In this document: one piece after another, positions 1 through 43,981 of the stretch
How the letters are laid out: the number at the start of each line of letters is the position of its first letter
Numbering within the stretch: position 1 is the stretch's first letter
From: an uncultured Bacilli bacterium
GTDB lineage: Bacteria; Bacillota_I; Bacilli_A; RF39; UBA660
NCBI GenBank assembly: GCA_947629405.1
Contig: CANRDL010000005.1
Location: 1 to 43,981, forward strand
Direction of reading: 5' to 3'
DNA length: 43,981 bases
The notes under the pieces: model-generated
Database searches by the model: none
What the model saw: only the letters and a program-made list of their open reading frames with translations
What the model was told of the DNA's origin: nothing
Program-made: the position numbers and the translations under genes

Positions 1-220
<220 letters not shown>

Positions 221-284
221 AAAAGATTTATTAATTAAATCTTTAAATTTCAGTTTAATCTAAGCTTTCAAAAATTGACATTTT

Positions 285-328
285 ACTTAGTTTTCAAAGA
301 TCATTTGTTGCTTGATTTTTTGTCAAGC
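285..328 (-). promoter_or_regulatory. rRNA leader antitermination region (boxB-like hairpin and boxA)
   Basis: Between the promoter and the 16S gene the minus strand holds a small hairpin with GCTTGA/TCAAGC arms (310-328). It is followed by TGATCTTTGAAAACT (about 289-303), which closely matches the conserved boxA of Firmicutes rrn leaders. Known role of such leaders: loading of the Nus-factor antitermination complex so that untranslated rRNA is transcribed to the end. Confidence 0.7.
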
Positions 329-336
329 GCATTAGT

Positions 337-365
337 AATATATCAAATCCAGAAGTCGATGTCAA
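337..365 (-). promoter_or_regulatory. rrn promoter
   Basis: On the minus strand there is a perfect -35 TTGACA (360-365), a 17-nt spacer and -10 TATATT (337-342), reading into the 16S gene. The rest of 221-504 holds only the leader and AT-rich sequence, and I see no gene there. A second TTGACA at 321-326 has no good -10 and overlaps the boxB-like hairpin. Confidence 0.85.
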
Positions 366-504
366 CACTTTTTTTGATTTTTTTTCAAATTTCGACAATT
401 TCTTTATTTTTAACGTAAAATAAAGGTAAAAAATCAATATTTGTTCTAAAATAAATCATCAATTTCTAGATTTCTTTATATTATATTAAACAAAATAAAA
501 AAAA

Positions 505-1059
505 TTACTCTCTTTCTTGATTTTTGTAATTTTCTTTATAAATATTATAATATTTTTCTACAACGCCTTTAGCAAAAGGACCAATATTTTTTTTCTTCAT
601 TTCGATAAGTTCAGTTAACTCTCTTTTTAAAATCATATCGGTTTCTTTTGGATAATGCATTAATTTTTTATGATAATTATATTCATTTCGATCTAAAATT
701 TTAAATCCCCCATCGGGAAATACTCGCAAATCTAAATCATAATCAATGTATTTTATAATACCATCATCAATTAAATAAGGAGTTGCAATATTACAATAAT
801 AAAATAAACCATATTTTTTTAACTGGCCGATTATATTAAACCAATGATTTTTATAAAAAAATAATACTGCCGGTTCATTTGTCATATAACTTCGACCATC
901 TTTTTCAGTTATTCTAGTTTTTCCATTACCACATATTAACATTTCATCATTATCTTCTAAAACTATTGCCTCATCTGATGTATGTTCTAACATTCCATTA
1001 TGTTTATAACAATGAATGGTAAGCCTATCTCCTACTCTTATTTTGTTTTTTTTATTCAT
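505..1059 (-). CDS. DUF402 nucleoside tri-/diphosphatase-like protein
   Basis: A 184-residue protein matching the DUF402 family of Bacilli (Ntdp/YgaC type), which hydrolyses nucleoside tri- and diphosphates in the cytoplasm using divalent metal. Visible family features are the N-terminal IHCYKHNG, the central TRITEKDGR...NEPAV and HWFN blocks, and the acidic YIDYDLDLRVFPDG stretch (about residues 104-117) that carries the metal-binding Asp residues. Length fits the family. I chose ATG at 1059: a possible TTG start at 1074 would lie upstream of the SD GAGGAAG, which is well spaced for the ATG. It stands alone next to the rRNA operon and has no clear partner gene. Confidence 0.88.
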   Translation of the reverse strand: MNKKNKIRVGDRLTIHCYKHNGMLEHTSDEAIVLEDNDEMLICGNGKTRITEKDGRSYMTNEPAVLFFYKNHWFNIIGQLKKYGLFYYCNIATPYLIDDGIIKYIDYDLDLRVFPDGGFKILDRNEYNYHKKLMHYPKETDMILKRELTELIEMKKKNIGPFAKGVVEKYYNIYKENYKNQERE

Positions 1060-1136
1060 TTTTATCTTCCTCAATTAAATTATACAATATAAAATTGTTT
1101 ATTACAAATCTTGAATATAAAAAAATTTTAGGGAAA

Positions 1137-1170
1137 TTCAAAAACAAGATTTATAATTTAAAATCTTGTT
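1137..1170 (-). terminator. Intrinsic terminator after the S41 protease gene
   Basis: Ten-bp perfect stem (1143-1152 with 1161-1170, arms AACAAGATTT/AAATCTTGTT) with an 8-nt loop, followed on the minus strand by a T run. It lies just past the stop of the protease gene. Confidence 0.75.
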
Positions 1171-1173
1171 CTT

Positions 1174-2343
1174 TTATTTATAAATATTAATTGCTGTTTC
1201 TAATTGGTTATCATAATCATTATCAGCTGGTATTTCTATATCTGGAGTTAACCCAATTTGATCTATATATTTATTATTAGGAGTATACCATTTTGAAGAT
1301 GTATATTTTATCATCGAACCATTATCTAATGCTTGCGTCTTTTGAACTTTTCCTTTACCATAAGTTTTTTCGCCAATTAACAATGCTCCATAACTATCAT
1401 GAAGAGCACTTGCTAATATTTCAGCAGATGATGCTGTACTTTTATTAACTAAAATACTAATATCATAATTACGATTTTCATCTGTTTCATCAAAATACGT
1501 CTTTTGCTTATTTTTTGTTTCTAAAGTATAAATAACTTTCCCTTCTTTTAAAAATAATTCAGATATTTTTTTAGCACTAGATAAATATCCTCCGGTATTA
1601 TTTCGAAGGTCAATTATTAAACTTTCTATATTTTTATCTTCCAATTCTTTTAATGATTTAGAAAAATCTTTATAAGAACTATCAGAGAATAGTTCAATAT
1701 ATAAATATCCTATCTTTTTATCATTTAATTTTATAACGTCAGTAAAAACATTAGGCATTAAAATATATTTAGAAGCAATATCAACTTTAATATTAGATTG
1801 TTTTCTTTTAATTTCTAAATTAATAGTTTGATTATTAGCAATAATATTGGCAATTTGCCTATTTGATAAATCACTTGCTTTATTATTATTAATATAAGTA
1901 ATAATATCTTTCTTTTTTAAATTTATATTATTACTATTATAAATTTTCGAAATTATAAGATTATTATCATCATCTTTTTTTAAACAAACTTTTAAATCAT
2001 TATATATACCATTTAATTTTTCATTTAATATTTTAGTCTTATTTTGATCTATATAAGAAGTATAAGGATCATTTATTTCATCAAGCATAGAATCAATGGC
2101 ATTATTAATAAGTTGTTCTTTATTAACTTTAGAATAATAATTATCATTTATTGAATAATAAGTTGATATAAATTCTTGAATATTTTTATCATTTTTAATT
2201 TTTTCAAAATTCATATTTGTATCTCTTTGAAGATTATTATATATTATTACACCACTTGTAATAAAACTTATAATTCCAGTTACTATGATAATTATAATTA
2301 CTTCCATAAAACTAAATTTTGCTAAATTTTTTTTATTTTTCAT
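1174..2343 (-). CDS. S41-family C-terminal processing peptidase, membrane-anchored
   Basis: A 389-aa protein with one N-terminal membrane segment (about residues 10-35), so the catalytic part faces outside. The C-terminal half is a peptidase S41 (CtpA/Prc-like) domain: DLRNNTGG near 246-253, the nucleophile region STASSAEIL (302-310, Ser305 or Ser306) and GEKTYGKGKVQ with the likely catalytic Lys329. The middle (about 105-190) sits where a PDZ domain normally is, but its carboxylate-binding loop (usually GIG or GLG) is not obvious, so the PDZ is diverged. Members trim or degrade secreted proteins. It is probably co-transcribed with the 166-aa membrane protein upstream, although a terminator hairpin lies between them. 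SD GAGG precedes the ATG. Confidence 0.9.
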   Translation of the reverse strand: MKNKKNLAKFSFMEVIIIIIVTGIISFITSGVIIYNNLQRDTNMNFEKIKNDKNIQEFISTYYSINDNYYSKVNKEQLINNAIDSMLDEINDPYTSYIDQNKTKILNEKLNGIYNDLKVCLKKDDDNNLIISKIYNSNNINLKKKDIITYINNNKASDLSNRQIANIIANNQTINLEIKRKQSNIKVDIASKYILMPNVFTDVIKLNDKKIGYLYIELFSDSSYKDFSKSLKELEDKNIESLIIDLRNNTGGYLSSAKKISELFLKEGKVIYTLETKNKQKTYFDETDENRNYDISILVNKSTASSAEILASALHDSYGALLIGEKTYGKGKVQKTQALDNGSMIKYTSSKWYTPNNKYIDQIGLTPDIEIPADNDYDNQLETAINIYK

Positions 2344-2355
2344 ATTAGCCTCACT

Positions 2356-2382
2356 AAAAAAAAAGAATTATTTAGTTAATTC
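2356..2382 (-). terminator. Intrinsic terminator overlapping a stop codon
   Basis: Six-bp stem GAATTA/TAATTC (2365-2370 with 2377-2382) followed by nine T on the minus strand (2356-2364). It includes the stop codon of the 166-aa membrane protein and may reduce read-through into the protease gene. Confidence 0.6.
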
Positions 2383-2868
2383 TTCTTCAATTTCTTCATA
2401 ATTTTCTTTATAACTAACTATTTTTTTATTTTTAAAATGAATTAATGTTGTATCTTTAATTTTAATTTCCCCAATATTTGAAGCATTTGGATTTGAATTA
2501 TTTTTATCAATAAAATTTTTGTTTAAACTATCAGAAATGTTTGCTTTAAATATTTTTGTGTAATTATCACTTGTTTTATAATTAGAGATTAAACTTTCAA
2601 TTTTAGTAGAATCATCATTATCAAAATCATAAACCATAACATAATAATCATCATAATCTAAATCAAAAATATTACCAATTAATGTTAAATCATAATCAAT
2701 TTCCGCTTTAGTTGTAGTTTTATCATCAGATTTTTTTAAATCTTTAGTAACAAATAAACCAGTAAGAATATAAATTAGCCCAACTACTAAAGCGACAATA
2801 ACTAAGGAAATTATAAATTTTTTAACATCATTTGATTCATTTTTAGAAAAATTAACTTTTTTAGCCAT
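2368..2868 (-). CDS. Single-pass membrane protein, thioredoxin-like extracellular domain possible
   Basis: A 166-aa protein: a basic N-terminus, one membrane segment (about residues 17-42, FIISLVIVALVVGLIYIL), then an Asp/Lys-rich extracellular part. The order DYYVMVYDF (strand), an amphipathic helix, KIFKANISD, a loop, then TTLIHFKNKKIV resembles a thioredoxin-like fold with its usual late TPTL(I) strand, but there is no CxxC, so redox activity is not expected. The fold call is inference. ATG at 2868 is chosen over GTG at 2877, which overlaps the SD AGGTG. It lies directly upstream of the S41 protease. Confidence 0.72.
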   Translation of the reverse strand: MAKKVNFSKNESNDVKKFIISLVIVALVVGLIYILTGLFVTKDLKKSDDKTTTKAEIDYDLTLIGNIFDLDYDDYYVMVYDFDNDDSTKIESLISNYKTSDNYTKIFKANISDSLNKNFIDKNNSNPNASNIGEIKIKDTTLIHFKNKKIVSYKENYEEIEEELTK

Positions 2869-2900
2869 TTTTATCACCTAAAAAAATTATATCAAAGCTA

Positions 2901-2927
2901 ATAAAAAAAAGCAAACAATGTTTACTT
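2901..2927 (-). terminator. Intrinsic terminator after the 645-aa coiled-coil gene
   Basis: Eight-bp stem (2909-2916 with 2920-2927, one G-T pair), a 3-nt loop and eight T on the minus strand. It overlaps the stop codon of the coiled-coil gene. Confidence 0.7.
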
Positions 2928-4859
2928 TTTTCGACCTTGCATAGCTTTTTCATATTTTTTATTTCGATTATTCATAATTTGGGTATAATAACTTTTTGGA
3001 ATAACTGCATATAAATCCCCAGAAGTTATATCAATATTTAATTTTTGAGCAATAATAGATCCCGGAACAATATCTTTAGTAATAAATTTAACAAATATAG
3101 CACTATCATAATTTTTCATTAATTTGTTTTTAAATCTTTTGAAAGCTTCATCTTCAGTTTCTCCAGGCTTAGATACTTCGAAAATATTAAATGATTCCAT
3201 TTTAGGATCTATTTTACTTTCCTTTAGTCCAACAGAATACATTTCCCAAAAATCAATAGTTGGTAAGTTTATTTTATTTTGTTCAAGAATAGCTTCTATT
3301 TCTAATTTGCTTTTTTTAGGCTCAGTTTCTTTTTTAAACTGACTAAAATAATTTTTAAGGTCTGATGCTTTATTTTTAATAATCTCTAATAAATGTTTTG
3401 GAGCATTATAGATTGCTTTTATTTTTTTGCCTTTACCTTTTTTCTTTGTATTTATATTATCTGACAATTCATAATTTGAATTATTATCTTTAGCTTTTAT
3501 TTCTTCATGTTTTAAATTACTTGCTCTATCAATAGTTCTAGGTTTTTCCTTTTTTTCGGGAATAACAATATTAATAGAATCAACATCAATTGGTTTTTCT
3601 TTATTAATTGATTTTAAATCAGATAAATCATCAGCCAAAAATTTATTATTAATAATATCTAAAGACGGAGATTTTGACTTAATATTATTTATTTTAGTTT
3701 CATATTCATCAATTTTATTATTTAAAAATTCAGTATCAGATAATAACTTATCTTTATATCTAATAATTAAAGAAGATTTTTGATACAAATCAAGAAGATT
3801 TGCTTGCTCTAAATTAAAGTTTCTTTCACATTTTATTTTCTTAGAATTTAATTTTTTAATTTCTTTTTTATCAGTTTTGCTATTTATCTTCTCTGTTATT
3901 TCCTTCAGTTGATTTCTATATTGTTCAATCAATTTTTCTTTTCTCGCAATATTTTCCAACGTTTCAGCATAATGTTGATCATAAAAAGCAATATTTTTTT
4001 GGTTATTAGCAATTTCTTTTTTATTATAATCAATAAGTTTTTTATAATCATTTATCGTATTTATATCTTCGGAAATAAATACATTATCAACTTTTACTTC
4101 TTGTATTTTTTCTTTTATAAAAGAAATATATTTTCTAAATTCATTTAATTCATTTTCTTTTTCTTTTAAAGATGCATCACTATTGATAATATCTTTTATT
4201 TTTTCATAATAGTAAGATGGCGTTTGAGAAATCATTGTTAAATTATAGTCAAGTTCTATTAATTCAGATTTTTTAGATGCTAAATTTCTTTCTAAAGAAG
4301 CTAAATCGTCTACATCTTCATATTCAGAAATAGCCTTTTTATAAAGGGCTATATTTTCCAAATTAATTTTTATATTATTTTCAGCATTTTGTATTTCTCT
4401 ATTATAATCTTTTCTTCGTTTTTGACAATTAGCTAAGCCTTTTTCTAATAAATATTTCTGTTCATTTTTATTTTTATTAATACTAAAGCCAGATATTATT
4501 GGTGCCCACTGTAAATCATCTTCCATATAAGAAAGTTGTTTTTTTAAGTTATCTTCATCTTTAACAATATTTTGTAATTCTAATTTAAAGGATTCTATTA
4601 ACTTATTTTGTCTTTCTATTTCATTTTCTAAACTGATAATATTATCTTGATTAATTCCACTTTTTGAATTTTTACCATTTTTCTTTAAATCTTCTATTCT
4701 AAATTCTAATAAATTTATATCTTTTTCTAATTCATTTTTACTTTTTGTATATAATCTATTTAAATAGTCAATATAATCTATTCCATTTAATTCGTTATTT
4801 ATCTCATCAGATATTTCTTTATACATTGAATCTAGTTGAATTATTAATGAACTATCCAT
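2922..4859 (-). CDS. Large coiled-coil protein of unknown function
   Basis: I do not recognise a named family in this 645-aa soluble protein; no signal peptide or membrane segment is visible. Residues about 30-400 are Glu/Lys/Asn-rich heptad-like sequence, so it is predicted to be long coiled coils. About 400-470 is a charged, probably disordered linker ending in KKKGKGKKIK. A compact C-terminal domain (about 505-645) contains LPTIDFWEMY, ESFNIFEVSKPGETEDEAF and ITSGDLYAVIPKSYY. It could be a structural or DNA/membrane-associated scaffold. Start is ATG at 4859 with a weak AGAGAG SD. The Panacea gene lies 80 nt upstream on the same strand. Confidence 0.7.
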   Translation of the reverse strand: MDSSLIIQLDSMYKEISDEINNELNGIDYIDYLNRLYTKSKNELEKDINLLEFRIEDLKKNGKNSKSGINQDNIISLENEIERQNKLIESFKLELQNIVKDEDNLKKQLSYMEDDLQWAPIISGFSINKNKNEQKYLLEKGLANCQKRRKDYNREIQNAENNIKINLENIALYKKAISEYEDVDDLASLERNLASKKSELIELDYNLTMISQTPSYYYEKIKDIINSDASLKEKENELNEFRKYISFIKEKIQEVKVDNVFISEDINTINDYKKLIDYNKKEIANNQKNIAFYDQHYAETLENIARKEKLIEQYRNQLKEITEKINSKTDKKEIKKLNSKKIKCERNFNLEQANLLDLYQKSSLIIRYKDKLLSDTEFLNNKIDEYETKINNIKSKSPSLDIINNKFLADDLSDLKSINKEKPIDVDSINIVIPEKKEKPRTIDRASNLKHEEIKAKDNNSNYELSDNINTKKKGKGKKIKAIYNAPKHLLEIIKNKASDLKNYFSQFKKETEPKKSKLEIEAILEQNKINLPTIDFWEMYSVGLKESKIDPKMESFNIFEVSKPGETEDEAFKRFKNKLMKNYDSAIFVKFITKDIVPGSIIAQKLNIDITSGDLYAVIPKSYYTQIMNNRNKKYEKAMQGRKK

Positions 4860-4939
4860 GTAAAAACCATCTCTCTATTCTATAAAAATAATATCATAAA
4901 GAGAATTTTATTTCAATCAAAATAAAACCATTTATTATA

Positions 4940-5452
4940 TTATTTTTTTAAAATTGGAAAGTCACAACAATTTTTTTCAGCTTCATCCTGGATCTTTAAA
5001 GGATCATTTGATAAAAAGTATTCATGAATTAAAGTATCTTTTATCTTAACATCATGTTCAGTCATATAACATGGTTTTTCCATTTTAGATTTAAAAATAA
5101 TTTCTTCATCAGTATAAGAGTTTATAATGTTTATAATATAGTTTATTATATCTAAAAGTTCTATATTTAAATTTAATTTGGGAATTACAAGACTTTTTTC
5201 TAACAAATCTATATCACTACTAAGATTTTTAAAATCATTTTTACCCATACTATAATGAACATCTTTTATTATTGGACCATATGGACAATTATAAAATTCT
5301 TCAGCAAATAATTTTTGATTAGTAAATTTATAAATATAGCCATATACATAATATAAAATTTTATGCAATTTAATTTTAGAAATTTCCTTATTTTCTAAAT
5401 TATAGCGATATATAATGTAATTAGCTAACTCTTTGGCATTAAACTTTATCAT
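4940..5452 (-). CDS. Panacea-domain (DUF4065, SocA/GepA-like) protein
   Basis: A 170-aa protein with the hallmarks of the Panacea domain: an N-terminal ANYIIYRY helix, ISKIKLHKILYYVYGY, and the signature FAEEFYNCPYGPIIKDVHYS. The domain is known as the antitoxin half of many toxin-antitoxin pairs and as a phage-associated protein (GepA). No plausible small toxin sits beside it: the downstream neighbour is the 645-aa coiled-coil protein and upstream is a lipoprotein gene with its own terminator. It is therefore an orphan, or it works with the coiled-coil protein. The tail has a Cys-Cys pair (EKNCCDF). SD GAGGAAAA fits the ATG well. Confidence 0.82.
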   Translation of the reverse strand: MIKFNAKELANYIIYRYNLENKEISKIKLHKILYYVYGYIYKFTNQKLFAEEFYNCPYGPIIKDVHYSMGKNDFKNLSSDIDLLEKSLVIPKLNLNIELLDIINYIINIINSYTDEEIIFKSKMEKPCYMTEHDVKIKDTLIHEYFLSNDPLKIQDEAEKNCCDFPILKK

Positions 5453-5506
5453 ATTTTTCCTCGCTTTTTGTCATTAATATAGACTATTTTATTAAATAAA
5501 GCAAGT

Positions 5507-5530
5507 AAAAAAGTGATTATAAATCACTTT
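5507..5530 (-). terminator. Intrinsic terminator after the lipoprotein gene
   Basis: Nine-bp perfect stem AAAGTGATT/AATCACTTT (5510-5518 with 5522-5530) with a 3-nt loop and a six-T run. It overlaps the stop of the lipoprotein gene and separates it from the Panacea gene. Confidence 0.8.
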
Positions 5531-6629
5531 ATTTTTCAGCAAGTACAGCCGTTGAATTATTAATAGATGCTGCAACACTTAACATTTCTTCGTTACTTAA
5601 ATTACTACTTGTTAAATAATAATCTTTATTATTTGAAGTCCATGTTAAGGAAGAAGAGGACAAAGAGGCAACTGCATCATTTAAAATTTCAGGATCTCCA
5701 TAAACTGGAATAACTTCAAATTCAGAATTTATTGCTGCTGTTTCTTCCACTAATATAAATGGCTTACTTCCGGTAAATGTTAATATTGTTCTAGAACCTT
5801 CATCCGTATTAATTACATCTTTTGATGTTAAATAAGTCTCAGTTGGCAGATATAGTGGATAAGTTATATCATCGGTAGCACTGGTAGTTTTATCAGTTTC
5901 ATTATTATTACAGCAATTATTATCAGTTTCTGAGTTACTAGCATTACAACAATTTTCATCATCTTTATCTTTACTAGAAGAAGGATTTTGATCAGTTGTT
6001 TTGCAACAATTTTCATCAACTATAGAACTTAATTCAAAATAGTCATCATCAGTTGAAGCATTTAAATCCAATTTATTAACTTTTAATTTTATTTTTAAAT
6101 TATCATTTTTATCATATACTTGAACTTCTTTTAAATTCCCTTTTTTATCTACTACAATTTTTTCATATTTCAAACTAGGATTGTTAGGATAATCTACTGT
6201 GGCTTTTATATAAAATAAATTATCTTTTTTCTTAGATTCTACTTTTTGATCATTTTTAATATCATTTTTTAAATTGTGAAGTAAGTAAGATTGTGAAGAA
6301 TTATCTGGCCATTCACTTTGAAATTTAAAACTTTTATTAAGTGAAGGCGTAACAACATAAACACCATCTGAATTTTTAAGTATGACTTGCTCATGTTCGT
6401 TAATTTTATTAACTAAATTTACTCTTATTTTTTTACCATTATCATATCTAACATCAATATTATATTTAAATGTGTCATCATTGTTAATAATTTCCATAGT
6501 TCCTTTTAAATAATAAGTGTTTGTTTTATTAACTTTCTTAATAAATTCGTTACTTATATTTTTTTCTGTTGTTTTACCACAACCACTCAGTAAAAATAAT
6601 GCCAAAAATAGGCAAAAGATTTTTTTCAT
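5529..6629 (-). CDS. Lipoprotein with LolA-like N-terminal domain and Cys-Cys-rich linker
   Basis: A 366-aa secreted lipoprotein: a hydrophobic signal followed by the lipobox LLSGC (lipidated Cys17), so it is a substrate of the Lgt encoded nearby. Residues about 25-200 alternate beta strands (YYLKGTMEI, YNIDVRYDNGKKIRV, VYVVTP...KYEKIVVDKKGNL) like LolA/GerS/YdcC-type outer-face lipoproteins. About 205-250 is an Asn/Asp/Ser-rich linker with three Cys-Cys pairs (ENCCK, ENCCN, NNCCN). The C-terminal part, TYLTSKDVINTDEGSRTILTF...LVEE, resembles DUF4367-type domains. Such proteins act in envelope or spore functions in Bacillota, but the role here is unknown. SD AGGGGATG fits. A 13-bp inverted repeat lies upstream. 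Confidence 0.8.
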   Translation of the reverse strand: MKKIFCLFLALFLLSGCGKTTEKNISNEFIKKVNKTNTYYLKGTMEIINNDDTFKYNIDVRYDNGKKIRVNLVNKINEHEQVILKNSDGVYVVTPSLNKSFKFQSEWPDNSSQSYLLHNLKNDIKNDQKVESKKKDNLFYIKATVDYPNNPSLKYEKIVVDKKGNLKEVQVYDKNDNLKIKLKVNKLDLNASTDDDYFELSSIVDENCCKTTDQNPSSSKDKDDENCCNASNSETDNNCCNNNETDKTTSATDDITYPLYLPTETYLTSKDVINTDEGSRTILTFTGSKPFILVEETAAINSEFEVIPVYGDPEILNDAVASLSSSSLTWTSNNKDYYLTSSNLSNEEMLSVAASINNSTAVLAEK

Positions 6630-6665
6630 TTACATCCCCTTTTCTAATTTAAATATACTATTAAC

Positions 6666-6697
6666 TTTTCAAAAATATTCATGCATATTTTTGAAAA
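6666..6697. promoter_or_regulatory. Perfect 13-bp inverted repeat between divergent genes
   Basis: TTTTCAAAAATAT (6666-6678) and its exact reverse complement (6685-6697) flank the 6-nt spacer TCATGC. It sits in the only divergent intergenic region of the window, between the lipoprotein gene (minus) and the DUF378 gene (plus), where both promoters must lie. It could be an operator for one regulator. It lacks a T run on either strand, so it is not a simple terminator. Confidence 0.5.
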
Positions 6698-6731
6698 ATA
6701 TAAGCATAATAAGAGTGGAGATGATAAATAT

Positions 6732-6941
6732 ATGAATATGTTACAAAAAATATGTTTAATTTTTACTGTAATCGGCGCCTTAAACTGGGGATTAATTGGT
6801 TTATTAGATATTAATTTAGTAACTGCTTTATTTGGCAATGATAGCATGGTAACTAATGCTACTTACCTATTAATTGGCCTTTGCGGATTAGTTAACATAT
6901 GGTTAATATTCACAAACTTTAATAAACATGATGAAAAATAA
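6732..6941 (+). CDS. DUF378 small membrane protein
   Basis: A 69-aa protein with two membrane segments, recognisable as DUF378 from ALNWGLIGLLDINLV and the later YLLIGLCGLVNIW. The family (YuzA-like in Bacillus) has no established function. It is the only plus-strand gene in the window. I place the start at ATG 6732, which follows GGAG at 6717-6720, rather than at ATG 6681, which lies inside the inverted repeat and would add 17 residues unlike the family. A bidirectional terminator follows its stop. Confidence 0.85.
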   Translation: MNMLQKICLIFTVIGALNWGLIGLLDINLVTALFGNDSMVTNATYLLIGLCGLVNIWLIFTNFNKHDEK

Positions 6942-6946
6942 TAAAT

Positions 6947-6981
6947 AAAAAACCTCATATCAATTTGATATAAGGTTTTTT
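6947..6981. terminator. Bidirectional terminator between DUF378 and trxB
   Basis: A long hairpin with arms AAAAAACCT..ATATCA and TGATAT..AGGTTTTTT, one mismatch and a 3-nt loop. A runs on one side and T runs on the other allow it to stop transcription from both strands. It sits between two convergent genes and abuts the trxB stop codon. Confidence 0.85.
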
Positions 6982-7882
6982 ATTTTTGAGGATTTTTTAG
7001 CTCATTAAATACATTAGTAGCAGCAACAGCGCCAGCCGAAGCTGCTGTTACAATTTGATAAATTTGTTGTTTAATATTATCGCCAACAGCATAAATTCCT
7101 TCAATAGATGTTTCATAATTATTATCAACAATTAAATAATTATTTTCCATTGCAATATCTAAATTATCTAAAAATGCTAAAGAAGGTAGAAAACCAATAT
7201 AAACAAATAATGCCAAACATTTAATAGTATTACCATTAGTTAGTTGAACACTTTCTAATTTATCTTTGCCATCAAGCCTTTCTATAGAAGAATTATATAA
7301 TATTTCAATATTTTTAATTTCCTTTACTCTATTTAATAATTCTTTTTTAGCTCGTGCTTTATTCTTTCTAATTAAAATAGTTACTTTTGAACAGATATTA
7401 GCTAAATATAAAGATTCTTGGAAAGCACTATCTCCGCCACCAACAACACAAACTTCTTGGTCTTTATATAAATTTCCATCACAAATGGCGCAATAACTAA
7501 TTCCTTTATGTAAAAATTTATCGGCATTTAAAACATTTAATTTATTAGTAGCTCTGCCAGTTGCTAAAATTATATATTTAGTAAAATAAGTGTCTTTATT
7601 TGTAATAACTTTTTTAAAATTATCTTCCAGTTTAATATCTAAAACTTCTTCTTTTTGAATTTTAATATTTAAATTTTTTAATTGTTCAAACATATTAAAT
7701 GCCAAATCTGGCCCACTTATATTTTTAATTCCGGGATAGTTTTCAATAGAATTTATATTATTTAATAATCCGCCAACCATATTTTTTTCAATTATTAAGA
7801 TATTTAGACCACTACGCTTAGCATAAATAGCAGCAGCTACCCCAGCTGGACCAGCACCTATAATTATTAAATCATATTTCAT
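6980..7882 (-). CDS. trxB: Thioredoxin-disulfide reductase (NADPH)
   Basis: A 300-aa cytoplasmic flavoenzyme that reduces thioredoxin with NADPH. Visible features are the FAD-binding GAGPAGVAAAIYA near the N-terminus, the redox motif CAICDG (Cys131 and Cys134), the NADPH-binding GGGDSAFQES (from about residue 148) followed by IRKNKARAK, and the C-terminal FAD motif GIYAVGDN. Length is normal for the low-molecular-weight bacterial type. ATG at 7882 is preferred to GTG at 7891, which lies inside the SD AAAGGTG. The gene follows lgt by about 11 nt and is probably co-transcribed with it. Confidence 0.95.
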   Translation of the reverse strand: MKYDLIIIGAGPAGVAAAIYAKRSGLNILIIEKNMVGGLLNNINSIENYPGIKNISGPDLAFNMFEQLKNLNIKIQKEEVLDIKLEDNFKKVITNKDTYFTKYIILATGRATNKLNVLNADKFLHKGISYCAICDGNLYKDQEVCVVGGGDSAFQESLYLANICSKVTILIRKNKARAKKELLNRVKEIKNIEILYNSSIERLDGKDKLESVQLTNGNTIKCLALFVYIGFLPSLAFLDNLDIAMENNYLIVDNNYETSIEGIYAVGDNIKQQIYQIVTAASAGAVAATNVFNELKNPQK

Positions 7883-7893
7883 TTTAATCACCT

Positions 7894-8706
7894 TTAAAAT
7901 TCTATCTCATCATCACTAATATTATTATATAGATTTTCAAATTTACTTTTCCTATGTAGAGCAAAAAATAAAATTAATCCACCTACAAACATAATAACTG
8001 ATATAATTTGGGCAGCTTTAAAACCACCTAACATTAGCGAATCAGTTCTAGATGCTTCAATAAAGAAACGACCAATACCATACCACACTAAATATAAGGC
8101 GGTAATTTGTCCTATTTTAATATATTTATATCTTCTGACAAATAGTAAGACTATAAATCCAATTAAACACCATAATGACTCGTATAAAAATGTCGGTTGA
8201 TAATATACACCACCAATGTTCATTCCATTTATAATAAATCTAGGAATATGCAAAGATTGAAGGGCATTTAAAGATGTAGCCGCTCCATGAGCTTCACTAT
8301 TAAAAAAATTACCCCATCTGCCTATTGCTTGACCTAAAAGTAAGGGAACTACCACTATATCTAAAAGTTTTAAAACATTTACTTTGTATTTTTTTGAATA
8401 AACTAAAATTGTAATTGTACCAGCAATTAATCCCCCGTGAATAGCAAGTCCTCCTTGCCAAATTTTAATAATTTCGTCTAAATGAGAAGCATAATATGAC
8501 CAATTGAAAATAACATAATAAATTCTTGCTCCTAAAAAACTCATAATAACAGTCCAAAATATTAAATTAAAAATAAAGTCTTTACTAAATTTAAATCTTT
8601 TTGCTTCTCTACTAATAACAAAACTGACAATTAAAAAAGCCAAAATTATTAATATTGTATACCATCTAATTTCCAAAGGACCTAAAGATATTGCAACCGG
8701 ATTCAT
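7894..8706 (-). CDS. lgt: Prolipoprotein diacylglyceryl transferase
   Basis: A 270-aa multi-pass membrane enzyme that moves diacylglycerol from phosphatidylglycerol onto the lipobox Cys of preprolipoproteins, the first step of lipoprotein maturation. The Lgt signature GRWGNFFNSEAHG is at 129-141, preceded by the conserved GGLAIHGG (about 85-92), and YEGW-like sequence is replaced by YESLWCL. About seven membrane segments are visible. Pairing of lgt with trxB is common in Bacillota. SD GAAGG is well placed. The lipoprotein gene at 5529-6629 would be a local substrate. Confidence 0.96.
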   Translation of the reverse strand: MNPVAISLGPLEIRWYTILIILAFLIVSFVISREAKRFKFSKDFIFNLIFWTVIMSFLGARIYYVIFNWSYYASHLDEIIKIWQGGLAIHGGLIAGTITILVYSKKYKVNVLKLLDIVVVPLLLGQAIGRWGNFFNSEAHGAATSLNALQSLHIPRFIINGMNIGGVYYQPTFLYESLWCLIGFIVLLFVRRYKYIKIGQITALYLVWYGIGRFFIEASRTDSLMLGGFKAAQIISVIMFVGGLILFFALHRKSKFENLYNNISDDEIEF

Positions 8707-8761
8707 AGTTTATACCTTCTTTCTAATATTTATTATTATATCTAATTTTTAAAAAATAAGC

Positions 8762-8787
8762 AAAAAAAAACTTCTTAAGAAGCTTTT
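8762..8787 (-). terminator. Intrinsic terminator closing the surface-protein cluster
   Basis: Minus strand reads AAAGCTTC, loop TTAA, GAAG then nine T. The stop codon of the 209-aa Big_2 protein lies in the loop. It separates the surface island from lgt-trxB. Confidence 0.7.
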
Positions 8788-9404
8788 TCTGTTACTGTAA
8801 CAACACATGTTGCTACTTTGTTTTCTAAATTATAAGCAGTTATAACTGTTACACCAGTACTTTTAGCTGTTACTACACCACCATTTACAGTAGCAACAGA
8901 TTCATTTGATGAGTCCCATCTAATATCTTTTTCTGTTGCATTAGATGGTACAACTGTAGCAGCTAAAGTTTGAGATGTACCAACTTCAAGTGATAAAGTT
9001 GTTTTATTTAAAGTTATAGATTGTGTTTTTACACTAGCAGCTTTTACTGTAATATTACATTCAACATATTTTCCAGCAGTATCAATAACTTTTACAGTAG
9101 TAGAACCAACTTTTACACCAGTAACACGACCACTAGTATTAACTGTTGCAATTGAAGTATCAGCAACTTCGTATTTTAACGAAGAACTATTTAGAGCAGT
9201 TGCTTTAATATCAACATAATCTCCTACTTCAACAGTTAATGCTGATGAATCTAAAGATATATCAGCAACACCAGCTTTAAATAATGTTCCACCTAAAGAA
9301 CCATTAGGTCCAAAAATATAATATGCTCCACCAATTAACAATAATGCTACAACAACTAATATTATAGTTGTACTAATTTTTTTCTTTTTTTCTATTTCTT
9401 TCAT
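8775..9404 (-). CDS. Small membrane-anchored protein with two Big_2 (Ig-like) domains
   Basis: A 209-aa protein: a lysine-rich N-terminus, one membrane anchor (about residues 12-31, IILVVVALLLIGGAYYIFG), then two bacterial Ig-like Big_2 domains outside the cell. The first (about 45-122) has SALTVEVGDYVDIKATA...IATVNTSGRVTGVKVGSTTV. The second (about 125-207) has ITLNKTTLSLEVGTSQTLAATVVPSN, split by alternating core positions, and ESVATVNGGVVTAKSTG. Big_2 domains are structural or adhesive spacers. It is the last gene of the cluster, 13 nt from the cohesin-like 199-aa gene, and has a strong SD AGGGGGAG. Confidence 0.9.
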   Translation of the reverse strand: MKEIEKKKKISTTIILVVVALLLIGGAYYIFGPNGSLGGTLFKAGVADISLDSSALTVEVGDYVDIKATALNSSSLKYEVADTSIATVNTSGRVTGVKVGSTTVKVIDTAGKYVECNITVKAASVKTQSITLNKTTLSLEVGTSQTLAATVVPSNATEKDIRWDSSNESVATVNGGVVTAKSTGVTVITAYNLENKVATCVVTVTEKAS

Positions 9405-9417
9405 AATTACTCTCCCC

Positions 9418-10017
9418 CTAAATTTTTAATTTTTTCTTATTTAATACTATCAAGCCAATAATACCTAAAGCAACTATTAATAAACCGATATAAGCAATAT
9501 TTTCGTTTGCAGTATGAGGATTACTTTGTTGAGCAGAAGTTTGATCAGATTCAGCTGTTTCTAAAGGTTCATTTTCAAATGTAGCAGTTATATCAGCTAA
9601 GTTACAATCATCTTCAGTATTAAATGTCATACTCTGACTACTTAAAGTAACATTTGAAGGATCATTAATACTATCAATAGTTAATTTAAGTATATTAGTT
9701 GTATCTGTAGGTGCAGGTGATATCAATGTCAAAAAATTTCCATTTGATGATTCAAATGATGAACCGCTACTTACACCACTTATAGTATCCACTGATTTTA
9801 ATGTTGCATTACTTAATGTACCAGAATACGCACTAATATCTTTATACGTTCCTGGACTTATGGACAATGCACATTCCGCTGTTGTTCCACCAGTATAACT
9901 ACAACTTAATGATGTACTAGCATCTGTACATGTGCCTTTATCTTCTGCAAATACTGTAAATGGAACTAATAATAATGATAAAATGAATAAATAATATATT
10001 ATTTTATTTTTTTTCAT
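9418..10017 (-). CDS. Membrane-tethered protein with cohesin-like domain and NPxT-type tail
   Basis: A 199-aa protein with a signal peptide (1-24, cleavage after VFA), a beta-rich domain (about 27-150) with four Cys (30, 39, 49, 138), a short Ser/Thr/Gln linker, then NPHTA (166-170), a hydrophobic segment (about 174-192) and KKKLK. The domain order resembles cohesin: a Cys-bracketed first strand, ISAYSGTLSNATLKSV as the equivalent of 'aysgtlkyd..kL..vsv', then ILKLTIDSI and a late Asp-rich strand. The tail looks like a sortase signal of the NPxTx class or a simple membrane tether. It overlaps the upstream gene by 14 nt. The cohesin call is inference from pattern. Confidence 0.68.
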   Translation of the reverse strand: MKKNKIIYYLFILSLLLVPFTVFAEDKGTCTDASTSLSCSYTGGTTAECALSISPGTYKDISAYSGTLSNATLKSVDTISGVSSGSSFESSNGNFLTLISPAPTDTTNILKLTIDSINDPSNVTLSSQSMTFNTEDDCNLADITATFENEPLETAESDQTSAQQSNPHTANENIAYIGLLIVALGIIGLIVLNKKKLKI

Positions 10018-10579
10018 TTTTATTTCCTCCTTTTTTCTTTTTTATTAATATAATTATTGCTACTATTAATGCTATCGGAATTAAAATCAACAATGAAACA
10101 ATAATTAATGCTTTACTACTAGGAAATTCATAATAAAAAGAATAATTATCGCCTTTTACAGAAGTAAAATTGCTAATATCAGTAGAAGAAATATCAACTA
10201 TATCAACTTTTAATTCTTTAGCACTTTTATCAATTGTTAAATTTATACTTCCTACCTTAATCTTTGATTTCCATTCTCCAATATATAGTAATCTATTATT
10301 GTTAAATCCTCCGTTAAATTTTTCATTTGGAGTAAATGAATTAAGTTTAACACCTTTTCCTAATATAATATCAGCTTGTATCCCATCAAAACTTCCACCA
10401 TTTGAATTTGCATATAAATCACATACAATTGCTGTTCCTTTTTCAATTTTAGATGGACACTTTAAATTTACGCTTAAATCTTTTTTTGCAGCAGCAACAT
10501 TAAAAGGAAGAATAACAATTGATAAAAATAAAATTAAATTAGTAATTAATATTATATTTATTTTTTTATTCCTTATCAC
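10004..10579 (-). CDS. Membrane-tethered protein with cohesin-like domain
   Basis: A 191-aa protein: a signal peptide (about 1-31, ending VAAA), one beta-sandwich domain (about 33-150), and a C-terminal membrane helix (about 159-182) with a KKKKGG tail. The domain follows the cohesin pattern: LSVNLKCPSKIEKGTAIVC, then SFDGIQADIILGKGVKLNSF (the 'G(i/l)q.di.yd...l' strand), RLLYIGEWKSKIKVGSINLT (the 'i.iaw....i..g.la.l.f' strands) and KVDIVDIS..DI at the end. It starts at GTG 10579 after AAGGTGG. It sits beside three genes ending in dockerin-like domains, which supports the reading. A different Ig-like or CBM fold is the main alternative. Confidence 0.7.
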   Translation of the reverse strand: MIRNKKINIILITNLILFLSIVILPFNVAAAKKDLSVNLKCPSKIEKGTAIVCDLYANSNGGSFDGIQADIILGKGVKLNSFTPNEKFNGGFNNNRLLYIGEWKSKIKVGSINLTIDKSAKELKVDIVDISSTDISNFTSVKGDNYSFYYEFPSSKALIIVSLLILIPIALIVAIIILIKKKKGGNKNEKK

Positions 10580-10643
10580 TCTTTTTCACCACCTTTATTC
10601 TTTTTCATAATAACAAAATATTCATTTTTTAACTTTATTTAAA

Positions 10644-13016
10644 TCAACTCCTAAACAAACTACTTGATGAACTAATAGAACTTGAACTTGAACTTGAACT
10701 TGAAATGCTCGAACTTGATGAAGAAGTAGTAGAATTATAGGTACTAATTTTACTATATGAACCAAGTATAAAGAATCCAACATCCTTTACATTTATAAGA
10801 TCAATTCCATTAGGATTTATTACATCAAAATGAGCTTTATAAATTGAGAAGTTTTTAGCATTTAAAATTTTAGGAGATTGTAGATAGTAATAAGAAATTA
10901 TTGAATAATCTGTTTGATTAACAACTTTATCACTATTAATATCAAAAATTTCATTTAAATAAGTTTTATTATCACTACTCGTTCCTGGAGTATTTGATCC
11001 AGGAGTACTTGAGCTTGGTGTACTTGAGCTTGGAACACTCGAACTTGGTGCGCTTGAACTTGGTGTACTTGTACTTGGATCACTCGAACTTGGAGTTGAT
11101 GATTTATTGTCTTTTCTTAAATTTAAAGTATATGTTTTAGTTGCCGTTCCATTTATTACAATTATCAAGTATGTGTTTATTTCTTTTAAGCCACCTGCTA
11201 TAACACGACTAGCAGTTCCTACTCCACTTACACAACCAGTTGTACCATCTGAATTACAAATTTTAACTGTTGCTTTGGAATCAGTAGCTGTTGCTAATAT
11301 TGGTCCTCCACCAATGTCTGTTATTATATCAGTTGTATATACTGTATTATTAGGATTAAAATCATTTATTTTAAACCAATTAGTTGGTGATGTTATGCTT
11401 TTCAATGTTGCATCGTTATTACCAGAATTTCCATTGTCAGTCTTTACAACATTAGCAGTAGTTTCATTTATAATAACATTAACACTTTTTTTAATTGAAG
11501 AATCAAGTTTTGATGTAGCGGTAATAGTTGCTATTCCAGGTTTTTCTCCATAAATCATTCCATTATCAGTAACACTCGCAATAGTAGAATCGCTTGTTGT
11601 CCAATTAACTTCTCGATTTGTAGCATTACCAGGAAGTACTATTGCTGTAATTTCAAAAGATCTACCTTGATTTAAATAAATATTATTACTTTGATTTAAC
11701 ACAATTTTTCTTGGATTCATTCTAGCTGTTGCTCCACTCTTTAATTGATAAGTAATTATATAGAATTTAGTTGTATCACCATTAATTACTTCTAGATAAT
11801 AATTACCACTTTGAGCATCTTCAAGATTAACATAACATGTATTACCACTTTGATAAATTCCATTTGTCGTTTTATAATAATCCGTTATTCTACATGTAGC
11901 ATTAGAACTATTTGGTGTAACTTTAAAATATAGTTTTCCATTATGTTTAACAGTATAATGTCCATCAGTATCTTTAGTACTAGTTTCATCACTATTTACA
12001 GTAAGACTTTTAATAGATACATCCTTCATACTAGAATCACTACTAACTACATTCAGTTTATAATTTCTTGATTCTTTTCCGTTTGTGACAGTAAAAGGAT
12101 AACTTCCAGTCTTAATACCGGCATATAAACCACATTCGGAATCTTTAGAAAATTTACTTAAAGAGCTAGAAGTAGTTGTAAAATTACAATAAGCTCCTAA
12201 ATCACCAGCTTTTACTCTAATTTCTCCAGTTTTAAATAATACATTATATTCTCCATCGTCTATTTTTCTAACTATATTACCTAAACCATATGCTGTAACA
12301 GATGATACTGAAGTACTATATCCACTAGTAGGAGTTAAAGCAATTAAATAATATTTTGCAGAATTTCCATTAGTTATTTTTATTTTATATGTACCTTTTT
12401 TAAATCCTTCTTTTTTTATAGTACATGTATTCTTATTTGATACAAGTCCACTAGTTATTCCAGTTGATGTTACTTCACATTTAGCAGAACTAGAACTAGC
12501 AACTATATTAATACTAGATGTATCATTAGTATAAGTATAATGATAATAATCATTTATATATGTTTCTAATTTTTTTCCACTATTATCCGTCACACTTTTT
12601 AAATTTACATTACTCAAACTAGAATCACTATTTTTTACATCTATAGTTAATACCTTAAAATATTGGGGATTACTGAAATTATCATTTTCTGAAAATATTT
12701 TTACTTCATATTTTTTAGATGGAATAGATCCATAAATTGTACATTTATTACCCATAGAGCTTACATTAGTTGTAACATTTTGAAAAGCACATCTTAAATT
12801 ACCAGAAGAAGTAGTTACTGTTATACTACCGCCATTTGCATTACTAACAACATAATTATATTCACTAACTTTCCTTATTGTTGTGGAAAATTTATCAGAC
12901 TCCACAGAGCCAACTCTAAATGTATCAGTAATTATAGCTTTGGCACTTATAATTGAAAAACTACTAATACAAATTACTAAAATAAAATATATATTAAATT
13001 TTAAAATTTTCTTCAT
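10644..13016 (-). CDS. Secreted modular surface protein: four Cys-pair modules, Big_2, Ser linker, dockerin-like end
   Basis: A 790-aa secreted protein with a signal peptide (1-27). Residues about 45-425 hold four tandem cadherin-like beta modules, each with one Cys pair 16-19 residues apart (76/92, 180/198, 277/295, 375/394). Then come a Big_2 domain (about 433-520, LPGNATNREVNWTTSDSTIASV), another cadherin-like module, a linker of five to six TPSSS/APSSS units, and a dockerin-like region (about 690-755) with the EF-hand loop DINSDKVVNQTD. A poly-Ser tail ends the protein and no C-terminal anchor is seen. Probable role is adhesion or surface-layer structure, with attachment through the dockerin-like end (inference). 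SD TAGGAGAAG is good. Confidence 0.82.
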   Translation of the reverse strand: MKKILKFNIYFILVICISSFSIISAKAIITDTFRVGSVESDKFSTTIRKVSEYNYVVSNANGGSITVTTSSGNLRCAFQNVTTNVSSMGNKCTIYGSIPSKKYEVKIFSENDNFSNPQYFKVLTIDVKNSDSSLSNVNLKSVTDNSGKKLETYINDYYHYTYTNDTSSINIVASSSSAKCEVTSTGITSGLVSNKNTCTIKKEGFKKGTYKIKITNGNSAKYYLIALTPTSGYSTSVSSVTAYGLGNIVRKIDDGEYNVLFKTGEIRVKAGDLGAYCNFTTTSSSLSKFSKDSECGLYAGIKTGSYPFTVTNGKESRNYKLNVVSSDSSMKDVSIKSLTVNSDETSTKDTDGHYTVKHNGKLYFKVTPNSSNATCRITDYYKTTNGIYQSGNTCYVNLEDAQSGNYYLEVINGDTTKFYIITYQLKSGATARMNPRKIVLNQSNNIYLNQGRSFEITAIVLPGNATNREVNWTTSDSTIASVTDNGMIYGEKPGIATITATSKLDSSIKKSVNVIINETTANVVKTDNGNSGNNDATLKSITSPTNWFKINDFNPNNTVYTTDIITDIGGGPILATATDSKATVKICNSDGTTGCVSGVGTASRVIAGGLKEINTYLIIVINGTATKTYTLNLRKDNKSSTPSSSDPSTSTPSSSAPSSSVPSSSTPSSSTPGSNTPGTSSDNKTYLNEIFDINSDKVVNQTDYSIISYYYLQSPKILNAKNFSIYKAHFDVINPNGIDLINVKDVGFFILGSYSKISTYNSTTSSSSSSISSSSSSSSSISSSSSLFRS
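10678..10704. repeat. GAACTT hexanucleotide microsatellite
   Basis: About 4.5 copies of the 6-nt unit GAACTT, encoding the Ser-Ser tail of the 790-aa surface protein. The unit length is a multiple of three, so slippage would change the tail length without a frameshift. Confidence 0.8.
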
Positions 13017-13112
13017 TTTCTTCTCCTACTATCTAATGTTACTCTAATACAAATTTAACATAATTAAGAATAATAATCAATCATAATATGACAATTTTTT
13101 ACATATTTATAA

Positions 13113-16100
13113 TTATTTTTTATATAAAATATATTGACCTACTGATGAAACATCATTTAAATCTATTCCTGCTGGATTGATTAAATCTAATTGTTCTTTC
13201 CATTCTGAATACTTTTCATTATTTAAATATTTTGGAGAATTTAAATATATATAACTTATAATTGAATAATCTGTTATATTAACAATACCATCCTTATTTA
13301 TATCATATAATTGTTCTTTTTCTCCTTTACTTAATGCTTCGCTAGTTGTTGGTTCTGTTATTGTTACATTTATAGTTTTTTGACTATTACCGGATGCTTT
13401 TGAAGTAATTTTTAATGTCGTTGTACCAACGTTTACACCATAAATCATTCCATTTTCATCTACTGTTGCTATACTTTCATCAGCTGTTTCCCATGTTACT
13501 TCTCTATTTGTTACTGTTCCTGGTAATACTATTGCTACTACTTCTGTTGATCTTCCTTTATTTATTTTTATTTCTTCGTTATTTACTATTATTTTCTTTA
13601 CTGTATTTTTCTCTTTTTCGATAAGTTCTGTATAATCTGTTGCTGGTTTTTGGACAATTGGTGCTGAGCTTGAAGGTGTTGGTGTAGTGGTTTGAGTTAT
13701 AACTGCAAATCCATCTACTGTTGTATTTGTCTTTGTATTATAATTTGGTTTTACTGAATATCTTCTTATTTCTCCTGTTTTATAATAAATCTCTATTCTA
13801 CCTATTCTTTCATATGCTGCTTTTTGTAACAATGGTGTTGATTCTGCACTTGTTCCTTGCGCATATGTAGTATATTCTTTACCATTATTTTTATTATTTG
13901 TATACCAAATCCATTTACTTATTTTACTTGGATCTGCTATTTTTATCTTGTAAGTTGCCAAAGTATCAGTTATTGATACTAATTCAATACTAAATTCATT
14001 ATAAATTGCATTAGTTTTAGAATTATAATTTGGCATTACTATCCATTCTTTTATATTTCCATTAGTATAATATTTTGTTATTCTTCCAACTCTATTATAG
14101 CTTGTTTTATCTAAAGTAGGTGTTGAACTTGTTCTTGTACCTTGATTAAACAATGTATAATTTTTTCCATTATCTTTATTATTTGTTGACCATATCCATG
14201 ATTTTAAATTAGTATTTTTCATTCCTATTGTATATTGTATTCGATTATTATTTGGATATTTAATACTTAAACTAAAATCATTTGTATAATCAGTACTTTG
14301 AGCAATTTTTGGAACATTAGTTATTGAACTTGCTGCTGTTGCTGCAGCTGTTCCCTGAATAGATATATTAAATGTATATGTTTTTGTTGCTCCGTTTTCG
14401 GCTTTTACTGTTATTGCTATTTTTTTGGAATTTGTAATAGTATGCTCTGCTTGATTATTTACCATTCCTGATGGTGAAGTTATTACTGCTCCTTTATTTG
14501 TTGGATATGCTACTATTTCGAATTTTTTTGTTCCACTTGGTAAAATTATATTATATGATGTTGTATTTTTATTAAATGTTTTATCCCAAATTGTTTTAAT
14601 TGTTGTTCCAGTTTTAGTTGTATTATCATATCCACTAGTTTGATATATTGTAAATGACTTTAATGTTGCATCACTACTTTTAGTTGTCGGCTTAGCTGCT
14701 CTTTTTATTTTTATAGTATAATCTTTATTTTTCTTTCCGTTTTCTGATTTTACATTTATTGTTTCTGTTTTTGTCTTTCCAGCTTCTACATTCCATGTTA
14801 CTACTTTATCTTTTTTTAATCCAGCTGGTTTTGTTATTGTTGATTTTGGATTTTTAGTTACTACATTTACTTTTACTTTTGTTACTCCATTTGCTACTGT
14901 GGCACTATAAGTATTTCCACTCTTACTTACGTCAAAACTAGCTCCTGTACTAGCATTTTTTACTGTTATAGCACTAATTGCTGTGTCAGATTTATCAGTT
15001 GTTGTAGCCGGTTTAGTTGTAGTGGAATTTACCGTTATACCAGATGTAGTTGAAGCTACTGCAGTTGTTGCTTTACTACTTGCTACATTGCTACTTGTTG
15101 CTTTTTTATTTATAACTTCTACATTTACTACTTTTTTAACACTTGTCTTTCCTTTTGCAGTAACTGTTATTTTGGCTTTACCAACTTTTTTACCAGTAAA
15201 GTTTCCTTTTGAATCTACAGTCACAATTTTTGTATTGTTTGATTTAAATGATACATTTTTATTTGTTGCATTTGTTGGCTTAATTGTATAGTTTATCTTT
15301 TTACTTTTTCCAACTTCAACCATTCTATCTGTATCTTTTATTGTTATACTTGTAGGTTTTACATTCTTTGAAGAAGTTGCTTTTTTGGAAGAACTTACTT
15401 GTTTTGATGAACTAGTTTGATTAACTACAGTGGTAGTATTTGTAGTAGTATTCTTTTTTATAATACTAATTTTTTCTGTATAATATGTAGCTTGATGGTT
15501 TTTATTGGCAATTTTAATAGTAGATGTTCCTACTTTTTTACCGGTAATTTTACAACCATTACTTATCGCTGTTATTGTTACATTAGAATTGTTTGCTGAA
15601 CAAACAATAGCAGTACTTGAAGTTATATTTGTTGAAGATCCTTTTTGAATAGTACTATTAGGATCAGTATAATAAAATTTATAATTTTTAGTTGTTGTAT
15701 TCTTTGATTTATTCTTTGATTTATTATTTGATGTATTTTTAGATGTTCCACTATTATTAGTAGTATTAGTAGAAGCTGCTGGTGTTAAAGTTACAGAACA
15801 ACTAGCTGTTTTAGTATTTCCATATTTTGTAGTATATGTAGCCTTAACTTTAACTGTAGCACTTGTATTTTTATTTAATGTTAAAGTATTACCGGAAATG
15901 GATGCAGAAGTTGATTCAATACCATAACTACAACCATCAACCAACACAGGATTAGATTTGCCATAACAATCAATATGAGCTGTAGAAGGCTTTTTATATT
16001 TTTTTGTAAAACGTGAATTTACATAATCAAATCCGGCTGGGCAAGCATAATAGGAATTACCCCACGTATCATTCTTACCTGTAAAAATTGATTTAGTTTT

Positions 16101-16412
16101 ATAAAGATCTGTATAATATCTTTTACATGATAATATAGCCTTATTAGAACTAGTTTTAGTACATGTTACGGAAATTGAATTCAATTTACTATTATATGGT
16201 GTTTTTCCAGCATACGGAGATGTAATTGAAGCATTAAAATTTGTGTCGCTTAAATTAGTATTATTAGTAAAAAACATAATACCTACACCAATAGCAATTC
16301 CTACAATTAAAGTTATTCCTACAATTAGGAATGGTAACTTAAAATGAGTTAAATTATTTATTTTTTTACTCTTATTATTAGTTTTTTTATTAGTATTTTT
16401 CTTTTTATTCAC
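13113..16412 (-). CDS. Giant anchored surface protein with Big_2, cadherin-like, W-repeat and dockerin-like domains
   Basis: About 1099 aa. A basic N-terminus is followed by one membrane anchor (about 28-50, VGITLIVGIAIGVGI), identical in core to that of the 991-aa paralogue. Outside it are a Cys-rich region (about 60-200), Asn/Ser/Lys linkers, a Big-like domain, a Big_2 domain near 360-440, cadherin-like modules (SSDATLKSFTIYQT...ENGATKTYTFNI), two copies of a Trp-containing repeat, a Big_2 domain and a dockerin-like C-terminus (about 1032-1099) with DINKDGIVNITD. I choose GTG at 16412: SD GGAGAG is 8 nt from it but only 2 nt from GTG 16421. Probable role is surface adhesion or assembly. Confidence 0.82.
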   Translation of the reverse strand: MNKKKNTNKKTNNKSKKINNLTHFKLPFLIVGITLIVGIAIGVGIMFFTNNTNLSDTNFNASITSPYAGKTPYNSKLNSISVTCTKTSSNKAILSCKRYYTDLYKTKSIFTGKNDTWGNSYYACPAGFDYVNSRFTKKYKKPSTAHIDCYGKSNPVLVDGCSYGIESTSASISGNTLTLNKNTSATVKVKATYTTKYGNTKTASCSVTLTPAASTNTTNNSGTSKNTSNNKSKNKSKNTTTKNYKFYYTDPNSTIQKGSSTNITSSTAIVCSANNSNVTITAISNGCKITGKKVGTSTIKIANKNHQATYYTEKISIIKKNTTTNTTTVVNQTSSSKQVSSSKKATSSKNVKPTSITIKDTDRMVEVGKSKKINYTIKPTNATNKNVSFKSNNTKIVTVDSKGNFTGKKVGKAKITVTAKGKTSVKKVVNVEVINKKATSSNVASSKATTAVASTTSGITVNSTTTKPATTTDKSDTAISAITVKNASTGASFDVSKSGNTYSATVANGVTKVKVNVVTKNPKSTITKPAGLKKDKVVTWNVEAGKTKTETINVKSENGKKNKDYTIKIKRAAKPTTKSSDATLKSFTIYQTSGYDNTTKTGTTIKTIWDKTFNKNTTSYNIILPSGTKKFEIVAYPTNKGAVITSPSGMVNNQAEHTITNSKKIAITVKAENGATKTYTFNISIQGTAAATAASSITNVPKIAQSTDYTNDFSLSIKYPNNNRIQYTIGMKNTNLKSWIWSTNNKDNGKNYTLFNQGTRTSSTPTLDKTSYNRVGRITKYYTNGNIKEWIVMPNYNSKTNAIYNEFSIELVSITDTLATYKIKIADPSKISKWIWYTNNKNNGKEYTTYAQGTSAESTPLLQKAAYERIGRIEIYYKTGEIRRYSVKPNYNTKTNTTVDGFAVITQTTTPTPSSSAPIVQKPATDYTELIEKEKNTVKKIIVNNEEIKINKGRSTEVVAIVLPGTVTNREVTWETADESIATVDENGMIYGVNVGTTTLKITSKASGNSQKTINVTITEPTTSEALSKGEKEQLYDINKDGIVNITDYSIISYIYLNSPKYLNNEKYSEWKEQLDLINPAGIDLNDVSSVGQYILYKK
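13433..13615. repeat. 183-bp segment shared with the neighbouring paralogue (copy 1)
   Basis: By eye, 182 of 183 bases match 16949-17131 in the 991-aa gene; the difference at 13577 is silent. It encodes the central part of the C-terminal Big_2 domain, while the flanks have diverged. Such a local near-identity suggests recent gene conversion or strong constraint. Confidence 0.85.
13695..14290 (-). repeat. Tandem protein repeat with Trp core (two copies, about 95 residues each)
   Basis: Within the 1099-aa protein two adjacent stretches share the pattern W-I-W-x-T-N-N-K-x-N-G-K, then QGT, STP, Y-x-R-x-G-R-I, YY, G-x-I, and PNYN-x-KTN. They are diverged at DNA level but clearly homologous. I do not recognise the family; it looks like a small beta domain. 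Confidence 0.75.
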
Positions 16413-16452
16413 AAAAATCACTCTCCAAAATATCGTTACCTATTATAAGTAA

Positions 16453-16482
16453 ATTTTATCACTGACTATTATATAATGTCAA
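16453..16482 (-). promoter_or_regulatory. Promoter of the 1099-aa surface protein gene
   Basis: Minus strand -35 TTGACA (16477-16482), an 18-nt spacer and -10 TAAAAT (16453-16458), about 40 nt ahead of the GTG start. The gene upstream has its own terminator, so the two giant genes are transcribed separately. Confidence 0.65.
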
Positions 16483-16577
16483 ACTTTTTTCGACAATTCT
16501 CAACATTTTAAAAATAAATATCTATGTTTAAAATGTTTAATTTTAACGATATATAAAACCAACATATAATTTTCATT

Positions 16578-16612
16578 AAAAAAAATTGTAAAATTATTTA
16601 AATTTTACAATT
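16578..16612 (-). terminator. Intrinsic terminator after the 991-aa surface gene
   Basis: Twelve-bp perfect stem AATTGTAAAATT/AATTTTACAATT (16584-16595 with 16601-16612), a 5-nt loop and eight T on the minus strand, overlapping the stop codon. Confidence 0.85.
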
Positions 16613-19586
16613 ATTCTTTATATAAAATATAATGTCCTATTGAAGAAATATCATTTAAATCTATTCCCGCAGGATTAATTAAGTTTAATTGATTTTTCCA
16701 TTCTAAATATTTTTCATTATTTAGATATTGTGTATTATTTAAAAATATATTTGATGCTATTGCGTAATCAGTTCCATTAATAACATTATCTTTATTTATA
16801 TCATATAACTTTTCTTTATCAATAGTATTATTGATATTGTTAATATTATTAGTATTATTAACTGTTGATTCATTTATTGTCACATCTATAGTCTCTTGTA
16901 CTTCAGGATCTGAAACAGATGTGGCAATAATAGTAGTTGTCCCAGCACTTACACCATAAATCATTCCATTTTCATCTACTGTTGCTATACTTTCATCAGC
17001 TGTTTCCCATGTTACTTCTCTATTTGTTACTGTTCCTGGTAATACTATTGCTACTACTTCTGTTGATCTTCCTTTATTTATTTTTATTTCTTCATTATTT
17101 ACTATTATTTTCTTTACTGTATTTTTCTCTTCTTCTATTTCTTCTAGGCTAATTTCATCATCATTTTCATCTTCTTCAGGTTCAACATAATCTCCGTCGC
17201 TATCATTCTCTTCTTCAGGTTCAACATAATCTCCGTCGCCATCATTCTCTTCTTCAGGCTCAATATAATCTCCGTCGCCATCATTTCCTTCTTCTTCAGG
17301 TTCGATATACTCTCCGTCGTCATCATTTTTGTCATCAATTGTACTACTTAAACTACCTTTAACTGTCATATTAAATGTATAATCTTTTATTGTTCCATTT
17401 TCAGCTTTTACTGCTATTTTTATTGTTTTTTTATTAGTTATTGTGTATTTTGCTTGATTATTTTTCATTCCATTCGGTTTATTTATTACTGCTCCATTAT
17501 CATTTGGATACGCAACAATTTCAAAGTCTTTTGTTCCACTTGGAAGTGTTATATTATATGTCGTCTTATTTTTATTAAATGTTTTATCCCAATCACCTTT
17601 TATTTCTTTTCCTGTTTTAGTTATCTTATTATAACCGGCTGTTTTATATATCTTAACTGATTTTAAAGTGGCATCACTACTCTTAGTTTTTGGTTTTGCT
17701 TCTCTTGTTATTTTTAATGTATATTGATTTTTATTGTTTCCGTTTTCTGATTTTACTATTATTTTTACTGTTTTTGTCTTTCCAGCTTCTAATTTCCATG
17801 TTACTGCTTTATCGCCTTTTAAACCTGCTGGTTCAGTTATTGTTGCCTTCGGATTTTTAGTTACTACATTTACTTTTACTTGTGATATAGAATTTGCTAC
17901 TGTTGTACTATATGTATCATTATTAGAATTATATTTTACTGTAGCACTTGCACCAGTGATTGCATCCTTTACGGTTAACGCACTAATTTTAGCATTTCCT
18001 TTTCCTACGGATGATGCCGCTTTACTTGATGATACTTTACTTGATGATACTTTTGGTTTTGAAGATGCCGTTGCTTTAGTGCCTTTAATATTAATGGTAT
18101 AAGTTTTTGTAGTTCCATTTTCAGCTTGAATTTTTAAACTTATTGTTTTTGTTTTATTTGCTTCGATTGTATAAGTTTCATTTAAATCTCTTAACCCTGA
18201 TGGTGTTAAAACTGTTGCATATTGATTATTAAGTTTTACTTCTAAAGTCTTTTTACCAGCTTCAACACTCACATCATAACCATATTTTTCTTTTACAATG
18301 CTGACATTTTTGTTACCAACTTTTAAAGATTTTAAAGTTGCATCACTACTTTTTACTCTTACAGTATCTGTTGTGTATTTTGTTGCTGAAGTACCACTTG
18401 TAGAAGTTATTTTAAAGGTATAAGTTTTTGTAGTTCCATTTTCAGCCGTTACTATTATAGTTGGAGTCCTTGTTTCTCCAGCTTTAAAACCATATTCTGC
18501 TTGATTATTTTTCATTGCATAAGGATAGCTTATTATAGCACCATTATCATTTGGATACGCTACTAATTTTATAGAATTTACTCCGCTTGGTAATTTTATA
18601 TTATAAGATATTGTATTTTTATTAAAACTTTTATCCCAAGATGCATTAACTTCTGTACCTGTTTTTGTTGTTGCATTATAACCGGCTGTTTTATATATCT
18701 TAACTGATTTTAAAGTGGCATCACTACTCTTAGTTTTTGGTTTTGCTTCTCTTGTTATTTTTAATGTATATTGATTTTTATTGTTTCCGTTTTCTGATTT
18801 TACTATTATTTTTACTGTTTTTGTCTTTCCAGCTTCTAATTTCCATGTTACTGCTTTATCGCCTTTTAAACCTGCTGGTTCAGTTATTGTTGCCTTCGGA
18901 TTTTTAGTTACTACATTTACTTTTACTTGTGATATAGAATTTGCTACTGTTGTACTATATGTTTCATTATTAGAATTATATTTTACTGTAGCACTTGCAC
19001 CAGTGATTGCATCCTTTACGGTTAAATCACTGATTTTTGTATTTCCTTTTCCTACTGATGATGATGTTACTTTACTTGATGACGCTTTTGGTTTGCTAGT
19101 TGATGATGCTTTACTTGATGATGTTTTTGGTTTTGAAGATGTCGTTGCTTTAGCTCTTGTCATTACTAATTCATAATCTTGATGATTTTTCTTATTCGCT
19201 GAATATACTCTAATTTTTTTCTTTTTTGGTTCTCCAGCTTTTAAATCATATTCTTGAACTTTATCTTTTAATCCACTTGGCTCCGATATAGTTGCTTTAT
19301 TATTTGCAGTTGTTATTTTTATTGTTACTTTTGATACATTGTTTGCAACATTTACATTATATGTATTTCCACTTTTTTTTACATTGTTTGTAGAACCATT
19401 GGCAGTTAAACTTTTTATTGTAGCATTCCCATTTCCAGCGTTTGCCTCATAATTAGTATTGCTTAATTTAGTAGGTGAGGATAAAAAAATAATACCTACA
19501 CCTATAGCAATTCCTACTATTAAAGTTATTCCTACAATCAATAATGGTAATTTAAAATGATTTGTTTTTTTATTATTTATTTTCAT
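16611..19586 (-). CDS. Giant anchored surface protein with repeated cadherin-like modules, acidic repeats, Big_2 and dockerin-like end
   Basis: About 991 aa, a paralogue of the next gene. A membrane anchor (about 15-37) is followed by alternating cadherin-like modules: a KIS(D/A)LTVKDAITGAS type and an SSDATLKSVKIYKTAGYN type with ENGTTKTYTFKI ends, joined by Ser/Lys linkers. One 351-bp block occurs twice. Four acidic DGDYxEPEEE units follow, then a Big_2 domain nearly identical to the paralogue's and a dockerin-like C-terminus with DINKDNVINGTD and LINPAGIDLNDISSIGHYIL. ATG at 19586 has the strong SD AAGGAG 7 nt upstream; the more upstream in-frame start at 19646 lacks one and overlaps the promoter. 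Likely a surface fibre or adhesin. Confidence 0.83.
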   Translation of the reverse strand: MKINNKKTNHFKLPLLIVGITLIVGIAIGVGIIFLSSPTKLSNTNYEANAGNGNATIKSLTANGSTNNVKKSGNTYNVNVANNVSKVTIKITTANNKATISEPSGLKDKVQEYDLKAGEPKKKKIRVYSANKKNHQDYELVMTRAKATTSSKPKTSSSKASSTSKPKASSSKVTSSSVGKGNTKISDLTVKDAITGASATVKYNSNNETYSTTVANSISQVKVNVVTKNPKATITEPAGLKGDKAVTWKLEAGKTKTVKIIVKSENGNNKNQYTLKITREAKPKTKSSDATLKSVKIYKTAGYNATTKTGTEVNASWDKSFNKNTISYNIKLPSGVNSIKLVAYPNDNGAIISYPYAMKNNQAEYGFKAGETRTPTIIVTAENGTTKTYTFKITSTSGTSATKYTTDTVRVKSSDATLKSLKVGNKNVSIVKEKYGYDVSVEAGKKTLEVKLNNQYATVLTPSGLRDLNETYTIEANKTKTISLKIQAENGTTKTYTINIKGTKATASSKPKVSSSKVSSSKAASSVGKGNAKISALTVKDAITGASATVKYNSNNDTYSTTVANSISQVKVNVVTKNPKATITEPAGLKGDKAVTWKLEAGKTKTVKIIVKSENGNNKNQYTLKITREAKPKTKSSDATLKSVKIYKTAGYNKITKTGKEIKGDWDKTFNKNKTTYNITLPSGTKDFEIVAYPNDNGAVINKPNGMKNNQAKYTITNKKTIKIAVKAENGTIKDYTFNMTVKGSLSSTIDDKNDDDGEYIEPEEEGNDGDGDYIEPEEENDGDGDYVEPEEENDSDGDYVEPEEDENDDEISLEEIEEEKNTVKKIIVNNEEIKINKGRSTEVVAIVLPGTVTNREVTWETADESIATVDENGMIYGVSAGTTTIIATSVSDPEVQETIDVTINESTVNNTNNINNINNTIDKEKLYDINKDNVINGTDYAIASNIFLNNTQYLNNEKYLEWKNQLNLINPAGIDLNDISSIGHYILYKE
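16949..17131. repeat. 183-bp segment shared with the neighbouring paralogue (copy 2)
   Basis: The counterpart of 13433-13615, encoding the same Big_2 core (KKIIVNNEEIKINKGRS and on to ENGMIYGV). The identity ends sharply at both sides. Confidence 0.85.
17172..17330. repeat. Four tandem acidic repeats (39-42 nt units)
   Basis: Units start at 17172, 17211, 17250 and 17292 and encode variants of NDGDGDYVEPEEE in the 991-aa protein. Three periods of 39 nt and one of 42 nt are visible. The strongly acidic, regularly spaced Asp/Glu suggests a flexible or Ca-binding linker before the Big_2/dockerin-like end. Confidence 0.9.
17628..17978. repeat. 351-bp internal direct repeat, copy 1
   Basis: Matches 18675-19025 at 350 of 351 positions by eye; the single difference (17916 against 18963) changes Asp to Glu. 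It encodes the end of one cadherin-like module and the start of the next, so the repeat border is not a domain border. Confidence 0.92.
18675..19025. repeat. 351-bp internal direct repeat, copy 2
   Basis: Second copy, 1047 bp (349 codons) away and in the same frame. Recombination between the copies would add or remove 349 residues without breaking the frame. Confidence 0.92.
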
Positions 19587-19630
19587 AAAATATCTCCTTA
19601 AGAAATACATATCGTACTTATTATACTTAC

Positions 19631-19659
19631 ATAATATCATTAGCAAATAGAAAGTTCAA
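19631..19659 (-). promoter_or_regulatory. Promoter of the 991-aa surface protein gene
   Basis: Minus strand -35 TTGAAC (19654-19659), a 17-nt spacer and -10 TATTAT (19631-19636), about 45 nt ahead of the ATG. The remaining sequence 19660-19787 is AT-rich and I see no other feature in it. Confidence 0.65.
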
Positions 19660-19787
19660 ACATTTATTGACAAATTTTTACGTTATTTACATTTTTTATA
19701 TAAAAATTTTTATTAAAATCCTACTTATTTGTTTATGCAAAATATTATACCTGAATAATTTGAACAATAGCTGTTATATAAAAGTTA

Positions 19788-20045
19788 CTATAATTTATTT
19801 TTTAATATTAAAATTACTAAATAAATTATAACTATTAAAAACATTGCAAAAATTATAATAGCGAAAATATAAAAATTTTTATACTGTAATTTTTGTTTTT
19901 GTTCTTCTTTTATTTCTTTTTTTTCCTCTACTAAAGGTGTTAAAAGAGTTTCATCTGGCTGAGGCATTTTTTCTGTTCGATGTCCACATACTCGACAGTA
20001 AAAATCTTGATCCTTAGTCTTATTAAAACAATATCGGCATATCAT
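19788..20045 (-). CDS. Small zinc-ribbon membrane protein
   Basis: An 85-aa protein with an N-terminal zinc ribbon (CRYC and CRVC, two CxxC knuckles within the first 20 residues), a Glu/Lys-rich stretch and one C-terminal membrane segment (about 58-81). This is the same architecture, on a smaller scale, as the N-terminus of the peptidase that heads this operon. Function unknown. It is the last gene of the four-gene operon, 2 nt after its upstream neighbour, with SD AAAGGATG. Confidence 0.78.
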   Translation of the reverse strand: MICRYCFNKTKDQDFYCRVCGHRTEKMPQPDETLLTPLVEEKKEIKEEQKQKLQYKNFYIFAIIIFAMFLIVIIYLVILILKNKL

Positions 20046-20047
20046 TT

Positions 20048-20554
20048 TTACACATCCTTTATTTTTAAATAATAGTTAGAAGTTAAAACACTATCAATTA
20101 AAAAGTCATAATTATTAAGTGAAGATATATATTCATTTATTATTACATACTCACCTTTTTTAAAAATCGTCAATAATATTTCTTCATCATTATTTTCTAA
20201 TAATATATTTTGACCCTCATAATTGTTTTCATTTATTACCTTTTTATCAATATTAGTTATTTTTGTATAATCATAATTATTGACAATTAATTTAGAAATT
20301 TCATTTAAAGATAAATTATTATTATCTAATTTTTTTATATATAAATTCATATTGCTACCATTTTGATGGCTCAATGATATTTTGTCGTTATTTTTATTTT
20401 CTAAATTCCAAAAAGTATTATATTTATAAGTTATATTACTAACAGTAATTGTTTTTAGTCCTTTTACGGAGTTAATATATAATCTTAAAAGTAATATAAT
20501 TATTAAAAAAATAATAATTAACCCTATGATAACTAATTCCTTTTTTCTTTTCAT
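20048..20554 (-). CDS. Membrane-anchored protein, possible PsbP/DcrB-like domain
   Basis: A 168-aa protein with a signal anchor (about 8-26) and one extracellular domain. The order NITYKYNTFWNLENKNNDKI, then ISLSHQNGSNMNLYIKKLD, a helical SLNEISKLIVNNYD, paired strands around YEGQNILLENNDEEILLTIFKKGEYVIINEY, and the final NYDFLIDSVLTSNY resembles PsbP/DcrB-type domains, where a last helix follows a long antiparallel sheet. The fold call is inference and no catalytic motif is seen. It is the third gene of the operon; SD AAGGAG. Confidence 0.72.
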   Translation of the reverse strand: MKRKKELVIIGLIIIFLIIILLLRLYINSVKGLKTITVSNITYKYNTFWNLENKNNDKISLSHQNGSNMNLYIKKLDNNNLSLNEISKLIVNNYDYTKITNIDKKVINENNYEGQNILLENNDEEILLTIFKKGEYVIINEYISSLNNYDFLIDSVLTSNYYLKIKDV

Positions 20555-20558
20555 ATAG

Positions 20559-21839
20559 CTACTCCTTACTTATAATAATCGTAGATGAATTTAACATATT
20601 TAAAATCTCTATTTTATAATTATTATTTTGATATATTTCTTTTAAATTAGATGAATTCTGTAATTTAAAACCTTCATCTAAAAGTTTATTAGTATACTTT
20701 AATAAACCACTTAATGAATCTCTAGCTATTTTATTTTCAAATCTAAAAGTAGCTACACCATCTTTTAAATTAGATCTTACTAAATTCATATGCACATTAT
20801 TTTTTAAATCGCCAATTTTTTCATATTCCGTAATATTATCTTTATCATAATTTAAAACAGTTGAATTTTGCGTGCTTATTACATATGATTTTTTTACTTC
20901 CTCATAATCTTTATAATTATTAAAATTTAAATTATTTTTTAAATATTTTAAATTTAAAATTGCTTCATAATTTGAATAACTGACATCGGGTATGGCTATC
21001 CCAACTAGATTATTGTTATTATCAACTATTACTGATGCATAAGAAAAATTATTGTTAACTGATTTAGAAAAAGCAATATCATCATTATTTAAAACTTTTA
21101 TTTTTTTAGAAAACATTTTATAGTTAGTATTATTAGTTATTTGGTTATATGTCCCTTTGGTTAGATTTCCAATATTAAAATAAGTATTATTAATATAATC
21201 TAATTTTAATAAACATAAATCATCATTTATAGTAATAATTCCTTTTATATTAATCGTATTATTATCTTTTAAAATAATAATTTCTTGATTATTATATAAA
21301 GACTCTTTTATAAATTTAGCAGAAGTTAAAATAGTATCATTAGATATAAAAGAACCAAAAGCCATTTTATCAATTTGATTATCTGTATAAGTTTTTAGTA
21401 TAGCAATATTTTGGCTTAAATCATTTGGTACATCAGTTCCTTTATCCTGTAAATATTCTTTTTTTATTATATCAATATCATCAATTTCAGTATTAGTTAT
21501 TTTTAAATTTTTATTAATATGGTATACAAAATTCACACTAGTTTTTTTGTTATTTTTAGTAGCTGAAAATAATTTAACATAAGCCAAATACCCTGAATCA
21601 TAAGGATAAATATTAATAGTTTCTATACCATCATATTTATATCCATTTTTAGAACTATTAAGTTCTTTATAAATAACATTCTTTACATTTTCAATATTGT
21701 TAATATTTCTATTAGCATTTTTGATATTTAAATAATTATTATTTATGGTCATTTTATTTATATTAATATTATCTAAACTAGCTGCTTGAATATTGGGAAT
21801 CATTAAAAATAACATTATTACTAAAACTATTTTTTTCAT
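20559..21839 (-). CDS. Secreted trypsin-like (HtrA-type) protein lacking its catalytic residues
   Basis: A 426-aa protein with a signal peptide (1-20). Residues about 140-300 follow the trypsin/HtrA pattern: GSFISNDTILTSAKFI (162-177) matches the usual GSG(V/F)I..G.ILTNAHVV, with Lys175 where the catalytic His should be; DDLCLLKLD (206-214) matches the Asp region; FSYASVIVDNNNNLVGIAI (265-283) matches the strand after the Ser, but the GNSGG loop is gone. It should therefore be a pseudoprotease, perhaps a binding or regulatory partner of the HExxH peptidase encoded just upstream, with which it overlaps by 1 nt (TAATG). N- and C-terminal parts have no clear match. Confidence 0.72.
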   Translation of the reverse strand: MKKIVLVIMLFLMIPNIQAASLDNININKMTINNNYLNIKNANRNINNIENVKNVIYKELNSSKNGYKYDGIETINIYPYDSGYLAYVKLFSATKNNKKTSVNFVYHINKNLKITNTEIDDIDIIKKEYLQDKGTDVPNDLSQNIAILKTYTDNQIDKMAFGSFISNDTILTSAKFIKESLYNNQEIIILKDNNTINIKGIITINDDLCLLKLDYINNTYFNIGNLTKGTYNQITNNTNYKMFSKKIKVLNNDDIAFSKSVNNNFSYASVIVDNNNNLVGIAIPDVSYSNYEAILNLKYLKNNLNFNNYKDYEEVKKSYVISTQNSTVLNYDKDNITEYEKIGDLKNNVHMNLVRSNLKDGVATFRFENKIARDSLSGLLKYTNKLLDEGFKLQNSSNLKEIYQNNNYKIEILNMLNSSTIIISKE

Positions 21840-22948
21840 TATTTTAATCTCTCCTTTAAAACATTAACTATTTCTAAACTGGCTGGTTTGGCATTATCTT
21901 TATGTAAATAATAATCATGATATGCCTCAGCAATTGTCTCATCATATACATCATTTCTAGCATATTCGGAAATGGAACCTTGAAAATCATTTAACGAAAT
22001 AAAACCATTTTTTACAATATAATTTTCATAGGCTTCATTTAATAATTCTTCCGAAAAAGAGCCAGTTTCTAGTTCTTGATTAACAGCCATTACTGAGTCT
22101 AAATTATCACTAGTAACTAATAGTAATGAATCAATATTATATTTTTTTAGAAGGGCCACAAACGATAAGTAATGTCCTAGTTCATGAGATATAATTGAAT
22201 AATTATCTGCTCCATCAACAAACCAACCTTGTGATGAATCTAATGTTTCTTTTAAGTATTCATCATTTAAATAATAATTACTATTTAAAAGCATTTGGGT
22301 TTTAATAACCCAAGGAAACATTTTAACATTACCCTTGCTATTTACAAATTGAAATACTGGTTTAAAAGAAGCCAAAAAATCATCTTCTTCAGTTGGATTT
22401 ATTAATGTAATATTAGTCATATAACCTTTTGTGTTAGGAAACTCTTGAAAAGTTTCAGCAAATACTTTTTCAACATTTCTAACATACGATGTATTAAATT
22501 CACATAGATTAACTGCGACAATCTGATATTTTTTTTCAATATCATTTTCAATATCATTTATTAAGTTATTACCACACTTTTTTCGCTGTTTTTCACTATC
22601 TTTTATAATGTATTCCTTTGCCTCATCAACTGAAGAAATTTTTTTAAAATTAAACTGATTATCATAAACAACTGAAGTGGAATAATAAGTGAATAAAGAG
22701 GGATCAGCAGTTCCTTTAGTCTCAAAAATTGTATCATTAAAATAAACTGTTGGATTGTTATGAGAAGTAACTGTTAAAAATATAAATATACCAACTATAA
22801 AAATACTTAAAATGGAAAATAAAATTCCTGTATATGGAAGAACATGACTAACTTTTTCTTCTTGTTTTTCTTCTTTTAATTTTGTTCCACAATTAAAACA
22901 ATAATTATCTTTCAAGCTAACCATGGCATTACAATGCTTACAATTCAT
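21839..22948 (-). CDS. Zinc-ribbon membrane protein with HExxH metallopeptidase domain
   Basis: A 369-aa protein: an N-terminal zinc ribbon (CKHC and CFNC within residues 3-20), a membrane segment (about 40-61), then a large domain with the zincin motif HELGH (255-259) and a downstream DETIAEAY (336-343) whose Glu is a probable third zinc ligand, as in gluzincins. The topology implies a cytoplasmic zinc ribbon and an external peptidase. The family is not one I can name. It is the first gene of an operon with a pseudoprotease and two other membrane proteins, next to the surface-protein island, so processing of surface proteins is a reasonable guess (inference). Confidence 0.78.
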   Translation of the reverse strand: MNCKHCNAMVSLKDNYCFNCGTKLKEEKQEEKVSHVLPYTGILFSILSIFIVGIFIFLTVTSHNNPTVYFNDTIFETKGTADPSLFTYYSTSVVYDNQFNFKKISSVDEAKEYIIKDSEKQRKKCGNNLINDIENDIEKKYQIVAVNLCEFNTSYVRNVEKVFAETFQEFPNTKGYMTNITLINPTEEDDFLASFKPVFQFVNSKGNVKMFPWVIKTQMLLNSNYYLNDEYLKETLDSSQGWFVDGADNYSIISHELGHYLSFVALLKKYNIDSLLLVTSDNLDSVMAVNQELETGSFSEELLNEAYENYIVKNGFISLNDFQGSISEYARNDVYDETIAEAYHDYYLHKDNAKPASLEIVNVLKERLK

Positions 22949-23009
22949 AAAATCAACCCTTTATTATAATTAAATTATATATTTTTATAAAAATAGTGTC
23001 AAGAAACTT

Positions 23010-23037
23010 AAAAAAAAAAGTTACTTTATAGTAACTT
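23010..23037 (-). terminator. Intrinsic terminator after uvrA
   Basis: Eight-bp perfect stem AAGTTACT/AGTAACTT (23018-23025 with 23030-23037), a 4-nt loop and about ten T on the minus strand. Confidence 0.9.
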
Positions 23038-23040
23038 AAT

Positions 23041-25842
23041 TTATAAATATTTTTTTAAATATTGGCCAGTATAAGATTCTTTTACTAAAGCAACTTCTTC
23101 AGGAGTTCCCTTAGCAACAATCATGCCACCTCCATCACCGCCATCTGGTCCTAGGTCAATAATATAATCAGCAGATTTTATTATATCTAAATTATGTTCA
23201 ATAACCACTACCGTGTCGCCATTATCCACTATTCTTTTAAATATATCTAAAAGTTTAACTATATCTTCCGAATGAAGACCAGTAGTCGGTTCATCTAAAA
23301 TAAATATACTTTTACCAGTTGGTTTTTTTTGTAATTCTTTAGCAAGTTTAACTCTACCTGCTTCCCCTCCGGAAAGAGTAGGAGCACTTTGACCAAGTTC
23401 AATATATGTTAAACCAACATCCATAATAGTTTGTAATTTTCTTTTTATTTTCGGAACATTTTCAAAAAATTCAATTGCTTCTTCTACTTTCATTGCTAAA
23501 ACATCGGCAATATTTTTTCCTTTATATTTAATATCTAAAGTTTCTTTGTTATATCTTTTTCCATGACATAAATCACAAGGAACATAAACATCTGGTAAAA
23601 AATGCATCTCGATTTTTTTAACACCGTCACCCATGCAGGCTTCACATCTTCCCCCTTTTACATTAAAGGAAAAACGACTTTTATCATAACCTCTTAATTT
23701 GGCTTCTTTAGTATTAACATAAAAATCTCTAATATCATCAAATACCCCGGTATAAGTAGCTGGATTACTTCTTGGTGTCCTTCCAATAGGATCTTGAGAA
23801 ATATATATCGCTTTATCGATATTTTCTAATCCCTTTATTGACTTACACTTTCCCGCCTTTTCTTTTTTATAATATAAATAATTATGTAAATTTTTATATA
23901 AAATTTCATTAATTAAAGAACTTTTCCCAGAGCCAGAAACCCCAGTAACACAAGTAAATGTACCAAGTGGAATATCAACATCAATATTTTTTAAATTATT
24001 TTCACTAGCTTTTCTAATTTTAATAAATTTTTTATTACCTTTTCTTCTCTTTTTTGGAACAGCAATTTTTTTGCGGCCAGATAAATAGGCTCCTGTAATG
24101 CTATCAGGATTTTTCATTACTTCCTCGGGAGTTCCACTAGCAACTAAATATCCACCATTTTTACCAGCAACTGGTCCAATATCAATTAAATAATCAGCTT
24201 GCAGCATCGTATCGATATCATGTTCGACAACAATTAAAGAATTTCCTAAATCTCGCATATTTTTTAAAGAAGCAATTAATTTATCATTATCTTTTTGATG
24301 CAAACCAATTGAAGGCTCATCAAGGACATATAAAACTCCCGTAAGTTGACTACCTATTTGGGTAGCAAGTCTTATACGCTGCGATTCTCCACCTGATAAT
24401 GTACCTGCCTCTCTATCTAATGTAAGATAAGAAAGACCAACATTATCTAAGAAGTTTAATCTACTTAATATTTCTTTAATAATTAATTCAGATATTTTCT
24501 TTTGTTCATTATTTAATTTTAAATTTTCAATAAATTTAATTAATTTTTTTATACTTAACTTTGTAACTTCATAAATATTTTTTTTATTTATTAAAACTGA
24601 TAGAACACTATCTTTTAATCTGGCTCCATGACATTTTTTACAAGGTAATTCAACCATATAAGCATTTAACCATTCTCTAATCCAATTCGAAGATGTTTCT
24701 ATATATCTTCTTTCTAAATTATTTATTACTCCTTCATAATAATCTTCTTGATATCTCACATTTCCATTTTTAGCAACAAACTTAAATTTTATTTTATCTT
24801 TACTACCATAGAATATGATATTTAATTCTTTTTTAGTTAAATTTTTCATTGGTTTATCCATATCGATATTATAAAATTCACAAGTTGTCTTAAGAGAAGT
24901 AAAATAAATATTTTGATCATTAGTTAAAGTTTGAATAGCCCCTTCGTTTATAGATAAATCTTTATTAGGTACAATTAAATCTTCACTAATTTTTAATACA
25001 TTTCCAAGTCCTTTACATTCTTCACAGGCACCAAAGGGAGAATTAAAAGAAAACATTCTCGGTTCCAGTTCAGATAAAGAAAAATCACAATACATACAAG
25101 CATACTTTTCACTCATCATAATTTCTTCATCATTTATTAATATTGTTACATAGCCATTAGACAATTTAGTGGATACTTCTATCGCTTCAAAAATTCTACT
25201 GCGCTCTTCATCAGATAAAATTATTCTATCAATAATTACTTCGATATAATCTTTTTTATTTTTTTCTAAAGTTATTTCTTCAGATAAATCTAAAATTTGC
25301 CCATTTACACGAACTTTAGTATATCCTTCTTTTTGTAAATTTTTAAATAAATCAACATGTGTTCCCTTTTCGCCGCGAACAACAGGTGCCATTATTGTTA
25401 TTTTGGAATCTTTTGGATATTTTAAAACTTTATTAGTCATTTCTTCAATACTTTGACTTTTTATAGGAATATGATGATTGGGACAAGTAGGTGTACCAAT
25501 ACGCGAAAATAAAAGTCTTAAATAATCATAAATTTCTGTTATAGTTCCAACTGTACTACGAGGATTTTTATTAGTTGTTTTTTGGTCAATTGCTATACTT
25601 GGTGATAAGCCTTCAATTAAATCAACATTACTTTTTTTAATGCCCCCTAAAAATTGACGAACATAGGCATTTAAACTTTCCACATATCTTCTTTGGCCTT
25701 CGGCAAAAATAGTATCAAAAGCTAAAGAAGACTTACCAGAACCAGATACTCCAGTTACAACTACTAATTTATTTTTAGGTATTTTTAAATCAATATTTTT
25801 TAAATTATTTTCTCTAGCGCCCTTAATGTTAATATAATCCAT
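23041..25842 (-). CDS. uvrA: Excinuclease ABC subunit A
   Basis: A 933-aa damage-recognition ATPase of nucleotide excision repair; it forms the UvrA2-UvrB scanning complex with the UvrB encoded at 30986-32935. Two ABC modules are visible: Walker A GVSGSGKSSLAFDTIFAEGQ near residue 31 and GVSGSGKSSLINEI in the C-terminal half, signatures LSGGESQRIRLA and LSGGEAGRVKLA, and Walker B VLDEP/ILDEP. Zinc-binding CxxC pairs occur in CMYC...CEEC and CEAC...CDLC. Length is normal. SD GAGGTGG precedes the ATG. Confidence 0.98.
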   Translation of the reverse strand: MDYINIKGARENNLKNIDLKIPKNKLVVVTGVSGSGKSSLAFDTIFAEGQRRYVESLNAYVRQFLGGIKKSNVDLIEGLSPSIAIDQKTTNKNPRSTVGTITEIYDYLRLLFSRIGTPTCPNHHIPIKSQSIEEMTNKVLKYPKDSKITIMAPVVRGEKGTHVDLFKNLQKEGYTKVRVNGQILDLSEEITLEKNKKDYIEVIIDRIILSDEERSRIFEAIEVSTKLSNGYVTILINDEEIMMSEKYACMYCDFSLSELEPRMFSFNSPFGACEECKGLGNVLKISEDLIVPNKDLSINEGAIQTLTNDQNIYFTSLKTTCEFYNIDMDKPMKNLTKKELNIIFYGSKDKIKFKFVAKNGNVRYQEDYYEGVINNLERRYIETSSNWIREWLNAYMVELPCKKCHGARLKDSVLSVLINKKNIYEVTKLSIKKLIKFIENLKLNNEQKKISELIIKEILSRLNFLDNVGLSYLTLDREAGTLSGGESQRIRLATQIGSQLTGVLYVLDEPSIGLHQKDNDKLIASLKNMRDLGNSLIVVEHDIDTMLQADYLIDIGPVAGKNGGYLVASGTPEEVMKNPDSITGAYLSGRKKIAVPKKRRKGNKKFIKIRKASENNLKNIDVDIPLGTFTCVTGVSGSGKSSLINEILYKNLHNYLYYKKEKAGKCKSIKGLENIDKAIYISQDPIGRTPRSNPATYTGVFDDIRDFYVNTKEAKLRGYDKSRFSFNVKGGRCEACMGDGVKKIEMHFLPDVYVPCDLCHGKRYNKETLDIKYKGKNIADVLAMKVEEAIEFFENVPKIKRKLQTIMDVGLTYIELGQSAPTLSGGEAGRVKLAKELQKKPTGKSIFILDEPTTGLHSEDIVKLLDIFKRIVDNGDTVVVIEHNLDIIKSADYIIDLGPDGGDGGGMIVAKGTPEEVALVKESYTGQYLKKYL

Positions 25843-25881
25843 TTTACCACCTCATTACTTCCTTATTTTACCACGATAAGT

Positions 25882-27579
25882 TTATTTTATTAATAATTTA
25901 TTATTTTTAAATAAATTATTTTTTAAAATAGCAATTTCTTTATCCGAAAGAAAGGAATTATTAGTAATTATTTGTAATAAAAGATCATTATTGTCAATTT
26001 GTAAAATTAAATTGTTTGCAATTGATAAAACTTTTAATCTAGAAATAGTTATTCCTTCTATATCGTAAGTAAAATCATCAATTTTATAATCATTTTCTAA
26101 TTTTTCAACAATTTTGTTATTAAATAGCTTATCATTAATTATAAAACTTCTTGAAAAATTTACATTTTTTGTATCTTTAATTATACATTCATCTAATTCT
26201 TCATCACTTAAATAAAACTTATTACCAGTAAGGATACATTCTTTTAAATTACCTTTTTTATTATATATATTAAAACCAATTTGTTTAGCAATTTTTATTC
26301 TTTTTATAATATTTTCATCTAAAATATTTATAAATTCCGGATGATTTATTAAATAAGAATACATATTTATTTCAATTAAACTATCTATTAAATATACTTT
26401 TCCGTAAACATTTTTATTAATTTTTAATTTATATAACCCACATATTTCCATAATTTTTTGGACATCTTCTGGTTCTAAAAGCAAAATATCTAAATCTTTA
26501 AAATCATAATTTATAGTTTCTAATAAATTCATATTTTTTAATAATTTTTTATAACTAGGTGTCAAACCATTATCATAGACTAATTTTTCTATCATAAATT
26601 CTCCATGATTTTTTATGAATTCCACTGTTAAATGTCCTTTTTCAATATAATGGATAATATTTAGTATAATTTTTTCATTAGAATTTACCAACATGTTAAC
26701 ACCAAAATTAGTATATAACTCATTTTTAAAAGGACTTTTAACAATTAAATTAAGTAAACTAGAAATATTATGAATATCAAAGTATTTTTTTATTATATTT
26801 TTTTGATTATCATCAAAATTATTAAAATTTAAATTATATTTTAAAAATATTTTATCTATTTCATAAATATCATTATCTATAAATTTTTTATTATGTTCGG
26901 AAAATTTCAAATAATAATTTTGATTTAATAAAATTATAGCGCGTAATATTTCATATTCAGCTTCCGGAGAAATATTTTTAAATAAATTCAAATCTATATC
27001 AATAACATCTTTAGGGCCATAACCCAAAATTCTAAATAGTTTATTTATTGCTGCCCATTCTTTTTTTATTTTACTATCATGTTTGTTTTTTTCGTTCTTT
27101 AAAAGCATATATCGTTTTTTTATTTTTTCTTTCTTTTCTTCAATATTTATTTTATTTAAAATTTCTTTAGTAACAAAATTAACACCTTCTGAATATATCG
27201 CTTCTGCCCGTATGTAATCTAAAAAAACATCAAGAGCTTCTTCCAGAAATGGATATTTAATTAGAATTTTTTCTTTAACACTTTGAAAAATTTCTGATGC
27301 AGTTTTAGTATGTTTCAGTATTTCAACAATATATTCTTCAAACATGGTATAAAATTCATTAATTATTTCAATTATTTCATCAAAAGATATATCATTTATA
27401 TAAGTGCGAGAGTATAAAATCAAAAATGCTTTTCTATCAATTTTCATAAATTTTTTAATATCAGAGGAATTAATTTCAGTTTCAAAATTAGCAAAAAATA
27501 ATAATTCTTTTTGATCCTTATATTTAGATTCAAGTAAATCATCAAGATAATTATCTAAAAATTTTTTTAATTTTTCCAT
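25882..27579 (-). CDS. Uncharacterised helical protein, second gene of an overlapping pair
   Basis: I do not recognise this 565-aa protein. It has no signal peptide, membrane segment or catalytic motif. It is rich in Ile, Leu, Asn and Lys with many short predicted helices, including LDNYLDDLLESKYKDQKELL near the N-terminus and a charged helix around 175-200 (EEKKEKIKKRYMLLKNEKN). I place the start at ATG 27579, preceded by GGTGAAG; an upstream in-frame start at 27648 lies deep inside the preceding gene. Even so it overlaps that gene by 29 nt, implying translational coupling, so the two products probably work together. Confidence 0.7.
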   Translation of the reverse strand: MEKLKKFLDNYLDDLLESKYKDQKELLFFANFETEINSSDIKKFMKIDRKAFLILYSRTYINDISFDEIIEIINEFYTMFEEYIVEILKHTKTASEIFQSVKEKILIKYPFLEEALDVFLDYIRAEAIYSEGVNFVTKEILNKINIEEKKEKIKKRYMLLKNEKNKHDSKIKKEWAAINKLFRILGYGPKDVIDIDLNLFKNISPEAEYEILRAIILLNQNYYLKFSEHNKKFIDNDIYEIDKIFLKYNLNFNNFDDNQKNIIKKYFDIHNISSLLNLIVKSPFKNELYTNFGVNMLVNSNEKIILNIIHYIEKGHLTVEFIKNHGEFMIEKLVYDNGLTPSYKKLLKNMNLLETINYDFKDLDILLLEPEDVQKIMEICGLYKLKINKNVYGKVYLIDSLIEINMYSYLINHPEFINILDENIIKRIKIAKQIGFNIYNKKGNLKECILTGNKFYLSDEELDECIIKDTKNVNFSRSFIINDKLFNNKIVEKLENDYKIDDFTYDIEGITISRLKVLSIANNLILQIDNNDLLLQIITNNSFLSDKEIAILKNNLFKNNKLLIK

Positions 27580-28561
27580 AGTCTTCACCGCCAATAAAAG
27601 ATTTGAGTAATTCATGAAAATTTGTTTCGTTTTCCATAAAAGAATCATCTTGAATATTTTTTAGAATATCATTTTTTTGCATTTCAAAAATATCAGAGAT
27701 ATGTTTTAAATAATTTGCATAATCTTTAGCATTATCACTTTTTTTAATAAAACAAGTTAAAATCATATAAACATCTTGAGAAAGTTGGATATATAAAACT
27801 CTTGATTGATAAAATTTAACTTCCATAATATTAGTTAACTTTTTATTATCTGATCTACCTATTCTTTTTTTATTTATAAAGGTATTATTTTCTATAGATT
27901 TAATTAAATGCTCAAAAGATGGATAAAAATCTTGTGGTATATCTTTAAAATCTTTTTCAATTATATAGTTACCTGATAAAGATTTTAAATAAATAACTTT
28001 ATTAATTTTTTTACTTTCTTTGGTATGAACAATTGTTTTTTCATTTTGAATCCTTTTAATATAATTAATTAATTCAAGAATGTAATTATATTCTTCATCA
28101 AAATCAGTCTCATTTGATTCTTTTTTCATATTATGAATTAATGTAAGATCTTTATATAAAGCAATTAAAATATTATAAATTTCATCATTATTTATTCTTT
28201 TTAAAAACAATTCTAAATCAGTTTTATTCATTTTTTTAATTTCTTCAATTGATTTAGATAATTTAATATTTGTTTTAGATATATTTGGTTTCGAATTTTC
28301 ATTATAAGTTGTTTGTGAATCTTTTTCATTTAAAGGATTTATTTTTATATTTTTATAATAATCGTCTATTTTATTTTTTAAATTTTTTTCTTTATTAGTT
28401 AAACTTAAATTTGATAAATATATTTTTTCAATTAATGGTTTTATTAAATTATAATCTATTCCTAAACTTCTAACATATTCATCAATTGCCTCAATATCAA
28501 TATAATTATTTTCTGATATATTTTCTTCAACGACATCTTTTAATGCTTTAATATTTCCCAT
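27551..28561 (-). CDS. Uncharacterised protein, first gene of an overlapping pair
   Basis: A 336-aa soluble protein of unknown family. An N-terminal helical part (VVEENISENNYIDIEAIDEYVRSLG) is followed by a charged, probably disordered stretch (about 70-110). Past about residue 185 is a beta-rich domain, VIYLKSLSGNYIIEKDF...EVKFYQSRVLYIQLSQDVYMILTCFIKK. The last 29 nt overlap the 565-aa gene. The pair stands between rel and uvrA; SD GAAGGG is well placed. No function can be assigned. Confidence 0.7.
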   Translation of the reverse strand: MGNIKALKDVVEENISENNYIDIEAIDEYVRSLGIDYNLIKPLIEKIYLSNLSLTNKEKNLKNKIDDYYKNIKINPLNEKDSQTTYNENSKPNISKTNIKLSKSIEEIKKMNKTDLELFLKRINNDEIYNILIALYKDLTLIHNMKKESNETDFDEEYNYILELINYIKRIQNEKTIVHTKESKKINKVIYLKSLSGNYIIEKDFKDIPQDFYPSFEHLIKSIENNTFINKKRIGRSDNKKLTNIMEVKFYQSRVLYIQLSQDVYMILTCFIKKSDNAKDYANYLKHISDIFEMQKNDILKNIQDDSFMENETNFHELLKSFIGGEDYGKIKKIFR

Positions 28562-28634
28562 AAAAAAAATCCCTTCTTTATTAAGTATTTATTATATATG
28601 ATATTTTAAATAATTCAAGAATAAATTAAAATTT

Positions 28635-28655
28635 AAAAACCTAACAATTGTTAGG
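28635..28655 (-). terminator. Intrinsic terminator after rel
   Basis: Six-bp stem CCTAAC/GTTAGG (28640-28645 with 28650-28655), loop AATT and five T on the minus strand, just past the rel stop codon. Confidence 0.85.
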
Positions 28656-28662
28656 TAAATGA

Positions 28663-30078
28663 TTAATTTAAATTGTCTTTTATTTTATTTTTAGCTAAAT
28701 AAGTTTTGGCATTTTTCATTAATTTTTTAGAAGCTGTAGGAGACTCTTTTACAATAATTTTAACCCTATCTCCACTTTTTAAATTATAATCTAATGAGAC
28801 TTCTTTACCATTAACTAAAGCTCCCGAAATATTATTACCAATTTCACTATGAATTTTATAGGCAAAATCAACTGGTGTAGCATTTTTAGGTAATTCGATT
28901 ATATCTCCTTTAGGAGTATGAACATAAATATTACTTGTTAAAATTTCCGCTTTTACTTTAGAAATAAATATTTTATTATCATTAATAGATTCATTTAAAA
29001 ATTTAATTGAATCAGGTAAACCAAATTTTTCTTGAAAAACAGTTTGTAAATTAGCATTGTCTTCATAAAAAGCACAAATACCTAAATTAGCAAATCTATT
29101 CATTTCATCAGTTTTAATTTGACATTGAACCATTTTTTCATCAGGGGCAAAAACTTTGGTATGTAAAGACTGATATAAATTAGTTTTTGGTTGAGCAATA
29201 TAATCAGTTATTTTATAAGGAGTATATAAACTATGAATTAAGCCTAAACTCTTATAACAATCTAAAAACTCTTTAACAATAATTTTTAATATTCTCAAAT
29301 TAGTTATATCAGCAAATTTTTTACCATTTTGAAGTTGTTTATAAATTCCATATATATTCTTAAAATCAATTTTAATTTCATTTGGAATATTATAATCTTT
29401 TAATTTAGAAGAAATTTCTGATAACATTTCTTCTAAAATTTTTTTATTTTTAAAAGAACTATTTAAAAGTTTACTTTCAATATCATTATAATCTTTAGGT
29501 TTTAAATACTTTAAAGATAAATCCTCTAATTTATCTTTTAAAACATAAATTCCTAAACTTTTGGCAAGGGGGACGAAAAGTCCTAAGGTTTCCACTGCTT
29601 TTTCTTTTTGTTTGTAAGGGGTTTGATATTCAAGAGTTTGCATATTATTAAGTCTATCAGATAATTTAACAATAATTGATCTTACATCAATGTTTAAACT
29701 ATTAAGTAATTTTCTATTGTTAAAATCTTTTAAGTCCTTTTCTGATTTAAAAGTATCTATATATTTAATTTTTGTTACTCCATCAACAATTTTAGCAACA
29801 TCTTCATTAAATTCCTCTTTAAGTTCATCAAATGTAGCATCTGTATCTTCTAAGGTATCGTGTAACAAAGCAGCACATATAGTATCACAATCGGCATGTA
29901 TTTTAACTAAATTGTAAGCCGTATTTAAAGGATGAACAATATATGGCTCTCCACTTTTGCGATACTGACCATCATGCTTATTTTCCGCAAAAAGATAGGC
30001 TTTGATTAATTTTTTTAATTCTGTTTCATTTTCATTATATTCTTTAAATTTAGTAGTTAAATCAGCAAATGTAATCAT
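28663..30078 (-). CDS. rel: RelA/SpoT homologue, short form; hydrolase intact, synthetase motif altered
   Basis: A 471-aa cytoplasmic (p)ppGpp enzyme. The N-terminal HD hydrolase domain is intact: the HDGQYRKSGEPYIVHP block, LLHDTLEDT (His73, Asp74) and SDRLNNMQTL. The synthetase domain keeps DYIAQPKTNLYQSLHT, but the family's E-(V/I)-Q-I-R-T reads Q-C-Q-I-K-T here, with Gln318 in place of the catalytic Glu, and the G-loop Arg-Pro-Lys is not conserved. A TGS domain (about 385-450, IYVHTPKGDIIELPKNATPV) follows; the usual helical, zinc-finger and ACT domains are absent (long Rel is about 730 aa). ATG at 30078 follows AAAAGGAGG. A leader peptide and attenuator lie upstream. Confidence 0.92.
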   Translation of the reverse strand: MITFADLTTKFKEYNENETELKKLIKAYLFAENKHDGQYRKSGEPYIVHPLNTAYNLVKIHADCDTICAALLHDTLEDTDATFDELKEEFNEDVAKIVDGVTKIKYIDTFKSEKDLKDFNNRKLLNSLNIDVRSIIVKLSDRLNNMQTLEYQTPYKQKEKAVETLGLFVPLAKSLGIYVLKDKLEDLSLKYLKPKDYNDIESKLLNSSFKNKKILEEMLSEISSKLKDYNIPNEIKIDFKNIYGIYKQLQNGKKFADITNLRILKIIVKEFLDCYKSLGLIHSLYTPYKITDYIAQPKTNLYQSLHTKVFAPDEKMVQCQIKTDEMNRFANLGICAFYEDNANLQTVFQEKFGLPDSIKFLNESINDNKIFISKVKAEILTSNIYVHTPKGDIIELPKNATPVDFAYKIHSEIGNNISGALVNGKEVSLDYNLKSGDRVKIIVKESPTASKKLMKNAKTYLAKNKIKDNLN

Positions 30079-30098
30079 ATTTGACCTCCTTTTAATAC

Positions 30099-30129
30099 AA
30101 AAAAACAACAAACAAAAATCAGTTTGCTG
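30099..30129 (-). terminator. Attenuator terminator between the leader peptide and rel
   Basis: Minus strand stem CAGCAAAC/GTTTGTTG (30122-30129 with 30106-30113, one G-T pair), an 8-nt loop and seven T. It lies in the 5' leader of rel, after the rel promoter and before the rel SD, so it can stop transcription before the gene. The stop codon of the leader ORF lies in the loop. Confidence 0.75.
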
Positions 30130-30172
30130 TCCTAATTAATTTTTTTAGACAAGAAAATAACATTTTTACCAT
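30119..30172 (-). CDS. Rel leader peptide, 17 aa
   Basis: A short ORF encoding MVKMLFSCLKKLIRTAN. It has an excellent SD (AGGAGG, 6 nt before the ATG), lies about 20 nt downstream of a strong promoter, and its last codons run into the 5' arm of the attenuator hairpin, with the TGA in its loop. A translating ribosome would therefore cover the 5' arm and prevent the terminator. There is no run of one amino acid as in amino-acid biosynthesis leaders, so the sensed signal is unknown; general translation state or ribosome-targeting stress is possible. Confidence 0.65.
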   Translation of the reverse strand: MVKMLFSCLKKLIRTAN

Positions 30173-30198
30173 AATGTACCTCCTGAAATATTTATTAA

Positions 30199-30227
30199 AT
30201 AATAATTCATTTAGAATAAATTGTCAA
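30199..30227 (-). promoter_or_regulatory. Promoter of the rel leader
   Basis: Minus strand -35 TTGACA (30222-30227), a 17-nt spacer and -10 TATTAT (30199-30204). It fits the main sigma-factor consensus closely and reads into the leader peptide, attenuator and rel. Confidence 0.8.
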
Positions 30228-30236
30228 GATTTTTTA

Positions 30237-30986
30237 TCATTTTCTTTTTTGAATTAAAGATGTAATTTTTAGTTGTAATTTATAAGGGATAAATCGTTGT
30301 AAAAATAATCCTAATTTCATTGATACCCCAGGAACAATTATAAGTTTATTTTTAAGACTTTTTTCAATAGCATATTTAGCAGTATATTCTGGACTTAAAC
30401 CTTTAATTGTAAAATAACCAAAGGCTACTTTACTAAACTCAGTATTTACGGGTCCGGGACACAAAGCCGAAATATGAACATTGCTGTTTTGTTCTTTTAA
30501 TTCTTCATAAATAGCCATCGTCAGTTTTAAGACATAATTTTTAGTAGCATAGTAAGTATTTAAATGAGGCCCAGCTAAAAAGCCAGCTGAAGATGCTACA
30601 TTTAAAATGCGGCCTTTATCTTTTTTTACAAAGTCAAGTAAAAATAATTTAGTTAAAATATGATAAGCTTTAATATTTAAATCAATCATTTCTAATTCTC
30701 TATTTAAATTTGTAACATTAAAAGCGCCGAATAAACCAAAACCAGCATTATTAATTAAAAAATCAATATTACTTTTTTTAGTTTGATTATATAATTTATA
30801 AACATTTTCCTCTTTTGTTAAATCTAATTCAATGATTTCAACCTTAGTTTTTAACTCTTTTTTTAATTTTTCCAATCTTTTTTTACGGCGAGCAACAATT
30901 ATTAAATCATAGTTTTTTTCATTAGCTAAGTATTTAGCCATTTCTAAACCAATGCCTGATGATGCTCCAGTTATAAGTGCTTTCAT
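30237..30986 (-). CDS. Short-chain dehydrogenase/reductase (SDR)
   Basis: A 249-aa classical SDR oxidoreductase with a Rossmann fold binding NAD(P)H. Visible features: TGASSGIG at 6-13, a basic patch VARRKKRLEK favouring NADPH, NNAGFG near 88, and the catalytic SSAGFLAGPHLNTYYATK (Ser, Tyr-x-x-x-Lys). A Pro-Gly pair in LCPGPVNTEF follows. It resembles DltE/YqjQ-type short-chain reductases; substrate unknown. Its ATG overlaps the uvrB stop by one base (TAATG), so it is translated from the uvrB message. Confidence 0.92.
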   Translation of the reverse strand: MKALITGASSGIGLEMAKYLANEKNYDLIIVARRKKRLEKLKKELKTKVEIIELDLTKEENVYKLYNQTKKSNIDFLINNAGFGLFGAFNVTNLNRELEMIDLNIKAYHILTKLFLLDFVKKDKGRILNVASSAGFLAGPHLNTYYATKNYVLKLTMAIYEELKEQNSNVHISALCPGPVNTEFSKVAFGYFTIKGLSPEYTAKYAIEKSLKNKLIIVPGVSMKLGLFLQRFIPYKLQLKITSLIQKRK

Positions 30987-32935
30987 TATTTTATTCCTTT
31001 CATTTCAAATAATATATTTCGAAGTTCCATTGCCCTTTCAAAATCTAAATTTTTAGCCGCTAATTTCATTTCTTCTTCTATATTATTCATTAATTTCATT
31101 TGTTCTTTTTTAGATATTTTTGGTTTTTCAATTATTTCTTCATCTTTATTTGAAATTACTTCTCTAATTTCTTTTATAATAGTTTTTGGAGTAATATTAT
31201 GTTCTTTATTATAATTATCTTGAATTTCTCTTCTTCTGGCAGTTTCTGTGATAGCATATTTCATCGCATCACTTATGATATCAGCATACATGATAACATG
31301 TCCTTTACTATTTCTAGCGCATCTACCAATAGTTTGAATTAAACTTCGGCCACTTCTTAAAAAACCTTGTTTATCTGCATCCATTATTGCAATTAATGAT
31401 ACTTCAGGAATATCAATACCTTCTCGAAGCAGATTAATACCTACGACACAGTCATACTTACCAATTCTTAAATCGTGAATTATTTTTAGTCTTTCTAAAG
31501 TTTTTATTTCACTATGAAGGTAAGCGACTTTTATGTCAAATTCTTTTAAATAAGCTGTAAGTTCTTCGGCCATTCTAATAGTAAGGGTTGTAACCAATAC
31601 TCTTTCATTTTTTTCTCTTCGTTCATTAATTTGACCAAGTAAATCATCAATTTGACCATCTGTTTTTTTAACTTCAATTGTGGGATCAAGCAGACCAGTT
31701 GGTCTAATTATCTGTTCAACATATTTATTATCTACATATGCAAGCTCTTCATCACCAGGGGTAGCTGAAACATATATAGCTTGATTAATTTTTTTACGAA
31801 ATTCATCATATTTTAAAGGTCGATTATCTAAAGCAGAAGGAAGACGAAAACCATAATCGACTAAAGTTTGCTTACGAGCCCGATCACCATTAAACATTCC
31901 TCTAACTTGAGGAAGAGTTACATGGGACTCATCAACTACTAATAAATAATCTTTACTAAAAAAGTCCATTAAAGTTGTCGGAGTTTGTCCTTCATCTCTT
32001 AAAGTTAAATGTCTTGAATAATTTTCTATTCCATTACAAAAGCCAGTTTCTTCAAGCATTTCCATATCAAAATTAGTTCTTTCTCGAAGTCTTTGTTCTT
32101 CAATTAATTTGTTTTCCTTATGAAGTTCTTCTAATCTACCTTTAAGCTCTTCTTTGATTCTTCTTATAGCTTCTTCTTTTTTATCTTCACTTACTACAAA
32201 GTGGCTAGCGGGATATATTGATACTGATTTTTTATTTTCCAAAATAGTACCTGTTAAAGGATCAAAAACTGAAAGACGAGATATCTCATCAAATTCCATT
32301 TCGATTCTAATTCCATGCGAATGTTCACCAGAAGGAATTACTTCAATGACATCACCCTTTGAGCGAAAAGTGCCACGATGAAAGTCAAGTTCACTTCGTT
32401 CATAAGTCATATCAACTAAATGAGATAAAATGTCATTCCTTTTTATATTATCGCCCAAACTTAGTATTAACATACTATTTTTATAATCTTCAACTTCTCC
32501 AATATTATAAATACAAGATACAGAAGAAACGACAATGGTATCTCTTCTAGATAAGATTGCCGCAGTTGCAGCATGTCTTAATTCATCTATTTCATCATTG
32601 ATTGATGCATCTTTTTCAATATAGGTATCACTTGAAGGTACATAAGCCTCTGGTTGATAATAATCGTAATATGAAACAAAATATTCCACTTTATTTTCCG
32701 GAAATAATTCTTTTAATTCGGAATATAATTGTCCAGCTAGTGTCTTATTGTGGGCTAAAACAAGGGTTGGTTTATTAACTTTGGCAATCACATTAGCAAT
32801 TGTAAAAGTTTTTCCCGTTCCGGTTGCACCTAGTAAAACTTGATCTTTTTTCCCTTCCTTAATTCCTTTGACTAATTCTTCAATTGCTTTTGGTTGATCG
32901 CCACTTGGTTTATATTTTGAAACTAATTTGAACAT
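30986..32935 (-). CDS. uvrB: Excinuclease ABC subunit B
   Basis: A 649-aa helicase-like subunit of nucleotide excision repair that is loaded by UvrA and then recruits UvrC. Features: Walker A GATGTGKT (36-43), the beta-hairpin [13 protein letters not shown], the DEAD-like DESH box in [11 protein letters not shown], helicase motif [11 protein letters not shown], and the C-terminal UVR motif ([20 protein letters not shown]) that contacts UvrC. Full length. SD AAGGAG. No uvrC lies in the window. Confidence 0.98.
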
Positions 32936-33006
32936 AAATTATCTCCTTACTAAATAATATTATAATTTAAATTTTCAAAACTATTCTAACATTCTTCAAA
33001 TAAGAA

Positions 33007-33031
33007 AACAAGGTAACCTCTATACCTTGTT
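33007..33031 (-). terminator. Terminator after the transglutaminase-like gene
   Basis: Nine-bp stem AACAAGGTA/TACCTTGTT (33007-33015 with 33023-33031) and a 7-nt loop, followed by an interrupted T run. It separates this gene from uvrB. Confidence 0.7.
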
Positions 33032-33050
33032 CATTATGTGTATATCTTGG

Positions 33051-34061
33051 TTAAAAAGTTCTGTATTTTAAATCTTGTTCTTTTATATTATAATTTGTTA
33101 AATTGTACATATTGTCACAAGTAACATCTTTTTCTTTAATAAAAAAGCGACCTTCATCAAGCATAAAATCATCTGATACTAAAAAATATCTATATTTTGA
33201 TGTAGCATCCCAACTTCCTGTATCACTATAAGTAGCATCTAAATGATAATATCTTCCATCTACTTTTACAATATTCCATATATGCCCATTTGTATTATCT
33301 ACAGAACTGAAGCTTTCAATACCTATGTTGTTAAAAATATAATTTAGTATATCTGTATATCCAGCACAATCAGTATAATATTTGCCAAAATTACTTATAG
33401 TTAAATTTACTGTATTTATTGAATTAAAATTATATGCTATATTTTTAATTATATAATCATAAGTTTTTTTAACTTTATAAAATTCAGTATCTTCTTGCTT
33501 TATTATTTTTTTAACAGCTTCTAATAATTTATTTTTAATTTTTTCGTTCTTCTCAATATCTTCTTTTGAACAATTTGAAGCAAAAATATCATTATTTTCA
33601 TTATATTTATCAATTATTTCATTTTTATTTGAATCATAAATACCAAAACGTATAATAAAATCGTGTCCATATTGATTATCTGAAAAATTGCTACGATTAA
33701 TAGTAATTAGGCCATCATTAGGTATTTCAATCCATTTAGAACATTCAAGTGGCTCTGTCCCTTTAATTTCTATCCTATAATGACTACATTTAGATAAACC
33801 TTTAAAAATTTTATACTTATATTCGTTGGAGGCATAATAGGTAAAACCAGATATCGTTGTATAGTTTGGTATAGAATTATCATAAACTATTCTATCTTCA
33901 TATTTAGGTTGATTGCTACCATTATATTGACCATAATAATTTTTATTTTTTTTAAAAATATTATATTCACCAGCTACTATACTTGCGCCTATAATTGAAG
34001 TAGTGACTAAAACTACCGCTACTCTTTTTTTAAAAAATTTAAAGTTGATATTTTTAATCAT
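33051..34061 (-). CDS. Membrane-anchored transglutaminase-like protein
   Basis: A 336-aa protein with a signal anchor (about 10-30). The C-terminal half is a transglutaminase-like (papain-fold) domain: Cys232 in TDCAGYTDI, His260 in NGHIWNIV and Asp275 in YHLDATYSD form the expected Cys-His-Asp triad. The N-terminal part (about 60-165) is beta-rich and unassigned. Extracellular members of this superfamily are often proteases or amidases rather than cross-linkers, so the reaction is open. ATG 34061 follows GGAGG; the in-frame start at 34085 has none. Confidence 0.87.
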   Translation of the reverse strand: MIKNINFKFFKKRVAVVLVTTSIIGASIVAGEYNIFKKNKNYYGQYNGSNQPKYEDRIVYDNSIPNYTTISGFTYYASNEYKYKIFKGLSKCSHYRIEIKGTEPLECSKWIEIPNDGLITINRSNFSDNQYGHDFIIRFGIYDSNKNEIIDKYNENNDIFASNCSKEDIEKNEKIKNKLLEAVKKIIKQEDTEFYKVKKTYDYIIKNIAYNFNSINTVNLTISNFGKYYTDCAGYTDILNYIFNNIGIESFSSVDNTNGHIWNIVKVDGRYYHLDATYSDTGSWDATSKYRYFLVSDDFMLDEGRFFIKEKDVTCDNMYNLTNYNIKEQDLKYRTF

Positions 34062-34116
34062 TTTATGCCTCCAAATATATATCATTATACCATAAAGTGA
34101 TGTTTATTAATAATTA

Positions 34117-34827
34117 TTATAAATTTATATTCGCTTTATTAGCTTGTTTTAATTGATTAGATCTTGAAATTTTATATTTTTTGCCGTTTTTAATAAAATT
34201 TGCTCCCGTTTGTTTAAAATAAAAAGGAATATTATATTTAAGACATTGTTTTCGTGTAGATAAAATCCAATCGTAATTACATGGTCTAGCATTTTTACCA
34301 GATTCTCCCCCACAAGTTATTTTATCTATTTTTTTAGAAACTAAATATTTTTCAATATTAATTTCTTCAAGCATTGGTTCATGAATAATTTCCCTATGTT
34401 TTATCGGAAGTTTTATAAATATTGGTATTCTTTCATCAGCCATTTTTTGATTTTCCACCGTAATACAAATTGTGACATTATCATAACCATCATGCCAATC
34501 ACTGGGAATACAATCATTAAATCTTTCTATTCTTTTAGTAATTATATAAAAATTTAAATCTTTACGAATTTTTATCATATTCCAAATTTCATTTCGCCAT
34601 AAATCTGCTTCTTCAATAAAAAAATCCGAAGTCATACATGTGTATACATACTCATCAGTTTTTAAAAAATAAGTTCCATCTTTATGTTTTTTTATCGCTT
34701 TATTAAAATCATTAGTTTTATAAACAATATTACTATCTTTATCATATAAACTATCTCTTGCAAACATATAGCAATTTAAACATCCTGGACTCTTTTTATG
34801 ACATCCATGCCATGGATTCCAAATCAA
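34117..34827 (-). CDS. DUF5131 (phage Gp37/Gp68-like) protein
   Basis: A 236-aa protein of the DUF5131 family. It has the characteristic opening WNPWHGCHKKSPGCLNCYMFA with a C-x6-C-x2-C cluster, then TCMTSDFFIEEADLWRNEIW, YIITKRIERF, ITVENQKMADERIPI and the late CGGESGKNARPC. The cysteine layout resembles radical-SAM [4Fe-4S] binding, but the reaction is not established. The likely start is TTG at 34827, because GAGG lies 7-8 nt upstream; GTG at 34836 is inside the SD. It occurs in phages as well as chromosomes, and here it marks the start of an accessory-looking stretch. Confidence 0.82.
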   Translation of the reverse strand: MIWNPWHGCHKKSPGCLNCYMFARDSLYDKDSNIVYKTNDFNKAIKKHKDGTYFLKTDEYVYTCMTSDFFIEEADLWRNEIWNMIKIRKDLNFYIITKRIERFNDCIPSDWHDGYDNVTICITVENQKMADERIPIFIKLPIKHREIIHEPMLEEINIEKYLVSKKIDKITCGGESGKNARPCNYDWILSTRKQCLKYNIPFYFKQTGANFIKNGKKYKISRSNQLKQANKANINL

Positions 34828-34865
34828 TTTTTTCACCTCATAAACTCTTTAATAATAAAAGTATA

Positions 34866-35936
34866 TTATTTTGCTCCTTTAGCATTTTCAATTATGTAAG
34901 ATTCATTTAATATTTCATTATTTGTTGGATATTCATTTTTAGCTATTTTATCCATTATTGAAAAATTATATTCATCAACGATTTTTTTATAATTTTCAAT
35001 TCCAATTGATAAAATTAAATTTCTTAATATTTCCAATGCTTGTTTATTATAACTAGAACTTTTTGATAACTTAGCAATTGTTTGTGTGTAATTAGTAATA
35101 TCACCATATACTTTCGTATATAAGAATGTATAAAAACTTTCAGCATATTTTTCCCACAAAATCAAATTTTTTGCATCATCTTCTAGATAAGACTGAGAAT
35201 AACAATGTTTGTCTTGAGGATATTTTTTTTGTTTAATAAAATCTATTAATAAATCTGATGTCTCGGATCTTATTGCATAATCTTTGCCAATTATTTCCGG
35301 AACTATTTTTAGGTTTAATAAAACACATTCTACCGCTTTCTTTTGATCACCTTTAAAATATATAACATTGTAATTATTTTTTATCTCATCATTTAGTAAG
35401 TTGGAATCTTTTTCATTAACTAATATAATTGCTTCATGAGATAATTTTATATTATCTTTAAAATAAGTATCCTCTGCTCTTACTGCTAATATATTATCAT
35501 CATTTTCATGATATTTAAATGGATCTATTATAACAAATTTTCTTCCTTCAAAATTACCTTGTAGATGCGATGAAACTAAACCATTTAAAGTAAAATGTAT
35601 ACTTGATCGATACGAAGTAGATAATGGCGAAAATTCATGGGCTTTACGAGAAATTTCCTGAGATCTTTTAAATTGTTCTTCATAATCAGTTACATCGGGA
35701 ATAGTTTTATCAAATTCACTATACATAACTTCATAAGGTAAATCATTAAGTTTACAAACAAATGGAACATTAGAAATCGATTTAATATTTCTATTAATTG
35801 GTAGTTCATTTGCCACTCTTACTAAAGCAATATCAGAAGAAGAATAAACTCCTTTTTCTAATTTTTCACTTATTAATTGTTCTTTTAAAACATTGTATTG
35901 TTCAATTAATTTTGGATCATTTGTATCTATTAACAT
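34866..35936 (-). CDS. Uncharacterised cytoplasmic protein
   Basis: I do not recognise this 356-aa protein. No signal or membrane segment is visible. The N-terminal third is charged and helical (LIEQYNVLKEQLISEKLEKG). The middle has alternating strands and motifs SIHFTLNGLVSSHLQGNFEGRKFVIIDPF and EAIILVNEKDS, which could be an alpha/beta fold. The C-terminal third is helical with LWEKYAESFYTFLYTKVYG. It lies 38 nt upstream of the DUF5131 gene on the same strand and may be co-transcribed with it. SD AGAGG is 7-8 nt before the ATG. Confidence 0.68.
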   Translation of the reverse strand: MLIDTNDPKLIEQYNVLKEQLISEKLEKGVYSSSDIALVRVANELPINRNIKSISNVPFVCKLNDLPYEVMYSEFDKTIPDVTDYEEQFKRSQEISRKAHEFSPLSTSYRSSIHFTLNGLVSSHLQGNFEGRKFVIIDPFKYHENDDNILAVRAEDTYFKDNIKLSHEAIILVNEKDSNLLNDEIKNNYNVIYFKGDQKKAVECVLLNLKIVPEIIGKDYAIRSETSDLLIDFIKQKKYPQDKHCYSQSYLEDDAKNLILWEKYAESFYTFLYTKVYGDITNYTQTIAKLSKSSSYNKQALEILRNLILSIGIENYKKIVDEYNFSIMDKIAKNEYPTNNEILNESYIIENAKGAK

Positions 35937-36005
35937 ATTATAACCTCTACTCTATTTTGATTATATCACAAAATCATATTTTGTTTAACTTGTTATTATT
36001 TAATT

Positions 36006-36038
36006 AAAAAAATAGTAATATCTTAAAAAATTACTATT
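36006..36038 (-). terminator. Intrinsic terminator after mscL
   Basis: Nine-bp perfect stem AATAGTAAT/ATTACTATT (36011-36019 with 36030-36038) and a T run on the minus strand, overlapping the mscL stop. Confidence 0.8.
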
Positions 36039-36453
36039 TATTTTTCTTTTTTAATAAATCACGAATTTCTTCAAGTAAGATAATATCCTCAGTTTTTTTG
36101 ACTTCTTCTTTTTTCTCTTTTTTAGCAGTAAACTTATTAATAATTTTAATCATTATAAATATGCAAAAAGCAATAATTAAGAAATCTACTATATTTTGAA
36201 TAAAAGAACCATACATTATTTTAGCATTACCAATTTTAATACTTAAAGAACTAAAATCATGTCCACCAATTATAAGACCAATTGTCGGCATTAAAATGTC
36301 ATTTACAAGTGATGAAACAATTTTACTAAAAGCCCCACCAACAATAACACCAATAGCTAAATCTAAAACATTTCCTCTCATAATAAACTCTTTAAATTCT
36401 GAAGTAAAATTTGTTAAAGATTTTTTAGATTTTTCGATATTTTTCGTTTTCAT
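36034..36453 (-). CDS. mscL: Large-conductance mechanosensitive channel MscL
   Basis: A 139-aa membrane protein, slightly longer than usual because of an N-terminal Lys/Ser-rich extension. The family signature [21 protein letters not shown] with its pore-lining first helix is at about 21-42, followed by [13 protein letters not shown], the second helix (about 80-100) and the charged C-terminal [10 protein letters not shown] bundle helix. It opens under membrane tension to release solutes during osmotic downshock. SD GAGGAGG is strong, and it has its own promoter and terminator. Confidence 0.96.
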
Positions 36454-36472
36454 TTAGACCTCCTCTGCCACT

Positions 36473-36500
36473 ACTTTAACATTATTTTTTAAATTGTCAA
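36473..36500 (-). promoter_or_regulatory. Promoter of mscL
   Basis: Minus strand -35 TTGACA (36495-36500), a 16-nt spacer and -10 TAAAGT (36473-36478), close to the mscL SD. Confidence 0.6.
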
Positions 36501-36555
36501 GATAATAATCCTAACTTCCTTCTTACTAATTTTTTGTTATCTAATTACTTTAATA

Positions 36556-37569
36556 TTAAATAAATTTATCTAAATTTATATGTTTAACTTTAGATTTGTC
36601 AATATCAACCATATCTTTATTAATACCTAATATCATATTTGGTTCACTATTTATATAACTTTTTGTATATCTTACTATTGTAAATATCTCTTTTTCAATT
36701 AAAGGTTTTATTTTTTCATCTAAAATTGTATGGATTTTTTGCTTAGTATTATAATTATTATAGGTTTTAGCTAAATCTTTAACAGAATATCCACCATTCA
36801 TTGATAACATATATTCTATCATTTGTCGTTCTTCTTTAGTTAAATGGTAAGAGGAATTTTTAACAATATTAGAAATAATATATTCTTTTTCTAATTCTTT
36901 TAATACTTGTTTTAACATATATTTTAAAAACATTGTTATATTCCCTTTTTCTCTTCCTAAAATAATATTATTTTCATATTTATTAGGTGAAAATGCTATT
37001 GCTCTATTAAAAATAATATAAGGATAAACTTTATTATTCAAAAGATACCACATAGCAACAGTCCTACTAGTGCGACCATTAACATCAGGATAAGGGTGAA
37101 TATAAACAAAATAAAAGTGCATTATTTGTGACTTTATAAAAACATCTATATCATTTTTTTCATTTTTATCATTTATAAATTCAAATAATTGATTCATTAA
37201 ATCATTAACTTTATTTTCGTTTACTCCTAAAAATGGTTCAACATCTAATCTTGATTTTTTACATATATAAACTGGCTTGTTACGATAATATTCACCCATT
37301 CTATTGGCAAATTGACCAGTAAGAAGTCCATCACTTAGTAAATTATATAATTCTTTCAAATTATCTTTATTTATTTCTTTATGAGTTAATATGTATTGAT
37401 AACCATGATATAAATTTATAATTCTTTTTCTTTCATAATTAGAAATTTGTTTTTTATTTTTTATAACATCATCAATTAAAGACAAATCATCATTAATACC
37501 TTCTATTGTATTATTTGCTTTAATTTCTTGTGACATCATCATTCTTTTAGCAAAAGAAAGAGTTGACAT
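36556..37569 (-). CDS. Fic/DOC-family protein (class II-like); true start probably upstream at 37692
   Basis: A Fic-fold protein that would transfer AMP or another nucleotide group to target proteins. The catalytic motif reads HPYPDVNGRTSR (158-169 from the ATG), with Val for the first Gly of the usual GNGR. An inhibitory-helix motif NNTIEG (20-24) lies before the Fic core, as in class II self-inhibited members, and a winged-helix-like C-terminal part (SVKDLAKTYNNYNTKQKIHTIL) follows. From ATG 37569 it is 337 aa, but the frame stays open to 37692, where AUA codons lie 7 nt after a GAGG SD; starting there adds 41 residues (HFNEHYLEPYKDEITSFL, typical Fic N-terminus). It follows the HExxH-protein gene directly. 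Confidence 0.85.
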   Translation of the reverse strand: MSTLSFAKRMMMSQEIKANNTIEGINDDLSLIDDVIKNKKQISNYERKRIINLYHGYQYILTHKEINKDNLKELYNLLSDGLLTGQFANRMGEYYRNKPVYICKKSRLDVEPFLGVNENKVNDLMNQLFEFINDKNEKNDIDVFIKSQIMHFYFVYIHPYPDVNGRTSRTVAMWYLLNNKVYPYIIFNRAIAFSPNKYENNIILGREKGNITMFLKYMLKQVLKELEKEYIISNIVKNSSYHLTKEERQMIEYMLSMNGGYSVKDLAKTYNNYNTKQKIHTILDEKIKPLIEKEIFTIVRYTKSYINSEPNMILGINKDMVDIDKSKVKHINLDKFI

Positions 37570-37694
37570 ATACGAACTATCAATACTATTTAAAAAACTA
37601 GTAATTTCATCTTTGTATGGTTCTAGATAATGTTCATTAAAATGTATTTTAGCACCATTTTCTATTTTTAAATCGCAAAATTTTTCTTTTATTA

Positions 37695-39008
37695 TTAATC
37701 CTCTATTTTATTTCTTTTATTTAATTTTTTAACTAAATTTGTAGCATATAATATTTCTTCTTTTGTTAAAGTTCCGTTTTCATTTTCTTTTAATCTAGAA
37801 GTTACTTGGATAACAAATTTTTCATATTCCTGATATAACTGTTTATCTATATTTCTATATAATAAATTTCTATTTTCGGATATTCTAGCTTCCTTTAAAT
37901 CTTCTTTGTTTTCTTGATAAAAACGATTTATTAATGGTAAAGAACTTTTATAGGCAGATTTTTCATAATTAAAAAATTGATTATCAAAAATTTTACCACC
38001 CAAATTTTGAAATATTTTGGTTATTTCTATACTACTTTTTTCATTTATTATTTCTTCAAAAGTAATATCATTTTCATTTTCTAAAAATAATCCTAATTTA
38101 AATAAATAATATTCTTCTTTATTTTCTTTAAATATTGCAAGTAAGCTTGATGTTATGGCATGATTAATTTCATGAATTAAATCATAATCAGATGAAATTA
38201 ATATTGGGAAAGCTACTAAAAAATATTGATCACCAATAGTACTTACAAAAGATACATCTTCAACATTTAAAAAATTCTTCTTAAGATTTTTCATAACTTC
38301 ATCATTTAAATTAAATTCACTTTTTAAACCAATAATTTTCATTTTGTTATGTAATTTTTTGTGGGCATATTCACTAAATTCAGAAAACATTATAATTTTT
38401 TCCTTTATTTTTTCAATATTAAAAATGTCTTCTTTTATTAATTCAATATATTTTATAGCTGACTTAATCTTATATAAGTCTTCATTAGTTAACTCATTTT
38501 TAGAAAAAACTATATTTGCAAATTTATGTTGCTCCCTTTTTTCTAAACTAAAAAAATTATATAAATTACTTTTAGGAAAGTCTGATGTTAATAATCTATT
38601 ATTATTAAATAAATATTTTAATATATTATCTAAACTTTGTTCTTTTTCATTATATGTATTAAATATTCTACCATAATCTAACTGAATTAAATTATTATAA
38701 TTAGTTAATTTTCCCGTTTCAAAATCATATTTTAAATCATTTTTTATTAAGCCTAATATTTTTAAAATTTCTATAGTATTTTCAACACATTCATTTAAAA
38801 TATGAATCATAATTTCATCATAATAATTAATTATAAAATCACTTGTATACCAACAATATATAATGTGATTAAATTTATTTCTAATATATGTCTCATACTT
38901 TTCGCCATAATAAATAACAAATGATTTAATAAGTAGCTCTTTGTTAATATTTAATTTGTTAATATAAGTTTCATTTATTATCCTTTTTAAATTTTTAAAA
39001 TTGGTCAT
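37695..39008 (-). CDS. Uncharacterised protein with HEINH zincin-like motif
   Basis: A 437-aa cytoplasmic-looking protein of no family I can name. It carries HEINH (279-283) in DLIHEINHAITSSLL, the HExxH pattern of zinc metallopeptidases, and a later INEKSSIEIT (about 321-330) whose Glu could be the third ligand. The N-terminal part is helical with aromatic-rich stretches (FNHIIYCWYTSDFIINYY). Its stop is only a few bases from the Fic start, so the two are co-translated and may act together. ATG 39008 with AGGTGG is chosen over GTG 39017. Confidence 0.72.
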   Translation of the reverse strand: MTNFKNLKRIINETYINKLNINKELLIKSFVIYYGEKYETYIRNKFNHIIYCWYTSDFIINYYDEIMIHILNECVENTIEILKILGLIKNDLKYDFETGKLTNYNNLIQLDYGRIFNTYNEKEQSLDNILKYLFNNNRLLTSDFPKSNLYNFFSLEKREQHKFANIVFSKNELTNEDLYKIKSAIKYIELIKEDIFNIEKIKEKIIMFSEFSEYAHKKLHNKMKIIGLKSEFNLNDEVMKNLKKNFLNVEDVSFVSTIGDQYFLVAFPILISSDYDLIHEINHAITSSLLAIFKENKEEYYLFKLGLFLENENDITFEEIINEKSSIEITKIFQNLGGKIFDNQFFNYEKSAYKSSLPLINRFYQENKEDLKEARISENRNLLYRNIDKQLYQEYEKFVIQVTSRLKENENGTLTKEEILYATNLVKKLNKRNKIED

Positions 39009-39075
39009 AACCCCCACCTGCGAAATATAATAACATATATTTTTTATAAAATAAATAAAATTAATTTTTGACTAC

Positions 39076-39101
39076 AAAAAAAAGAGATTAATCATCTCTT
39101 T
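39076..39101 (-). terminator. Intrinsic terminator after the BI-1/YccA gene
   Basis: Eight-bp stem AAAGAGAT/ATCTCTTT (39081-39088 with 39094-39101), a 5-nt loop and an eight-T run on the minus strand. Confidence 0.85.
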
Positions 39102-39738
39102 TTCCAAATAATTGAAGTAATCTAATAAATAAGTTAATAAAATCTAAATATAATTGAAAAGCACCAAATATAGCTGTTTTTTCCGATCCTAAAGTTGGTA
39201 AAATTCGTTTTACATTATTAGTATCATAAGCAATATATAAAACAAATATTAATACTCCTATTCCACATAAAGCTAATTCAGTAGTAGGACTTTTAAATAT
39301 TAAGAAATTTAATAATTCTCCGATAATTAAACCTATCAATGCAATAAATATAATTGTACCTATCTTTGTTAAATCTTTTTTTGTCACAAAACCATAAAAT
39401 GCTAACAAACCAAATATAATTGCCGTTATTGCGAATACAGAAATAATTGATGACATTTTAAATGATACAAATATTGAAGAAAAAGTTATTCCTGTTGTTA
39501 CACAAAATATTAAATAACAAACTTTGGCCGTTATGGGATTCATTTTTTGAATTCTAAATCCCATTAAAATTGATATTACTAATTCGATTATAATTATTGG
39601 TAATATTCCAACAGATAATACTTGCATCATTAAAGGTTCATTAATTGATAAATAATAGCCTACTCCAAAAGTTATTAAAAGTCCAATTCCTAACCATAAA
39701 AATATTTTGGAAAATGTATTGCTTAATTCTTCAGTCAT
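39088..39738 (-). CDS. Bax inhibitor-1/YccA family membrane protein
   Basis: A 216-aa integral membrane protein with about seven hydrophobic segments. Family landmarks are the N-terminal FSKIFLWLGIGLLITFGVGY, the central TGITFSSIF and the C-terminal pattern LYIAYDTNNVKRILP...GAFQLYLDFINLFIRLLQLFGKRDD, with the conserved Asp pair near the end and the YLDFINLF box. Bacterial members (YetJ type) are pH-sensitive calcium-leak channels or interact with FtsH; which applies here is unknown. SD AGAGGTG; monocistronic with its own terminator. Confidence 0.94.
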   Translation of the reverse strand: MTEELSNTFSKIFLWLGIGLLITFGVGYYLSINEPLMMQVLSVGILPIIIIELVISILMGFRIQKMNPITAKVCYLIFCVTTGITFSSIFVSFKMSSIISVFAITAIIFGLLAFYGFVTKKDLTKIGTIIFIALIGLIIGELLNFLIFKSPTTELALCGIGVLIFVLYIAYDTNNVKRILPTLGSEKTAIFGAFQLYLDFINLFIRLLQLFGKRDD

Positions 39739-39840
39739 TTTACACCTCTTTCTAATATATAGTTTAACATTTTATAATAATATTAATCAATAAAATATAT
39801 TCATATTACATTTAATTTAACATACTAATTTTTATTTAAA

Positions 39841-40419
39841 TTATTGTATTTGTACTTCTATTCCAGCATAATCAAGCCAATTATCACCATTTATAGTTAA
39901 TGTATATTTTAAATCAGTATTTGCTATGTCATAAGCAATATATCCAGACTCAGTAGCATTAGGATTAATATTTTCAAAATTAAACATATCCATATTATCT
40001 ACTGAAACTAATATACTTGATCTATATCTTGCATTATTCTCATCTTTTAATACAAAATCAGAAGAATCAATATTTATTGCTTCTTTACTATTGTTAGTTA
40101 CAGTAACTTTTATTAATAAGTAATTCCCATCTGCTGTATATTTTAAGTAGCCATTACCAGATGAAATTTCTTTTTGTATTTGTTTTTCATCTACAGTATA
40201 ATCAACATCATTAATCGTTACTTTTTCACCTATATTAACTTTTTTAGTTTCTTTTTTACTACTTGATGATGCACCTTGTGCAATCGCAGCAATTAAACCT
40301 ATTAATAAAATTATAACTATTATTAATACTACTTTATTTACTCCTTGCTTTTTTTGACAATTTGGGCAAATTTTAGCCTTTTTATCAATTTCTGACTTAC
40401 AATATTTACATTTTTTCAT
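39841..40419 (-). CDS. Zinc-ribbon membrane protein with DUF4352 domain
   Basis: A 192-aa protein: an N-terminal zinc ribbon (CKYC and CPNC, within residues 4-20), one membrane segment (about 29-46) and an extracellular Ig-like DUF4352 domain (about 60-190) with NIGEKVTINDVDYTV, YLLIKVTVTNNSKEAINI, FVLKDENNARYRSS and the final strands. DUF4352 domains occur in Gram-positive surface lipoproteins and are probably binding or immunity domains. The architecture recalls the two zinc-ribbon proteins at 19.8-22.9 kb. SD GGAGG. Function unknown. Confidence 0.85.
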   Translation of the reverse strand: MKKCKYCKSEIDKKAKICPNCQKKQGVNKVVLIIVIILLIGLIAAIAQGASSSSKKETKKVNIGEKVTINDVDYTVDEKQIQKEISSGNGYLKYTADGNYLLIKVTVTNNSKEAINIDSSDFVLKDENNARYRSSILVSVDNMDMFNFENINPNATESGYIAYDIANTDLKYTLTINGDNWLDYAGIEVQIQ

Positions 40420-40466
40420 AAATAGCCTCCATTTTTTTATTACAATTAAATTATACCATATTCTTT

Positions 40467-41198
40467 TTATTTTTTAATCAAACTTTTTTGCAATTGATAT
40501 TGTTCATATAAATCATCGGGAATAACTTCTTTGGGAATTATAATAGTTTTAATTTTTTGTAGCATATCTTGCATATCTATAAGGCCAATTTTTGATTGGG
40601 CATCCTGCATTAAAGACGGACTTAAATCATAATTTAAAAATAATCGTTCATATAATAATTGATCTGAAGTTTGAAATCCTAATTGTGAAGTAGCATTTAT
40701 AAAATTAATAACAAAATAAGTCCAAGCATTATCTATTTGAATTTTATATTCCATAACCGGTGATAAATTTAATGTCTTTTGATTTTGATAGTAAAAATCA
40801 ACAATTTGTTGAGGATTTTTAAATAAATCAATATCGTAAAATTTTAAATTATCATCTAATTTGTCTTCCCCAAAATTATTAATAAAAAATTCAGGATTAA
40901 ATTTTTCTTCAAAAATTTCAGACGTAACATTTTGCTTTTTCTCTAAATCAATAATAATATAATTAAGAGATAATAATTTTAAAATTAAATAATTATGTTG
41001 TTTATATTGAAATATCTTACATTTTTCTATATTGCTAAATGAATCAAAAAATTCCACATTATTTTCACAAATGGTATGTAATTTATTCCAAGTTTTGGGA
41101 ACAAATGAAAGTGTACTAACTAAATCACTTACTAGTATACCATCCTTATTTTCAAAATACTTGGAAAATAAAGAATTTCGTAAAGCTGTTTTATTCAT
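40467..41198 (-). CDS. Uncharacterised cytoplasmic protein
   Basis: A 243-aa protein I do not recognise. An N-terminal LRNSLFSKYFENKDGILVSDLVSTLSFVPKTW is followed by a mixed alpha/beta stretch (about 60-180, including YLILKLLSLNYIIIDL) and a helical C-terminus (MQDMLQKIKTIIIPKEVIPDDLYEQYQLQ). The N-terminal part looks like a small winged-helix or restriction-related fold, but that is weak. ATG 41198 follows GGGGGAAAG; longer in-frame starts up to 41243 have weaker SD sites. It stands alone beside tRNA-Cys. Confidence 0.65.
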   Translation of the reverse strand: MNKTALRNSLFSKYFENKDGILVSDLVSTLSFVPKTWNKLHTICENNVEFFDSFSNIEKCKIFQYKQHNYLILKLLSLNYIIIDLEKKQNVTSEIFEEKFNPEFFINNFGEDKLDDNLKFYDIDLFKNPQQIVDFYYQNQKTLNLSPVMEYKIQIDNAWTYFVINFINATSQLGFQTSDQLLYERLFLNYDLSPSLMQDAQSKIGLIDMQDMLQKIKTIIIPKEVIPDDLYEQYQLQKSLIKK

Positions 41199-41296
41199 AC
41201 TTTCCCCCATTTCTATATCTAAATTTTTCATATATTTTAACAAATTTCATTAAAAAAATAAAATATTTTTTTAAAAAATTTAAATAATCATAAAAT

Positions 41297-41321
41297 AAAA
41301 AAATTCCCATAATAAGGGAAT
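41297..41321 (-). terminator. Terminator of tRNA-Cys
   Basis: Six-bp stem ATTCCC/GGGAAT (41303-41308 with 41316-41321), a 7-nt loop and a seven-T run on the minus strand, 12 nt after the tRNA CCA end. Confidence 0.85.
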
Positions 41322-41332
41322 ATTAATCATAT

Positions 41333-41406
41333 TGGAGGGGCCTACCGGATTTGAACCGGTGATCAGGGTGTTGCAGACCCACGCCTTACCACTTGGCTAA
41401 AGCCCC
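41333..41406 (-). tRNA. tRNA-Cys (GCA anticodon)
   Basis: The minus strand folds as a cloverleaf: acceptor GGGGCTT with AGGCCCC, a D arm with AGTGGTAA, anticodon arm GGGTC-TGCAACA with anticodon GCA, and T arm CCGGTTCAAATCCGG. The discriminator is T and CCA is encoded. Its promoter (41417-41445) and terminator (41297-41321) flank it closely, so it is a single-gene unit. The 5' part of this tRNA is copied at 43813-43839. Confidence 0.96.
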
Positions 41407-41471
41407 ATGTAGAAAGATTATATCAAATCTATATATTTTTTTCAACATAATCTTTATTTTAAATCAATAAC
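41380..41471. repeat. 92-bp direct repeat, copy A (5' part and promoter of tRNA-Cys)
   Basis: Identical, by eye at all 92 bases, to 43813-43904. It covers the first 27 nt of tRNA-Cys, the whole promoter and a short stretch beyond, including the stop of an orphan reading frame. It brackets the ABC-F and radical-SAM-fragment region together with copy B. Confidence 0.95.
41417..41445 (-). promoter_or_regulatory. Promoter of tRNA-Cys
   Basis: Minus strand -35 TTGAAA (41440-41445), a 17-nt spacer and a perfect -10 TATAAT (41417-41422), 10 nt before the tRNA 5' end. Confidence 0.85.
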
Positions 41472-41639
41472 ATATTCATGATTTCTTATTTTTAATACTA
41501 ACTGGACATTTTCAAAATTACTAACTTCATTTGGACCTTCAAATACAAAATCATTATTTGGAGTTCGATTAATAACTTTGGCAGTAATAGTATTACCAGC
41601 ATAATTATATTTAACTTTTATAAAATTATGAAAAAATAT
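41454..41639 (-). pseudogene. Orphan C-terminal reading frame without a start
   Basis: An open frame of 61 codons ending at TAA 41454-41456, with no ATG, GTG or TTG near its beginning; it opens right after a TAA. The product reads KVKYNYAGNTITAKVINRT and ends LKIRNHEYVIDLK, with regular beta-strand character, so it looks like the remnant C-terminus of a lost gene. It overlaps the end of the radical-SAM fragment in another frame. Confidence 0.45.
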
Positions 41640-41953
41640 TTATTATTTTTAATTGATTTTGTATAAGAAGAATTTTGAATCATATTATATACAGTTTTCG
41701 AATCTTTTTTAAATTTGTTTATTATTTCAATATATTTTCTAAAAAAATGAAGCCCTGCCATCATAGGTTCTCCACCATGCCAACTAACAATTAAATTATC
41801 AGTTAAATCAAAAGCTTCTTTTATTATTTTTTCTAAAGTACTTTCATTTAAAATATTAAATTGTTTACTTTTAAAAGGGGCAGCATAACAGTAACTACAA
41901 TTTAAATTGCAATGATTTCCAACAGGTTTAATTTGCAATGTTAATTCTTTCAT
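41618..41953 (-). pseudogene. Truncated radical-SAM (anSME-like) gene, N-terminal fragment
   Basis: A 111-aa frame that begins as a radical-SAM/SPASM maturase: IKPVGNHCNLNCSYCYA with the C-x3-C-x2-C iron-sulfur motif (Cys15, 19, 22), and SWHGGEPMMAGLHFF with the GGEP SAM-binding box. Anaerobic sulfatase-maturating enzymes are about 370-410 aa with a C-terminal SPASM domain; here the match stops near residue 95 (VYNMIQ) and ends in SIKNNKYFFIIL. The SAM barrel is incomplete, so the product should be inactive. It starts 12 nt after the ABC-F stop, inside the segment bracketed by the 92-bp repeats, which fits truncation by a rearrangement. Confidence 0.8.
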
Positions 41954-41964
41954 AACTCTAGCTT

Positions 41965-43599
41965 TTAATAATCTTTTTTTGTATTTATTTCATAATAATG
42001 TTCTACAGTTTTTCTATCATAGAATGATAATTGGCCACTAGGCAATATTAATGTTCTTTCAATTCCTAAATTGTCTACAAATTCAGGATTATGTGACACC
42101 ACTAACATTGTACCTTCAAATGTTTTAAATGTTTCTGCAATAATTTTTTGAGTTTCTGGATCTAAATGATTTGTTGGTTCATCTAAAATTAACATATTAG
42201 CACCTTTTAATGATAATTTTGCTAGAGCAACTCTACTTCTTTCTCCAGGTGATAAGACTGATACTTTTTTAAAGACATCATCTCCATAAAATAAGAATCT
42301 ACCTAAAACACTTCTCACTTGTCTTTGTGACATATAAACATCAGAAAAATTATCTAATATTGATTTGTCATTATCTAATAATTCATGTTCTTGAGCATAG
42401 TAACCTATGTCTGTTTTATTTCCTATTTGAATAGTTCCTTTATTAGGCATTAATTGTCCAACTATTAATTTCAATAAAGTTGATTTTCCAACACCATTTT
42501 CTCCGACAATCAAAAATTTTTCGCCTTTTTTTAACTCAAATGATAAATTATGAATTATATCTTGAGATGAATTTTCGTTATATTTAAATGATAAATCATT
42601 TACTTTTAAAGGTAAATAATTACTCTCTCTAAGCATTTCCATTTTTATTTGAGCTGTTTTCTGTTGAGGAGCAACTTCAATTTTATTAGCTTTCATTTTT
42701 TCTAATTTCTTTTCACGATCTTGAGCCATTCTTTTCCTTTTTCCTGATGCAGATTGATATTTAGCAACCACTGCTTGTAATCTATTTATTTCTTTCTCTT
42801 GTAGTTCTGCTTCTTTTAATAAATTTTTTTCACGTTCTTCATGTAGTTTTACAAATCTATCATAATTGCCATCATATAACTCCATTTTTTTAGTTCTCTT
42901 ATCTAAAAATAATATCTTTGTAGTTATTTCATTAAGAAAATCTACATCATGTGAAATAACATAGACACTACCTCTATAACTTTTTAAAAAATTTATAACA
43001 AACTGCTTAGTATCATTGTCTAGATGGTTAGTTGGTTCATCCAATAAAATAATTTCAGGCATTGAATATAATAATCTAGCAAAAGCAACCTTTGACTTTT
43101 GTCCTCCGGATAATTCATTTAATTTTTGATTAATCATTTCATTAGAAATAGCCATACCATTTATAATTTTTAAAAGTTCCGTATCTGCACTATAAAAATT
43201 CCAATATTCCAATTTATTTTGTAATTTTTCCACTTTATTAAATAGTTCTTTTTGTTTAGCATCTTTTGGTTCTATAGCAATTTGTTCATATACTTTTTGT
43301 AATTCTTCGTTTAATTCTTTAAGAGGTCTTCCGGATAAAAGAAAGTCAAAAACACTTATATCCATTGAGGGAACTTCTTCACTTATTACTTGAGGTAACC
43401 AACCTTTACGAGCATTATTTTTAAATTTTATAATACCTTCATCAGGAATGAGAGTTCCTAATATAACTTTAAAAAAAGTTGTTTTTCCTGCTCCATTAAC
43501 TCCAACTATACCAACTTTTTCATTTTCCTGTATATTTAAATTTATATCTTTAAATACATTTTGTGTCCCAAAAGATAAAGTTAAATTTTTTATTTCCAT
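41965..43599 (-). CDS. ABC-F family ATPase
   Basis: A 544-aa soluble protein with two ABC modules and no membrane segment: Walker A GVNGAGKT (33-40) and GENGVGKST (about 355), signatures LSGGQKSKVAFA and LSPGERSRVALA, Walker B LLDEPTNHLD and LILDEPTNHLD. The linker between them (about 245-315) is a long charged helical hairpin (P-site tRNA-interaction motif type) with SASGKRKRMAQDREKKLEK. ABC-F proteins bind the ribosomal E site; subgroups relieve stalling or protect against antibiotics, and which applies cannot be told from sequence alone. SD AGAGGTGA. It sits between the 92-bp repeats and may have been acquired. Confidence 0.93.
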   Translation of the reverse strand: MEIKNLTLSFGTQNVFKDINLNIQENEKVGIVGVNGAGKTTFFKVILGTLIPDEGIIKFKNNARKGWLPQVISEEVPSMDISVFDFLLSGRPLKELNEELQKVYEQIAIEPKDAKQKELFNKVEKLQNKLEYWNFYSADTELLKIINGMAISNEMINQKLNELSGGQKSKVAFARLLYSMPEIILLDEPTNHLDNDTKQFVINFLKSYRGSVYVISHDVDFLNEITTKILFLDKRTKKMELYDGNYDRFVKLHEEREKNLLKEAELQEKEINRLQAVVAKYQSASGKRKRMAQDREKKLEKMKANKIEVAPQQKTAQIKMEMLRESNYLPLKVNDLSFKYNENSSQDIIHNLSFELKKGEKFLIVGENGVGKSTLLKLIVGQLMPNKGTIQIGNKTDIGYYAQEHELLDNDKSILDNFSDVYMSQRQVRSVLGRFLFYGDDVFKKVSVLSPGERSRVALAKLSLKGANMLILDEPTNHLDPETQKIIAETFKTFEGTMLVVSHNPEFVDNLGIERTLILPSGQLSFYDRKTVEHYYEINTKKDY

Positions 43600-43761
43600 A
43601 AACTCACCTCTTTTACAGATAAAGTAAGTTAAATATTTAAACTATAAGTATTATTATATTAATATACCATAAAGTCAATATTTTTTCAGCTTTTATTATC
43701 CACCTTTCTAATTTTTTGTATTAATATATACAAAAGATAAAAATATTATTATTTTTCCATA

Positions 43762-43786
43762 AAAAAACTCTTAATATTAGAGTTTC
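43762..43786 (-). terminator. Terminator downstream of the duplicated tRNA promoter
   Basis: Seven-bp stem AAACTCT/AGAGTTT (43766-43772 with 43780-43786), a 7-nt loop and a T run on the minus strand. It would end any transcript starting from the copied tRNA-Cys promoter before it reaches the ABC-F gene. Confidence 0.75.
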
Positions 43787-43843
43787 TTGTTTATTATATT
43801 AACTTTAAGAATCACGCCTTACCACTTGGCTAAAGCCCCATGT
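43762..43843 (-). ncRNA. Possible short chimeric RNA from the tRNA-Cys 5' copy
   Basis: Copy B carries an intact tRNA promoter (-35 at 43873-43878, -10 TATAAT at 43850-43855). The predicted transcript of about 80 nt would start with the first 27 nt of tRNA-Cys, continue into unrelated AT-rich sequence and end at the 43762-43786 terminator. It cannot fold as a tRNA. Existence is inferred only from promoter and terminator. Confidence 0.35.
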
Positions 43844-43904
43844 AGAAAGATTATATCAAATCTATATATTTTTTTCAACATAATCTTTATTTTAAATCAA
43901 TAAC
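43813..43904. repeat. 92-bp direct repeat, copy B (5' part and promoter of tRNA-Cys)
   Basis: Exact copy of 41380-41471 lying 2433 bp away in the same orientation. The match to the tRNA stops at the anticodon stem. The sequence beyond it, 43905-43981, has no gene or match that I can see. Confidence 0.95.
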
Positions 43905-43981
43905 TATTAATTTTCATTTGGAAGTCAGTTTTATAGTTTAAAAATGAAATAAGTGTGATTATAATATATCTTATGTTTCCT

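Follow-up and report, generated by a model that had tools for sequence, protein, structure and literature searches.

Six genes of the window (the whole stretch of 43,981 nucleotides analysed) quite probably encode a small, non-cellulosomal cohesin-dockerin attachment system in a version that serves surface fibres, and lineage-wide non-cellulosomal cohesin-dockerin attachment is our best reading. Long Big_2/Cadherin-like surface proteins would be exported, and the C-terminal dockerin of each fibre would plug into the single cohesin of a short tether, the 191-aa tether being held in the membrane and the 199-aa tether probably attached to the wall through sortase. A non-covalent bond, strong and probably dependent on calcium, would keep the fibres on the cell; different fibres could in this way share the same anchors and might act in adhesion. 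An earlier note had described the cluster as a cohesin/dockerin surface assembly. That much stands (the dockerins by sequence, the cohesin fold of the 191-aa domain by an AF2 model, and the gene adjacency by its conservation across the family), but we do not retain its term "scaffold" or its suggestion that the binding mode may be new. No multi-cohesin scaffoldin was found in the window or in the relatives examined, and each protein has one clear cohesin module; we therefore describe a docking or anchoring pair instead.

Gene content of the cluster

Open reading frames were called on the window, and all six genes lie on the minus strand (Table 1). The start of the first fibre at the ATG at 19586 agrees with the end that the earlier note gave. 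In a Pfam scan the window proteins have Big_2 and Cadherin-like domains only: the first fibre scores 117 bits for Cadherin-like (6 stretches) and 47 bits for Big_2. No carbohydrate-active domain was detected in the cluster, and no dockerin is carried by plant-polysaccharide enzymes or CBMs. The description "without carbohydrate enzymes" holds for the window locus but not for its relatives, where the proteins that would be tethered include a SagB-like glucosaminidase and one with a phosphodiester-glycosidase domain. The cluster also appears self-contained, as proposed, with no further dockerin or cohesin match elsewhere in its own genome (88.7% complete). The DNA is AT-rich, and a promoter and terminator scan was uninformative.

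Table 1. Genes and modules of the cluster, with positions in the window.
Feature	Position	Strand	Description
Large surface protein, first fibre	16611..19586	-	~991 aa from ATG at 19586 (1011 aa by longest ORF, 16611-19646); N-terminal hydrophobic segment, several Cadherin-like (PF12733) repeats, acidic repeat linker, Big_2, C-terminal dockerin-type module
Dockerin-type module, first fibre	16611..16823	-	DINKDNVINGTD ... NLINPAGIDLND; Dockerin_1 17.6 bits, sub-threshold (own genome)
Large surface protein, 1102 aa	13113..16421	-	N-terminal hydrophobic segment, Big_2 x2, Cadherin-like, dockerin-type module
Dockerin-type module, 1102-aa protein	13113..13322	-	DINKDGIVNITD ... DLINPAGIDLND; Dockerin_1 27.5 bits summed over frame, above cut-off
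Large surface protein, 790 aa	10644..13016	-	N-terminal signal-like segment, beta domains, Big_2, dockerin-type module, Ser-rich tail
Dockerin-type module, 790-aa protein	10761..10967	-	DINSDKVVNQTD ... DVINPNGIDLIN; Dockerin_1 E 0.007 in protein, 20.8 bits six-frame
191-aa protein	10004..10579	-	N-terminal signal-like segment, cohesin-fold domain, C-terminal membrane anchor with KKKK tail
Cohesin-fold domain, 191-aa protein	10130..10489	-	residues 31-150; Cys pair conserved in alignment
199-aa protein	9418..10017	-	N-terminal signal-like segment, probable divergent cohesin domain, NPHTA-hydrophobic-KKK tail
Candidate sortase sorting signal, 199-aa protein	9421..9522	-	NPHTA + hydrophobic stretch + KKKLKI
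209-aa protein	8775..9404	-	N-terminally anchored, double Big_2 (Pfam 75 bits), kept in cluster

Dockerin-type modules of the large proteins

The three adjacent large proteins were said to end in the same EF-hand module. All three have the module, with the motif as claimed: DINKDGIVNITD followed by LINPAGIDLNDV..YIL in the 1102-aa protein, DINKDNVINGTD followed by LINPAGIDLNDI..YIL in the first fibre, and DINSDKVVNQTD followed by VINPNGIDLINV..FIL in the 790-aa protein. In the last of these, however, the module is not terminal: about 40 further residues form a Ser-rich tail. Searched per protein with PF00404 (cut-off 22.9 bits), two window proteins reach 15.9 and 17.0 bits and the third is not listed. 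A profile built from the three window modules alone ranks PDB dockerins at the top (best E 7e-5), and 15/15 of its top matches are dockerins or dockerin-bearing cellulases; by this measure the closest solved structures to the window modules are dockerins, and since three sequences suffice to find them at this E-value, the similarity is not due to chance. These profile matches support the assignment of the C-terminal modules as dockerins. An AF2 model of the 1102-aa dockerin was left out of the evidence, because its pLDDT was 72 with the other four models at 50-57 (low confidence) and its fold search gave no significant match.

The first calcium loop is intact, with 4/4 ligands in all three window modules. 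The second has 1-2/4 ligands, keeping position 1 (D/N), position 9 and usually position 12; the loss of positions 3 (I) and 5 (P), which the earlier note had read from the sequence, recurs in our alignment. The internal symmetry of the window dockerins (0.08-0.17) is the lowest among all dockerins compared. Each dockerin would probably bind in one orientation, through its loop-1/helix-1 face, because the second calcium loop is degenerate. There is no need to suppose a new binding mode, since dockerins with a single interface or an unrecognisable second repeat, to which the degenerate loop 2 of the window is comparable, have already been published from Ruminococcus flavefaciens (PMC5429695, PMC2930009).

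Cohesin-type domains and predicted anchoring of the small proteins

Both small proteins have a hydrophobic N-terminal segment, a beta domain and a hydrophobic C-terminal segment. Neither matches PF00963 (Cohesin), which has no match elsewhere in the genome either, and single-sequence PDB searches with the two proteins returned nothing relevant. Our first cohesin profile (A4) recovers the 191-aa domain in its own genome at E 1.8e-33, the 191-aa sequence itself being part of the profile. Against the PDB it gave weak cohesin matches (E 0.4-0.9), and we therefore made a structure model of the 191-aa domain, using an alignment of the window and related-locus sequences from which the sister-species cohesin was left out. 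The model is all-beta (pLDDT 86.5, pTM 0.79) and points to a nine-stranded jelly-roll cohesin fold rather than an unrelated Ig or CBM fold. Foldseek matches it to the cohesins 2vo8, 2jh2, 2w1n, 6kgc/6kgf, 1g1k, 2vn5 and 2xdh, the best of which, from C. perfringens, reach a TMq of 0.75-0.79. The first rank is taken by the stalk domain of the CLIPPER adhesin, and many integrin beta-sandwiches have similar E-values, within about one order of magnitude. Profile comparison likewise supports homology of the 191-aa family to cohesins, with a SagB-linked cohesin family (A12) as the bridge: hhalign gives 97.1% (E 7e-11) to A12, and the A12 profile finds cohesins in the PDB at E 2e-7.

The 199-aa protein is probably a cohesin with a divergent domain, and is the weaker candidate of the two. 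It scores 13.8 bits (E 0.001) against the cohesin profile; paired with its orthologue, it aligns to A4 by hhalign at 85.5% (E 5.7e-6). The G035 orthologue, which is not in A4, reaches E 4e-5 against that profile, and the identity between the two domains is 20%. While both small proteins show the proposed order of a signal-like N-terminus, a beta domain and a C-terminal hydrophobic stretch, the C-terminus of the 199-aa protein (NPHTANENIAYIGLL..LNKKKLKI) resembles a signal for sorting by sortase rather than a plain membrane anchor, and this protein is probably wall-linked. Relatives end in NPKTG, NPDTG, NPQTG or NPPTG followed by a TM segment, and the genome has three sortases.

Conservation in the sister species and the wider family

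The same locus is kept in the sister species, where the dockerins are canonical in both loops and pass the PF00404 cut-off (26.2 and 27.6 bits). By blastp, the 790-aa protein is a homologue of a 589-aa dockerin protein of that species (36% over 490 aa), and the 209-aa double Big_2 protein is 71% identical. Among the strong cohesin-like matches, 20/26 lie within 1.5 kb of a dockerin gene on the same strand, mostly at most 20 bp apart. At loci outside the profile-building set, 7/11 cohesin-like genes are paired with a dockerin gene, vs ~2% expected. Matches below 50 bits were kept out of the evidence, being mostly unpaired (5/17 adjoin a dockerin gene). Some cohesin-like loci (L031, L120, L121, L123 and L105) have no dockerin neighbour, and at L118, L122 and L038 one protein carries cohesin and dockerin together. 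In the relatives, dockerins are found among others on Big_2 fibres, on LRR proteins and on papain-like proteases, and the tethers end in a C-terminal TM segment or an NPxTG tail. Beside five true loci, the search with alignment A5 also returned three Bacteroidia loci, which were rejected as long protease-like proteins with a short chance motif.

Alternative explanations

The ranking of the CLIPPER stalk above the cohesins, with the integrin sandwiches close behind, and the lack of a Pfam cohesin match for the small domains would fit stalk or adhesin modules of a general beta-sandwich type, cohesin-like in fold but not binding the dockerins; the dockerins would then bind another cohesin or an extracellular target. 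We hold this to be improbable: it does not explain why the genes lie so close to those of dockerin proteins in many genera, or why a chain of sequence similarity leads to true cohesins, and no other cohesin was found in the genome. It is more improbable still that the C-terminal modules, instead of being cohesin ligands, serve for self-association (dockerin-dockerin or EF-hand-like) or as end caps stabilised by calcium. The degenerate loop 2 and the low internal symmetry could be read in this way, but loop 1 is fully conserved in 3/3 window modules, and in the sister species the dockerins of this locus retain both loops and adjoin the same cohesins.

Two further proposals are sub-cases of the attachment system that we prefer. 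The 191-aa protein could be the only cohesin, with the 199-aa protein an unrelated sortase-anchored domain of the same operon; the weak profile score of the latter and its low identity even to its orthologue speak for this, and the hhalign result for the orthologue pair and the match of the G035 orthologue to a profile that does not contain it speak against; we take it to be less likely than not. The geometry of the earlier note, in which two fibres are permanently anchored in the membrane by their N-termini and docked by their C-termini, forming loops in cis or links between cells in trans, seems unlikely. The N-termini of the 1102-aa and 1011-aa proteins are hydrophobic without an obvious signal-peptidase site (the 1102-aa segment lies at residue 26), but this anchoring is read from hydropathy only, which cannot tell an anchor from a signal peptide, and both segments could be signal peptides. 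In addition, signal-like N-termini occur in the 790-aa fibre and in several of the relatives.

Comparison with known systems

Cohesin-dockerin pairs are among the strongest protein-protein bonds known and, to our knowledge, have been studied almost wholly as cellulosome parts; copies outside cellulosomes have for a long time been described as enigmatic. Because the partner genes lie side by side in the present system, a candidate dockerin is obvious for each cohesin, and a non-cellulosomal function becomes directly testable. In the R. flavefaciens cellulosome, dockerins are found on LRR proteins, transglutaminases and peptidases, and LRR and peptidase cargo also occurs in the relatives of the window. 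ScaE of R. flavefaciens is a sortase-anchored cohesin. The present system differs in having neither scaffoldin nor plant-cell-wall enzymes, in its 1.1-Mb genomes and in the adjacency of its cohesin and dockerin genes.

The secreted glycosidases of Clostridium perfringens (2jh2, 2vo8, 2w1n), which give the best fold matches of the 191-aa domain among cohesins, have single cohesins outside a cellulosome, as here, and a FIVAR-dockerin construct of the hyaluronidase of this species (2jnk/2ozn) turns up in the search with the family dockerin profile. The C. perfringens modules are carried by secreted carbohydrate enzymes, whereas in the window a tether of the membrane or wall bears the cohesin, and Ig/cadherin-like fibres bear the dockerin. 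Archaeal non-cellulosomal proteins (Archaeoglobus fulgidus, 2xdh; ANME, PMC9012536) resemble the window cluster in having cohesins and dockerins without cellulose degradation, and attachment of proteins to the cell surface has been proposed for them. In ANME they comprise scaffoldin-like proteins with multiple cohesins and also ABC-transporter binding proteins (PMC9012536), whereas here a Bacilli-type lineage has one cohesin per tether beside the partner gene. The Limousia mucinolysome, a recent cellulosome-like system from the gut, also has a target other than cellulose, but uses multi-cohesin scaffoldins and many glycoside hydrolases, both absent here (PMC12997984).

A second cohesin clade and its probable SagB-like partner

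A second clade of anchored cohesins adjoins a dockerin-bearing protein in 29/30 loci; where scanned, this neighbour is mostly SagB-like (a peptidoglycan glucosaminidase). We lean slightly towards a lineage-wide plug code, in which small-genome, mostly gut-derived Bacilli generally attach their surface proteins by cohesin and dockerin. It would comprise at least two separate cohesin clades with membrane or sortase anchors, and to each would belong a dockerin style of its own: nearly symmetric on the SagB-like glucosaminidases, and asymmetric on proteases, LRR proteins and adhesive fibres. In this lineage a connector familiar from the digestion of cellulose seems to be a general means of holding proteins on the cell. 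If so, an uncultured Bacilli lineage builds its surface (adhesin-like fibres and proteases) with the cohesin-dockerin pair, which in many genera would also hold a peptidoglycan glucosaminidase at the membrane, and many new natural, possibly orthogonal pairs would become available.

The putative peptidoglycan-hydrolase tether was the surprise of the analysis, and the cohesin-dockerin pair would take on a new role if its bond held such an enzyme at the membrane. In the peptidoglycan release complex of Staphylococcus aureus, SagB acts with the membrane partner SpdC (PMC12272431), and the SagB-like protein of the lineage likewise has a putative membrane partner. Here the putative partner is a membrane protein with a cohesin, and the dockerin is on the enzyme; the likeness to SagB-SpdC is proposed for the arrangement. 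One member of the SagB-linked cohesin clade (L080) lies above the PF00963 cut-off (32.8 bits vs 24.1), and another dockerin cargo in the relatives is the phosphodiester-glycosidase-domain protein mentioned above.

Dockerin Modules of the Fibres

The six genes that the earlier note placed in this cluster are genuine open frames (ORF calling in the window), closely spaced and all running in one direction on the minus strand. The three large proteins, or fibres (1011, 1102, and 790 aa), have in common a module of ~70 residues, with 54-71% identity to that of the first protein; it was said to end all three, but that of the 790-aa protein is followed by a Ser-rich tail. Loop 1 has the consensus DIN(K/S)Dxx(V/I)NxTD, and the second half reads (D/N)xINPxGIDLxx(V/I). 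Taken as a 12-residue loop, this half has D/N at position 1, I at 3, P at 5, D at 9, and D or N at 12, which bears out the claimed loss of ligand positions 3 and 5 from the second calcium loop.

Single window proteins score under the Pfam Dockerin_1 cut-off (one frame totals 27.5 bits when summed), and two independent tests identify the modules. A profile of the three window modules only, searched against all PDB sequences, gave dockerins or dockerin-bearing cellulases as its first 15 matches (best E-value against PDB dockerins, 7e-5). The sister species G035 keeps the locus, with orthologous flanking genes on both sides; two dockerin proteins there score 26.2 and 27.6 bits, above the cut-off, each with two canonical loops, and are followed, in the same order as in the window, by 185-aa and 207-aa cohesin-like, double Big_2, and lgt-like genes. 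Judged by sequence, we thus regard their identity as dockerins as settled. AF2 modelled the window module poorly; the model had no significant match in the fold search and was left out of the evidence.

Within the 1011-aa fibre, a stretch well over 100 residues long occurs in two near-identical copies (DLTVKDAITGASATVKYNSNN... / ALTVKDAITGASATVKYNSNN...), and a Big_2 block is nearly the same in this fibre and the 1102-aa protein, which suggests recent duplication or recombination.

Cohesin-like Domains of the Small Proteins

PF00963 has no match in the 191-aa protein, the 199-aa protein, or the window genome. The AF2 model of the 191-aa domain, from an alignment of five relatives from related loci, is all beta (pLDDT 86.5, pTM 0.79), and Foldseek against PDB matched it to C. 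perfringens cohesins (TMq 0.75-0.79), also CaCohA2, C. cellulolyticum, A. fulgidus cohesins, and others, so that modelling recovered the suspected cohesin fold. By E-value a CLIPPER adhesin domain ranks first, at lower TM (0.66), and integrin sandwiches come next. A sequence bridge leads from the fibre-linked domains (profile A4) to true cohesins: A4 aligns with A12, the profile of SagB-linked cohesins (97.1%, E 7e-11), A12 matches PDB cohesins (E 2e-7), and its member L080 scores above the PF00963 cut-off (32.8 vs. 24.1). The 199-aa domain with its G035 orthologue aligns to A4 at 85.5% (E 5.7e-6), and is less certainly a cohesin than the 191-aa domain. Two cysteines 12-13 residues apart, invariant in A4 domains but not in SagB-linked cohesins, lie at the model's first two strands and probably form a disulfide joining them.

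Pairing Across the Family

A4 domains occur in 37 of the family's 145 genomes by profile search, and Dockerin_1 matches in 110. For 20 of 26 cohesin-like genes scoring >50 bits, a dockerin-terminated gene lies within 1.5 kb on the same strand, mostly overlapping or <20 bp apart, although part of this set went into A4, having been noticed through their neighbours. We therefore counted loci outside the A4 build separately: 7 of 11 are paired (L106, L115, L116, L117, L118, L119, and L122, but not L105, L120, L121, or L123), against a chance rate roughly estimated at ~2% per locus. Partner dockerin proteins carry Big_2 (L026, L115), LRR (L028, L030, L122), or NAGPA (L116) domains, or are papain-like proteases with or without LysM (L029, L034). 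Three proteins have an N-terminal cohesin-like domain and a C-terminal dockerin, the layout expected of chain-forming adaptors. The named relatives are MAGs (Bacilli or Tenericutes bacterium), with gut sample names (rabbit, goat) in three of four genomes.

The protease-dockerin genes adjoin a large anchored cohesin/Cadherin-like protein; L029 has LysM and three similar dockerin genes in tandem. In L107 (= L030), the cohesin gene is immediately followed by a tandem array of ten genes encoding ~240-aa paralogues (M(N/E)ENNGKGIFYGVIGVATLIVAIIGATFAYF...), which by eye look like secreted proteins of the TasA/camelysin type.

Many cohesin anchors of the family end in NPKTG, NPDTG, NPQTG, or NPPTG followed by a membrane segment, a series matched by the NPHTA tail of the window 199-aa protein and the sister's NPNTA. 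The window genome (1.13 Mb) has three sortase-domain matches; one lies in an open frame of 519 aa, which is rather long for a sortase.

Locations of features in the window, its genome (G000), and loci of relatives (L-numbers)
Feature	Location	Size
Fibre with internal duplication	window:16611-19646	1011 aa
A4 domain with cysteine pair	window:10130-10489	
Sortase-domain match	G000:C23:2117-2602	
Sortase-domain match	G000:C18:20246-20614	
Sortase-domain match	G000:C20:8462-8953	
Papain-family cysteine protease domains ending in dockerins	L029:10372-17453	
Papain-family cysteine protease domains ending in dockerins	L034:15280-18366	
N-terminal cohesin, C-terminal dockerin	L118:7982-8914	310 aa
N-terminal cohesin, C-terminal dockerin	L122:6640-8259	539 aa
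N-terminal cohesin, C-terminal dockerin	L038:8654-10300	548 aa
Tandem paralogues	L107:11527-19787	~240 aa each
SagB-like protein with two-loop C-terminal dockerin / membrane cohesin-like protein	L134:840-3831 (G035), L074-L103	~415-490 aa (membrane protein)

Proposed Working and Known Systems

From the genes, sequences, fold, and conserved adjacency observed, we propose that the fibres are exported and that their dockerins would bind, presumably with calcium, the single cohesin carried by the 191-aa membrane tether or by the 199-aa tether, the latter probably wall-linked by a sortase; three fibres would compete for or share two anchors. The likely binding face is loop 1 with helix 1, in one orientation. 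The fibres may have an adhesive role, and the putative N-terminal anchoring of two of them could give loops or cell-cell links. The cluster would work like a non-cellulosomal cohesin-dockerin pair; having neither scaffoldin nor plant-polysaccharide enzymes, it is not a cellulosome. Systems of this kind have precedents in R. flavefaciens, C. perfringens, and archaea (ANME; PMC9012536), so the kind is known, as are dockerins with a single binding mode (PMC5429695); in the open-access literature searched, we found no description of lineage-wide cohesin-dockerin use in small Bacilli-type genomes.

A Second Pair

Among loci picked by Pfam Dockerin_1 score alone (the family's best matches), 29 of 30 have, downstream, a gene for a membrane protein of one homologous family, which bears a cohesin-like domain at its N-terminus, and the gene pair is conserved in many genera of the family. 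NCBIfam SagB matched 11 of 12 scanned dockerin proteins from such loci, well below the model's strict cut-off. SagB is a peptidoglycan-release glucosaminidase. In Staphylococcus aureus, SagB works together with the membrane protein SpdC to cleave newly made glycan off the membrane (PMC12272431). No description of cohesin-dockerin tethering of such an enzyme was found in the open-access literature searched, and neither a SagB-like dockerin protein nor an A12 cohesin was seen in the window genome (88.7% complete). SagB-linked and fibre-linked cohesins form two separate groups in the tree (support 100/100). Loop 2 is full in 18 of 19 SagB-linked dockerins (internal identity 0.68) and in 7 of 23 of the asymmetric fibre-linked ones (0.45; p ~4e-5 and 2e-5), a contrast that is partly a selection effect, since the high Pfam scores by which the SagB set was chosen favour symmetric dockerins. 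The window dockerins are the extreme of this asymmetry, with internal identity of 0.08-0.17.

Follow-up and report, generated by a model that had tools for sequence, protein, structure and literature searches.

In E. coli pyrBI, the leader open reading frame (ORF) overlaps the terminator, and a ribosome that closely follows the polymerase prevents termination (as cited in PMC4824070). The pyrBI leader reads UTP through pausing of the polymerase at U-rich sites. Attenuators of the trp, his, and ilv type turn on genes for biosynthesis or uptake when an amino acid is in short supply. Most accounts of ppGpp control center on the allosteric switching that Rel undergoes on the ribosome.

The effect of a ribosome on a nearby terminator has been studied in E. 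coli. When the distance between a stop codon and the terminator that follows it was shortened from 28 to 5 bp, termination fell from about 90% to below 10%, and beyond about 27 nt the ribosome no longer suppressed the terminator (PMC4824070). In the pil1 leader of S. gallolyticus, leader stops located in the terminator raise transcription, and removal of the leader start lowers it (PMC3894217). In mycobacteria, the peptides encoded by polycysteine leaders have codons for a single amino acid (Canestrari 2020, cited in PMC13236596).

Here we describe a leader located ahead of an RSH gene in an uncultured Bacilli bacterium. On balance, we favor reading it as an attenuator that makes transcription of the gene for a stand-alone (p)ppGpp hydrolase depend on translation. 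A search of the open-licence literature brought up no previously described attenuator for an RSH gene, which agrees with the remark in the initial annotation that no such leader was known for rel genes.

Organization of the locus

The window is the whole stretch of DNA that was analyzed, 43,981 nt of contig CANRDL010000005.1 (assembly GCA_947629405.1), and all of the features described below lie on its minus strand. The short RSH gene (28663-30078) starts with an ATG at 30078. Upstream of its leader intergenic region lies a gene for a short-chain dehydrogenase. The region itself contains a -35 box, TTGACA (30222-30227), which reads TTGAC[AT] in 52 of 60 homologous leaders, and, after a 17-nt spacer, a -10 box, TATTAT (30199-30204), likewise read both in the sequence and in the homologous leaders. 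These are followed by a Shine-Dalgarno (SD) sequence, AGGAGG (30179-30184), and by a leader ORF (uORF) of 17 codons plus TGA (30119-30172) that encodes the peptide MVKMLFSCLKKLIRTAN and has counterparts in about 60 relatives.

The last three codons of the uORF are also the 5' arm of a predicted intrinsic terminator (30105-30130), and the TGA lies in the hairpin loop. The arms ACAGCAAAC (30130-30122) and GTTTGTTGT (30113-30105) form 9 bp, including one G-U pair, with a folding energy of -9.6 kcal/mol; the hairpin had been recognized before, but was counted as 8 bp. A T-rich tract (30098-30104) completes the terminator, and the SD sequence of the RSH gene, again AGGAGG, follows at 30085-30090. 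From these coordinates, a leader transcript of about 90-100 nt is predicted.

The promoter, the 17-codon ORF, the terminator, and the ribosome-binding site of the next gene, all listed in the initial annotation, are therefore present, and their arrangement is rare by chance. The intergenic region was shuffled 2000 times with its dinucleotides preserved. A comparable terminator appeared in 10 of the shuffles, an SD-preceded ORF in 37, and the promoter in 1, while the combined geometry of ORF and terminator appeared in 0/2000. As a genomic background, 20 stretches of the window's genome (L188-L207; 444 kb, 222 genes) were sampled. The leader is the sole clean case of a uORF joined to a terminator in that sample, and the other loose matches mostly correspond to internal starts within longer genes, from which the 3' end of the gene is read. 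Three further features, namely a hairpin over the uORF start site, positioned Cys codons, and the hydrolase-only look of the gene, were absent from the initial annotation.

Some other genes on the same strand of the window may be mentioned. Directly 3' of the short RSH gene are two genes (25882-27648 and 27551-28561) that overlap each other by ~100 bases and have no Pfam match. Two very large proteins of a surface type, with long repeated stretches that are near-identical, are encoded at 13113-19646; their C-terminal segments are alike and resemble dockerin repeats (YDINKD...). A lipoprotein-like protein (5529-6629) contains an unusual stretch rich in Cys-Cys, ENCCNASNSETDNNCCNNN, and a radical-SAM maturase-like ORF of just 111 aa (41618-41953) appears to be truncated or frame-shifted.

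The short RSH protein

The gene behind the leader had been called rel. Its product is indeed an RSH protein, but it is a second, shorter RSH paralogue and not the housekeeping full-length Rel. By domain search and alignment, the 471-aa protein consists of an HD domain, a degenerate RelA_SpoT synthetase domain, and a TGS domain. These HD hydrolase, synthetase-like, and TGS domains are common to full-length Rel and SpoT-type RSH proteins, from which the short clade differs by the lack of the C-terminal regulatory domains. The full-length Rel of the window's genome (about 720 aa) is encoded on another contig, without such a leader. Many genomes of the same family have a short paralogue beside the full-length Rel. 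In the sampled genomes of other families of the class, the proteins are almost only full-length, and a scan of genome contigs also matched almost only full-length Rel.

A second difference from full-length Rel and SpoT-type proteins is found in the synthetase domain. In 59/59 leadered short RSH proteins, the Glu of the E-x-Q-I-R-T motif is aligned with Gln. This Glu matches E323, one of the catalytic residues of Rel_Seq (PMC7983052). More synthetase positions are altered in the leadered proteins, and the HD residues, including HDxxED, are kept. With the synthetase Glu lost and the HD site retained, the short RSH is probably a ppGpp hydrolase only. Because the gene looks like a hydrolase-only paralogue, the earlier proposal that the leader sets the (p)ppGpp metabolism of the organism is reduced to a more limited one, in which the leader controls a single enzyme that is probably degradative.

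In the two species that represent the window's genus, the HDxxED motif of the full-length Rel is replaced by HETINH (L002, G000:C12:11176-12543; L074, G001:C1:3527-4897); other Rel proteins have HDxxED at this position. This replacement suggests that the full-length Rel of the genus is hydrolase-dead and synthetase-only, and is paired with a hydrolase-only short RSH, so that synthesis and hydrolysis seem to be split between two proteins.

Conservation of the leader in the family

The leader is present in about 85 relatives, all members of one large family of uncultured, small-genome Bacilli. The complete array of promoter, SD-preceded uORF, terminator, and RSH start is mostly confined to one large clade of short RSH proteins. 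The order of uORF, terminator, and RSH gene was found in about 60 leaders of a first set, mostly from distinct genera, and again in a held-out set of 24 leaders, which were fetched later, were unused in forming the hypotheses, and were restricted to loci with a uORF and a terminator found, seven miscalled or near-identical ones having been removed beforehand. Four recurring features, i.e., the stop in the terminator arm, the start-site hairpin P1, the gap between P1 and the terminator, and the Cys codons, repeat in the 24 held-out leaders.

Conservation of peptide and hairpin in relatives had been named as a check on the initial annotation. The array and the hairpin geometry do recur across the family, but the peptide is unconserved. 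uORF peptides are completely different even between two species of the window's genus, and the leader sequences are almost unalignable, with 23 similar pairs out of 1711. An arrest peptide of the TnaC or ErmCL type, or any other functional peptide, was rejected on these grounds. The frame of the uORF is kept open, compared with 12-14% stop codons in the other frames.

Geometry is the conserved element. Despite uORF lengths of 13-48 codons across about 60 relatives, the last base of the stop codon lies at a median of 11 nt inside the 5' arm of the terminator (10.5 nt in the held-out set, n=24), and the stop is within -36 to +12 nt of this arm in nearly all of 61 leaders. A leader ORF with a ribosome-binding site between promoter and terminator, and a stop codon inside or within masking distance of the terminator, are features of terminator-masking attenuators, and both are found here.

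Overlap of a stop codon with a terminator was dropped as a stand-alone proof, as the same is seen in ordinary genes of the window's genome. In the 20 background stretches and the window, 47% of the terminators of 45 ordinary genes begin no later than the stop codon. The stop is at or inside the terminator arm in about 48/61 leaders versus 21/45 ordinary genes, which is a moderate difference. In B. subtilis, such an overlap is taken as a sign of uncoupled ("runaway") transcription, with the polymerase outrunning the ribosomes (PMC7858274), and by extension the present lineage may not couple the two. If ribosomes lag, a ribosome would often be absent as the leader terminator forms; a short distance between promoter and terminator, or polymerase pausing, could let the first ribosome keep up.

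These observations allow for a passive leader. The uORF would then be an ordinary small gene, or nothing more than a translated stretch, that ends in its own terminator; this terminator would be weak and leak constantly into the hydrolase gene, and translation would have no regulatory effect. The frequent overlap in ordinary genes leaves this explanation some weight, but we consider it unlikely. A functional small protein is improbable given that the peptides are unconserved, and the stop position is shared by ORFs of very different length. In addition, a passive leader would need neither P1 at a fixed distance from the terminator nor Cys codons in frame, yet all of these are conserved and recur in the held-out set.

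Leaderless short RSH genes also exist. Several were found among the relatives, including some in the second fetched set, and point to loss of the element in parts of the family. In L253, L254, L256, L261, and others, the promoter ahead of the short RSH gene is kept and the uORF and terminator are lost, which provides a natural comparison set.

A hairpin over the uORF start

In the predicted folding, the SD sequence and start codon of the uORF pair with a segment near the uORF end to form the hairpin P1. In the window, the 5' strand of P1 (30173-30185) extends from the SD up to the ATG (CAGGAGG, ACATT), and the 3' strand (30150-30164) lies within the uORF (AATGT, TTTCTTG). The window's own P1 is modest, with 12 bp including G-U pairs and a z of -0.70. 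Pairing of the 5' strand is strong across the family: the segment from the uORF SD to just before the terminator has a fold z of -1.79 ± 0.18 versus shuffles, compared with -0.03 at the rel starts of the same short RSH genes and -0.01 at full-length rel starts.

The two strands also fit each other. Cognate pairing amounts to -14.4 kcal/mol versus -11.6 kcal/mol with swapped partners (p = 4e-7), and better pairing within than between leaders points to coordinated change. The 3' strand ends at a median of 6 nt ahead of the terminator in spite of a loop that ranges from about 11 to 96 nt. The held-out leaders (n=24) gave a fold z of -1.74 ± 0.30 versus 0.01 at rel starts, cognate pairing with p = 6e-5, and a gap of 6.5 nt. 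A motif that recurs in the family, TTCATGC..CCTTT, is accounted for as the complement of the SD plus AUG in P1. A pairing between the uORF and the rel start site as a means of regulating the latter was rejected, since cognate pairs were no better than swapped ones (p = 0.10).

A structure conserved as well as P1 might instead bind a regulator or ligand, such as a protein or, in the manner of a riboswitch, a small molecule, and the uORF would then be of little importance. An Rfam search returned no relevant match to a known riboswitch or T-box, and P1 does not look like a binding pocket, as its loop varies and the only sequence core conserved in it is the stretch complementary to the SD and start. 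This explanation is therefore very improbable.

A pairing of UUGUC with GACAG had been proposed as an antiterminator. This 5-bp pairing can be drawn in the window, but it is not conserved. Complementarity between the upstream leader and the 5' arm of the terminator is in no excess over shuffles (z +0.23 ± 0.12), and cognate pairing is weaker than pairing with swapped arms. The mutually exclusive antiterminator pairing of a trp-type attenuator was rejected on the same evidence, and classical attenuation by an alternative hairpin is hardly credible. With no conserved antiterminator, the natural agent able to disrupt the terminator would be a ribosome translating the uORF.

Cys codons ahead of the terminator

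In trp-type attenuators, codons for a particular amino acid are enriched at a set place in the leader, and such an enrichment is found here for Cys. At 14-44 nt upstream of the terminator, Cys codons make up 11.6% in frame versus 4.5% out of frame (p = 1e-7). They are concentrated at about 15-45 nt before the terminator, with the highest values at 16-44 nt and a peak of 20% at 28-33 nt, and Cys is the sole amino acid strongly raised versus both the rest of the uORF and the other frames. The held-out set showed the same pattern (24/250 in frame vs 12/494 out of frame, p = 4e-5). Collapsing the leaders to 33 clusters left the enrichment in place (p = 7e-4), as did collapsing them to 20 (p = 0.014), but it faded at 13 or fewer clusters. 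By codon position, the single Cys codon of the window's uORF, TGT (30149-30151), is 21 nt ahead of the 5' arm.

The leader may thus be Cys-specific, reading charged tRNA-Cys first and general translation capacity only secondarily. This would be a sub-case of translation-dependent attenuation and not exclusive of it. The fixed place of the Cys codons and their enrichment against both controls argue for it, as does the metabolism of the family. cysK, which encodes cysteine synthase, is absent in 33/37 sampled family genomes, including the window's own, which makes it plausible that cysteine is taken up from outside and in limiting supply. A search of the window's draft genome found neither cysE nor cysK; this draft is 88.7% complete, so the absence there is only suggestive.

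Other observations weaken the case for cysteine as the signal. Ser is also raised versus the other frames, 18/59 leaders have no Cys in the 14-44 nt interval, and the window has one. The P1 strand complementary to the SD and AUG is rich in pyrimidines and could contribute part of the signal. To some extent the Cys codons could be a side effect of this strand, but their enrichment, which is restricted to the P1 3' strand, is frame-specific there (10.6% in frame vs 3.3-3.6% out of frame). Overall, we regard a dedicated Cys signal as possible but somewhat doubtful.

Proposed mechanism

For the translation-dependent attenuator that we favor, we infer that both the terminator and the uORF are active in the cell. 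RNA polymerase would start at the strong promoter and produce a short leader, the uORF of which runs into the 5' arm of the terminator. A ribosome that loads early would reach the uORF stop while the terminator forms and cover the 5' arm, which would result in read-through into the hydrolase gene. When no ribosome arrives in time, P1 would shut the uORF start, the terminator would form, and no hydrolase would be made; P1 would presumably bar late ribosomes, so that only early loading counts. A ribosome stalled upstream, typically where the Cys codons lie, 15-45 nt ahead of the terminator, would be too far back to block it. The peak of Cys codons at 28-33 nt is close to the ~27-nt limit of masking in the E. 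coli study, which is suggestive at most.

Constrained folding is consistent with this scheme. With an assumed ribosome footprint and the stalled state placed at the first Cys of the 14-44 nt interval, the terminator forms with a computed (not measured) probability of 0.91 both on ribosome-free RNA and when the ribosome is stalled at Cys, and of 0.10 when the ribosome occupies the stop; in the last state the probability is <0.3 in 53/59 leaders. Both this calculation and the geometry fit the earlier suggestion that the terminator is blocked by a ribosome that has reached the leader stop.

The predicted response is that good initiation and a good supply of aminoacyl-tRNA turn the hydrolase on and failing translation turns it off. 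With the hydrolase off, ppGpp from full-length Rel could accumulate. The cell would then retain the enzyme that switches off the alarm only as long as protein synthesis is going well. In a broader and more tentative form, the self-closing leader ORF may sample whether a pioneer ribosome loads and passes the Cys codons and then permit synthesis of the ppGpp hydrolase. The stringent response would be coupled to translation from the degradation side, with a sign opposite to that of biosynthetic attenuators. Given the HETINH Rel of the window's genus, ppGpp removal there could depend largely on the leader.

If hydrolase synthesis is conditional on completed translation, this would represent a second, RNA-level input to ppGpp control. 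The leader also bears on the question of whether ribosome-dependent attenuation works in Bacilli that are thought to run transcription ahead of translation. The roughly 85 diverged leaders offer a natural family in which terminator masking, start self-sequestration, and positioned Cys codons can be separated.

Comparison with known attenuators

Attenuators of the trp, his, and ilv type and the mycobacterial polycysteine leaders have codons for a single amino acid ahead of a terminator, as in the present leader. In contrast to the trp, his, and ilv type, no antiterminator was found here, and the predicted sign is opposite, as starvation would turn the hydrolase off. The vmlR and bmrCD leaders of B. 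subtilis are likewise examples of ribosome-dependent attenuation in a Gram-positive leader, but they are induced by antibiotics and their targets are resistance factors (PMC9226507, PMC4191407).

pyrBI shares with the present leader an ORF that overlaps the terminator, while the reading of UTP is a feature of pyrBI. The pil1 leader likewise has an ORF that ends in or next to an intrinsic terminator, and its translation melts the terminator and raises the next gene; the length of the pil1 ORF varies by repeat slippage (phase variation), and pili are the output under control (PMC3894217). The present leader has no such repeats. Judged by its sequence, it would work most like pil1 and pyrBI and differ from them in the self-sequestration of its start, its positioned Cys codons, and its target, a putative ppGpp hydrolase.
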